41,356 bases of DNA, taken from contig CAMOXU010000009.1 in NCBI GenBank assembly GCA_946629525.1, forward strand, positions 1-41,356. Reading direction: 5' to 3'. Position numbers and translations under genes: made by a program. This document shows, one piece after another, positions 1 to 41,356 of the stretch. The notes under the pieces were generated by a model that ran no database searches, was not told where the DNA came from, and saw nothing but the letters and a program-made list of their open reading frames with translations. Source of the DNA: an uncultured Clostridia bacterium (GTDB taxonomy: Bacteria > Bacillota > Clostridia > Lachnospirales > Lachnospiraceae). The number at the start of each line of letters is the position of its first letter. Position 1 is the first letter of the stretch.

Positions 1-12
1 CGCGGAAGCCGT

Positions 13-60
13 TTGAATGTTCACACAATTTCCATAGAGCACAGCGTTTCGCAATCGTCT
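13..60 (+). repeat. Interspersed repeat family 1, copy 1 (5' leader)
   Basis: A 48-nt segment beginning TTGAATGTTCACAC and ending GCGTTTCGCAATCGTCT. It matches the copy at 30371-30418 over all 48 nt with about nine mismatches and no gaps, and its last 22 nt match 2926-2947 with one mismatch. It lies 32 nt upstream of the start codon at 93. The GCGTTTCGC core can form a very small hairpin. Similarity to the copy near 13834 continues upstream (CGCGGAAG), so the element may extend to or beyond the window edge. Confidence 0.7.
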
Positions 61-92
61 AATAAGATACACTATGTGAGGAGAGGAAATTT

Positions 93-2924
93 ATGCAGGG
101 AATCGATAACTTGAATACGGGGCGGACCGAAAAGCTCCACGACTACACGAACGGGTATTATCCGGACTGGATCGAAGACCATGAGTTCCAGCCGATCTAC
201 GCAAAGCTCGGCAAGATGATCACGGACAGGATCCCCTACAAGCTGGGCCTCAAACCGATCACGAAGTACGAGCCGGAATACTGGATGCTGGCGGGCCTTC
301 TGACCCAGGAAGAGGCAAAGCTCTGTCTCAGCTTCGGCGGGATCCGCAAGCCGAGGACCTTCGCCGAGATCAAAAAGCGCTCGGGCATCAAAGACGAGAA
401 GCGTCTTCAGAAGATGCTCGACAACATTTCCTGGATGGGCGTGCTGGAGTACAACTGGGAAAATGAAAAGCACGAAAAGCAGTGGCTCGTCCCGATGTTC
501 GTCCCGGGATCGGGCGAGTTCACGAACATGAATTTCGAACTCATGGACAAGAAGCCTGAGCTCGGCATGTTCTTTAATTATATGACGCGTCTGCCCCTCG
601 AGAAGGTCACGAAGATCGTGCCTCCGGGAGGAGCCGGGATCGGCATGCACGTCATTCCGGTGGAGAAGGCGATCCGGATGGAGGATCAGTCGGTGGATCT
701 GGAGCACATTTCCTACTGGCTCGACAAGTACGAAGGCAAGTACGCCGCGTCCCCGTGCTCCTGCCGCAGAAGCAGGAAGACCTACGACGAGGGCTGCGGA
801 GATGATCCGGCGGACTGGTGCATCGCGGTGGGCGATATGGCGGACTATGTCGTCGAGACCGGGAAGGGCGGCCGCTACATCACGAAGGAGGAAGCCCTCG
901 AGATCATGCAGCGCGCGGAGAACAACGGCTTCGTGCACCAGACGACAAATATCGACGGAAAGGACAAGATCTTCGCGATCTGCAACTGCAATGTCAATGT
1001 CTGCTATGCGCTGAGGACATCCCAGCTCTTCAACACGCCGAACATGTCCCGCTCTGCATATGTCGCGCGGGTGGACGCTGAGAACTGCGTTGCCTGCGGC
1101 CGCTGCGTGGAGCACTGTCCTGCGGGTGCGGTAAAGCTCGGCCAGAAGCTCTGTAAGAAGGACGGAAGCAAGGTGCAGTATCCGAAGCATCTGCTTCCCA
1201 GCGACAAGCACTGGAGCGAGGCGGACTGGAACTGGGAGTACCGCGACACGAACCGCATCGAGACCTATGATACCGGCACGGCTCCCTGCAAGACGGCCTG
1301 TCCGGCCCACATCGCGGTCGAGGGCTATCTGAAGATGGCCTCCGAGGGCCGCTATACCGAAGCGCTCGCGCTCATCAAGAAGAATAATCCGCTCCCGGCG
1401 ATCTGCGGTCATATCTGCAACCGCCGCTGCGAGGACGCGTGCACGCGCGGAACGATCGACCGTGCTGTTGCGATCGACGAAGTCAAGAAGTTCCTCGCGA
1501 TGCGGGATCTCGACGCGGAGACGCGCTATATTCCGCCCCGCGTCATCCCGAAGAACAACGGAGACTTTACCGAGAAGGTCGCGATCATCGGAGCGGGTCC
1601 CGCGGGTCTTTCCTGCGCGTTCTACCTGGCCGAGAAGGGTTATCACCCGACGATCTTCGAGAAAAATGAAAAGCCCGGCGGCATGATGGTCTACGGCATC
1701 CCGTCCTTCAAGCTCGAGAAGGACGTTGTCGCCGCGGAAATTGATGTCATCCGCGAGATGGGCGTTGACATTCAGTGCGGCGTCGAGGTCGGGAAGGATA
1801 TCACGATCGACGAGCTCCGGGAGAAGGGATACAAAGCCTTCTACATCGCGATCGGCTGCCAGGGAGGCAGAAAGACCGGTGTCCCGGGAGAGGACGCGGA
1901 AGGCGTCGTCACTGCGGTCGATTTCCTGCGGGAGGTCGGCGCGAAGGAAGCGTACGATATCGAAGGGGACGTCGTCGTCATCGGCGGCGGAAATGTCGCG
2001 ATCGACGTCTCAAGGAGCGCAATCCGCTGCGGAGCCCCGAAGGTCAGCCAGTACTCCCTCGAAACACGGGACATCATGCCGGCATCCGACGAGGAGATCG
2101 CCGAGGCGGAGGAGGACGGTGTCCTGATCTCCGGCGGCTGGGGCCCGAAGGAGATCCTCACGGAGAACGGGCATGTCTCGGGGATCATTTTCAAAAAATG
2201 TGTCTCCGTGTACGATGAGAACGGCCGCTTTGATCCGAAGTATGATGAGAACGAGACCATCACCGTTCCCTGCCGTCATGTATTCCTGTCGGTCGGACAG
2301 AGCATTGAGTGGGGTTCGCTCCTTGACGGGCAGAACGTGGAGCTCGGCAGAGGACGCGGAATCGTCGTCGATCCGGTGACTTACCAGAGCGCGGAGCCGG
2401 ATATTTTTGCCGGTGGAGACGTCTATACTGGACCGAAGTTCGCGATCGACGCGATCGCGGCCGGCAAGGAGGCGGCGATCTCGATCCACCGCTACGTCCA
2501 GCCGAACACATCGCTCACGATCGGAAGAAATCCGCATGCGTATAAAGAGCTCGACAAGGATGACATTTCCGTGACGGATTATGACCATGAGAGCCGTCAG
2601 ATCCCGGCTGTCAATGAGCGGTACGGAAAGGAGCCGGGCTTCCGTGATCCGAAGTGCGTGTTCACGGAGGAGCAGGTCCGGAAGGAGACATCGAGATGTC
2701 TCGTGTGCGGCGCTTCGGTGGTCGATGAGAACCAGTGCATCGGCTGCGGCGTCTGCACGACCAAGTGCGAGTTCGACGCGATCCATCTCTTCCGCGAGAG
2801 GCCGGAGTGCACGGATTATCAGAAGAGTGAGGACAAGCTGAAGCTTATCCTGCCCTACGCGGCGAAGCAGGCGATTCAGATCAGGAAGAAGGAGAAGGCA
2901 GCGAAGGCTGCCGGGAAGATCTGA
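93..2924 (+). CDS. Multidomain Fe-S/FAD NAD(P)-dependent oxidoreductase (GltD/NfnB-like core)
   Basis: A 943-aa cytoplasmic oxidoreductase started by ATG with AGGAGAGG just upstream. The first ~130 residues look like a winged-helix-type domain. Cys clusters follow: CSCRRSRKTYDEGC (~222), CNCNVNVC (~297) and a ferredoxin cluster CVACGRCVEHCP (~332). Next is the helical Fe-S domain typical of glutamate synthase small subunits (CKTACPAHI, then ICGHICNRRCEDAC, ~399-453), then an FAD site GAGPAGLSCAFYLAEKGY (~500) and an NAD(P) site VVVIGGGNVAIDVSRSA (~627). The C terminus carries a second 4Fe-4S region CIGCGVCTTKCEFDAI. The FAD/NAD core is that of GltD, NfnB and related flavoproteins, which shuttle electrons between NAD(P)H and ferredoxin or another partner. 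No glutamate synthase large subunit is nearby, so the physiological acceptor cannot be named. The N-terminal extension makes it much longer than a GltD (about 470 aa). Confidence 0.9.
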   Translation: MQGIDNLNTGRTEKLHDYTNGYYPDWIEDHEFQPIYAKLGKMITDRIPYKLGLKPITKYEPEYWMLAGLLTQEEAKLCLSFGGIRKPRTFAEIKKRSGIKDEKRLQKMLDNISWMGVLEYNWENEKHEKQWLVPMFVPGSGEFTNMNFELMDKKPELGMFFNYMTRLPLEKVTKIVPPGGAGIGMHVIPVEKAIRMEDQSVDLEHISYWLDKYEGKYAASPCSCRRSRKTYDEGCGDDPADWCIAVGDMADYVVETGKGGRYITKEEALEIMQRAENNGFVHQTTNIDGKDKIFAICNCNVNVCYALRTSQLFNTPNMSRSAYVARVDAENCVACGRCVEHCPAGAVKLGQKLCKKDGSKVQYPKHLLPSDKHWSEADWNWEYRDTNRIETYDTGTAPCKTACPAHIAVEGYLKMASEGRYTEALALIKKNNPLPAICGHICNRRCEDACTRGTIDRAVAIDEVKKFLAMRDLDAETRYIPPRVIPKNNGDFTEKVAIIGAGPAGLSCAFYLAEKGYHPTIFEKNEKPGGMMVYGIPSFKLEKDVVAAEIDVIREMGVDIQCGVEVGKDITIDELREKGYKAFYIAIGCQGGRKTGVPGEDAEGVVTAVDFLREVGAKEAYDIEGDVVVIGGGNVAIDVSRSAIRCGAPKVSQYSLETRDIMPASDEEIAEAEEDGVLISGGWGPKEILTENGHVSGIIFKKCVSVYDENGRFDPKYDENETITVPCRHVFLSVGQSIEWGSLLDGQNVELGRGRGIVVDPVTYQSAEPDIFAGGDVYTGPKFAIDAIAAGKEAAISIHRYVQPNTSLTIGRNPHAYKELDKDDISVTDYDHESRQIPAVNERYGKEPGFRDPKCVFTEEQVRKETSRCLVCGASVVDENQCIGCGVCTTKCEFDAIHLFRERPECTDYQKSEDKLKLILPYAAKQAIQIRKKEKAAKAAGKI

Positions 2925-2925
2925 G

Positions 2926-2947
2926 GCACAGCGTTTCGCAATCGCCT
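2926..2947 (+). repeat. Interspersed repeat family 1, 3' half (5' leader)
   Basis: GCACAGCGTTTCGCAATCGCCT matches the 3' half of the copy at 13-60 with one mismatch. It starts one base after the stop codon of the upstream oxidoreductase and ends 21 nt before the ATG at 2969, directly in front of the AAAGGAGG ribosome-binding site. Confidence 0.65.
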
Positions 2948-2968
2948 GAATTGAAAGGAGGAAGAGGC

Positions 2969-5011
2969 ATGAAGACAAGAATTGCAGCAGCGATGATCGC
3001 GCTCTGCGTTGCGGTCGTTCCGGCCATGCCGGTTCTGGCTAAGAGCAATGCAAAGACGAAGGGACTGCTTCCGGAGAGCGTCGAGGTCACGCAGGCCGCG
3101 GTCGATGAGGGGACAGTCGACGAGGGTGAGGTCCCGACGGATCTCTATTCCCAGAGAATGCTCTGGGGGACCTGGGTGCTGAAGGACGAGGAGGAGACTT
3201 TCAGCAAGTACGTCGACGTGAAGATCGACGGAACGGAGTACCAGCTTCAGGCATTTCCGTGTGAGTTCCTGTTCGGGACGGATACGGTGAAGCTCGATCT
3301 GTATTCCGGAAGGCTGCACGAGATCTTCGATGCGGGCACGTATGCCAATGTCGGCTATAATTACGGGCCGGACTGCAAGGCGGATAAAAAGTTCTCGATC
3401 AGTACGGACGGCAGCATCAACTCGGGAGATCTCAAGATCAGGACGGTCTTCGACGTGAAGGACAAAACGCTCGCGATCGGTCTCGGCAATCTTCCCGAAA
3501 AAACAAAGAAGGGAACGAAGATCGATCTCACGGAAATCGACTACGAGATGGAATGGAAGGGCGCGGAGCTCACTCTGTCCTATGACGGGGCTCAAGCGAC
3601 ATATGTTCCGTACACCTATAAAGAGGATGAGGGGAAGGTCGCCATCGCGAAGACGAAGCAGCTTGCATCTGATATGAAGGACGGCTTCGTACACATGAGC
3701 ACAGGCCAGAAGGATCCCGACTACATTGAGACGAAATATACTCCGAGGGTACAGGCGGAGTTTGAGTTCCGGGACGACGGGTCTTACACGATAAAGGATT
3801 ACGTCGGAAATGAATACACAGGCAGCTATTTCTATTCCGGCGATGTGATCACGCTGGCCGGTGACAAGGGCACGACAGTCATTGACACTGCGGACTCCAT
3901 ATTCAAATTTGAATGGACCAACACGCCGACCCTCTCTTTTATCGTGGGAAAGGACAAGGCTCCGGCCTGCCTGGGCAATAAGGTCTCAACACTCCTTGAG
4001 CAGGGCTACAAGACGGCCGCGAAGAGCACACAGGCCGTCGGATCCCGGGAGATCTATGATTTTGAAGCGACGTTCGGGAAGGTGACCTTCGATGTGAAGG
4101 CGATCAATCCCTATGAGAAGGAAATTCCGCTCGAGGAGTGCTATGTCTGCTGTATCAGCGGAGATAAGGACTCGGGGGATTTTACGGTCAATATAAGCAC
4201 GACCAGGGATTATAAGATCGTGGCAGGAGAGACGACGTACATGCAGGTGAAGGACGCTTACAGTGACCTGCAGTCTGCTTCTCCGAGGCGTCTGACTTAC
4301 GCCGGCGCAAACGGAGGATTCATGATCGACTCCATCACTCTGGGGCTCGACACCGGGGAACAGCTCATCCTGAATGATCATGAGAAGCGCGTGTCTTTCA
4401 TTTTCGAGGATGATGTCCTCGAAGAGATCCGTATGTTCGCACCTTCCTTCCTCTATGCAGGCATGCAGGACAACGCGAGCGAGGATGAGCTTCAGGATGC
4501 CGATGAGGATAAGATCGCTGCGGCCTCCAACAAGAGAAATGAAGTGCTTTCCAAACTCACAAAGGCATACGCGGACGCGGGGATCGACGTCGAGATCGAT
4601 CCGGCTACCGGCATGATCACGATGGGCAACGACATCCTCTTTGATGTCGACAAGTATGACCTGAAACCGGATTCGGTCAAATACGTGAACGACGTGCTGA
4701 CCGTTCTTGCAAACGTCATGCTGGATCCGGATGTCCATGACTCGATCGACTCCGTGGAGATCGGCGGACACACAGACACGAACGGGACCTACGAAGACAA
4801 CTATATCCTGTCGACAAGGCGCGCCCAGTCGGTCTACGATGCCTTCGTGAACGGGGAAAATGAATTGACGGAAGCCCAGATGAAGGATATGAAGGAGCTC
4901 CTCGTGACGAAAGGCTATTCCTACACATCTCCTGTCTATGACAAGGACGGGAAGGAAGATCAGGAGAAGTCCAGACGCGTGGAGATCCGGTTCTTCATTA
5001 AGATCGACTGA
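2969..5011 (+). CDS. Secreted protein with C-terminal OmpA-like peptidoglycan-binding domain
   Basis: A 680-aa exported protein. I chose ATG 2969 because AAAGGAGG lies 7 nt upstream; an in-frame TTG 18 nt earlier would put the ribosome-binding site inside the gene. Residues 1-25 form a signal peptide (MKTRIAAAMIALCVAVVPAM, then a cleavage-like PVLAKS). The middle ~500 residues are acidic, predicted beta-rich and unrecognised. Residues ~555-680 are an OmpA/MotB-type domain: FDVDKYDLKPDS, GGHTDTNGTYEDN, LSTRRAQSVYDAF and a closing SRRVEIRF. That fold binds peptidoglycan non-covalently, so the protein probably sits at the cell wall. No membrane anchor or sorting signal is visible. It is followed 22 nt later by the FMN reductase, with which it may be cotranscribed. 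The role of the large N-terminal part is unknown. Confidence 0.85.
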   Translation: MKTRIAAAMIALCVAVVPAMPVLAKSNAKTKGLLPESVEVTQAAVDEGTVDEGEVPTDLYSQRMLWGTWVLKDEEETFSKYVDVKIDGTEYQLQAFPCEFLFGTDTVKLDLYSGRLHEIFDAGTYANVGYNYGPDCKADKKFSISTDGSINSGDLKIRTVFDVKDKTLAIGLGNLPEKTKKGTKIDLTEIDYEMEWKGAELTLSYDGAQATYVPYTYKEDEGKVAIAKTKQLASDMKDGFVHMSTGQKDPDYIETKYTPRVQAEFEFRDDGSYTIKDYVGNEYTGSYFYSGDVITLAGDKGTTVIDTADSIFKFEWTNTPTLSFIVGKDKAPACLGNKVSTLLEQGYKTAAKSTQAVGSREIYDFEATFGKVTFDVKAINPYEKEIPLEECYVCCISGDKDSGDFTVNISTTRDYKIVAGETTYMQVKDAYSDLQSASPRRLTYAGANGGFMIDSITLGLDTGEQLILNDHEKRVSFIFEDDVLEEIRMFAPSFLYAGMQDNASEDELQDADEDKIAAASNKRNEVLSKLTKAYADAGIDVEIDPATGMITMGNDILFDVDKYDLKPDSVKYVNDVLTVLANVMLDPDVHDSIDSVEIGGHTDTNGTYEDNYILSTRRAQSVYDAFVNGENELTEAQMKDMKELLVTKGYSYTSPVYDKDGKEDQEKSRRVEIRFFIKID

Positions 5012-5033
5012 GTGTAAAGAAAGAGGAAGAAAA

Positions 5034-5615
5034 ATGAAAGCAATCTTAGTGAACGGAAGCAGAAGAGAGAAGGGCTGTACATTTACAGCGTTGAGCCTGG
5101 TCGCAAAAGAACTGAATGCGGCGGGAATCGATACAGAGATCTATTTTATCGGAAAGAAAGTCATCGATGGACAGGTCGATGAGATCGTGAAGGAAGTCGG
5201 AGAGGCGCTCGCGGACGCCGACGCGTTCGTCATGGGATCTCCCGTCTATTACGCTTCTCCTTCAGGGGAGAGCCAGATGTTCCTGGACCGTCTTTTCATT
5301 AAGTACGGGAAGAACCTGAAATTCAAGCCGGCGGCAGCCGTCGTCTCCGCAAGACGGGCGGGCACGAGTGCGACCCTCGACGATCTCAACAAGTACTTTA
5401 CGAACAATCAGATGCCGGTCGTCTCCTCCAATTACTGGAACATGGTCCACGGCTCCGCGCCGGAGGATGTCATGAAGGATCTGGAAGGCGTGGAGATCAT
5501 GCAGACCCTCGGCCGGAATATGGCCTGGATCCTCAAGTGCATCGAGGCAGGAAAGGCGGCCGGAATTGAGCATCCGCAGGACAAGGAGAGGGTAAGAACG
5601 AATTTTATTCGGTAA
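5034..5615 (+). CDS. NADPH-dependent FMN reductase / flavodoxin-fold protein
   Basis: A 193-aa cytoplasmic protein. ATG 5034 is preceded by AAGAGGAAGA; the longer frame runs back into the upstream gene and adds a non-homologous arginine-rich tail, so I excluded it. It has the flavodoxin-like order of this family: an N-terminal strand and FMN phosphate loop (ILVNGSRREKGCTFTAL, residues 3-19), then GSPVYYASPSGESQMFLDRL (~69-88), which contacts the isoalloxazine ring, and VVSARRAGTSATLDDLN (~105-121). Members reduce flavins or quinones with NAD(P)H, or act in iron-sulphur redox chemistry. The substrate is not evident. A terminator at 5718-5762 ends the unit. Confidence 0.88.
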   Translation: MKAILVNGSRREKGCTFTALSLVAKELNAAGIDTEIYFIGKKVIDGQVDEIVKEVGEALADADAFVMGSPVYYASPSGESQMFLDRLFIKYGKNLKFKPAAAVVSARRAGTSATLDDLNKYFTNNQMPVVSSNYWNMVHGSAPEDVMKDLEGVEIMQTLGRNMAWILKCIEAGKAAGIEHPQDKERVRTNFIR

Positions 5616-5717
5616 ATACGTATTATTTCGGGACTGCTTCGCATAGCGGTCCCGACAGGCGTGCCTGCGTTGTTCAATAATTTCATATGGATCACCATTG
5701 TGTGTGGTATCAAAAAG

Positions 5718-5762
5718 GCGGATGGGGAACCTGAGAAGACCGGGCTCCACATCTGCTTTTTT
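5718..5762 (+). terminator. Rho-independent terminator after the FMN reductase
   Basis: Stem GCGGATG.GGA / TCC.CATCTGC with an inner CCTG / CGGG helix, followed by six T. An A-run on the other flank could allow some bidirectional function. The T-tract runs straight into the family 2 repeat. Confidence 0.75.
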
Positions 5763-5890
5763 ATTCTTTATCGCACAATATCTGTGTCTTGCTTTGCAGG
5801 CCTTTTTATTGTAAGTCGCTTCGCTGTTTACGATAAGATTCATCAAGACACACGCGCGCAAAGTGAAACCTGCCTTCATCGTGAGTATTT
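5762..5890 (+). repeat. Interspersed repeat family 2, copy A (diverged, with internal insertion)
   Basis: Begins TTATTCTTTATCGCACAATA and ends with GCGCAAAGTGAAACCTGCC, TTCATCGTGAGTA. The ends match the copies at 8278-8360 and 12518-12636, while the middle is longer and different. It starts at the T-tract of a terminator, a position shared by other copies. Confidence 0.55.
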
Positions 5891-6129
5891 TTTCCGCGAT
5901 GAAGAATAAAAATTCATGAAAACAGGAGAGGAACGGTGGATTTATTCCCCACTGTACAGATTTTGTGTAAGATGTTAAGATAACGGTACCTGAGTTCTAT
6001 GTGAAAACAGGGTGTTTTCAGCGCCGAAATGACATTTTGGCAGCGGGACATCCGGCAAATGATGCACGGAATGTGCATTTCAACAGTCGGCGGGCACCTC
6101 GGCGGCTGTACATAAGAAAGGGTGATTCT

Positions 6130-8157
6130 ATGAAAAATCAAAAAAATCTGGCACTCATATCGCTGATCCTCGGGATCGTGGGCTGTCTGACCGGCGTGGT
6201 GCTGGTCGGTGCAGTCTTCGGCATCGCGGCGATCGTGCTCGGGATCATGTCCTCCGGAAAAATGAAAAATGCGAAGGACAGGAAGCGGGCCCAGATCGGC
6301 ATCATCACCGGAGTGGTCGCGATTGCTTACACGGCGGTCCTCTATACATGGGTCGGAATGCATCCGCCGGTGACGCAGAAGGAGCCGCTCCTTCCCGAGA
6401 CAACGATGTCGGGAGCACAGCAGGCGGGCGGCACGGAGAGCACGGCACCGGTCGTGACAGTGACGCCGACTCCTTCTCCGAGGCCGACGGCGAAAGTGGT
6501 GCCGACGACAAGGCCGACGCAGAAACCTACAGCGACACCGACGGCAAGACCGACACAGAAGCCTACAGCGACACCGACGGCAAGACCGACACAGAAGCCG
6601 ACGGCAGTACCGACACAGACACCGACGGCAGTACCGACGCAGGAGCCGACGGCAGCACCGACGCAGGAGCCGACGGCAGCACCGACGCAGGAGCCGACAG
6701 CAGCACCGACACAGACACCGACGGCAGAACCGACTCAGGAACCGACAAAAACTCCTGCGCAGACGCCGACAAAGACGCCGGACACGCAGGAAGAGGAGAA
6801 TAAGGAAAGTCCGAATGCCGGAAATTCCGGCACGGATTCCGGGAAGACAGGAACAGACTCAGGTAAGACGAACTCCGAAAAGACAGGAACAGACTCAGGC
6901 AGTACGGACTCCGGGAAGGCCGGGACAGATTCAGGCAAGACGGACTCCGGGAAGAACGATACAGATTCGGGCAAGACGGACTCCGGGAAGAACGATACAG
7001 ACTCGGGCAAGACGGACTCCGGGAAAAACGATACAGAACCCAGCAAGACCGGCACGGACTCAGGCAAGACGGATTCCGGGACCGGGAGCAAGCCGGAGGA
7101 GAAAGCGCTCTTAAAGATCCATTTTCTGGATGTGGGGCAGGGTGCATGCGCGCTCATTGAGTCGGACGGTCACTATATGCTGATCGATGGCGGCGGACGG
7201 GACTCGTCCTCTTTCACGGTCTCCTACCTCGAGCAGCTTAAGATCGGGAAGTTCGATTATCTGGTGGCGACGCATTTCGATGAGGACCACATAGCGGGAC
7301 TTGTCGGTGTGTTCCACAAATTCAAAGTCGGGACAGTTCTTGAGCCGTCCTATAAAGTGGATACGAGCATTTATACGTCCTTCAAGGAGGCGGAGAAGAA
7401 TAGCGGCGCGGAGGTCGTTATTCCGGAGCCCGGAGAGAAGTATGTGCTTGGGGATGCGGAATTTACGATTCTCGCACCGAAGAAACCGGAAAACGCCGGG
7501 GAAGCGGAGGCTCTCCCGGAAGGCTCATCGGGGAATAACCAGTCGATCTGCATTCTGCTTCAGAACGGGGACAATAAGGTCCTCTTCACCGGGGATGCGG
7601 AGCAGGAAGAGGAGCAGTATCTTGTCGAGTCGGGCAGGGATATCCGGGCTGACGTCTACATGGTCGGACACCACGGCAGCAGCTCTTCGTCCTCTGCGCT
7701 CCTGCTTGATGCGGTGAAGCCGAAGTACGGGGTGATCAGCTGCGGAAAGGGAAATGATTACGGCCACCCGACACAGGAGCTTCTGGATCGCCTGTGGGAT
7801 AAGGATGTCTCTGTTTTCCGGACGGACGAGCAGGGGAATATCATCATGACCTCGGACGGGAAGGAGATCACCTGGAGCACTTCTCCGAGCGAGACCTGGG
7901 CGCCCGGTGTCATTCCCGAAAAAGCGCCGGATCGGTCCGGAAGCACGGAGTCCGTGGAAAAAACGTCCGCCGGTGCAGACGGGAACAGCGAAGCGGCGGG
8001 GAATACGTACGTTCTCAACAACAATTCAATGAAATTTCATCATCCATGGTGCAGCTCAGTGGAGAAAATCTCGGCAAAGAACTATGGAGAGAGCAGCCTG
8101 TCAAGGGATGAGCTGATCGCGCAGGGATATTCGCCCTGTGGGAACTGCAATCCGTAA
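6130..8157 (+). CDS. Membrane-anchored ComEC-like metallo-beta-lactamase protein with PT-rich linker and C-terminal Zn-ribbon-like domain
   Basis: A 675-aa protein; ATG 6130 follows AAAGGGTG. Residues ~7-75 hold membrane segments of DUF4190 type (LALISLILGIVGCLTG, then GIITGVVAIAYTAVLY). Residues ~112-218 are Pro/Thr-rich repeats (PTQEPTAAPTQEPTAAP) and ~230-318 are Ser/Gly/Asp repeats (TDSGKNDTDSGKTDSGKND). From ~328 comes a metallo-beta-lactamase fold of the ComEC C-terminal type: IHFLDVGQGACALIE, metal-ligand motif THFDEDHIAGL, then VLFTGDAEQEEEQYL and MVGHHGSSSSSSALLL. The last ~50 residues (KFHHPWCSSV, then GYSPCGNCNP) resemble the Ada/nuclease-associated metal-binding tail of many Gram-positive surface proteins. 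Transmembrane ComEC competence segments are absent, so this is not a DNA channel; a surface hydrolase acting on nucleic acid or another phosphodiester is an inference. The linkers suggest the catalytic domain reaches through the cell wall. Confidence 0.85.
   Translation: MKNQKNLALISLILGIVGCLTGVVLVGAVFGIAAIVLGIMSSGKMKNAKDRKRAQIGIITGVVAIAYTAVLYTWVGMHPPVTQKEPLLPETTMSGAQQAGGTESTAPVVTVTPTPSPRPTAKVVPTTRPTQKPTATPTARPTQKPTATPTARPTQKPTAVPTQTPTAVPTQEPTAAPTQEPTAAPTQEPTAAPTQTPTAEPTQEPTKTPAQTPTKTPDTQEEENKESPNAGNSGTDSGKTGTDSGKTNSEKTGTDSGSTDSGKAGTDSGKTDSGKNDTDSGKTDSGKNDTDSGKTDSGKNDTEPSKTGTDSGKTDSGTGSKPEEKALLKIHFLDVGQGACALIESDGHYMLIDGGGRDSSSFTVSYLEQLKIGKFDYLVATHFDEDHIAGLVGVFHKFKVGTVLEPSYKVDTSIYTSFKEAEKNSGAEVVIPEPGEKYVLGDAEFTILAPKKPENAGEAEALPEGSSGNNQSICILLQNGDNKVLFTGDAEQEEEQYLVESGRDIRADVYMVGHHGSSSSSSALLLDAVKPKYGVISCGKGNDYGHPTQELLDRLWDKDVSVFRTDEQGNIIMTSDGKEITWSTSPSETWAPGVIPEKAPDRSGSTESVEKTSAGADGNSEAAGNTYVLNNNSMKFHHPWCSSVEKISAKNYGESSLSRDELIAQGYSPCGNCNP
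6520..6783 (+). repeat. Pro/Thr coding repeats (PTxxPTA units)
   Basis: In-frame short repeats such as CCGACGCAGGAGCCGACGGC encode PTQEPTAAP-type units in the metallo-beta-lactamase gene. Units are near-identical in DNA as well as in protein, so copy number may vary by slippage or recombination. The periodicity also keeps the other frames open, which creates false ORFs. Confidence 0.85.
6830..7090 (+). repeat. Ser/Gly/Asp coding repeats (TDSGK units)
   Basis: Tandem in-frame units encoding TDSGK and NDTDSGKTDSGK lie between the Pro/Thr stretch and the catalytic domain. Several consecutive copies are almost identical in DNA (e.g. AAGACGGACTCCGGGAAGAA), indicating recent expansion. Confidence 0.85.
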
Positions 8158-8179
8158 AGAAGAATAAAGTGCGATCCGC

Positions 8180-8262
8180 AAAAAAAGCCGGACATCTTCA
8201 CGATTCCCGGTGCGGCAGTCCTTTTCGGATCTGTCGGCACTTCGGGGACGGAGATGTCCGGC
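8180..8262 (-). terminator. Long rod terminator for the alcohol dehydrogenase gene
   Basis: GCCGGACATCT (8187-8197) pairs with AGATGTCCGGC (8252-8262). Inside, a second helix forms around GGTGCGGCAGTCC and CGGATCTGTCGGCAC. Seven A at 8180-8186 become a T-tract on the minus strand. It separates the two convergent genes and may also act weakly on the plus strand. Confidence 0.8.
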
Positions 8263-8277
8263 CTTTGTGCGTCTTTC

Positions 8278-8360
8278 ATTCTTTATTGCGCAATGCTCGC
8301 GAATTTAATCATGAGATACGCGTGCAAAGCGAGACCAGCCTTCACCGTGAGTACGATTCT
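8278..8360 (+). repeat. Interspersed repeat family 2, copy B
   Basis: The cleanest copy: ATTCTTTATTGCGCAATGCTCG, GAATTTAATCATGAGATACG, then CGTGCAAAGCGAGACC and CTTCACCGTGAGTA. It lies downstream of the long rod terminator; the TTTGTGCG preceding it is shared with copy C at 12518, so the unit may begin at about 8263. Confidence 0.65.
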
Positions 8361-8386
8361 CGGACCAGCCCTTTCGGAAGCTGAAC

Positions 8387-9499
8387 TCACATACTGTGGG
8401 CAAGCTCAAAGTATGCGATCCGCTCGAGCACTTCCCGGTCGACCGGGAACGGTGCCAGAGCCATCTTGGCAGGATTACCGGAGAGCTCGTCGATCGCGGC
8501 CAGAAGGACTTTCTTAAGCTCCTCCTCCGGAGCGTCGATCGTTCCGCAGGCCGCGTGATAAACTGTCCGGAAGTCTTCCACTCCGGCAAAGCCGGCTGTC
8601 TTTAAGAGATAGTTCCGGTCTTCAGGAGAAGCCTCGCAGAGATATCCTGCCGTAAAGTAGGCGGTGGCCTTTCCGTGGGGAACGCGGAGATGCGTCGTGA
8701 CCGCGTAGCTTAAGCCGTGGGGAATCGTCGTCGCGGTGTGCGCGATCGACATTCCGGCCATCGTCGAAGCCAGCATCATGTTCTTCATATCTGCGGCATC
8801 CGGGGTCTTCTCCCTGCGGAGAACGGGCAGGCTCTTTGCCCACATGCGGAGACCCGCGTCGACGCACATACGGCTGAAATCCGTCGCCTGGGAGTTCAGA
8901 TAGCTCTCGATCAGATGGGTCAGTGCGTCAAAGGCCGTGTTCGAGAGTACGGAGACCGGAGCGCCGGCGAGGTAGCGGCCGTCGACAAGGGCAAGATCCG
9001 GGAAGATCTTATGTGCGATGGACTTTTTGACCATTTTCTCCCGGTCGGTGATGACCGAGACAGCCGTCGCTTCGGAACCGGTCCCGCAGGTCGTCGGGAT
9101 CGCGACGATCGGGAGCGTCTTCCCGGGGCAGTCCGGTGCGTAGAGGTAGTCTTTTCCCTTATCCGCCATCGCGATCATGAGGGAGATCGCCTTTGCAGCG
9201 TCGAGCGGAGATCCTCCGCCGATACCGATGACGAAATCAACAGAATTTGCAAGGCCGATGTCACGGGCCTTCATGACAGTCGCAACGGATGGGTTTTCTT
9301 CCACTTCGGAGAAGACGACATGGTCGACTCCCGCTTCAGCGAGCGCGGACGCGAGGTCATCATAAGAGCCGTTGGCGAAGGCGGAGCGGCGGCCTGTGAC
9401 GATCAGGGCCTTTTTGCCGAAGGAAGCGAGATCCCCTGCGTGCTTCTTTATTGCATTTTCTTCTGCGAATATCCGTGTGGGCATATAGAATGTTGACAT
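8387..9499 (-). CDS. Iron-containing alcohol dehydrogenase
   Basis: A 370-aa cytoplasmic NAD(P)-dependent dehydrogenase of the Fe-ADH (type III) family. The start used is the ATG complementary to 9497-9499, preceded by AAGGAGG; the open frame extends 14 codons further upstream without such a site. Motifs: nucleotide-binding GIGGGSPLDAAKAIS, PTTCGTGSEATAVSVIT, and metal-site segments FDALTHLIESYLN, TTIPHGLSYAV and LRVPHGKATAYF, which supply the Asp and His ligands seen in FucO/YqhD-type enzymes. Length is normal. It reduces or oxidises a small alcohol/aldehyde pair that cannot be deduced. The gene is divergent from the cupin gene at 9748, with a dyad at 9530-9554 between them. Confidence 0.92.
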   Translation of the reverse strand: MSTFYMPTRIFAEENAIKKHAGDLASFGKKALIVTGRRSAFANGSYDDLASALAEAGVDHVVFSEVEENPSVATVMKARDIGLANSVDFVIGIGGGSPLDAAKAISLMIAMADKGKDYLYAPDCPGKTLPIVAIPTTCGTGSEATAVSVITDREKMVKKSIAHKIFPDLALVDGRYLAGAPVSVLSNTAFDALTHLIESYLNSQATDFSRMCVDAGLRMWAKSLPVLRREKTPDAADMKNMMLASTMAGMSIAHTATTIPHGLSYAVTTHLRVPHGKATAYFTAGYLCEASPEDRNYLLKTAGFAGVEDFRTVYHAACGTIDAPEEELKKVLLAAIDELSGNPAKMALAPFPVDREVLERIAYFELAHSM

Positions 9500-9529
9500 A
9501 GGATCCTCCTTGGGTATTTTCCAATAGTT

Positions 9530-9554
9530 TAGCATTTTCACTGAAAGTATGCTA
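9530..9554. promoter_or_regulatory. Dyad in a divergent promoter region (candidate operator)
   Basis: TAGCAT and ATGCTA form perfect outer arms around TTTTCACTGAAAGT, which has an offset inner TTTC/GAAA. It lies 31 nt upstream of the alcohol dehydrogenase start and about 190 nt upstream of the cupin start. This is consistent with a dimeric regulator site controlling one or both genes. No regulator gene is adjacent. Confidence 0.4.
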
Positions 9555-9626
9555 TTCTTTTACTGTGAAAGTCCGGAAAACGCCGACTGAAAGGAGGCGG
9601 AGGCTGGTACCTTTCACGTATACGCA

Positions 9627-9711
9627 GTGCACTAAGCGTTTGCAGGCCGCAGGCGCAGCATGAGGTTAGTGCACCACCGTTTAGTATGGAAAAAGGCCGC
9701 GGCAGCGCGGC
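9627..9711 (+). promoter_or_regulatory. Structured 5' leader of the cupin gene
   Basis: GTGCACTAA (9627-9635) pairs perfectly with TTAGTGCAC (9666-9674). Inside, GCGTTTGC pairs with GCAGGCGC using two G-U pairs. A second hairpin, GCCGCG / CGCGGC with a GCAG loop, follows at 9696-9711. No T-tract follows either, so they do not look like plain terminators. I do not recognise a known riboswitch class; it may be an uncharacterised leader RNA. Confidence 0.4.
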
Positions 9712-9747
9712 TGTGCCGGGAAATTACTTTTCGAGGAGGGATCTCTT

Positions 9748-10098
9748 ATGATCAGAAGGAACGAAGAATTAAGCGTAGATTATAATGAACATATGAGGGG
9801 CGGGGACGGGACCGTCATCGTAAGAAAGTTTATCAGAGGTCCGGAAGATCTGTGCGGCAAGGGCCGTCTTTTCGCGAACATCACGCTGAACCCGGGATGC
9901 GGGATCGGCTATCACGTCCATGAAGGGGAGTCTGAGCTCTTCTACATCATGAAGGGGACGGCGGAATACAACGACAACGGCGAGATCAGGACGGTGCAGG
10001 CCGGTGACGTGACGATCTGTCCTCCCGGAACGGGGCACGGCATCACGAACAGGACGGATGAGGTCGTGGAAGTGATCGCGGTCATCGTGTATGACTGA
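9748..10098 (+). CDS. Small cupin-domain protein
   Basis: A 116-aa single-domain cupin; the ATG follows GAGGAGGG. The two conserved cupin motifs are visible: motif 1 around GYHVHEGESELFYIMKGTAE (residues ~53-72, with HVH and E as likely metal ligands) and motif 2 around GDVTICPPGTGHGITNRT (~87-104, PxxxxH). Small stand-alone cupins of this type act as isomerases, epimerases or dioxygenases, or bind small molecules; the substrate is unknown. The stop overlaps the next start by 8 nt, so the lipoprotein gene is probably translationally coupled, hinting that the cupin may handle the ligand captured by that protein. Confidence 0.9.
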   Translation: MIRRNEELSVDYNEHMRGGDGTVIVRKFIRGPEDLCGKGRLFANITLNPGCGIGYHVHEGESELFYIMKGTAEYNDNGEIRTVQAGDVTICPPGTGHGITNRTDEVVEVIAVIVYD

Positions 10099-11314
10099 GA
10101 GGGTGAGCAGAAATGCGCGGAGCTCTGCGGGCAGACGGCATAAGAGGCTGAGACAGGCGGCGCGCTCCGCGGCAGTCCTTCTCTGTGTTCTGTCCCTTGC
10201 CGCCTGCAGCTTCCGGAGGGAGAGCTCCGGGAGCGGCGGGAACGGGGCGGTTCCGAAGTCGGAAGAGTTCACCGCTGCCGTTTTCTATTATGACTATTCG
10301 GATGACTTTATTTCGGAAGTCCGCGCGGATCTGACGGAAGATCTTGTCAGAGCCGGCATCACCTATTCCGAATATGACGCGGAGTCCGATCAATCGAAGC
10401 AGAATACGCAGATAGAGAATGCGCTCGACCGGGGGGCGGATCTTCTGATCGTGAATATTGTCAATTCGGGCTCGACGGACACATCCGATGAGATCTGCCT
10501 GAGGGCGGACAGGAAAAATGTTCCCGTGATCTTCTTTAACCGCGCGATCGAGGCGGACGGGGATGAGGGCGTCGTCCTGGATTATTACGAGAGGATCGCC
10601 TTCGTCGGGACGGATCCGGCAGAGGCCGGACATATGCAGGGAAAGGAAATTGGCGAGTATCTGACCGCCAACTATTCCAAAGTCGATCTGAACGGGGATG
10701 GTGTGATCAGTTATGCCATGTTCAAGGGCGAGGCCAAGAACGTCGAGGCGATCTACCGGACGAAATATGCGGTGCTGGATGCCAATGAGATCCTTGTGAA
10801 GGCCGGGTACCCGGAGCTCCAGTATTTCAATCTTTCCAGCGTGGACGATTTTCAGCTGGATCTGACAGGAAAGTGGTCCTACTCCGCAGCCAGAGACTAT
10901 ATGATGGCAAATCTTTCCCAGTATAATACGGCGAATAAGAACATGATCGAGCTCATCATCTGCAATAATGACGACATGGCAGCCGGCGCGATCTCTGCGC
11001 TCCAGGAGGTCGATTTCAATCTTGGAAACGGGTCGAATTCCATCACGATCCCGGTCTTCGGGGTCGATGCGACGGAAAATGCAAGGATTCTGATCGGGAA
11101 GGGATGCATGACCGGGACGGTCATACAGAGTACGGAGAAGATGGCGGAGTGCATCTGCCGCCTGGCGGAAAATGCTGCCTGGGGGGAAGATCTTTTTGAT
11201 GGAATGGACGGGTACGCAAGAGATACGCAGAATGGTCTGGAGCGGAAGATCTATCTCCCGTATGAGATCTATGATCCGGCTGTTTCCGACGATTCTTCCC
11301 GTGCGGAAGAATGA
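10091..11314 (+). CDS. MglB-like galactose/glucose-type substrate-binding lipoprotein
   Basis: A 407-aa exported protein. Residues 1-37 are a lipoprotein signal with a basic start and lipobox LAAC, so the mature protein is lipid-anchored at the outer face of the membrane. The rest is a periplasmic-binding-protein fold of the sugar type: an N-terminal lobe with DRGADLLIVNIVNSGSTD, hinge-region VPVIFFNRAI, YERIAFVGTDPAEAGHMQGK, and a C-terminal lobe with LIICNNDDMAAGAI and IPVFGVDATENARILI. A calcium-loop-like stretch DLNGDGVIS occurs where E. coli MglB has its EF-hand-like site. No permease or ATPase gene is nearby, so it either serves a transporter encoded elsewhere or acts as a sensor component. 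The start at 10091 overlaps the cupin gene; GTG 10103 is an alternative. Confidence 0.88.
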   Translation: MTERVSRNARSSAGRRHKRLRQAARSAAVLLCVLSLAACSFRRESSGSGGNGAVPKSEEFTAAVFYYDYSDDFISEVRADLTEDLVRAGITYSEYDAESDQSKQNTQIENALDRGADLLIVNIVNSGSTDTSDEICLRADRKNVPVIFFNRAIEADGDEGVVLDYYERIAFVGTDPAEAGHMQGKEIGEYLTANYSKVDLNGDGVISYAMFKGEAKNVEAIYRTKYAVLDANEILVKAGYPELQYFNLSSVDDFQLDLTGKWSYSAARDYMMANLSQYNTANKNMIELIICNNDDMAAGAISALQEVDFNLGNGSNSITIPVFGVDATENARILIGKGCMTGTVIQSTEKMAECICRLAENAAWGEDLFDGMDGYARDTQNGLERKIYLPYEIYDPAVSDDSSRAEE

Positions 11315-11329
11315 ATGCTGCCCATGAAC

Positions 11330-11365
11330 GCGCAAGGTAATAAGCCGGCGTGATTCTTACCGCGC
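11330..11365 (+). terminator. Possible hairpin between convergent genes
   Basis: GCGC-GGTAA pairs with TTACC-GCGC; a second stem, GGAGGG / CCCTCC, follows at 11366-11397. There is no T-tract, so termination function is uncertain. Confidence 0.3.
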
Positions 11366-11411
11366 GGAGGGATGAATGCATGTCTGCCTGCCCTCCGGAA
11401 ATGCGTTCATG

Positions 11412-12275
11412 CTATTCGTCCCTGGGGGAAGGATGAATGAACTCGTTGATCTCCGCGCCCAGGAAGATGATATAGCAGCTGAAGAAGAGCCAGAACATGA
11501 CGAGCGTCAGTGTCGCAAGACTTCCGTACATGGAAAATCCGTTGAAGTCCGTGATATAGATCGTGATGAGCATGGAAAAGACGTACCAGGCGATCGAGGC
11601 GGCAAAGGCACCGGGAAGCTGGTATATGAATTTCATTTTCTTGTGCGGAAGGAACTTGTACATGACCGCGAAGGAGAAGCCGAGGAGTACGATCACATAG
11701 ACTGCGCGGAGCGTCGATGAGAACAGGTAAAGAGGCACACCTCTCGGCCGGAAACGGATGAGCACGCTGCGCACGGTCTGCCAGAAGACGGTCGAAGCCG
11801 CGATGATGATCAGCAGCAGGGCGACCAGAAAAGTGTAGAGCAGGGCCCAGAGGCGGACGATGAACCAGTTCTCGACGACGCGGCCTCTGCAGATGCGGGT
11901 CAGCCCGGATGTGAGCGCGTGGACCGTCTTGGAGGAAGCCCAGAGGGCTGTTATGATCGTCAGGGGAACAAGGCCGAAGGAAGACGTGTAGATTTCCTGC
12001 AGGATCCCGTGGATCGTCGTGAGAAGGTAGTCCGGAAAGATGGAGTCGACTGCGAGGAGCAGGCTTTCCTGACTGATCGGGGCAAAGCGCATGAGCTGAA
12101 GGAGCAGGATCAGGAAGGGAAAGACCGTCATAAGGATAAAAAATGCAGACTGAGCCGCGTAAGAGCCGACTCCGTCTGCATTTGTTTTATCAAGGAAGAC
12201 CCAGACAGGCTTGAGGGGCGCAAGAAGCTTTGCGAGGACGGACTTTCCTTTTTTCAATACGGGTCTCACGGACAT
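11412..12275 (-). CDS. YihY/BrkB-family inner membrane protein
   Basis: A 287-aa polytopic membrane protein with about six hydrophobic helices; the ATG follows AAGGA on the minus strand. Family signatures: the conserved first helix SAFFILMTVFPFLILLLQLM (~44-63), LWASSKTVHALTSGL (~111-125), a middle pair around WALLYTFLVALLLIIIAAS, and FNGFSMYGSLATLTLVMFW near the end, which matches the family's Y-G-S-hydrophobic signature. The C terminus is short and charged (EINEFIHPSPRDE). Members were once annotated as ribonuclease BN; that activity belongs to a different protein, so no enzymatic role is assigned. A role in transport or envelope physiology is assumed for the family. It stands alone on the minus strand. 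Confidence 0.9.
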   Translation of the reverse strand: MSVRPVLKKGKSVLAKLLAPLKPVWVFLDKTNADGVGSYAAQSAFFILMTVFPFLILLLQLMRFAPISQESLLLAVDSIFPDYLLTTIHGILQEIYTSSFGLVPLTIITALWASSKTVHALTSGLTRICRGRVVENWFIVRLWALLYTFLVALLLIIIAASTVFWQTVRSVLIRFRPRGVPLYLFSSTLRAVYVIVLLGFSFAVMYKFLPHKKMKFIYQLPGAFAASIAWYVFSMLITIYITDFNGFSMYGSLATLTLVMFWLFFSCYIIFLGAEINEFIHPSPRDE

Positions 12276-12349
12276 GGGCTGATCCTTCCCGCCGCCTTCG
12301 GCCTGAATTCCTGAAAATGCTGCAACTGTGTCATCTCCACTTTACCACG

Positions 12350-12517
12350 TTACGAGTGAGAGCGCCAGTTCATTATGGAGATCGCGCCTTTCGGACAGAC
12401 CTGTGCGCATTCCCCGCACCGGATGCATTCCGCGGAATCCGGGTGCATGACGGGGTAGACATCCATCCTGCAGCTGCTCTCGCAGGCCCTGCAGCCTTTC
12501 TCCCGGTGCGTCCGGGT
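12350..12517 (-). pseudogene. 3' remnant of a 4Fe-4S ferredoxin-type (NapH-like tail) gene
   Basis: Read on the minus strand, this frame encodes RTHREKGCRACESSC, RMDVYPVMHPDSAECIRCGE, CAQVCPKGAISI and ends at TAA (12350-12352). The two Cys clusters (CxxCxxxC-like and CIRCGECAQVCPKG) are the C-terminal ferredoxin region seen in NapH/YccM-like membrane Fe-S proteins. The frame has no plausible start. It stays open for seven more codons, which lie entirely inside the family 2 repeat, then meets TGA at 12539-12541. So the 5' part of the gene is missing and the break coincides with the repeat edge. Confidence 0.7.
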
Positions 12518-12636
12518 ATTTTGTGCGCGCTTTATTCTTCATAGCGCAATACTCGTGAATGAATTTCTTAATCGTCCAATACTCGTGAATTTAATCGTGG
12601 GATACGAGCGTAAAGTGAAATGTTGCTTCATCGCGC
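12518..12636 (+). repeat. Interspersed repeat family 2, copy C (internal duplication)
   Basis: ATTTTGTGCGCGCTTTATTC then ATAGCGCAATACTCGTGAAT match copy B. CAATACTCGTGAAT then occurs a second time at 12577-12590, so the copy carries an internal duplication. It continues with TTAATCGTGGGATACGAGCG and AAAGTGAAATGTTGCTTCATCG. The left end abuts the truncated Fe-S gene. Confidence 0.65.
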
Positions 12637-12787
12637 TGGTCCCTTGCGCAAAGTGATTGTATCATGTGATATGGAATTTGCAACGCTTTGCGGCTTTTGT
12701 GTCCAAAAGTTCATAAATACAAAAAAGACCTCCCCGCTTTATGGGGAGGTCTGCAGAACAGTTTGTATAAAAGAGGAGACGGGTGTC
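12637..12787. other. Intergenic region downstream of thiT
   Basis: No coding sequence. It contains an AT-rich spacer and the thiT terminator at 12721-12753. Together with the pseudogene and repeat it fills the 512 nt between the BrkB-like gene and thiT. Confidence 0.6.
12721..12753 (-). terminator. Rho-independent terminator of thiT
   Basis: On the minus strand, GACCTCCCC pairs with GGGGAGGTC around an ATAAAGC loop and is followed by six T. It lies 35 nt past the thiT stop codon. Confidence 0.92.
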
Positions 12788-13444
12788 TTACTCCCGCGCC
12801 ATGTCCCGGATGCGGTCGAGTCCTTTGCTCACTGCCGGGAAGTTGATGATAATAAGGGTGATCACTGCCTCTGCCAGCAGAAAACCGAAATTATAGATGA
12901 TCGGATAGAGGGCAGCCAGTGATTTCGGGAAAGTTTCCGGCATATAATCCATCCAGTACATATAGCCTGCCAGCGCGTTGAAAACGCCTCTTCCCAGGAT
13001 GCCGACCAGATAGCCTATGGTGAGACCGTGCTTTTTCCCGGAGAAGAAACCGGAAAGCCCCAGTGCGGAAAATGCCAGCAGGTAATCCGCGCACACCTGG
13101 AAAAGGGTAAGGAAGTAGGGCTCCTGAATGAACTGCAGGATACCGTAGACGAAACCGCCGAGGATTCCGGTGGCCGGGCCGTACCAGTAACCGATCAGCA
13201 CGATGAAGAGCATCGAGCAGAGCGTTACGGATCCGCCGAACGGAAGAGCGAACAGCTTGATATAGCTCGTGATAAAGGAAAGGGCGATGGCCATGGAGCA
13301 GAAGGCAAGCTGCCTGGCGGTCATTTTTCCCTTTTTGGAGACCTTTCCCGCGAGCCAGGAAGCGGCGATCAGCGAGGCGACCGCCAGAACAATAAAGAGC
13401 GCGTACCCGGCGGTCGTCAGGCCGCCATCAGCATTTACGAACAT
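12788..13444 (-). CDS. thiT: ThiT-type S component of an energy-coupling factor thiamine transporter
   Basis: A 218-aa integral membrane protein with six helices. The start is the ATG complementary to 13442-13444, preceded by GGGAGG; the open frame extends further upstream only through the regulatory hairpin. Recognisable ThiT-like features are the ALPFGGSVTLCSMLFIVLIG segment (~72-91), YWYGPATGILGGFVYGILQF (~92-111), the EPYFLTLFQVCADYLLAF substrate-side helix and YMYWMDYMPETFPKS near the extracellular face. S components bind the vitamin and depend on a shared EcfA-EcfA'-EcfT module, not seen in this window. The TPP riboswitch in its leader strongly supports thiamine or a thiamine precursor as the ligand. 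The gene is monocistronic: its own promoter, riboswitch and terminator bracket it. Confidence 0.93.
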   Translation of the reverse strand: MFVNADGGLTTAGYALFIVLAVASLIAASWLAGKVSKKGKMTARQLAFCSMAIALSFITSYIKLFALPFGGSVTLCSMLFIVLIGYWYGPATGILGGFVYGILQFIQEPYFLTLFQVCADYLLAFSALGLSGFFSGKKHGLTIGYLVGILGRGVFNALAGYMYWMDYMPETFPKSLAALYPIIYNFGFLLAEAVITLIIINFPAVSKGLDRIRDMARE

Positions 13445-13478
13445 AAAAAAACCTCCCTCACAAAGAATGTGCCGGGAG
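13445..13478 (-). promoter_or_regulatory. Expression-platform hairpin overlapping the thiT ribosome-binding site
   Basis: On the minus strand CTCCC-CACA pairs with TGTG-GGGAG, followed by GTTTTTTT and immediately by the ATG. The 3' arm contains the GGGAGG ribosome-binding site, so the same hairpin could act both as an intrinsic terminator and as a site-hiding structure when TPP is bound. Which mode dominates is an inference. Confidence 0.65.
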
Positions 13479-13530
13479 ATGCGAAAGTGTGAACTGTACG
13501 AGGACTGAAAAAGCCGTTCATACAAGGTCC

Positions 13531-13612
13531 GCTTCCCTTCGCCGGTATTATCCGGATCAGGTCTTGAGGGTCATCGGTCTCGACCGAAATCTCAGCATTC
13601 GCACCCCTAGCG
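13531..13612 (-). ncRNA. TPP riboswitch (THI element)
   Basis: The minus strand carries the conserved THI-box core in order: CTAGGGGTGC, GCTGAGA, a variable hairpin (CGGTC / GACCG), GATGACCCT, then CTGATCCGGATAATACCGGC and GAAGGGAAGC. These match the pyrimidine-sensing and pyrophosphate-sensing helices of TPP aptamers. It lies 87 nt upstream of the thiT start codon and about 10 nt downstream of the predicted transcription start. TPP binding is expected to reduce expression of the thiamine transporter. Confidence 0.97.
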
Positions 13613-13628
13613 TTCAATTGACTTTACT

Positions 13629-13657
13629 ATTATTGTTCAGAAAGGAAATAAAGTCAA
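13629..13657 (-). promoter_or_regulatory. SigA-type promoter of the thiT riboswitch transcript
   Basis: On the minus strand: -35 TTGACT (13652-13657), 17-nt spacer, -10 AATAAT (13629-13634). Predicted transcription starts just before the riboswitch. Confidence 0.75.
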
Positions 13658-13730
13658 GCAAAAATCGTACGCGTATTCGTCTGCGGAAAAATATTTTCCT
13701 GTTTTCATCGGATAGACACAAAAGAAGGTA

Positions 13731-13736
13731 TATAAT
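13731..13736 (+). promoter_or_regulatory. -10 element upstream of the LolA-like gene
   Basis: A perfect TATAAT hexamer in an AT-rich stretch, divergent from the thiT promoter. The best -35 at 17-18 nt (TCGGAT/ATCGGA) is poor. A transcript from here would have a leader of about 180 nt that includes a family 1 repeat. Confidence 0.45.
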
Positions 13737-13833
13737 CTAAGTGTAAGCGCAGTCCCGGCACGGAAGGCATATGAGCCATGTCGATGTAAGCCCTGTCTTC
13801 CGGGCTGACGCAGCCCTCGCGCGGAAGGCACAG

Positions 13834-13875
13834 GAATGCTCACACGATCTCCGTGGAGCAAAGCGCTTCGCTTTT
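13834..13875 (+). repeat. Interspersed repeat family 1, copy 3 (5' leader)
   Basis: GAATGCTCACACGATCTCCG then TGGAGCAAAGCGCTTCGCTTT. It matches the 5' half of the copies at 13-60 and 30371-30418; here the core has become a stronger hairpin (AAAGCG CTT CGCTTT), and CTCCGTGGAG is palindromic. It ends 48 nt before the ATG at 13924. Confidence 0.55.
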
Positions 13876-13923
13876 TGTCCGGATCCTTTTTCGGATCCTG
13901 GTCTGTCGGAAAGGAGGAGAGCC

Positions 13924-14811
13924 ATGAAAAAAGCCGCGATCATCATTCTTATAGCAATGCTTTTCCTTGGAGGGATCTCACTCGGTGCATTTTACCTGCT
14001 GAACAACACGACAGCCGGTGTCGCGTTCACGACTGCGAACAGGCTGAAAAAAGCGGAGTCAGTGACTGCGGATATTCAGATGGATCTGACGGTGGGAACG
14101 GAGGTGTCCGGACTGGCGGGCTTCCTGTCAAAGGCTTTCGACAGCGAGATCAAACTGGACGGGACACTCGACATGACCATGAAGAAAGATGAAGCCCAGA
14201 CGCTGCACGGGACCTTCGGGATCAATTTTCTCGGCTTTGAGATCAAGGATGCTGTTGAGACAGTCTGCCTGATGGATGAAAGCGGGATCGAGGATTATGT
14301 CCGGCGCAATCAGATCTGGTATAAGGTCACGGACGACACGCAGATCCCGAAGACATCGGATATCAACGTGAACGAAGTCATCGGAGCGATCGTCAGCGGA
14401 AAGATCGCCGCTGTGCTCGGAGAGGACGCCGTCGTGAACGGGAAGGACTGCAGAACAATGACCGTTACCCTGGACGGAGTGATGGTCCGTGATCTGATCG
14501 GTCTTGAGAGAGCGGAAATGCTGAATATCGACTGGGAGAAGGAAAATATTCCCGTCACGCTCTATATAGACAAGGGGACAAAGCTGCCCGCCTGCGTGGA
14601 GCTGGAGATGAAGGATCTTGCAGACGCATCGCTGAATTTCAGCTATCTGGACCTCACGCTGAATCTTGAGACGATGAAGGTCGGGATCGATTTCACCGGA
14701 TATGATCAGAGCGAACCGGTCAGTGCACCGGAGGAGTATAAGGTCTTCTCGGAGCTGACAGATCTGGAGAAGGGCCAGATGATCCTCGATATGCTGGGAA
14801 TCGGCTGGTAA
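13924..14811 (+). CDS. Membrane-anchored protein, possible LolA/LprG-like fold
   Basis: A 295-aa protein; ATG 13924 follows AAAGGAGGAGAG, whereas the longer open frame begins inside the leader repeat. Residues 4-27 (AAIIILIAMLFLGGISLGAF) form an N-terminal signal anchor with no lipobox Cys. The rest is an extracytoplasmic domain of alternating strands with regularly spaced acidic residues (MTMKKDEAQTLHGTFGINFL, VNGKDCRTMTVTLDGVMV, IPVTLYIDKGTKLPACVELE). That pattern, particularly 'T-L-Y-I-D-K-G-T-x-L-P', recalls LolA/LprG/DUF6612-like lipid- or hydrophobe-binding shells in Gram-positives. The call is by resemblance only; no ligand can be named. The gene is followed by a strong bidirectional terminator. 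Confidence 0.6.
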   Translation: MKKAAIIILIAMLFLGGISLGAFYLLNNTTAGVAFTTANRLKKAESVTADIQMDLTVGTEVSGLAGFLSKAFDSEIKLDGTLDMTMKKDEAQTLHGTFGINFLGFEIKDAVETVCLMDESGIEDYVRRNQIWYKVTDDTQIPKTSDINVNEVIGAIVSGKIAAVLGEDAVVNGKDCRTMTVTLDGVMVRDLIGLERAEMLNIDWEKENIPVTLYIDKGTKLPACVELEMKDLADASLNFSYLDLTLNLETMKVGIDFTGYDQSEPVSAPEEYKVFSELTDLEKGQMILDMLGIGW

Positions 14812-14907
14812 GTGCGCAGGTCTGTCGGGCGGAGTTTTAAGCAGCATCCCGGATCGGACTGTTCGAAAAATGACTCCGTCAGACCCGTGCATTCGAAAAA
14901 AGTACAA

Positions 14908-14953
14908 AAGGACCTCCATGCCGGGTCTGGCACCTGACATGGAGGTCCTTTAT
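14908..14953. terminator. Bidirectional terminator between convergent genes
   Basis: AAGGACCTCCATG (14908-14920) and CATGGAGGTCCTT (14938-14950) are perfect 13-nt arms with a 17-nt loop. A T-rich stretch follows on the plus strand and an A-rich one precedes it. It serves the genes at 13924-14811 (+) and 15020-16417 (-). Confidence 0.88.
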
Positions 14954-14980
14954 TATTCTTTATCGCGCAATCCCCGTGAC
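14953..14980 (+). repeat. Interspersed repeat family 2, copy D (partial)
   Basis: TTATTCTTTATCGCGCAATC then CCCGTGAC. Only the left third of the element is recognisable. It begins at the T-tract of the bidirectional terminator. Confidence 0.5.
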
Positions 14981-15019
14981 CTTATGTCTTCGGAGAATGC
15001 GTACAGGGAGGGCGTCTCC

Positions 15020-16417
15020 TTAACGAAGCTCCGCTTCCATCCGCGCGATATCGGCCTCGAGATCTGCGATCTGGGCGTTGTTCTCATTGATCCAGCCGGT
15101 GATCTGCTCGATCTTCTCCTCGTTGTGAGTCGTATCGAGACGATCCTGCAGCTTTTCGTTGTTGCGGATGATATTCGCCAGTTTTTCCCTGCGGCGGTCG
15201 ATCGCGTTCTGCGTCTTGGCTACCCAGGCTTCGTGCTTCTGGCTCAGGAAGCTGTTCTTCTCCCTGAAATAAGTATCCATCACGGCCTTGAAATCAGCCC
15301 AGAGCTGTTCGTTGTACTCACGCTCCGCAGGGCCGATCTTCTTCCAGCGGGACTGGATATCGATCATTTTATTGACTGCTTCCGGGGAGAAATCCGCTTC
15401 CCGGGAGATCTGCTGAGCTTCGGAGAGAAGGATGGATTTTGCCTGACGGTTCTCCTTCCGCTGGTTCTCCTGCTCCTGATAGAAGGCCTGGCTCTTGTCG
15501 AAGAATATATGGCGGAGACCGTTGAACTCCTGCCACAGACGGTTATCTTCCTTGTAGCCTGCGCTTCCTACGGCCTTCCAGCGCTCGAAAAGCGTCTCGA
15601 TCGCGGCTCTCGTCTGCTTGTAGCTGTCGAAGTTCTCGACCAGCTCTTTGCACTCGGCAATGAGTCCTTCCTTGATCTCACGGTTCTGCCTGCGGGCTTC
15701 GCGGCGCTTTACATTTTCCTCATTGCGGCGGTCATAGAATTTCTTGCGGACAGTCCGGAACTCTTCCCAGAGCGCTTCGTCCTCCTCGCGTCCGCAGTGC
15801 CCGATCAGCTTCCACTGCTCCATCAGGGCATCCATGGTCTCTGCGGTCTGCTTCCAGTTGTCGGATCCGGAGATCTCGTCCGCCTGCGCGATCAGAGCTT
15901 TTTTGCTCTCGATATTCTTTACGCGGGCTTCTTCCTTATCGAGGGCGTCCTGATATTTTGTACATGCACGCTCCCATCTCTGTTCGTACTTCTCCTCGAC
16001 CGGAACGCCCCACTTTTTGATGGCGTCCCACTGTGCCTTGTACTCTTCAAAGGAGGACAGGTCTCCGGCGCGGAGCTTGTCGAATACCTCGTTGATGATC
16101 TCGTTGCGCTTTTCGAGATCCGCCTCGAGTGCCGGGAGAATGCTGTCGTCATCCCCGCCGTATTCCTCGAATGTCCCGTCCGGGAGAGGTTTTCTCCAGT
16201 AGATCACTTTGTAGACGGAATCGAGCTCCAGTGCGATCCAGTGCCCGTGTGCGTCTACTCCCGCGTTCTGCGGTGTGATCGGATTGCCTTCCTCATCAAG
16301 GAGGTCGTAAATTACTTCGATTTTCCTTGCACCGGAGATCCGGTGTACGGATTCGCTGACCTTTGCGTTCTCATCCCCGAAGTTCGGGATGGAGCTCCAT
16401 GTCTCTGCTGCATTCAT
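15020..16417 (-). CDS. DUF349 repeat coiled-coil protein
   Basis: A 465-aa cytoplasmic protein, strongly charged and almost entirely helical. The ATG follows GAGGTG. Residues 1-85 form a separate N-terminal part with an HWIALELDSVYKVIYWRK strand region. From ~95 on come about four DUF349 units of ~70 residues, each with a conserved Trp-Lys core: YKAQWDAIKKWG, MEQWKLIGHCGREEDEALWE, FERWKAVGSAGYKEDNRLWQ and IQSRWKKIGPAEREYNEQLW. The C-terminal ~70 residues are a coiled coil (NNEKLQDRLDTTHNEEKIEQ). DUF349 proteins are widespread but of unknown biochemical role. The gene has its own promoter (16484-16512) and a shared terminator, so it is monocistronic. Confidence 0.9.
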   Translation of the reverse strand: MNAAETWSSIPNFGDENAKVSESVHRISGARKIEVIYDLLDEEGNPITPQNAGVDAHGHWIALELDSVYKVIYWRKPLPDGTFEEYGGDDDSILPALEADLEKRNEIINEVFDKLRAGDLSSFEEYKAQWDAIKKWGVPVEEKYEQRWERACTKYQDALDKEEARVKNIESKKALIAQADEISGSDNWKQTAETMDALMEQWKLIGHCGREEDEALWEEFRTVRKKFYDRRNEENVKRREARRQNREIKEGLIAECKELVENFDSYKQTRAAIETLFERWKAVGSAGYKEDNRLWQEFNGLRHIFFDKSQAFYQEQENQRKENRQAKSILLSEAQQISREADFSPEAVNKMIDIQSRWKKIGPAEREYNEQLWADFKAVMDTYFREKNSFLSQKHEAWVAKTQNAIDRRREKLANIIRNNEKLQDRLDTTHNEEKIEQITGWINENNAQIADLEADIARMEAELR

Positions 16418-16483
16418 AACGCGTCACCTCATACAATTCAGGACTCCGATAGATGAGCCCTGTGTTTTGCCACATACACACCA

Positions 16484-16512
16484 AATATACCATGAAATAT
16501 CTTAGATGTCTT
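16484..16512 (-). promoter_or_regulatory. Promoter of the DUF349 gene
   Basis: On the minus strand: -35-like AAGACA (16507-16512), 17-nt spacer, -10 TATATT (16484-16489), with TGG immediately before the -10 (extended -10). Confidence 0.6.
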
Positions 16513-16618
16513 GTATTTTCGTGCAGATTTTACAAAAATTTGGCAGTCCGGGAGCACTGACTCTGCCGAACGAATGCGGGCAACCCGCAATAAATGAAAG
16601 ACGCCGCTCCTTCTTTTA

Positions 16619-16627
16619 TGGTATACT
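16619..16627 (+). promoter_or_regulatory. Extended -10 promoter of the YitT-family gene
   Basis: TGGTATACT is an extended -10 (TGn plus TATACT). No good -35 lies at the correct distance, as is common for extended -10 promoters. Predicted leader is about 120 nt. Confidence 0.6.
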
Positions 16628-16754
16628 TATATACAGTTCACAGCGTGTCGGGGATGCGTCTTTTGCGAACGCTTTCCTTAAAGACCCGGAGATCAGGGCG
16701 GACACGGGTCCGGACTGTCCTGTGCGGCGGCGAAAATCTCTGCAGGAGGTTTCC

Positions 16755-17633
16755 ATGAATCAGATCAATATGAAAAATGAAGCCCGGCGCTTTCTCTACA
16801 TCATGTTCGGCACCACCTGCTGCGCGCTTGCTTATCGATGCTTTCTGTCCCCTGCCGGCCTCTTCAACGGAGGCTTCACAGGTATTGCCCAGATCATCCG
16901 CGGCCTCTTCGAGTCTCTCACGGGACACACTCTCCAATCGGATCCGACCGGTATTATTGTCTGGTGCCTGAATGTTCCCCTGATGATCTACGGATACAGG
17001 GAGCTTGGCAGAATGTTCATGATCCGCACGATCTTCGCGATCACGTTCCAGTCCCTGCTCATGACATTTCTTCCGACTCCGGCGCATCAGCTCGTCTCCG
17101 ATACGGCGATCAACTGCCTTGCCGGCGGCGCTCTGAACGGCTTCGGGATCGGTACGCTCCTGAGTCAGGGAGGAAGCAGCGGAGGAACGGACATCGTCGG
17201 TCTGCTCGGTGCAAAGAAGAAGCCTGAATTTTCCGTCGGCCGGATCTCCATGCTCATCAATATCTGTATCTGCATCTATGCGGCGGTCACGAGAGACTTT
17301 GAGATCGCAGTCTACTCTGCCTGCTATTCCATGCTCACGGGATTTGTCGTCGACCGCGCCCACAGGCAGAATGTACGCCAGACGGTCTACTTTGTCTCGG
17401 AGAAGCCGAAGATCGGAAAGTATATCAACCGGGCCATGGGCCGCGGTGTGACGAGCTGGGAGGTCGTCGGAGAGTACTCCGGGAAGAAGAGACAGATGCA
17501 CGTCATCATCATGAACAAGTATGAAATGCATCGTTTCCGGCTTCTGATGGAGGAGGTCGACCCGACTGCCTTCATATGGGTCGAGAACCCGGGGAGCGTT
17601 TACGGAAATTTCCGTCAGAAGCTGGGCGTGTGA
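16755..17633 (+). CDS. YitT-family membrane protein with C-terminal DUF2179 domain
   Basis: A 292-aa membrane protein. ATG 16755 follows GCAGGAGG; the open frame reaches 83 codons further upstream across the promoter, so that extension is not translated. Five or so transmembrane helices occupy residues ~10-205. Family hallmarks are FLSPAGLFNGGFTGIAQIIR (~30-49), the GIGTLLSQGGSSGGTDIVG loop (~134-152) and LGAKKKPEFSVGRISMLINI. Residues ~220-290 are a cytoplasmic DUF2179 domain (RQTVYFVSEKPKIGKYI, RGVTSWEVVGEYSG, HVIIMNKYEMHRF), a small ferredoxin-like fold usually fused to this transmembrane part. The transported substrate is not established. The gene is transcribed alone. Confidence 0.93.
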   Translation: MNQINMKNEARRFLYIMFGTTCCALAYRCFLSPAGLFNGGFTGIAQIIRGLFESLTGHTLQSDPTGIIVWCLNVPLMIYGYRELGRMFMIRTIFAITFQSLLMTFLPTPAHQLVSDTAINCLAGGALNGFGIGTLLSQGGSSGGTDIVGLLGAKKKPEFSVGRISMLINICICIYAAVTRDFEIAVYSACYSMLTGFVVDRAHRQNVRQTVYFVSEKPKIGKYINRAMGRGVTSWEVVGEYSGKKRQMHVIIMNKYEMHRFRLLMEEVDPTAFIWVENPGSVYGNFRQKLGV

Positions 17634-17970
17634 ACACGGCTCGATTCCATAAAGAGCGGGACTTTTGTCTGAGACGAATATATTGAGGCCCGGTGTGAGC
17701 ACAGCATGATCTCATACACAGCGAGCGCTGTGCAGATGCCTGGGATCACACGTATTGTGCGCGTATCCCATGAGAGAAAGCTATATGAAGAGACCGGCGT
17801 CCGGTCCTGAGATCACACGTACTGTGCGCGTATCCCATGAGAGAAAGCTATGTGAAGAGACCGGCGTCCGGTCCTGAGATCACACGTACTGTGCGCGTAT
17901 CCCATGCCCCGGGTCATGCACATAGAACGATGAAGATTTAACCGACACTTTAAAGAGGGGGAGCAGAATT
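17634..17970. other. 337-nt intergenic region with tandem repeat array
   Basis: No gene is supported. It contains a hairpin CACAGC GAGC GCTGTG (17717-17732) and the 67-bp tandem repeat at 17744-17906, followed by 64 nt leading to the next start codon with AAAGAGGGGGAG as ribosome-binding site. I see no clear terminator for the upstream gene or promoter for the downstream one. Confidence 0.6.
17744..17906. repeat. 67-bp direct tandem repeat, about 2.4 copies
   Basis: Units start at 17744, 17811 and 17878 with GATCACACGTAYTGTGCGCG and continue TATCCCATGAGAGAAAGCTA, TRTGAAGAGACCGGCG and TCCGGTCCTGA. The first two units differ at only a few positions; the third stops after TATCCCATG. ACCGGCGTCCGGT is a near-palindrome within the unit. 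Reverse-complemented, CATGGGATACGCGCACA resembles the CATGAGATACGCGTGCA segment of repeat family 2, suggesting a shared ancestry in opposite orientation. Confidence 0.9.
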
Positions 17971-18822
17971 ATGAAGACAGTCGATCTCCTCGAGCGCGAC
18001 AGAGAGCGCCTCACGGCCCGCCTTTCGAAGGCGGATACTGTGGAACAGACCCGGTCCGTACTCGACGAGGAGCTTGGACGGATCCAGCTCATGTACAGCG
18101 AATCTTCGGAGGATCCGGAGATGAACGAGGAGGCGGGATATGCCCTTTCCGCGCTCCGGGCTGCGATCCCGCTGATCGACAGCAGCGGGGAAGTGAAGAC
18201 ATACGAGCGCACTGTCAGTTCCTCCGGAGAGGCATCCCCGATACTGCCGGCCGCAGCCGGCGCGGGCGCATGTATTGCCGGTGCGCTTGTCCTTGCATTT
18301 TCCCCGTCGGTCCTCATGCCGGTCGGTCTCATCGCGGTGATCGCCGGTGCGGCAGTCCTCTTCCTTGCAGGGATCCGCGCCGGGAAAAAGCATGCGAAGC
18401 CTTCCGGGACGGATACGATCGTCGACGTGAGCATGGACCACGGGAAGATCGTACGGAATCTCTCCCATGCGCTTGCGATCGTGGATAAAAATCTCGACGA
18501 TGCCGCGCTCCGCATGCGGGTGGAGAAGGAGTCGGATGCCGAACTGCAGACGGATGTCCGGGATTTTCTCCCGGATCAGGAGATGGAGCTCATATCGGGG
18601 CTTCTCGCATCCGCCTACGGATCGCCTGACGAGAACGTGTCGAAGACCGTTCTCTCGGATGTCCGCTACTACCTGCACAGGAAGGGGATCGAGGTGCTTG
18701 ACTATTCGGAGGAGAACCGGAGGATGTTCGCCCGCATGCCCGGAAAGAAAGCGGCGACCCTGAGACCTGCGCTGGTGAAGGACGGAAAGATTCTTTCGAA
18801 GGGGCTTGTGACCGGGATGTGA
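17971..18822 (+). CDS. Two-helix membrane protein with possible GrpE-like C-terminal segment
   Basis: A 283-aa protein; the ATG follows AAAGAGGGGGAG. Residues 1-85 are a charged helical region (LLERDRERLTARLSKADTVE). Residues ~89-139 contain two transmembrane helices separated by a short turn (AAAGAGACIAGALVLAF and MPVGLIAVIAGAAVLFLAG), so both ends face the same side, probably the cytoplasm. Residues ~150-250 are helical, and the end (KAATLRPALVKDGKILSKGL) resembles the beta-wing of GrpE, which carries an RPAxV motif. I do not recognise the full family. The gene lies 144 nt upstream of an Hsp70-like ATPase, so a membrane-bound exchange factor or cochaperone role is a reasonable inference but unproven. 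Confidence 0.6.
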   Translation: MKTVDLLERDRERLTARLSKADTVEQTRSVLDEELGRIQLMYSESSEDPEMNEEAGYALSALRAAIPLIDSSGEVKTYERTVSSSGEASPILPAAAGAGACIAGALVLAFSPSVLMPVGLIAVIAGAAVLFLAGIRAGKKHAKPSGTDTIVDVSMDHGKIVRNLSHALAIVDKNLDDAALRMRVEKESDAELQTDVRDFLPDQEMELISGLLASAYGSPDENVSKTVLSDVRYYLHRKGIEVLDYSEENRRMFARMPGKKAATLRPALVKDGKILSKGLVTGM

Positions 18823-18966
18823 TCCGGGAATATCCTGAAAGGATCATCGGAAAGCGGCGGAGTCCTCGTGGAACAGGATCTTTTGACCGATTCCCGCGGG
18901 GGACAGAGCTCTTTGAACGCCGGATGAGAGATCCGGGCAGGAGACCCGGTGGAGGAGACTTGGAAT

Positions 18967-20880
18967 ATGGAGCGATTTTTCGGATTTGACCTCGGCGATG
19001 CGGAGAGTGCCATCGCCGTTCTCGGAAAGGACAAGACATCGAAGCCGGAGATGCTTTCGGTCTGCGATGCAAAGAGCTTTATCACGGCGTATGCACGGAC
19101 GAGGGACCAGGAGGGGATCCTCATCGGTGAAAATGCCTGCTACGCCCAGAATGCCTCCGAGCGCCGTCTGCGGTTCAAGAGCAGATATCTGGTCGATGCA
19201 GAGGTGGATAAGGATATCAAAAGCTTCGCCGGCGGCGTGTTGGGAGAGCTGTATGCGTCCGGAGACCTGATTCAGAATGAGGACTGCAGCTTTTACGTGG
19301 GCTGTCCTGCCGGCTGGGACCGCGCAGCCCGTGAGCGCTACAGAAGGATCTTTGAGCGGACAGGGTATCCGCCGACGAAGATCATCTCCGAGTCCAGAGC
19401 AGCCCTCGTCGCAGCCTGCCAGTCCCGGCATCTGCAGGTCGGATATGACATTCTTTCCCATCCCGTGCTCGTCATAGACATCGGGTCCTCGACGACAGAT
19501 CTCGCCTACATCGAGAAGGGACGGGAGGTCGAGCTCAGGACATCCGGGGAAGTGTTCCTCGGGGGCGGGATCATGGACGAGATCATCCTGGAGGAGGCCC
19601 TCAGAGCATCAAAGGATGAAAAGAAAATCCGAAAAGTCTTCGAGGAGAGCGAACCCTGGAGGACGCACTGCGAATTTGCAGCCCGCAGGCTCAAGGAAAA
19701 GTATTTTTCCGATGAGGAATACTGGAAGGACAATGAGTGCCGCGAGGAGATCCTGATCGCCTATGACGAGGTCATCCGCTTTACGCTCCGCATGAATGCG
19801 GAGATCGCGGAGCGGGTCCTTTTCGGGGAGGCGGAGAAGCTTTTTAAATCTTCCTTCCACAAAGTGTTCGTGTCCAGTCTCATCGATGCGCGGGAGAGTA
19901 TCAGGGGAGATAAGCCGGATCTGATCTTTATGACCGGCGGCGTATCCAGGCTTGCATGCATCAGCGACTGGTGCCGGGAAGTGTACCCGGAGGCGGTCAT
20001 CATCTCGGAGCTGCAGCCGGAGTTCTCCGTCGCCCGCGGGCTTGCCTACTGCGGCCGCATCGACGAGGAAATGAAAGAATTCACGCGCGAGGTCGACAAT
20101 CTGATCGATTCGAGCATCATCGAGCGGATCGTCTCGGAGCGGATCAGGGATCTTTACCGGGGCGCGGTCGACTCCCTGACGGAGCCGATCTTAAAGAGCG
20201 CGGCGCTGCCTGTGATGCTGCGCTGGAGGGACGGGGAGATCAGGAGACTTTCGGATATAGACGCGGAGATGCAGAAGGAGATCGAGGCCTGGCTGCACAC
20301 GGAGGAGGCCAGACAGCTCCTCATAAAGCCGGTCGCGGAGTGGCTGAAGCCTGTCTCCTACGCGATCGAGGACTACACGATGCCGATCTGCGTACAGCAC
20401 GGCATTCCTTACAAGTCCATGAGCCTCAGCTCTTATCTGGCGCTCTCAGATATCGATATTCATCTGGATACGAAAAATGTATTCAACGTCGAGTCACTGA
20501 CCTGGCTGATCGACACGATGATCTCCCTGTTGGTCGGCTTCTTCTGCGGAGGCTCCGGAGTGGCCCTGATCGCAAGCGGGCTGCCGGGGATGGTCGCGGG
20601 AGCGGTCCTGTCTCTTGCGATCCTTGCTCTCGGGAGGAACCGCATGCAGGAGGCGATCATGGGCGCGGATATCCCGAAGCCGATAAGGAAGATGGTCCCT
20701 AAGAAATATTTTGAGAATCATATCGACGACATCAGCAGGGATGTCCGGGAGAATTTCCTGTCGTCCCTGGAAGAGGTCAAGAACGAGGAGATCTCCAACC
20801 GGATGGTGGAGGAGATCACGGGCCAGATCGAGGAGTGCCTGACGAAAATGGCGAAGGTGGTAGAGATACCTCTGGGATAA
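18967..20880 (+). CDS. Hsp70-like actin-fold ATPase with C-terminal membrane hairpin
   Basis: A 637-aa protein. ATG 18967 is used because GGAGGAG lies 9 nt upstream; GTG 18949 is also in frame. The N-terminal ~360 residues are an actin/Hsp70 ATPase: phosphate-1 FFGFDLGDAESAIAV (~4-18), phosphate-2 VLVIDIGSSTTDLAYIE (~168-184), and adenosine motif IFMTGGVSRL (~320-329). In place of a DnaK beta-sandwich substrate domain there is a helical region (~370-500) rich in charged residues. Residues ~512-558 form two transmembrane helices (MISLLVGFFCGGSGVALIAS, AGAVLSLAILALG) and a charged tail follows. It is thus a membrane-tethered relative of Hsp70, not DnaK. It is flanked by a possible GrpE-like membrane protein and, 29 nt downstream, a HerA-like ATPase, most likely one operon. 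Confidence 0.82.
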   Translation: MERFFGFDLGDAESAIAVLGKDKTSKPEMLSVCDAKSFITAYARTRDQEGILIGENACYAQNASERRLRFKSRYLVDAEVDKDIKSFAGGVLGELYASGDLIQNEDCSFYVGCPAGWDRAARERYRRIFERTGYPPTKIISESRAALVAACQSRHLQVGYDILSHPVLVIDIGSSTTDLAYIEKGREVELRTSGEVFLGGGIMDEIILEEALRASKDEKKIRKVFEESEPWRTHCEFAARRLKEKYFSDEEYWKDNECREEILIAYDEVIRFTLRMNAEIAERVLFGEAEKLFKSSFHKVFVSSLIDARESIRGDKPDLIFMTGGVSRLACISDWCREVYPEAVIISELQPEFSVARGLAYCGRIDEEMKEFTREVDNLIDSSIIERIVSERIRDLYRGAVDSLTEPILKSAALPVMLRWRDGEIRRLSDIDAEMQKEIEAWLHTEEARQLLIKPVAEWLKPVSYAIEDYTMPICVQHGIPYKSMSLSSYLALSDIDIHLDTKNVFNVESLTWLIDTMISLLVGFFCGGSGVALIASGLPGMVAGAVLSLAILALGRNRMQEAIMGADIPKPIRKMVPKKYFENHIDDISRDVRENFLSSLEEVKNEEISNRMVEEITGQIEECLTKMAKVVEIPLG

Positions 20881-20909
20881 TTTAATAAGTAAGAAAGGGA
20901 GGACTGAAA

Positions 20910-22502
20910 ATGCTGTCAGAAGGCAAAGTTTGGATGGGACTCACAGACGAAGGGGAGAGAGCGAATCTGCTTCCCTCCATGGCGAACCGCCACGGGATGA
21001 TCGCAGGTGCGACCGGCACCGGCAAGACGATCACACTGAAGGTCATGGCGGAAGCCTTCAGCGACCTTGGCGTACCGGTATTTATGGCGGATGTCAAGGG
21101 AGACCTTGCGGGAACTGCATTTCCCGGAAAAGAGAGCGAGGATATGAATGCCCGCATCGCAAGATTCGGCCTCGCAGAGGCGGGCTTCGCCTACAAGGGC
21201 TATCCGGTGACCTGCTACGATCTGTTCGGGCAGAACGGAATTCCGCTCCGCACGACGATCACCGAGATGGGACCGTCCCTGCTCGCAAGGATTCTGGACC
21301 TCAACAACCTTCAGACGGATCTTCTGTCCGTCGTGTTCAAGATCGCGGATGACAACGGGCTCCTCCTCATCGATACGAAGGACCTGAAGTCCATGCTGAA
21401 CTATGTCGGGGAGAATAATAAAGAATTCGCGGACGAGTACGGCAACATCGCAAAGAATTCCATCGGAGCCATCCTGAGGGCGGTCGTCGCGCTGGAGTCC
21501 GAGGGCGGAGATGTCTTCTTCGGCGAGCCGGCACTCAAGATCACGGACTGGATCGCGCAGGGAGAGGGCGGAAAGGGAATGATCAGCATCCTCGACAGCC
21601 AGAGTCTTATCAACAACGGCCGTCTGTATTCCACATTCCTTCTCTGGATGCTGTCCGAGCTCTTCGAGACGCTTCCGGAGGTCGGAGATCTCTCGAAGCC
21701 GAAGCTGGTCTTCTTCTTCGACGAAGCCCACCTTCTCTTCAAGGGAACATCCAAGGGTCTGATCGAGAAGATCGAGCAGGTCGTGAAGCTCGTGCGCTCC
21801 AAGGGCGTCGGCGTCTATTTCGTCACGCAGAATCCGCGCGACATCCCGGATAACGTGCTCGCCCAGCTCGGAAATAAAGTGCAGCACGCACTCCACGCCT
21901 ACACACCGGCGGAGCAGAAGGCAGTCAGGGCAGCAGCCCAGGCTTTCCGCGAGAATCCTGCATTTAAGACCTATGACGAGATTCTGGGACTTGGTACCGG
22001 CGAGGCGATCGTCTCCTTCCTGGGAGAGGACGGGATCCCGTCGATCGCACAGAAGGTCTGCATTCTTCCGCCGCAGAGCCGGATGGGATCGATCACGGAT
22101 TCGGAGAGAGAGGACAATGTAAAGGGAAGTATCCTCTATTCAAAGTACGCGGTCGCGGAAGATCCGGATTCCGCCTACGAATTCCTCCTGAGACGGGAAG
22201 TGGAGCTCGAAAAGCAGGCGCAGGCCGAGCTTGAGGCGAAGGAGAAGGAGAAAGCGGACGCACTTGCTGCCAAAGAGAGAGAGAAGGCGGAAGCCGCTGC
22301 CGCCAAAGAAAAGGCGAAGGCGGATGCCGCTGCAGCAAAAGCCGCGAAGCAGGTCGGCTCCACGGTCGCCGGAACGGTCGGACGCGAGGTCGGAAAGACG
22401 TTCGGCGGAAAGTTCGGGACATTCGGCAAGACGCTGGGCGGCAATCTGGGCGCGAGCCTCGGGCGCGGCCTTCTGAATACGCTTTTCAACAGGAAGAGCT
22501 GA
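20910..22502 (+). CDS. HerA-like/DUF853 P-loop ATPase
   Basis: A 530-aa protein; the ATG follows AAAGGGAGG. It belongs to the HerA-FtsK superfamily, DUF853 (YjgR-like) branch: Walker A GATGTGKT (~33-40), a following VKGDLAGTAFPGK segment, a central IDTKDLKSMLNYV and Walker B LVFFFDEAHLLF (~267-278), plus a sensor-like YFVTQNPRDIPDNVLAQLGN (~308-327). Residues ~430-480 are a long Glu/Lys/Ala coiled coil. The end is unusual: a glycine-rich, hydrophobic GSTVAGTVGREVGKTFGGKF and following GGNLGASLGRGLLNTLF that could insert in a membrane or bind a partner. HerA relatives pump or unwind DNA, but YjgR-type proteins have no settled function. Tight coupling to the Hsp70-like gene suggests a shared role. 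Confidence 0.9.
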   Translation: MLSEGKVWMGLTDEGERANLLPSMANRHGMIAGATGTGKTITLKVMAEAFSDLGVPVFMADVKGDLAGTAFPGKESEDMNARIARFGLAEAGFAYKGYPVTCYDLFGQNGIPLRTTITEMGPSLLARILDLNNLQTDLLSVVFKIADDNGLLLIDTKDLKSMLNYVGENNKEFADEYGNIAKNSIGAILRAVVALESEGGDVFFGEPALKITDWIAQGEGGKGMISILDSQSLINNGRLYSTFLLWMLSELFETLPEVGDLSKPKLVFFFDEAHLLFKGTSKGLIEKIEQVVKLVRSKGVGVYFVTQNPRDIPDNVLAQLGNKVQHALHAYTPAEQKAVRAAAQAFRENPAFKTYDEILGLGTGEAIVSFLGEDGIPSIAQKVCILPPQSRMGSITDSEREDNVKGSILYSKYAVAEDPDSAYEFLLRREVELEKQAQAELEAKEKEKADALAAKEREKAEAAAAKEKAKADAAAAKAAKQVGSTVAGTVGREVGKTFGGKFGTFGKTLGGNLGASLGRGLLNTLFNRKS

Positions 22503-22688
22503 GGAGATTCCTGACGGCTCCGGGTGCGTCGTTGAGTGTACGGATGAAAGACGGATCGACCGGAAAGCTTAAGCGATCCTGACGGATGCAGACGCGGCTT
22601 TCAGGCCGCGAAACAGCTTGCGAAAACAGAGAGAGCAGTTTACGGAAAATTTACCTGAATAAAAAAATTTAAGCAATATGGGACAGAG

Positions 22689-22735
22689 AATCCCCCGCCG
22701 GAGGGTCGTAAAAGACCGGGCGGGGGATTTTTATG
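22689..22735 (+). terminator. Rho-independent terminator after the Hsp70-like/HerA genes
   Basis: ATCCCCCGCC pairs with GGCGGGGGAT, with a further GGGTC / GACC helix inside, then TTTTT. It ends the 17971-22502 unit. Confidence 0.9.
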
Positions 22736-22800
22736 TGCAACGCACAGGAGAGAAGGTCGATGGCTTTTACGTGAATTTTACATTAGAACGGATGGGATAA

Positions 22801-22809
22801 TGCTATACT
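22801..22809 (+). promoter_or_regulatory. Extended -10 promoter of the Na/Pi cotransporter gene
   Basis: TGCTATACT is an extended -10. The upstream TTTTACATTAG is AT-rich but offers no convincing -35 at 17 nt. The predicted leader is about 140 nt. Confidence 0.5.
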
Positions 22810-22952
22810 ATCCCCGGATATGCGCATAATCAGGGCAGCAATCCCTCAAAGGCCATGTTTCTGGCAGTGATACGCATAACTTCTTTTCTGCCCGCAGAAA
22901 GTGCATCGGTCACTCCGCAGACAGTACATTTCTTCGAAAGGAGAATAAAACA

Positions 22953-24785
22953 GTGGACATATTTTATAAGGTCGTCGCCCTCCTCGGAGGTCTTTCCATG
23001 TTCCTGTATGGAATGCGTCTCATGGGGGACGGGCTGAAGCAGTCGTCGGGAAGCGCCATGAAAGCGGCTCTTGCCAAGGTCACGAACAGACCGGCCATCG
23101 GATTTATATTCGGTATGCTCGTCACCTGCATGATCCAGAGCTCTACCGCCACGATAGTTCTTACGGTCGGCCTTGTCGGTGCAGGGTTCCTGACCTTTTA
23201 CCAGTCGATCGGGATCGTGTTCGGCGCAAATGTCGGAACAGCGATCACAGCCCAGATCATCCGTCTCATGGATGTCAGCGCAGGGACGACGAGCATTCTG
23301 TATTTCTTTAAGGCGGACAATCTTGCTCCCATCGCCCTGATCCTCGGGATCATCTGCATCATGTTCCTGAAAGGGGACCGCTTCCACAATGTGGGGACGA
23401 TCCTTGTCGGGTTCGGCATCCTCTTCATGGGCCTGATCTTCATGAGCGACTCGGTAGGTCAGATGAGCGACCAGCTGAGCAGACTGCTCCTGGCCTTCGA
23501 AGATAATTATTTTCTCGGATTCCTCTCGGGCGTATTTGTCACCGGGATCATCCAGAGCTCCTCGGCGGTCATCGGTATCCTGCAGTCCATGGCAAGTACG
23601 GTCGGAGTCCACTTCTGCGGCGTCTTCGCCGTCATCATCGGCGTCAATATCGGAGACTGCCTTACGACCTATCTCGTAAGCCGCATCGGCGCGAAGCCGG
23701 ACCAGATCCGGACGGTCACGGTCCACGTGATCTACAATATCTTCGCAGCGGCGCTGATCATCCTGTGTGTCTCCATCGGGAGAATGACAGGTCTCATCAG
23801 CGATGAATTCTGGAATTCCACTCTCCACTCCGGCGGGGTCGCCAACGTGCACGGAGTTTTCCGTCTGGTCCCGGCGGTCGTTCTGCTGCCGCTCACCGGA
23901 GTATTCGCGAAGATCGCGGAGAAGATCGTCCGGGATGAGCCGGCGAACGATCAGGAAGCTGATCTCGAGAACAATCTGAGAGAGCTGGATACGCGTCTCT
24001 TCTCGAACCCGGTGCTGGCGATGAGCCAGTCCAAGCACCTTATTCTGCACATGGCGGACGTCGCGACACACAATTTCGAGGCGTCGATCGAGCAGGTCAA
24101 AAGATATGATGAGGCCCGGGATAAGAGGATCATGGAGCGGGAGAGCCAGCTCGACCGGATGGCGGACGCGTCGAATCAATATCTGGTCGATATGTCCGCG
24201 TACATCGTTCAGGAATCCGACGCCCGGAGACAGGGCCTGCAGATCAAGGCCCTCACGTGCTACGAACGGATCGGGGATCATGCGGTCAATATCTCGAAGG
24301 ATATGAAGAACCTCGCGAAGAATAACGGGGTATTCTCCGAGGAGGCCCGAAAGGATCTGGATATCGCCTTTATTGCGGTCAGGGAGATCCTGGCGCTCAC
24401 CTACCGGGCTTTCGAAGGCAGGGACGAGAAGCTCGCCCGCGAGGTCGAACCCCGGGAGGAAGTGATCGACGAGCTGATCGAGACGCTGAAGAGATACCAC
24501 ATAAAGCGCATGACCAAAGGGGTGTGCGACCTCTACAGCGGCATTCAGTTCGAGAATATCCTGTCCAATCTTGAGAGGATCTCGGATCTGTGCTCGGACC
24601 TTGCCATCACCATACTCGGCAGTCTGGATCTTTCGATCTCCGGCGCGGAGCACGATTATATCCACATGCTGCATCACTCGGATGATTTTCTGTATCAGAA
24701 GAATCTCGAAGAGAATTACGCCAGATATTTCGATATGCTGAAGGAAAGCAGAAAGGCTTTTGACAGCCCGACGGCGGAGGGATGA
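22953..24785 (+). CDS. Na+/phosphate cotransporter with C-terminal PhoU domain
   Basis: A 610-aa membrane protein starting at GTG 22953, with AAAGGAG 9 nt upstream. It is of the NptA/PNaS family: residues ~5-325 contain about eight helices and the duplicated signature MIQSSTATIVLTVG (~53) and IIQSSSAVIGILQSMA (~200), each with the QSS motif that forms the sodium and phosphate site. FGANVGTAITAQIIRLMD and IGVNIGDCLTTYLVS are the matching repeats. Residues ~350-600 are a PhoU-like helical domain (CYERIGDHAVNISKDMKNLA, ERISDLCSDLAITILGS), frequently fused to this transporter and thought to sense or regulate phosphate. The length is normal for the fused form. It is monocistronic by its own promoter and the long gap that follows. 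Confidence 0.95.
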   Translation: MDIFYKVVALLGGLSMFLYGMRLMGDGLKQSSGSAMKAALAKVTNRPAIGFIFGMLVTCMIQSSTATIVLTVGLVGAGFLTFYQSIGIVFGANVGTAITAQIIRLMDVSAGTTSILYFFKADNLAPIALILGIICIMFLKGDRFHNVGTILVGFGILFMGLIFMSDSVGQMSDQLSRLLLAFEDNYFLGFLSGVFVTGIIQSSSAVIGILQSMASTVGVHFCGVFAVIIGVNIGDCLTTYLVSRIGAKPDQIRTVTVHVIYNIFAAALIILCVSIGRMTGLISDEFWNSTLHSGGVANVHGVFRLVPAVVLLPLTGVFAKIAEKIVRDEPANDQEADLENNLRELDTRLFSNPVLAMSQSKHLILHMADVATHNFEASIEQVKRYDEARDKRIMERESQLDRMADASNQYLVDMSAYIVQESDARRQGLQIKALTCYERIGDHAVNISKDMKNLAKNNGVFSEEARKDLDIAFIAVREILALTYRAFEGRDEKLAREVEPREEVIDELIETLKRYHIKRMTKGVCDLYSGIQFENILSNLERISDLCSDLAITILGSLDLSISGAEHDYIHMLHHSDDFLYQKNLEENYARYFDMLKESRKAFDSPTAEG

Positions 24786-25288
24786 CAGAGAGGCAATTGC
24801 GAAAATCTGTGCCTCATACAATTCCTTTTCGCAGGAGAGTTTCGCCGGGGCGCCGGTAAAGAACATAAACACAGGAGCTTCGGCGGAGCCGGAGTGAAGA
24901 ACATGAAAAAGGAGGATCCTCCGGAAAATGCAGTGAGCAGGCTGGATTTTTCGGAGGATTTTTCTTCAGATCCCTCCGCGTCCGTGCCGGAAGACCGGGG
25001 TGACACCGGAATGGCGGCTATTTCACATGCCTTTATGGCAGGCTGCAAGAGCCCGCAGGCTGAAAAAGGAATATTTAGTGATGAACTTAATTGATTTCGT
25101 GTTATACTAATACAATGTATGCGAAAAAATGTCCGGCGGAAAAAGCTGTGCGGCACAGTGCGGAAGCACTCCCGAGCCCGGCTCTTCCGGCGGCGGGCAG
25201 GGATACTGACACTTTCGTCATACGGCTGTCCATGCATATTGAGGACATTCAAACAAAACGGCACAGTTTAGAATCATCAGGAAATCGA
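24786..25288. other. 503-nt intergenic region: hairpins and promoter
   Basis: A hairpin GAGGCA / TGCCTC (24790-24815) follows the transporter but has no T-tract. A second stem CTTCGGC / GCCGGAG lies around 24872-24888. A 66-codon frame at 24894-25094 lacks a ribosome-binding site and is probably not a gene. An extended -10 (TGTTATACT, 25106-25114) lies before the SGNH gene, giving a leader of about 170 nt. Confidence 0.5.
25106..25114 (+). promoter_or_regulatory. Extended -10 promoter of the O-acetylation cassette
   Basis: TGTTATACT, an extended -10 in a local AT-rich stretch of otherwise GC-rich DNA. No good -35 is seen. It is placed to drive 25289-30325 as one operon. Confidence 0.55.
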
Positions 25289-27148
25289 ATGGCTGCGAAG
25301 AGAACCAGGAGAAAAACTGTAAATAAGGGAACAGAAAACCCGGCAAAGAGACCGGACCGGACCAAAGAGCGCCCGCCCCGCAGGGAAGATCCCGGGCGGG
25401 AAGCTGCCGCAAGACGCATTTATGCAGACGAGGAGTCGATTCTGAAAGCGGATGCGGCAGATGAAGGGATGCACGGAATACGGAAAAAACCGGCTGCACA
25501 CAAGGAGGACGGCGCGAAGCGCCCGAAGTCGAGACCGGCATCTGTCTCCCGGACAAAAGGAAGCGCAAAGAATCCGAAATCGGAGAAGGCGGGAGCGGGC
25601 CGTGCGGAGGGAGCGAATGCAAAGGACCGCAAAGCGGGAAAAGCCGTGCCCGGCCGTGCGGAGGGCGTGAGTGCGAAGGACCGCAAAGGCGGAAAAGCTG
25701 CGCCCGCCCGCGATGAGGAGATAAACGAAAGGACTCGCAGAAACGGAAAGTCCGGTATGTCGCGGGCATCCGGAGAAAGCAGAGAATCCGAAAAGACGAA
25801 AAGACAGCTGGAGGAATCCGCAAAAACGAAAAACAGGCGGGACACAGCTGCAGAGAACACAAAAGCGAAAACAAAGCGGGATATGGCTGCGGAGACCGCA
25901 AAGTCGAGAGCGAAGCGTGACGTGACAGCGGAGACCGCAAAGTCGAGAGCGAAGCGTGAAGCGGCAGCTGAGACCGCGAAGCAGAAAGCGAAGCGTGACG
26001 CGTCTGCGGAGACCGCAAAGTCGAGAGCGAAGCGTGACAAGGCTGCGGAGAACGCAAAAGCGAAAGCAAAGCGGAACGCGGCAGCGGAGAGCCCCAAAGC
26101 GAAAGCAAGGCGAAACGCACCGGCGGAGGCCGCAAGGCCGAAAGGCACCCGTCCGGCAGCGGGTGTAATGAAAGCCCCTGCAAGGCGGGACAGAGGCCCG
26201 GCAGCGGCAGAGAATCCGCCGATCAGTTTTTCGGCTGAAGCGATGGTCCGGGAGCTTCGCCAGGCGGTGCATTTTGATAAGAAAGTATTCGCCGGCGCAT
26301 TCTGCGCGATCGTGATCCTTTCCATCCTCCTTATCAACATCACAGAACTCGGGGGAATCACCCGCCAGCCGCTCACAGATGTCTCGGCGGGCCACAACGC
26401 GCTCGCAAATCAGATGATGAAGGATCTTACCGTCCAGACGCAGTCGATCACGGACATCGAGGACGCGGAGCGGGCGGCGGAGGAAGAGGCAATGCGGGCT
26501 CAGATGGATGCGGAAGCGTATGAAGCCCAGCTGGCTGCGGAACAGGCGGCCTACGACGCGGCGCACGGAGATGAAAGTGACCTCTTCACTACGATGGAGG
26601 TCCGGGATCCGGACGAGCTGCGGAGCACACTGGTGGAGAACAATGCCTACGCGATCGGGGATTCCATGATCGAAGGCATGAACGACGGACAGTATGTGAA
26701 CACCGAGAATCTGATCTTCAGAAGGGGATGCGGGACATACGACTCTTATGACCTTTTTGAACGGGCGGTCAATCTGCAGGCTTCCATCGTATGGGTGCAG
26801 CTGGGTCTCAATGACATGGACATGTTCCACGGGGATGTGGAGCAGTTCAGGAATAATTACAGAGAGCTCATCCTGTATCTTCAGGAGAACCTGCCGGACT
26901 GCAGGATCTTTCTGTGCAATATCAATCCGATCTCGGAGGACGCATGCAGAAGGCACCCGCAGTATGAGTATGCGGACGTGTATAACCAGGTGATCATGGA
27001 GCTTTGTGAGGAACTGGGCGTGACCTTTGTGGACAACACGACGCTCGTCCTGGGACATCCGGAGCTCTGGGACACTGACGGAATTCATCCGGTACAGGAC
27101 GTCTATCTGTGGATGCTCTCACATATGTGCTATGAGGCAGGGATCTGA
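25289..27148 (+). CDS. Membrane-anchored SGNH/GDSL hydrolase with long basic repeat N terminus
   Basis: About 619 aa. The open frame begins at 25091, upstream of the predicted transcription start, so an internal ATG must be used; 25289 (AGGAAATCG before it) is my choice, and 25115 or 25232 are possible. Residues ~1-325 are highly basic and repetitive (ETAKSRAKRDVTA units). A single transmembrane helix follows (AFCAIVILSILLINI, ~337-351). The exported part begins with a short coiled coil (AERAAEEEAMRAQMDAEAYE) and continues as an SGNH hydrolase: catalytic-Ser block AIGDSMIEGM (~452), WVQLGLNDMD with the Asn block, and DGIHPVQD with the Asp-His pair. Next to DUF4358, MBOAT and DHHW genes, it probably transfers or removes O-acetyl groups on a surface polymer. 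The basic region should lie in the cytoplasm, perhaps binding nucleic acid or anionic lipid. Confidence 0.78.
   Translation: MAAKRTRRKTVNKGTENPAKRPDRTKERPPRREDPGREAAARRIYADEESILKADAADEGMHGIRKKPAAHKEDGAKRPKSRPASVSRTKGSAKNPKSEKAGAGRAEGANAKDRKAGKAVPGRAEGVSAKDRKGGKAAPARDEEINERTRRNGKSGMSRASGESRESEKTKRQLEESAKTKNRRDTAAENTKAKTKRDMAAETAKSRAKRDVTAETAKSRAKREAAAETAKQKAKRDASAETAKSRAKRDKAAENAKAKAKRNAAAESPKAKARRNAPAEAARPKGTRPAAGVMKAPARRDRGPAAAENPPISFSAEAMVRELRQAVHFDKKVFAGAFCAIVILSILLINITELGGITRQPLTDVSAGHNALANQMMKDLTVQTQSITDIEDAERAAEEEAMRAQMDAEAYEAQLAAEQAAYDAAHGDESDLFTTMEVRDPDELRSTLVENNAYAIGDSMIEGMNDGQYVNTENLIFRRGCGTYDSYDLFERAVNLQASIVWVQLGLNDMDMFHGDVEQFRNNYRELILYLQENLPDCRIFLCNINPISEDACRRHPQYEYADVYNQVIMELCEELGVTFVDNTTLVLGHPELWDTDGIHPVQDVYLWMLSHMCYEAGI
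25814..26125 (+). repeat. 39-bp coding tandem repeat (13-aa ETAKSRAKRDVTA-type units)
   Basis: Units start at 25814, 25853, 25892, 25931, 25970, 26009, 26048 and 26087, an exact 39-bp period. The DNA is highly conserved among the central units (GAGACCGCAAAGTCGAGAGC, then GAAGCGTGA), pointing to recent amplification. It encodes alternating Glu/Ala/Lys and Arg/Asp positions. Confidence 0.9.
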
Positions 27149-27150
27149 TC

Positions 27151-27627
27151 ATGAATAAATCAAGAATAATGGCGATTCTCAGCGGCCTCGGACTTGCCGT
27201 CTTCATGGCGGTCCTGATCTGGTCCCAATACTACCGGGACGTTCCCGCGGAGCAGATCGCCGCAGTGCTCGCGGAGCAGCCGGGAATCTCTGAGATGAGA
27301 GCGGAAGATGCGTCCGGCCTTCGCAGATATTATTCCATCGACAGCGGGGAGACGGAGGGCTTTGTGTTCTTCCGGTCCAATTCGATCATGTCGGCCGACG
27401 AGCTTCTGGTCGTCCGGGCGAGGAACCATGAGGAGGCGCTTGTCTGTCTGGAAAATGCAGAGAAACGTCTCGGAGAACTCTCGGAAAACTTTGAGAACTA
27501 CGGGGCGGAGGAAATGACGAAAATTGAGAGCGCAGTCTGTGAAGTCAGGGGAAAGTATCTGATCTTCGCCGTTTCAGACAGCGCGTCGAACTGGGAGAAG
27601 GCTGTACTGGGGGAAATTAAAAAGTGA
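27151..27627 (+). CDS. DUF4358-like exported protein of the O-acetylation cassette
   Basis: A 158-aa protein whose ATG lies 2 nt after the stop of the SGNH gene and whose stop overlaps the GTG of the MBOAT gene, so all three are translationally linked. Residues 7-27 are a single N-terminal signal/anchor helix (MAILSGLGLAVFMAVLIW). The remainder is a small alpha/beta domain (GLRRYYSIDSGETEGFVFFR, SADELLVVRARNHEEALVCL, VRGKYLIFAVSDSASNW). This looks like DUF4358, a family commonly found beside MBOAT/SGNH/DHHW acyltransferase genes in Clostridia. Its function is unknown; the linkage implies it helps the export or assembly of the acetylation complex. Confidence 0.75.
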   Translation: MNKSRIMAILSGLGLAVFMAVLIWSQYYRDVPAEQIAAVLAEQPGISEMRAEDASGLRRYYSIDSGETEGFVFFRSNSIMSADELLVVRARNHEEALVCLENAEKRLGELSENFENYGAEEMTKIESAVCEVRGKYLIFAVSDSASNWEKAVLGEIKK

Positions 27628-29021
27628 CTTTTTCATCGCTGATCTTTATACTTGCTTTTTTGCCCGCAGCCCTTCTTCTTTACGGACTTGTAAAGCCGGC
27701 GCGGGCCCGGGCGGTCATTATGATCGCCGCCTCGCTCGTCTTCTATGCCTGGGGCAATCCGGTCTATGTGATCCTGCTCATCCTGTCGGTGATCTTTAAC
27801 TATTATATAGGATGCGATCCGGACCTGACAGACCGGGGCAGCCTTACCGGGAAGCGGATCTTTGTCTGCGCGGTCATCGTGAATCTCCTGATCCTCGGGT
27901 TCTTTAAATATTACGGATTTCTGGTCTCGACGGTCAACGCGCTTTTTAAGACGAATTTTACGGCGATCAGCCTGCCGCTGCCGCTCGGCCTTTCCTTTTT
28001 TACATTCAAGGCGATCGCATGGATCGCGGATGCCCGTTCCGGGAAGATCAACCCCCGATGCGGATTTCTCTTTTTCGCCGCGTCGATCATGATGTTCCCG
28101 ACGATCTCCATGGGACCGATCGACCGGATGCAGGATATTGTCCCGCAGATGAGGCGGCCGGCCTTCTCTCTTTCCAATATCGAGGAGGGTCTGGTCCTCT
28201 TTCTCGTCGGACTCATGAAGAAAGTCCTGCTGGCGGACAATATTGCGGAGCTCTACAATTCGTTCCGGGCGCTGCCTGCGGGGCAGGTGTCCGTGCTCAT
28301 GGCCTGGCTCGGGATGGCTGCATTTGCCTTCCAGCTTTATTTTGATTTTTCCGGATACTCCGATATGGCGAAGGGCATCGCGCTCATGTTCGGGATCCGG
28401 GCAGGGGATAACTTTGACCATCCCTATACGGCGGTCTCCGTCACGGATTTCTGGAGAAAATGGCATATCTCTCTGTCGAGATGGTTCCGCGACTATGTTT
28501 ACATCCCTCTCGGGGGAAACAGAGTCACGGTCGGCCGGCACGTTCGCAATATCCTCGTCGTCTGGGCGCTTACTGGCCTCTGGCACGGGGCGGCCTGGAC
28601 GTATGTGGCATGGGGAGTCTACTATGGACTCGTACTTCTCCTGGAGAAGTATTTTCTCATTAAGATCCTTGAGAAGCTTCCGAAGCCGCTTCGGATCCTT
28701 TATACGATGTTCATCGTTCTGATCGGCTGGGTCTTCTTCTCAAGCAAAAGCTTCGCGGAGGCGTCGACGACGCTTCTCATGATGATCGGCGGGGGGAGCC
28801 ATGACATTTCGGACGGCACGGCGCTCTATTATCTTCGGACGAATCTTCTGCTGCTTGTATTCTGTGTTCTCGGATCAACGTCATGGCCGTATCGTTTTTA
28901 TATGTGGACACAGAAGAGATATCCGGTCATTGCGGCATGCTGTACGGTACTTCTCACGCTCCTTACCGTCGCGTTCATGGTCTACAGCACGTATCAGCCG
29001 TTCATGTATGCAGCATTCTGA
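27624..29021 (+). CDS. MBOAT-family O-acyltransferase (AlgI/DltB-like)
   Basis: A 465-aa polytopic membrane protein starting at a GTG that overlaps the previous stop (GTGA), with GGGGGAAA upstream. Family features: FYAWGNPVYVILLILSVIFN (~39-58), GFFKYYGFLVSTVNALF, LPLGLSFFTFKAIAWIADA (~111-129), FDFSGYSDMAKGIALMFGI (~236-254), VSVTDFWRKWHISLSRWFRD (~271-290) with the conserved Trp/His region, and the catalytic-His helix LWHGAAWTYVAWGVYYG (~317-333). AlgI/PatA/DltB relatives move acyl groups from a cytoplasmic donor across the membrane to an extracellular partner. The partners are likely the DHHW and SGNH proteins of this operon. Length is typical. Confidence 0.95.
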   Translation: MTFSSLIFILAFLPAALLLYGLVKPARARAVIMIAASLVFYAWGNPVYVILLILSVIFNYYIGCDPDLTDRGSLTGKRIFVCAVIVNLLILGFFKYYGFLVSTVNALFKTNFTAISLPLPLGLSFFTFKAIAWIADARSGKINPRCGFLFFAASIMMFPTISMGPIDRMQDIVPQMRRPAFSLSNIEEGLVLFLVGLMKKVLLADNIAELYNSFRALPAGQVSVLMAWLGMAAFAFQLYFDFSGYSDMAKGIALMFGIRAGDNFDHPYTAVSVTDFWRKWHISLSRWFRDYVYIPLGGNRVTVGRHVRNILVVWALTGLWHGAAWTYVAWGVYYGLVLLLEKYFLIKILEKLPKPLRILYTMFIVLIGWVFFSSKSFAEASTTLLMMIGGGSHDISDGTALYYLRTNLLLLVFCVLGSTSWPYRFYMWTQKRYPVIAACCTVLLTLLTVAFMVYSTYQPFMYAAF

Positions 29022-29128
29022 GATGCGTGCCCGGCTGACGGCATTTGTTTTGAGCCCGGCGGACCGGCACTTTGTGCTGCCTGCCCGGCTGACTGTTTTG
29101 GTACATTCGGACTTTTGGGAGAGGACAG

Positions 29129-30325
29129 ATGAAGGAAAATATGAAAAGGCGGACGGACCCCGTGCAGACAGAGCAGAAAAAGGTCCGCATTTTCCGACAT
29201 ATCATTCTGGGATCCGTCATTCTTTTTACAGCGCTCATGCTTTTTCTTTTTATCAGGCTTCCGGACGGGAAATTTTCGGAGACGGAGAACCGGCCGCTTG
29301 CAGGTGCACCTGCCTTTGAATCGGATGATATCCGGACAGGCCGCTTCATGAAGAGCGCCGAGAGCTGGGCTGCGGATCAGTTCCCCGGACGGACCGGCTG
29401 GATCAGGCTGCGGACCATGGCAGCCCGGATCAGCGGGCAGAACAGGATCGGCGGAGTGTATATCTGCGACGACGGATACCTTATGGAGGAGGCGGTGCAG
29501 CCGGATGAGGAGTTCGTGTCACGGCTCGTTCAGAATTTGACGGCTTTCCGCGCGAATCATCAGGATATGAATTTCTATATGATGATCGTGCCGACTGCCG
29601 TGACGGTGCTTCGGGATAAGCTCCCGGAAAATGCTCCGGCAGGCGACCAGAACGCGCTCATCAGGGAGTTTGCCTCCACGATGCAGCTGGTCGGCTATAC
29701 GCCGATCGACGTCGGGGACGTGCTCGCCGCGAAGGAAAATGAATACATCTACTACCGGACGGATCATCACTGGACTACTTACGGCGCTTACAATGCTTTC
29801 CGCACTGCAGCCAGGATCATGGGGCTCGACCCGGATGCCGTGACCTACGACGCTCGCCCGGTCACGGCCGACTTTAACGGAACACTCTCCGCAAAGAGCG
29901 GCACATTCGCGGATGAGAAGGATATTATCTCGGTATGGTTTCCGCTGGACGACACGCTTCCCGCGGCGAACTATGTCGTCGAGTATGTGGATCAGCAGAG
30001 GAAGACCACCACTTTCTACGACGAGACATATCTCACGCAGAAGGATAAGTACAGCGTCTTTTTCGGCGGCAACCATGCTCTGGTCCGCATCAAGGCTCCG
30101 ACTGCGGAGGACAGAAGGCTCCTGGTCCTGAAGGACAGCTACGCGAACTGCTTCCTGCCATTCCTGGCTCAGTATTATCGGCAGATCGATGTGGTCGATC
30201 CGCGGTACTTTACGGATGACCTGGAGACGCTCATCGCGACGGACGGGATCGATGAGGTGCTGTTCCTCTATAACGCGAATACATTTTTCAGCGACTCGTC
30301 GCTGGCGGGGCTTCTCACACAGTAA
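29129..30325 (+). CDS. DHHW (AlgJ/AlgX-like) surface acetyltransferase
   Basis: A 398-aa protein; ATG 29129 follows GGGAGAGGACAG, and an in-frame ATG at 29141 with AAGGAAAA is nearly as good. Residues ~24-46 are a single signal/anchor helix (IILGSVILFTALMLFLFI), so the domain is extracellular. The SGNH-like fold of AlgJ/AlgX is indicated by the FMKSAESWAADQFPGRTGW start, the DHHW catalytic block YYRTDHHWTTYGAY (~207-220) and the Ser block LVLKDSYANCFLPFLAQYY (~332-350). It is expected to accept acetyl from the MBOAT protein and place it on an exported polysaccharide. It lies 107 nt after the MBOAT gene; the spacer contains a short direct repeat (TGCCCGGCTGAC) but no terminator. Confidence 0.9.
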   Translation: MKENMKRRTDPVQTEQKKVRIFRHIILGSVILFTALMLFLFIRLPDGKFSETENRPLAGAPAFESDDIRTGRFMKSAESWAADQFPGRTGWIRLRTMAARISGQNRIGGVYICDDGYLMEEAVQPDEEFVSRLVQNLTAFRANHQDMNFYMMIVPTAVTVLRDKLPENAPAGDQNALIREFASTMQLVGYTPIDVGDVLAAKENEYIYYRTDHHWTTYGAYNAFRTAARIMGLDPDAVTYDARPVTADFNGTLSAKSGTFADEKDIISVWFPLDDTLPAANYVVEYVDQQRKTTTFYDETYLTQKDKYSVFFGGNHALVRIKAPTAEDRRLLVLKDSYANCFLPFLAQYYRQIDVVDPRYFTDDLETLIATDGIDEVLFLYNANTFFSDSSLAGLLTQ

Positions 30326-30370
30326 GACGAACACAGGCAGCTGCGGAGCTGTGTACGGAACGGGGATTTT

Positions 30371-30418
30371 TTGAATGTTCACACGATCCTGATGGAGTGC
30401 GGCGTTTCGCAATCGTCT
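30371..30418 (+). repeat. Interspersed repeat family 1, copy 4 (5' leader)
   Basis: TTGAATGTTCACACGATCCT to GCGTTTCGCAATCGTCT, 48 nt, 39 of 48 identical to 13-60. It ends 28 nt before the ATG at 30447. Confidence 0.7.
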
Positions 30419-30446
30419 GCAAAAAACATAGTTAACGGAGGGGGTT

Positions 30447-30932
30447 ATGTACGAGAAAGGATATCGAAATGTGGAATATTCGCGGACCGAAGTCAGCCGC
30501 TGCCTTCGTTACCCGGATATCAACGGGCAGGGCCGGCTCTTTGGCGGCCGTCTTCTGGCCTGGATCGACGAGATCGCCGCGATTGCCGCGACCCGGCACG
30601 CCGGGGTCAATGTCACGACAGCGGCCATCGAGCATCTGGAGTTCAAACGCGGAGCCTACTTAAATGATGTGCTCGTTCTGATCGCCAATGTGACCCACGT
30701 CGGACGGACTTCGATCGAGGTCCGGGTGGATACCTATATCGAAAATCAGGAGACGGGATACCGCTATGCCATCAACCGCGCGTTCCTGACGGAAGTCTGT
30801 ATCGATGAGAACGGGAAACCGACACCCGTCCCGTACGGCCTTACGCTCGAGACGGAGGCGGAGAAGGCAAGATGGGCGGGAGCCGAGAAGAGGATCGAGA
30901 GCAGGAAGAAGGCCGCCCGGGAAGGATACTGA
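30447..30932 (+). CDS. Hotdog-fold acyl-CoA thioesterase
   Basis: A 161-aa cytoplasmic protein; the ATG follows ACGGAGGGGG. It has the single hotdog domain of the YciA/ACOT group: YPDINGQGRLFGGRLLAWID (~23-42), where the Asn-Gly...GG..LL.W.D pattern forms the central helix and CoA site, then EHLEFKRGAYLNDVLVLIAN (~62-81) and THVGRTSIEVRVDTYIEN. These enzymes hydrolyse short to medium acyl-CoA; the preferred chain cannot be deduced. The C terminus is a short basic helix. It is preceded by a family 1 repeat and followed by its own terminator, so it is probably monocistronic. Confidence 0.92.
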   Translation: MYEKGYRNVEYSRTEVSRCLRYPDINGQGRLFGGRLLAWIDEIAAIAATRHAGVNVTTAAIEHLEFKRGAYLNDVLVLIANVTHVGRTSIEVRVDTYIENQETGYRYAINRAFLTEVCIDENGKPTPVPYGLTLETEAEKARWAGAEKRIESRKKAAREGY

Positions 30933-30995
30933 GAAACAAAAAAATTTAAAAAAGGCCCGAAAAAAACTGGCCCTCCCCACGGAACGCTCGTATAT

Positions 30996-31029
30996 AACTG
31001 TGAACCGGCAAAAAGGTTCACAGTTTTTT
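30996..31029 (+). terminator. Rho-independent terminator after the thioesterase gene
   Basis: AACTGTGAACC pairs with GGTTCACAGTT around GGCAAAAA-type loop bases, then TTTT. The arms are perfect. Confidence 0.92.
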
Positions 31030-31064
31030 CTTATTTCAAACATATTTTATTAGCAATCAGAAGA

Positions 31065-31070
31065 TATACT
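31065..31070 (+). promoter_or_regulatory. -10 element of the mini-GT2 gene
   Basis: TATACT in a clearly AT-rich stretch 31 nt upstream of the ATG at 31102; no good -35 at 17 nt (ATATTT). Confidence 0.45.
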
Positions 31071-31101
31071 TCTTGCAAATAAATCAAAAAGGAGGCTGAC
31101 T

Positions 31102-31527
31102 ATGGATTCTGTTATTATTATTCCGACACACAACCCGGGAAGAGAGCTTGTAAGCTATGTAGAAGAGCTGATCAGCGCATGCGTTCCTCATGTCATTGTC
31201 GTAAATGACGGAAGCGATGCGGAATATAGTCAGATCTTCGAAGAACTTTCGATGCTGCCGGGCGTAACCCTTCTTGTGCAGGCAGAAAATGACCGCGAGA
31301 GCGCGATGGCGCTTGCCGTCGATTATTATGAATCACACCTGCTTCCGCTCGGCGTAACGGGTGTCCGCACGGTGATCTTTGAGAATGAAGAGCAGGCAGA
31401 GCGCGTGCTTATTGCTGCGGAGGAGAACAGTACGTTCACAAAGACCGCAGAGAATTCGAATATTGTAAAGAGAATGATTGACAGGATCCTGCTTGCGATC
31501 CGGCCGGTCCGGATCGCCTCCTCATAA
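31102..31527 (+). CDS. Miniature glycosyltransferase-2-like protein (N-terminal GT-A half only)
   Basis: A 141-aa protein with AAAAGGAGG before its ATG. The start is a textbook GT2 Rossmann beginning: SVIIIPTHNPGRELVSYVEE (3-22), then VIVVNDGSD (31-39) with the conserved Asp of the nucleotide-sugar site. The usual next signature (N-x-GKG-x-AL) is replaced by AENDRESAMALAVDYYESHL, and the acceptor-side half of the fold is missing; the C terminus is a short helix (NIVKRMIDRILLAIRPVRI). The total is roughly half a normal GT2 catalytic domain. With a good promoter, ribosome-binding site and terminator, it looks like an expressed small protein rather than a decaying gene, and it may bind rather than transfer a nucleotide sugar. 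Local base composition is more AT-rich than its neighbours. Confidence 0.7.
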   Translation: MDSVIIIPTHNPGRELVSYVEELISACVPHVIVVNDGSDAEYSQIFEELSMLPGVTLLVQAENDRESAMALAVDYYESHLLPLGVTGVRTVIFENEEQAERVLIAAEENSTFTKTAENSNIVKRMIDRILLAIRPVRIASS

Positions 31528-31550
31528 GAGGAGAGCAGGGATCGGATGAG

Positions 31551-31583
31551 AGGCTGCCGCACGAGTTGCGGCGGCCTTTTTTT
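31551..31583 (+). terminator. Rho-independent terminator after the mini-GT2 gene
   Basis: GGCTGCCGCA and TGCGGCGGCC form a GC-rich stem around CGAGT, followed by seven T and CTTT. Confidence 0.88.
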
Positions 31584-31630
31584 CTTTATCGCGCGATCCT
31601 GTGAATTGATTCATGAGATAAGCGCGCAGA
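31581..31630 (+). repeat. Interspersed repeat family 2, copy E (partial)
   Basis: TTTCTTTATCGCGCGATCCT then GTGAATTGATTCATGAGATA and AGCGCGCAGA; it begins in the T-tract of the preceding terminator. The right part is not recognisable. Confidence 0.5.
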
Positions 31631-31841
31631 GGGGTACTCTCCGCTCCTGTAAGCGGGGGAAGGACCAGTATCCTGCGCTGCAGGCCGAAATTGTACCGAA
31701 TCGAGAGCATCTGAATCTGCACTGGTAATTTACCTCTGAACAGTCTAAGATAAAGATAGCGGCATATGCGCAGTCCGAGGATGCTTCGCACCCTGTGCGG
31801 CAGAGACACAGAGACGTTCATGAGACACCCGACAACGATCG

Positions 31842-31847
31842 TATAAT
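31842..31847 (+). promoter_or_regulatory. -10 element of the Xre-HD gene
   Basis: A perfect TATAAT hexamer 46 nt upstream of GTG 31888 and 47 nt before ATG 31894. A weak -35 (TTCATG) lies 19 nt upstream of it. Confidence 0.5.
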
Positions 31848-31893
31848 TCCGTGAGACAAGAGAAGAACGCACATTGATGAGAGGGTTGTGAAC

Positions 31894-32742
31894 ATGCAGA
31901 TAAACATGGGTGACCGCATTATAAGACGACGAAACCAGCTCAATATGACAAGGAAAATGCTCTCCGAGGTACTCAATGTTCCGGAGGATACCGTTCGGTC
32001 CTGGGAAACAGACGAGACGCTTCCGGCGACGGAAATGCTTTCGAGGATCTCCATCGCACTGAATACAAGCGTCAGCTATCTGATGGGAGAGAGCGCTCCG
32101 CGGGAGGTCCGCTGGAAGCTCAAGGAGCGCCTGTTCTCGGAGGACGCGATGTTTACGTACATTCTGAATGCCTGTACGGGGCTCGGGATGCAGCAGGCCG
32201 TCGACTCCCTTCACTTTATGCAGAAGAGCCACAGCGGACAGTACCGCAAAGGCACGCAGCATGTTCCGTATATCAATCATCCTCTCCTCATGGCCTGTCA
32301 GGCCTTCGCACTCCATATCGCGACAGATGATCTGATCTCCGCGATCCTCCTGCACGACGTCGTCGAGGACTGCGGCGTATCCCCGGAGGAGCTTCCCGTA
32401 AATGAGGAGACGCGCCATGTGGTGGAGCTCCTCACCTTTAAGATCCTTCCGGGCCTGACGCGCAGAGAATCCAAAAAGATTTATTTTGACAGGATCGCGG
32501 AGAACCGGACGGCGACGATGGTCAAGGTGCTTGACCGCTGCAATAATATTTCCGGGATGGCGACCTGCTTCACAAGCCAGCGGATGGCGGACTACATTGA
32601 CGAGACGGAAAAGTATGTCATGCCGCTCCTCGATAAGCTGAAGTATACCTATACCGAGTACAATGACGTGTCTTTTCTGCTGAAATATCATATGAAGAGC
32701 GTTCTTGAGACGATCAAGTTCATGCTCTCGGAAAATAAATGA
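31894..32742 (+). CDS. Xre-type helix-turn-helix protein fused to a SpoT-like HD (putative (p)ppGpp hydrolase) domain
   Basis: A 282-aa protein. ATG 31894 has GAGAGGG 8 nt upstream; the in-frame GTG 31888 is too close to it. Residues ~5-65 are an Xre/Cro HTH (DRIIRRRNQLNMTRKMLSEV, then SWETDETLPATEMLSRISIA). Residues ~95-265 match the HD hydrolase domain of RelA/SpoT and MESH1 enzymes: SLHFMQKSHSGQYRKG, VPYINHPLLMACQAFA, ISAILLHDVVEDCGVSPEEL and MVKVLDRCNNISGM, which together supply the H, HD and D metal ligands. No synthetase, TGS or ACT domain is present. All the catalytic-looking residues are intact, so hydrolysis of (p)ppGpp or a related nucleotide is plausible; ligand-controlled DNA binding is an alternative. 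It starts the 31.9-38.9 kb plus-strand series, with TetR next. Confidence 0.82.
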   Translation: MQINMGDRIIRRRNQLNMTRKMLSEVLNVPEDTVRSWETDETLPATEMLSRISIALNTSVSYLMGESAPREVRWKLKERLFSEDAMFTYILNACTGLGMQQAVDSLHFMQKSHSGQYRKGTQHVPYINHPLLMACQAFALHIATDDLISAILLHDVVEDCGVSPEELPVNEETRHVVELLTFKILPGLTRRESKKIYFDRIAENRTATMVKVLDRCNNISGMATCFTSQRMADYIDETEKYVMPLLDKLKYTYTEYNDVSFLLKYHMKSVLETIKFMLSENK

Positions 32743-32835
32743 AAGAGCTGATCATCCGGCCTCGTTCTGTGCCATAAGCGGCGCGGAGTCGGTGGACGGT
32801 CTGTATCGGTCCGGAAAGGATATTGAACTTTTACG

Positions 32836-33417
32836 ATGAATGATATTTCCAGAGACATCCGCTACCGTCAAACGGAGGAAGATCTGCGGGATGCCTTCGA
32901 GCTTCTCTGCCTGAAGAAAGACCCGGCAAAGATCACTGTCGCCGAGATGGCGGAGAGGACGGGTGTGACGCGGAGCACCTTCTATAACCATTATACCGAC
33001 ATGCCGACCCTCATCATGAGGATCGAGGATGATATTCTGGATGAGATCTTCAGCATGCTGGACAGATGCAGGGAAGAGGGGATGGATGACAAAAAGCTGG
33101 TCCGCAGCTTTTTGTCGGCACTCTGCCGTTATATCAGAAAGAGCGGGTATCTGGTCCGGACCCTCAGCCGGCTGTCCTCGGTCCGCTTTATAGAGAAAGC
33201 CCTTAAGCGGTTCCGGGAGTATGTCCTCCTCGATATGAGCCATATAGAGGGAACGCCTGCCAGACAGCAGCTCGGGGCATACATGATGGCCGGGTCGATC
33301 GGAGGCGTGGTGGGGATCCTTCACAAGTGGACGGTGGAGAACTGCGAAGATTCCCCCGAGTCTGTCGCCAGACTTCTCACGGACGTCCTTGGCAGCGGCT
33401 TTTCATCCCGATCCTGA
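32836..33417 (+). CDS. TetR/AcrR-family transcriptional regulator
   Basis: A 193-aa DNA-binding protein. The ATG at 32836 is preceded by GGAAAGGATATTGAACTTTTACG, a poor but present ribosome-binding site at unusual spacing. Residues ~27-50 are the TetR HTH (AEMAERTGVTRSTFYNHY), and the first helix contains the typical QTEEDLRDAFELLCLKKD. The C-terminal ligand/dimer part (~60-190) has GAYMMAGSIGGVVGILHKWT near the end, a pattern of TetR C-domains in low-GC Gram-positives. The effector is unknown. It sits 93 nt after the Xre-HD gene and 38 nt before the sensor kinase, so it could regulate that series or itself. Confidence 0.9.
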   Translation: MNDISRDIRYRQTEEDLRDAFELLCLKKDPAKITVAEMAERTGVTRSTFYNHYTDMPTLIMRIEDDILDEIFSMLDRCREEGMDDKKLVRSFLSALCRYIRKSGYLVRTLSRLSSVRFIEKALKRFREYVLLDMSHIEGTPARQQLGAYMMAGSIGGVVGILHKWTVENCEDSPESVARLLTDVLGSGFSSRS

Positions 33418-33455
33418 GAAGAGGGTTTCCCTATACACTGAAAGGACGAGTTTAC

Positions 33456-34820
33456 ATGAATCAGATCAATGTGGCAGTCTCAGTCTTTGCCCTGCTCACC
33501 ATGGTGATTATTCTCGCCAACATTACGCTTGAAGAGAGCAGACGGAAAAGTGTATCAGCCTATTTCAGGATGACGGTCAGCGCGGATATTCTGATGCTCG
33601 TCACGGTCATCATCATGTGGCTTGTGATCGATTCCGGAAAGGCTGCCGTGAGCGGGGGATACCTTCTCCTGCTCCGTATACTTGAGAGCCTTGTAAATGT
33701 ATTCTATTACATGGTCCTCTGTTTCTATGCATTTTATGTCTTCGAGGTCTGCTCGGAATATCATCCGGTCCCGCCTGATCTCTACTATCTCATTGTCGCC
33801 GTATGTATCGTCGAGGCGGTGGCGTGGACCATTTCCAGCTTCAATGGTGCGATCTTTACAGTGAGCCTGGAGGGAATGGATCCCGGTCCGTATTATCTGA
33901 TCGGCCAGCTGGGCGGCTACATCGTCGCGGCCGTGACCCTCGTCATGATCCTGTACAACAGCAGGGCGATGGGGGCATCGAGCGCGATCGCCATGCTCTC
34001 ATTCATCTCTGCACCGCTTTTTGCCGCTCTGATCCGCGGCAGAAGCAGCATATCCCTTGAACTCATGCCTCCGGCGGTCAGTCTCGCGCTGCTCATCACG
34101 TCGAATTTCATTTACATGAGAGAAGTTCGGAAAGCCTACGAACTTGAGAAAAAAATGTCAGACGAGCGGATCATGCTCATGATGAGCCAGATGCGCCCGC
34201 ATTTCCTCTATAATGTGCTCAATTCGATCTATTATCTGTGCGAGAAGGATTCGGAGGCGGCGCAGAAGGCCGTCGGAGACTTTGCCGAGTATCTGCGGAC
34301 GAATCTCGACAGCCTGGAGAAGGAGCGGGAAGTCGAATTTTCGGAGGAGCTCAGCCACATCCGGCGCTATCTGAGCCTTGAAAAGATGCGCTTTGAGGAT
34401 GAGCTGCAGGTCGAGTACGATATCCGCGCCACGGATTTCCGGATCCCTGCGCTCACGCTTCAGCCCCTCGTTGAAAATGCGGTAAAGCACGGTATCACCA
34501 AGAAGGAAGGCGGCGGGACCGTGCGGATCTCGTCCTTCGAAAAGAGGAATTCCTTCGTGGTCACGATTGAAGATGACGGCGCGGGATTCGACACGAACCG
34601 GCTCTCCGAAAGCGGAAGCAGGGAAAAGGAAGGGCGCGCTCATATCGGTATCCGGAGCGTCGAGGAACGCCTCAGGACGGTCAGCCATGCAAAGCTTCTG
34701 ATCCAGAGCCGCAAGGGGATCGGGACGATCGCGACGATCACGATCCCGAAGAACAGGATGATTAAATTTGGGGAAATGAATGGAACTAAAGAGTCGAAGA
34801 GTCGCCGAAAGAAACGGTGA
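33456..34820 (+). CDS. Orphan LytS/YesM-type sensor histidine kinase
   Basis: A 454-aa membrane kinase. ATG 33456 follows GAAAGGACG; the longer frame overlaps the TetR gene out of frame and was excluded. Residues ~1-215 hold six or seven transmembrane helices with short loops (VSVFALLTMVIILANITLEE, VNVFYYMVLCFYAFYVFEV and so on), no large extracellular sensor. The cytoplasmic part has the His_kinase (LytS/YesM) signature MMSQMRPHFLYNVLNSIYYL (~242-261), with the phospho-accepting His, followed by HATPase_c: N box LQPLVENAVKHGI (~334) and G boxes EDDGAGFD and HIGIRSVEERL. No response regulator gene adjoins it. The last 41 nt overlap the LRR gene, so both are made together. It probably senses membrane or a small hydrophobic signal through its helices. 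Confidence 0.93.
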   Translation: MNQINVAVSVFALLTMVIILANITLEESRRKSVSAYFRMTVSADILMLVTVIIMWLVIDSGKAAVSGGYLLLLRILESLVNVFYYMVLCFYAFYVFEVCSEYHPVPPDLYYLIVAVCIVEAVAWTISSFNGAIFTVSLEGMDPGPYYLIGQLGGYIVAAVTLVMILYNSRAMGASSAIAMLSFISAPLFAALIRGRSSISLELMPPAVSLALLITSNFIYMREVRKAYELEKKMSDERIMLMMSQMRPHFLYNVLNSIYYLCEKDSEAAQKAVGDFAEYLRTNLDSLEKEREVEFSEELSHIRRYLSLEKMRFEDELQVEYDIRATDFRIPALTLQPLVENAVKHGITKKEGGGTVRISSFEKRNSFVVTIEDDGAGFDTNRLSESGSREKEGRAHIGIRSVEERLRTVSHAKLLIQSRKGIGTIATITIPKNRMIKFGEMNGTKESKSRRKKR

Positions 34821-35688
34821 GTACGCGGAAATAACAGGCGGGACCGGAGTCGGAAAGATCCTTCAGATACCGGAAGAGATCGACGGGCTGCCGGTCCTGT
34901 CCGTCGCAGGGCACGCATTTGAGAAATGTAAGGAGATCGAGGAGGTCGTTCTTCCGGACAGCGTACGGCAGGTGGGCGGGTTCGCATTTTACGGATGCGG
35001 AAAGCTCAGAAAGATCAGCTTGAGCGACTATACGGAGGGGTGGGGAAACGGAGTCCTGCGCCTCTGCGATTCGCTCGCCCATGTGGAATTCCGGGTCCGG
35101 AGAGGGAGATATGCCATCCTCATGGATCTGCTCGCGGGCGTTGACTGCAGGCTGTATGTGACGATCGTGGAGGGCAGCAGGAAGACGGAGCTCTACTTTC
35201 CGGCCTATGTGCGCGGCTTTGACGAGGATACGTTCGCGCGGGCGATCCACTCGTGGATCGAGGGCGCCGGCTATGCGTACAGGGAGGCCGTGCAGCGGAA
35301 AGGGGTAAGCCTGAGGAATTACGACGCCCTCTTTTCACGGGCGCGGGGAGAGGGCACGGAGAGCGGGGCACGGGTCGCGCTCTCGAGGCTCATGTACCCG
35401 AAGGAGCTCCGCGAGGAGATGAAGACGGAATACGAGAGCTATCTCAGGGAGAATGCGGAGGACGTGATCCGCATGCTCCTCGCCGTGCGCTCGATCGATG
35501 AGCGGGACAGGGTATTTTTTCTTGCCGGGAACGGCCTTCTTACTCCGGAAGCCGCCGATACCGGCGCGCTGCTCTCCTCCGGGATGCGGGACGGCGAGAT
35601 GACGGCCCTCCTTATGTCCTGCGGGAGACGCGGAGAGAAGGACAATACGGATCCCGGCGGGGATCTCTTTGACCTGGGAGACCTGTGA
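34780..35688 (+). CDS. Cytoplasmic LRR_5 (BspA-like) protein
   Basis: A 302-aa protein whose ATG lies inside the end of the kinase gene, preceded by GGGG. No signal peptide or membrane helix is visible, so it is cytoplasmic, unlike surface BspA proteins. Residues ~25-110 hold two to three LRR_5 units of the Treponema-type repeat: LQIPEEIDGLPVLSVAGHAF, VVLPDSVRQVGGFAFYGCGK and following LRKISLSD. Residues ~130-290 are helical (ELREEMKTEYESYLRENAED, RMLLAVRSIDERDRVFFLAG) and unrecognised; the tail is acidic (DPGGDLFDLGDL). In a set with VWA and MoxR-like proteins it may act as an adaptor or recognition subunit; this is inference from order only. Confidence 0.82.
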   Translation: MELKSRRVAERNGEYAEITGGTGVGKILQIPEEIDGLPVLSVAGHAFEKCKEIEEVVLPDSVRQVGGFAFYGCGKLRKISLSDYTEGWGNGVLRLCDSLAHVEFRVRRGRYAILMDLLAGVDCRLYVTIVEGSRKTELYFPAYVRGFDEDTFARAIHSWIEGAGYAYREAVQRKGVSLRNYDALFSRARGEGTESGARVALSRLMYPKELREEMKTEYESYLRENAEDVIRMLLAVRSIDERDRVFFLAGNGLLTPEAADTGALLSSGMRDGEMTALLMSCGRRGEKDNTDPGGDLFDLGDL

Positions 35689-35703
35689 GGAGAGGGAAGA
35701 GGA

Positions 35704-35787
35704 ATGATATCGCAGCATTATGCATTTTGCCCGGCTTCGAGCATGAGAAGAAAGGCATTGGAATTCTGCTGTAAAAACTGCGGATGA
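35704..35787 (+). CDS. Tiny Cys-rich ORF (27 aa), possible zinc-ribbon fragment
   Basis: The ATG is preceded by GAGGAGAGGG and the 27-codon frame reads MISQHYAFCPASSMRRKALE then FCCKNCG. The HY-x-FCP and C-x-x-C-G pattern resembles the start of a zinc ribbon found before some Nudix domains. The stop TGA overlaps an ATG (ATGA, 35784-35787) in frame with the following VWA gene. It could be a translated small peptide coupled to that gene, or the remnant of a larger Zn-ribbon protein. The 110-nt gap is otherwise empty. Confidence 0.35.
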   Translation: MISQHYAFCPASSMRRKALEFCCKNCG

Positions 35788-35798
35788 GGGATAGAAAG

Positions 35799-37154
35799 AT
35801 GAAAGCCACCGACGCACTCAGGGAGGCAGGGGAAAAAATCATCAATGAGGTGAGGACAGAGCTCTATCTGTCCCTGCCCTTCATGGGACCCGCGATGGAC
35901 GCGCTCCCCTGGATCCCGGACCGGACGACGCTCTCGCTCGGCACGGATGCGCAGTTCCTGCGCTGCAATCCACGTTTTCTGATCGACCGTTATCTGGAGG
36001 ATCCGGACAGTTTGCCCCGGGTCTATATGCATGTGCTCCTGCATTGCCTGTTCCGCCATATGTACGGGATGCCGGAGGGCGGAGATGTCATCCTGTGGAA
36101 TCTGTCCTGCGATATCGCAGTCGAGTCGGTCATGGATTCGATTGAAAACGCGCCGGCTGTCACCAGAGTCGTGCCGGATGCCCGCAGGGAGGTCTACGAC
36201 AGGCTTGGCTCCGCCATGAAGACATTCACAGCCGAGAGGATCTACCGGTATCTTACGGAGAACCGGCCGCAGGGCGGGGAGGAGGAGAAGCTCTGCCGGC
36301 TCTTTCTTGCGGATGATCACAGCTTCTGGGAGGAGATGCGAAACAAAGAAAAGGACGGCGGCAGCGGAGAGGACAGAGAGGACCGTACGTCCCGGGAATT
36401 TCAGAATGCCCTGCGCGAGGCCTGGAAGGCGAGATCGGAACGCCTCCAGGACGAACTGCTTTCCCTCGGATCGGAGCGCGGCGCCGGCGTGGGAGATTTT
36501 GTCCGGGTGCTTGCGGTGCAGAACAGAAAGCGGGTGAGCTACCGCGACTTTCTCCGGCGCTATGCGGTGGTCCGGGAGGAGGCGAGGGTCGACCCGGACT
36601 CCTTCGACTACGGATTCTACAACTACGGGATGGAACTGTACGGGAATCTTCCGCTCATCGAGGAAAATGAATACCGTGAGTCCAGAAAAGTCGAGGAACT
36701 GGTGATCGCGATCGATACCTCCGCATCCTGCCAGGCGGAGCTGGTCGAAAAGTTCCTCAGTGAGACAGCGGCTGTTCTTGAGAGCCAGGAGACCTTCTTC
36801 CACAGAATGGACCTCCGCATCATCGAGTGCGACGATCAGGTGCGGAAAGATATAAAGATACGGTCTCCGGAGGATATAAAGGCTTTTATGGACGCATTTG
36901 AAGTCCGCGGAGGGTACGGTACGGATTTCCGGCCGGTCTTCGCCTACATAGACCGTCTTCAGAGCGAGGGAGAACTCAAAAATCTGCGGGGACTCCTCTA
37001 TTATACGGACGGATTCGGCATTTATCCGACCCATCCGACACCCTACGAGACCGTATTCGTCTACCGGAAGGACGATGCGTTCGAAGACCGGCAGGCCCCG
37101 GCCTGGGCAGTCCGGCTGTATCTAACCGATTCGGACGGGATGGAAGCACAGTAA
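35799..37154 (+). CDS. VWA-like protein with N-terminal putative metallopeptidase domain (DUF2201 type)
   Basis: A 451-aa cytoplasmic protein. ATG 35799 has GAGGG 8 nt upstream; ATG 35784 in the same frame overlaps the small ORF's stop and is also possible. The N-terminal half resembles the DUF2201 metallopeptidase-like region: YMHVLLHCLFRHMYGMPEGG (~75-94), where HxxxH stands in for HExxH (the Glu is replaced by Leu), followed by WNLSCDIAVESVMDS. A charged linker (EKDGGSGEDREDRTSREFQN) leads to a VWA-like C-terminal half with MIDAS-type LVIAIDTSASCQAELVEKFL (~302-321) and RGGYGTDFRPVFAYIDRL with the conserved Thr-Asp. Members usually pair with a MoxR AAA ATPase, as here. The missing Glu argues against classical peptidase catalysis. 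Confidence 0.88.
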   Translation: MKATDALREAGEKIINEVRTELYLSLPFMGPAMDALPWIPDRTTLSLGTDAQFLRCNPRFLIDRYLEDPDSLPRVYMHVLLHCLFRHMYGMPEGGDVILWNLSCDIAVESVMDSIENAPAVTRVVPDARREVYDRLGSAMKTFTAERIYRYLTENRPQGGEEEKLCRLFLADDHSFWEEMRNKEKDGGSGEDREDRTSREFQNALREAWKARSERLQDELLSLGSERGAGVGDFVRVLAVQNRKRVSYRDFLRRYAVVREEARVDPDSFDYGFYNYGMELYGNLPLIEENEYRESRKVEELVIAIDTSASCQAELVEKFLSETAAVLESQETFFHRMDLRIIECDDQVRKDIKIRSPEDIKAFMDAFEVRGGYGTDFRPVFAYIDRLQSEGELKNLRGLLYYTDGFGIYPTHPTPYETVFVYRKDDAFEDRQAPAWAVRLYLTDSDGMEAQ

Positions 37155-37282
37155 GGCGGCAGAACACTGCGTGGTGACCGGGACGCCGGCGACGGAAAAA
37201 TGTATGCCGCAGCGAGGCAGCACTCTGCGGAATGACCGGAATTCAGGGAGCATTGCCGGCTGCTGTCATGAAAGGAACATCT

Positions 37283-38932
37283 ATGAATATCAGAGAAGCA
37301 AAAGAAGAAATCATCCGCACAGTCCGTGCATACCTGCAGAAGGATGAGCTGGGCACCTATGTGATCCCGCCGGAACGGCAGCGGCCGGTCCTTCTCATCG
37401 GGCCGCCCGGGGTCGGCAAGACAGCCGTCATGCGGCAGATCGCGGAGGAAATGAACATAAACCTCGTCTCCTATACGATCACGCACCACACAAGGCAGAG
37501 CGCGATCGGTCTTCCCTTTATTGCGAGAAAGGAATACGGGGGCGAGGAGCATGCGGTCACCGAGTATACGATGAGCGAGATCGTCGCGTCTGTCTATGAC
37601 CAGATCGAACGCTCCGGGATCCGGGAAGGGATCCTGTTCCTCGACGAGATCAACTGCGTGTCCGAGACGCTCGCACCGACCATGCTCCAGTTCCTGCAGT
37701 ACAAGATGTTCGGAACCCACAGAGTGCCGGAAGGATTCGTGCTTGTCACGGCGGGGAACCCGCCGGAGTATAACCGGTCTGTACGGGATTTTGATATCGT
37801 CACGCTGGACCGCGTGAAGAGGATCGACGTCACGGCGGACTTCCCGGTCTGGAAGGAATATGCCTATCGGGCCGGGGTCCATGGCGCAGTCACTGCTTAC
37901 CTGGAGATCAGGAAGGAGCATTTTTGCAGAGTCACGAACGATCCGGACGGCAGGCACTTTGTCACGCCCCGCGCCTGGGAGGACCTGTCGGATTCTCTTC
38001 GGGTCTATGAATCACTTTCGCTGCCTGTCGGACAGGACCTTATCGCCGGATTTATACAGGATCCGGAGGTCATGAAATCCTTTTCGGTCTATTATGAGCT
38101 CTGGAATCGCTATCGAAGCGTATACCGGATCCCGGATATCCTCGAGGGAACGGTCTCCGGGGGAGAGGAGAGCCTTAAGGGAGCGGCATTTGACGAGAAG
38201 CTCAGCCTGATCGGCCTTCTGATCTCCGCGCTTGGGGCGGAGTTCATGCAGGCGGATACCCGGAAGGAAGTACAGAGAGAACTCTTCGGCATCGTGAAGG
38301 GAATCCGCGACGATCTGCGGCGGGAGCGGGATGCGGCAGGCTCCGGAGCAGGGGAGGACGGTACACCCGGACAGACGATGGGAAGGACGGAGAAGGCTGA
38401 TGCACCGGAAGGAAATATGAGCGGCAGGGCGTCTGCTGCAGAAGGCCCTGAAAGCACCCGGAGATCTGTCCCCGACCGGATCCGGAGTGCATCCAACGAA
38501 CTTCGGAGAGAGGTCAGTGCGAAGAGGGCGGCACGCATGCTTCCCCGCGGGAGGGAGAGAATTCTTCTTATGACAGTCCGCGCGCTGGATGAGCTTGCGG
38601 AGAAGGTCGCGGGAGAAGGGAGCGGCGATGCCGCGCAGGATTACGGGCGCATGCGGGATCTCTTCGCGGAGCGGGAGGCGGAACGGAAGGCATTCGTCCA
38701 GAGGACGGGGGAGAAGCTTGAGAATGCATTTCATTTTCTCGCGGAGACCTTCGGGGAAGGTCAGGAGATGGTGGTCTTCCTCTCAGAACTCTCCGCCTCC
38801 CCGTACGCGATGAAGTTCATTCAGGAACACGGGAGCCCGGAATATGACCGCCAGAGCAGGCTGCTCCTGCTGAAGGACCGGAGACAGGTTCTCCGGGAGG
38901 AGCTCTTTTCCCTGTCCGGTGAGCTGGAGTGA
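37283..38932 (+). CDS. MoxR-like AAA+ ATPase
   Basis: A 549-aa cytoplasmic protein. ATG 37283 follows GAAAGGA; an upstream in-frame ATG has no site. Residues ~30-230 are a MoxR-type AAA module: Walker A VLLIGPPGVGKTAVMRQ (~36-52), Walker B ILFLDEINCVSETLAP (~115-130), sensor 1 LVTAGNPPEYNRSV (~152-165) and an arginine-finger-like segment LDRVKRIDVTADFPVW (~174-189). The C-terminal ~200 residues are a helical, partly low-complexity extension (GEDGTPGQTMGRTEKADAPE) with a final coiled coil. It follows the VWA gene by 128 nt, the reverse of the usual AAA-VWA order. MoxR/VWA pairs act as chaperones inserting cofactors or remodelling complexes. The role of this set, with LRR and kinase, is unknown. 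Confidence 0.9.
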   Translation: MNIREAKEEIIRTVRAYLQKDELGTYVIPPERQRPVLLIGPPGVGKTAVMRQIAEEMNINLVSYTITHHTRQSAIGLPFIARKEYGGEEHAVTEYTMSEIVASVYDQIERSGIREGILFLDEINCVSETLAPTMLQFLQYKMFGTHRVPEGFVLVTAGNPPEYNRSVRDFDIVTLDRVKRIDVTADFPVWKEYAYRAGVHGAVTAYLEIRKEHFCRVTNDPDGRHFVTPRAWEDLSDSLRVYESLSLPVGQDLIAGFIQDPEVMKSFSVYYELWNRYRSVYRIPDILEGTVSGGEESLKGAAFDEKLSLIGLLISALGAEFMQADTRKEVQRELFGIVKGIRDDLRRERDAAGSGAGEDGTPGQTMGRTEKADAPEGNMSGRASAAEGPESTRRSVPDRIRSASNELRREVSAKRAARMLPRGRERILLMTVRALDELAEKVAGEGSGDAAQDYGRMRDLFAEREAERKAFVQRTGEKLENAFHFLAETFGEGQEMVVFLSELSASPYAMKFIQEHGSPEYDRQSRLLLLKDRRQVLREELFSLSGELE

Positions 38933-39164
38933 GCTCCCGTGAGGTACAGCGTTCCGCGGACGCCCGGAAGAAAAAAGGCTCCTGCGGAACTTCGTGTGGA
39001 ATGAAATTGCTCCTGTGGTTTTCGCGCAGCACACAGTTTCGCGATTGCTCCGGAAGAATAAAATTGTAAGGAATGTTTGTAAAATTTGCTCAGCCGTTGT
39101 ATGATAATAGTGAGTATTTGTGGGCAGTATTCTGTATTTTTACAGTTTTTCCGGGTGGGAGATA
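38933..39164. other. Intergenic region with weak repeat match and promoter
   Basis: Contains a weak family 1-like segment GCACACAGTTTCGCGATTGCTC (39028-39049) and a reverse-oriented GAAGAATAAA similar to the family 2 left end. The promoter at 39077-39105 leads to the GGDEF-EAL gene. No coding sequence. Confidence 0.5.
39077..39105 (+). promoter_or_regulatory. SigA-type promoter of the GGDEF-EAL gene
   Basis: -35 TTGTAA (39077-39082), 17-nt spacer, -10 TATGAT (39100-39105), in an AT-rich stretch. Predicted start is about 50 nt before ATG 39165. Confidence 0.7.
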
Positions 39165-40868
39165 ATGAAAATCACTGAATATACATACGAAGAAATGCAG
39201 CGTTTCCTCGACGTGATGAGCGGCATCTATTCATCACTTCGTCTGGTCGATCCGAGAGAGTGCAGGGAGGTCCTGCTCACGGGAGATGGGAAGCTCTCTT
39301 ATGGAGAGAGCTGCTTTTCCATATGGGGAAAGCAGAAGAGATGCAATAACTGCAGCAGCTATCGCTCCGGGCAGAGCGGCCAGCGCTTCATCAAGGAGGA
39401 GCCGTATGAGGATGAATTTATCACGGTCCAGTCTGTCCCTGTCCGGCTGCGTCTGGACAGCGGAGAGGTCCTCAGTCTCGTCCTTGAGCTTTTGATGGCT
39501 CATGGGGAGGATACCGGAGCCAGAGTCGTTTACACCGGAAAAGAGGAGCCTCAGGATGAGGAGATTTATGCGGATCATGCGGTCACACACGATCTCCTGA
39601 CAAGACTCTACAACCGGGAAGGCTTTTACATGGCTGTCCGCCGTGCGCTTGCGGATCATCCCGCGGAGCCGTGGTATATTCTTGTCGTCAATATCCGCCA
39701 TTTCAAGCTCCTGAACAGTCTTTTCGGGAAGGAGAAGGGCAACGAGGTTCTTCTCGACATTTCTTCCGCGCTCACCGGCGGCTGCGGAAGAGGAGCGGTC
39801 TGCGGACGACTGGAGAGCGATCATTTTGCTGTCTGCATGCACAGGTATGAGTTCAGTGAACGGCGCATGTCCCGGATGATCAGGGATATCGAGAACCGCT
39901 TTGACAGCAGTGTTTTCAGTCTGCATATTCACATGGGTGTGTACGAGGTCAAGGACCGCTCGATCGCGGTATCCGCCATGTGCGACCGCGCGAATCTGGC
40001 GATCCGGTCGATCGAGAACAGCAGCGAGCGGAGCATTGCATTTTTCACGGAGGAAATGCTCTCGGAAATGCTGAAAGAGCAGCAGGTCGTGAGCAGCTTT
40101 GAGAAGGCCATCGGCACAAAGCAGATCAAACTGTTCCTGCAGCCGGTCTTCGATCTGGAAGGGAATGCGGTCGGTGCCGAGGCGAGGGCCCGCTGGGTCA
40201 AATCGAACGGGGATACGCTGAAGCCCGATGACTTCAGGGAAATTCTTGAAAAGACGGAACTGATCGCGCGCCTCGACGAGAGCGTCTGGGAGCTGGCGAT
40301 CAAAATGCTCCACATCTGGAAGGAGCGCGGACGGGATGATATCCAGATCTCGGTCAAGATCTCCGGGCAGGATTTCTTCTACATCGACGTCGCGAGATCC
40401 ATCACCAATATGGCGCGGTGGTATGGCGTGAGCCCCGAGAATCTGCACCTTGATATCACCGGCATGGCGATGCTTGCCGGCTACCGGGAGATCCTCCGGT
40501 CGATCAGCCGTCTCCGCCGGGAAGGATTCAGTGTCGGCATCGACGAGTTCGGGGCCGGATTTACATCTCTCGGGATCCTCAGGGACGTGAAGGCGGATCG
40601 GCTGCGGCTGAATATGGACTTTATCGAGGGCAGCGAGATCGGCTATCGCGGCGAGATCATCCTCAATTCGATCGTCGGTCTGGGCCGCGAGCTCGGTATG
40701 AAGGTCCTTGCGAGCGGAGTGGAAAATGAAGAACAGAGGAAGCTCCTCACGGAAATGGGGTGCAACCTTTTTGAGGGATCTCTTTTTGCAAATCCGATGA
40801 CAGCCAACGAGTTCGAGAGGAAGTACGTGAGGAAGGAAGAATCTTCTGCGGAAGAATCTTTTCATTGA
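39165..40868 (+). CDS. Degenerate GGDEF-EAL protein with N-terminal PAS-like Cys domain
   Basis: A 567-aa cytoplasmic protein; ATG 39165 follows GGGTGGGAGATA. Residues ~1-125 are a PAS-like domain with a Cys cluster (CFSIWGKQKRCNNCSSY), a type frequent in clostridial signalling proteins. Residues ~145-305 are a GGDEF domain in outline (HDLLTRLYNREGFYMAVRRA) whose active site reads RLESDHF instead of GGDEF. Residues ~315-560 are an EAL domain in which EAL is EAR (GAEARARW), the Asn of SVNxS is Lys (SVKIS), the E-x-T-E block is DITGM, and the EGVE Glu is Ser (ASGVEN); the DFG loop is DEFGAGFTSL. Key metal ligands are therefore lost in both domains. It is probably a c-di-GMP or protein-binding module without cyclase or phosphodiesterase activity. 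It precedes the STAS gene, which has its own promoter. Confidence 0.9.
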   Translation: MKITEYTYEEMQRFLDVMSGIYSSLRLVDPRECREVLLTGDGKLSYGESCFSIWGKQKRCNNCSSYRSGQSGQRFIKEEPYEDEFITVQSVPVRLRLDSGEVLSLVLELLMAHGEDTGARVVYTGKEEPQDEEIYADHAVTHDLLTRLYNREGFYMAVRRALADHPAEPWYILVVNIRHFKLLNSLFGKEKGNEVLLDISSALTGGCGRGAVCGRLESDHFAVCMHRYEFSERRMSRMIRDIENRFDSSVFSLHIHMGVYEVKDRSIAVSAMCDRANLAIRSIENSSERSIAFFTEEMLSEMLKEQQVVSSFEKAIGTKQIKLFLQPVFDLEGNAVGAEARARWVKSNGDTLKPDDFREILEKTELIARLDESVWELAIKMLHIWKERGRDDIQISVKISGQDFFYIDVARSITNMARWYGVSPENLHLDITGMAMLAGYREILRSISRLRREGFSVGIDEFGAGFTSLGILRDVKADRLRLNMDFIEGSEIGYRGEIILNSIVGLGRELGMKVLASGVENEEQRKLLTEMGCNLFEGSLFANPMTANEFERKYVRKEESSAEESFH

Positions 40869-40875
40869 AAGGTGT

Positions 40876-40903
40876 TTGCAAATTTCGTAAAACAAGGTAT
40901 ACT
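40876..40903 (+). promoter_or_regulatory. SigA-type promoter of the STAS gene
   Basis: -35 TTGCAA (40876-40881), 16-nt spacer, -10 TATACT (40898-40903). It starts right after the GGDEF-EAL stop codon, so the STAS gene can be made independently. Confidence 0.8.
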
Positions 40904-40938
40904 TGAATAGGATCATAGACTGATTATGGAGGTTCATC

Positions 40939-41235
40939 ATGACAATAAATAAGACCGTTGAAGGCGGAAAGCTTATAATTGCTCCGGAAGGAAGACTTGA
41001 TACCATGACATCACCGCAGCTCGACGCGGAACTTGACAACTCCCTTAAGGGAGTCAGCGAGCTTGTATTTGATTTTGCGGGTCTTGATTATATTTCATCC
41101 GCCGGGCTCCGTGTCCTTCTTAAGGCTCAGAAGGCTATGAACAGGCAGGGAAGCATGGTCATCCGCAATGTCAGTGATGAAATTCGTGATATTTTTGATG
41201 TGACAGGATTCCTGGATATCATGACGATCGAATAA
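40939..41235 (+). CDS. STAS-domain anti-sigma-factor antagonist
   Basis: A 98-aa single-domain cytoplasmic protein with TGGAGG before the ATG. It has the SpoIIAA/RsbV layout: LIIAPEGRLDTMTSPQLDAE (12-31), ELVFDFAGLDYISSAGLRVL (41-60) including the conserved phosphorylatable Ser region, and a C-terminal VSDEIRDIFDVTGFLDIMTI. In the partner-switch mechanism the unphosphorylated form binds an anti-sigma kinase and releases a sigma factor or other target. No kinase (RsbW/SpoIIAB type) or PP2C phosphatase gene is present in this window, so the partner is encoded elsewhere. Its low GC relative to flanks is slight. It ends with a terminator pair. Confidence 0.93.
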   Translation: MTINKTVEGGKLIIAPEGRLDTMTSPQLDAELDNSLKGVSELVFDFAGLDYISSAGLRVLLKAQKAMNRQGSMVIRNVSDEIRDIFDVTGFLDIMTIE

Positions 41236-41265
41236 GAAGACAGTTGCGCTCATGGAATTTAGACG

Positions 41266-41309
41266 GCTGCTGTATCGGCTTCAGGATGACCGATGCAGCA
41301 GCTTTTTTT
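41266..41309 (+). terminator. Rho-independent terminator of the STAS gene
   Basis: GCTGCTGTATCGG pairs with CCGATGCAGCAGC around CTTCAGGATGA, followed by seven T. Confidence 0.93.
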
Positions 41310-41345
41310 GTGTAATAGGAAACTTCGTTTCCTATTACACAAAAA
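41305..41345. terminator. Perfect 19-bp inverted repeat, likely second or bidirectional terminator
   Basis: TTTTTGTGTAATAGGAAAC (41305-41323) and GTTTCCTATTACACAAAAA (41327-41345) are perfect arms with a TTC loop. The T-run of the first terminator is part of its left arm, so the two structures compete. A gene entering from the right, outside the window, could also end here. Confidence 0.6.
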
Positions 41346-41356
41346 CGCTCCGCGAG

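Follow-up and report, generated by a model that had tools for sequence, protein, structure and literature searches.

An XRE-type helix-turn-helix (HTH) domain joined to a RelA/SpoT-type HD domain is a real and recurrent architecture, apparently undescribed in the literature searched. The copy analyzed here is encoded in a 41,356-nucleotide stretch of DNA from an uncultured bacterium of the Lachnospiraceae, hereafter the window. With slightly better than even confidence, the protein is regarded as a small alarmone hydrolase (SAH) with its own DNA-binding domain, that is, an enzyme and a dedicated regulator of its own promoter in one chain, which would place it in an alarmone-coupled feedback. 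In the portions of the openly licensed PMC literature covered by the search, no description of an HTH-fused alarmone hydrolase was found. The terms 'helix-turn-helix', 'HTH' and 'DNA-binding' do not occur in the RSH survey (PMC3153485), nor do 'helix-turn-helix' or 'DNA-binding' in the HD review (PMC8177086), or 'helix-turn-helix' or 'HTH' in the XccSAH paper (PMC9765508).

Domain architecture and the HD active site

The open reading frame, at 31894..32742 (+ strand, as for the other window features below unless stated otherwise), runs from an ATG at 31894 to a stop ending at 32742 and encodes 282 amino acids, with a GTG two codons 5' of the ATG as an alternative start. The XRE (HTH_3) DNA-binding domain occupies residues 4-66 (31903..32091); it has a P22 c2-like fold, and a profile search of the protein places HTH_3 (PF01381) at residues 10-63 with an E value of 2.2e-10, above the Pfam cut-off. 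Its recognition helix, EDTVRSWE (31984..32007), covers residues 31-38, which are helical in the AlphaFold model, and the common form in the family is FQAVSSWE. The RelA/SpoT-type HD domain takes up residues 96-282 (32179..32739). Pfam by itself would not call this domain in the window's copy, because HD_4 (PF13328; residues 106-167, E 1e-4) reaches 22.5 bits against a cut-off of 27.2, and TIGR00691 (spoT_relA) matches residues 106-261 with an E value of 2e-11 but stays far under the whole-protein cut-off of that model, as expected for a single domain. The top matches by sequence among solved structures are Thermus Rel (2.2e-11) and the 3nr1 chain, human MESH1 (4.6e-10). Sequence profiles and the AlphaFold model group the HD domain with SpoT, Rel, MESH1 and SAHs, and among HD families it is closest to the RelA/SpoT HD, both by profiles and by a fold comparison that re-aligned Foldseek's top 1000 matches and was read among the 50 matches listed. 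No RelA_SpoT synthetase domain was detected by Pfam in the 282-residue chain, whose notable families are HTH and HD only; SAHs are usually stand-alone single HD domains, and the window's protein carries the HTH_3 domain in addition.

The preliminary description had read this frame as an Xre HTH joined to a SpoT-like HD, and the frame itself, both domains and the hydrolase positions are confirmed, with the motifs it quoted lying at residues 111-120 (KSHSGQYRKG), 151-161 (ILLHDVVEDCG) and 210-218 (VKVLDRCNN). The profile and predicted-fold comparisons that it had called for give a RelA/SpoT/MESH1-type HD domain and thus not an unrelated HD family.

Conservation of the active site was assessed in two sets of relatives. 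A scan of 84,980 species genomes by short peptide seeds, HDVVEDCG among them, yielded 476 stretches encoding a relative, and the best 80 of the 476 were kept, a choice that also favors full-length copies. In the 81 aligned sequences (80 loci plus the window), H113, Q116, R118, H129, H154, D155, E158, D159, K211, D214, R215, N218 and E237 are invariant, the invariance of HDVVEDCG being partly by construction because that peptide seeded the fetch. The second set, assembled without a motif seed by searching whole genomes with profiles or proteins, comprises 48 distinct sequences; it contains the window's own gene (L088), partly overlaps the first set in genomes, and includes L232 and L233, whose upstream DNA is the same as that of L001 and L002. 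In the motif HSGQYRK (residues 113-119, 32230..32250), H113, Q116 and R118 are present in 81/81 sequences of the first set and in 47/48, 44/48 and 48/48 of the second. For H129 of YINHP (residues 126-130, 32269..32283) the counts are 81/81 and 47/48, for H154, D155, E158 and D159 of LHDVVEDCG (residues 153-161, 32350..32376) 81/81 and 48, 47, 46 and 44 of 48, and for D214 and N218 of KVLDRCNN (residues 211-218, 32524..32547) 81/81 and 45/48 and 48/48, respectively. YINHP and DETE (236-239) are conserved motifs as well. These ten positions (H113, Q116, R118, H129, H154, D155, E158, D159, D214 and N218) are all kept in 42 of the 48 second-set sequences, namely in 33 of 36 full-length ones (window included) and in 9 of 12 that lack the HTH. 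By comparison with RelSeq, metal or catalytic roles are presumed for H129, H154, D155 and D214, for E158 and D159, for R118 and for N218; the window's copy has the metal-ligand and catalytic positions, the equivalence of columns to Rel being taken from alignments.

The HTH part is conserved as well, with R13, W37, E38 and P44 present in 81/81 aligned sequences. Against L001 and L002, the two closest relatives of the window's gene, dN/dS is 0.058 and 0.093 for the whole gene, 0.079 and 0.131 for the HTH, and 0.046 and 0.072 for the HD domain; being low in both parts, these ratios indicate purifying selection on both halves.

Distribution and variants of the family

The best 80 of the 476 stretches come mostly from Lachnospiraceae, other Clostridia and Erysipelotrichaceae, many of them from rumen or gut. 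Relatives were found in 13 of 120 genomes of a family sample (seven full-length best matches and six to the HD part only), in 16 of 392 genomes of an order sample (13 of them full-length) and in 18 of 42 genomes of a genus sample, each sample containing the window's own genome. Occurrence is patchy and sometimes multi-copy, with up to five matches per genome in the genus sample. An HTH had initially been considered foreign to RelA/SpoT-type architectures, a premise corrected by the recurrent, patchy presence of the fusion in gut Clostridia. HTH-less copies of the same HD subfamily were found alongside fusions, and in genome G098 (L100:6160-7548, - strand) an HD-only relative has a GyrI-like domain (PF06445, over the cut-off) where the HTH would be, this partner of the HD subfamily being a small-molecule-binding domain.

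In a tree of 47 HD segments, where Rel and two viral rows form long branches, the six HD-only rows need five changes, all five forced by well-supported branches, which implies repeated loss, or repeated gain, of the HTH; the tree omits L123 (a fragment interrupted by a stop) and does not count L011, with an insertion in its HTH, among the HD-only rows. We infer loss rather than gain as the more likely direction. Of the alignments, A1 has 26 rows, with L012 left out, and A2 has 72, without L012, L027, L032, L038 and L062 (a stop in the matched stretch) and some partial loci; gene calls at the compared loci follow a longest-ORF heuristic, with errors at some of them.

Two genomes of the window's genus, G508 and G522, carry a tandem arrangement (L255:5249-7146 and L256:1-1760): the first HD gene has no HTH and its site is intact, whereas the second, an HTH-HD gene, bears E158N, D159K and D214E and runs off the contig in G522. 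The pair gives the impression that catalysis and DNA binding have been divided between two proteins, the HTH-HD copy having probably lost catalysis.

Mobile and defensive origins were considered and rejected. HD relatives occur on 18 plasmid records, none covering 80% of the query, and the copy on one of these, a Butyrivibrio plasmid, lacks the HTH. The 36 phage records with HD relatives likewise include none that covers 80% of the query, and in the 80 viral contigs retained out of 316 the matches begin at residue 41 or later. As for a defense system, the ten PADLOC matches are all to the HTH part only.

Predicted operator and upstream regions

An exact dyad, TCAAG-N5-CTTGA, lies within about 160 bp upstream in 39 of 80 homologs (window included in the 80), as against a maximum of 2 for the commonest five-base dyad in 20 Markov shuffles. 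Within 700 bp upstream, it is found at 69 of 73 genes with the common helix ([FYN]QA[VI]S) and at none of seven with another helix, the window's among them, one further gene having too little upstream DNA to be counted; the association of helix class with dyad has a Fisher p of 1e-7, a value that ignores relatedness and refers to classes drawn after a first look at the data. Two of the four common-helix exceptions have a site with one mismatch, and the other two have a site some 1.5 kb upstream. The second set gives 15/17 for the common helix (with L238, FQTVS, placed in this class), 0/19 for other helices and 0/12 for HTH-less copies. The rest of the same 80 loci, 1.01 Mb in all, contains eight other copies of the dyad, and among 723 control genes six have one within 700 bp.

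Downstream of the dyad, promoter-like elements keep a close phase, with the dyad at 0, TTGAAA at 23, TACAAT at 46 and TATNAT at 69 in most rows; under a loose pattern, 48 of the 69 have a 17-bp spacer between TTGAAA and TACAAT. The three elements thus follow the operator at a regular 23-bp interval, as upstream of position 8001 in L016, and either TACAAT or the downstream TATNAT may be the -10 element. In some loci a small gene stands between operator and HTH-HD gene (L048:7476-7991, L018:7534-7989, L012:7701-7991, L040:7746-7988 and L013:7586-7957). One small-gene cluster is present in 11 of the 80 loci and two others in 3 and 2, and wherever one of these three recurrent genes lies directly 5' of the HTH-HD gene, the dyad precedes the small gene (16/16 loci). 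Eight small genes directly upstream of the HTH-HD gene matched no Pfam family over the cut-off; genes so placed could be co-regulated partners.

Fourteen whole genomes, 12 of which carry the common helix, were scanned with the pattern TCAAGYNNNRCTTGA. The operator is at the HTH-HD promoter in 11 of these 12, the twelfth, G463, having a variant there, and the other sites in the 14 genomes number seven in total, compared with nine for a reversed control pattern. Given sites at 11 of 12 own promoters and others at background, most common-helix members appear to regulate their own promoter and nothing else at this stringency. We therefore conclude, on the basis of these sequence patterns, that most common-helix members are predicted autoregulators with few if any other targets. 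For the other helix classes in the genus, no recurrent five- or six-base dyad was found in 13 upstream regions.

The window's copy has no TCAAG-N5-CTTGA dyad upstream, nor was one found genome-wide with the whole-genome search pattern. A block at 31700..31771 is common to the window, L001 and L002, at 97 to 277 bp from the ATG, and is conserved (87% over 70 bp in G522 and 90% over 61 bp in G508, with one strong match per genome) despite far-diverged synonymous sites (dS 0.5-1.0); what else resembles it in the genus is short and only weakly similar. None of the + frames through the block is open in the three sequences, whereas two on the minus strand are, and the block may thus contain a short gene of that strand. 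There is no clear palindrome in the block, only a weak ACTGGT..CTGAACAGT symmetry. The block is a candidate control region of the window's copy. A competing promoter candidate near the start is the sigma-70-like ATGAGA-N16-TATAAT at 31820..31847, which matches at 10 of 12 positions; five promoter-like sites were found in 1.5 kb, with 1.4 expected. Between the upstream gene and the HTH-HD gene, a terminator-like hairpin with a T run lies at 31548..31580, a weak signal with one found and 1.2 expected in shuffles. The window's copy is a diverged member of the family, to which the same scheme would extend by homology.

Neighborhood, mechanism and known systems

The genes downstream of the HTH-HD gene (TetR, kinase, LRR, VWA and MoxR) had been suggested as its targets. 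Among the 11 loci listed, L002 has the set too, and so has L001 up to the end of its contig, and the neighbors differ in L003-L005; such a set, common only to the closest relatives, together with an operator that marks the gene's own promoter in the family, gives that suggestion no support. At 34780-38932, the window encodes in a row an LRR_5 protein, a DUF2201 VWA/metallopeptidase-like protein and a MoxR-type AAA ATPase, all with counterparts in L002 and possibly a separate MoxR-VWA system, and at 39120-41235 a 582-residue protein that is GGDEF-EAL-like by eye, followed by a 98-residue STAS-like anti-sigma antagonist.

Pairing with a toxic small alarmone synthetase, for which the HTH-HD protein would be the antitoxin, was the other role initially raised. 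In tblastn searches with the three synthetases of its own genome, which could miss divergent toxins, the window gave no synthetase match; that genome has Rel (open frame of 790 residues) and two small synthetases, all on other contigs. In 18 genomes with a full-length HTH-HD gene, between one and five synthetase matches were obtained per genome at E values up to 0.1; none of them adjoins the gene, and the nearest one on a shared contig is more than 100 kb away, several of the HTH-HD genes lying on short contigs. By tblastn, only two of the 80 loci have a synthetase match besides the HD gene. One is L010, at about 6 kb; the other, L077:3002-4006, speaks for pairing, in that a divergent 334-residue protein with a RelA_SpoT domain at residues 196-253 is encoded 148 bp upstream of the HTH-HD gene. 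Synthetases of the L077 type are present in 30 of 392 order genomes, that is, in 6 (one partial) of 13 genomes with a full-length fusion versus 24 of 379 others, an enrichment that assumes the same draw of 392 and is confounded by shared genus. In L077, however, the operator sits between the two genes, and the L077-type class was not found in the window's genome. An antitoxin role is thus very improbable for the family and, for the window, largely refuted.

Mechanistically, the HD domain would remove the 3'-pyrophosphate of (p)ppGpp and/or (p)ppApp, an XRE dimer would bind the operator, and an alarmone in the HD pocket would alter DNA binding. Hydrolase output would then track the alarmone level, and the resulting feedback would limit the alarmone with no regulon involved. 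Repression rather than activation is predicted, because the dyad is centered upstream of TTGAAA and a second, TTGAAA-nn-TTCAA-like symmetry overlaps TTGAAA. The HTH-HD protein probably senses its own substrate. More tentatively, the fusions may form a family of alarmone-sensing repressor-enzymes, in which a single polypeptide would occupy the promoter of its own gene, sense (p)ppGpp or (p)ppApp with a RelA/SpoT hydrolase pocket and degrade the molecule sensed, as a one-gene negative-feedback device on the alarmone. In at least one lineage these jobs would have been divided between an HTH-HD sensor whose catalytic residues are altered and an intact HD enzyme next to it. Such a protein would be a DNA-binding transcription factor with an RSH hydrolase as its ligand domain. 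The original proposal of a regulator that destroys or reads (p)ppGpp would thus hold in its general shape and in the type of HD domain, whereas the chemistry and the sensing remain predictions.

Several other explanations have to be weighed. A reading that overlaps the preferred one, and that we consider possible without favoring it, is that the substrate is not mainly (p)ppGpp, with NADPH or the (p)ppApp made by rival toxins as examples of what it might be instead, the protein being a defense or cofactor enzyme. An orphan SAH has been shown to be active on several alarmones and NADPH (PMC9765508), so the substrate of the HTH-HD protein cannot be assumed; motifs do not reveal specificity, and no toxin gene was found among the Pfam-scanned neighbors (eight window genes and eight small upstream genes), a small sample. 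Somewhat less probable is a plain SAH whose XRE domain only fixes a constant autoregulated level, with no signal from HD to HTH. XRE regulators are described as commonly autoregulatory (PMC12565409), and HTH-less copies, 9 of 12 with all ten positions, arise at several places in the tree; yet the HTH and the HD remain fused in several families, and the HTH copy of the tandem in two genomes retains an HD domain with altered catalytic residues, a puzzling retention for an HD without any role in regulation.

That the XRE of the window's clade has become a vestige with a purely structural function seems unlikely, even though such a function may hold for hydroxypropylphosphonate epoxidase (HppE), which has an N-terminal XRE-like domain. 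The HTH dN/dS (0.08 and 0.13 after rounding), the four invariant HTH residues and the conserved upstream block all argue against it, and an XRE that does not bind DNA is disfavored for common-helix members by the operator association. The protein might also be a transcription factor whose HD serves solely to bind an alarmone (or another nucleotide) and turns over little of it, if any. Designs combining XRE with a sensing domain are known, e.g., XRE-cupin (PMC7901475), and the E158N, D159K, D214E copy beside an intact HTH-less HD fits such a role, but 33/36 full-length second-set sequences keep all ten catalytic positions, making this still more unlikely as a general account.

If the preferred explanation, an SAH that regulates its own promoter, is true, many gut Clostridia would contain a very small circuit, complete in itself, that feeds back on a central stress signal; alarmone control of transcription is usually described as acting via RNA polymerase, DksA or GTP levels. 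The concrete predictions concern the operator sequence, the promoter geometry and a naturally occurring copy whose catalytic residues are changed, and the protein could also provide an alarmone sensor that is genetically encoded.

Among known systems, BirA and NadR are DNA-binding trigger enzymes, and to our knowledge none of PutA, BirA and NadR acts on alarmones. Like them, PutA (PMC9132996) unites catalytic and DNA-binding functions in a single polypeptide, as the HTH-HD protein does, the coupling being a prediction here. XRE-cupin proteins and P22 c2/ImmR-type repressors share the N-terminal XRE, the C-terminal ligand domain and, in most members, the own-promoter palindrome, and differ in that the C-terminal domain here is a complete predicted hydrolase and that other operator sites are not above background. 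Compared with the HD half of long RSHs (SpoT and Rel), no synthetase domain was matched here and an N-terminal HTH is present. Hydrolyzing RSHs other than the long ones are presented as dedicated single-domain proteins in the RSH survey (PMC3153485). In contrast to the known SAHs, such as MESH1, Pseudomonas SAH, Corynebacterium RelH and XccSAH, an XRE precedes the HD domain here and is accompanied by a matched operator in most common-helix members.
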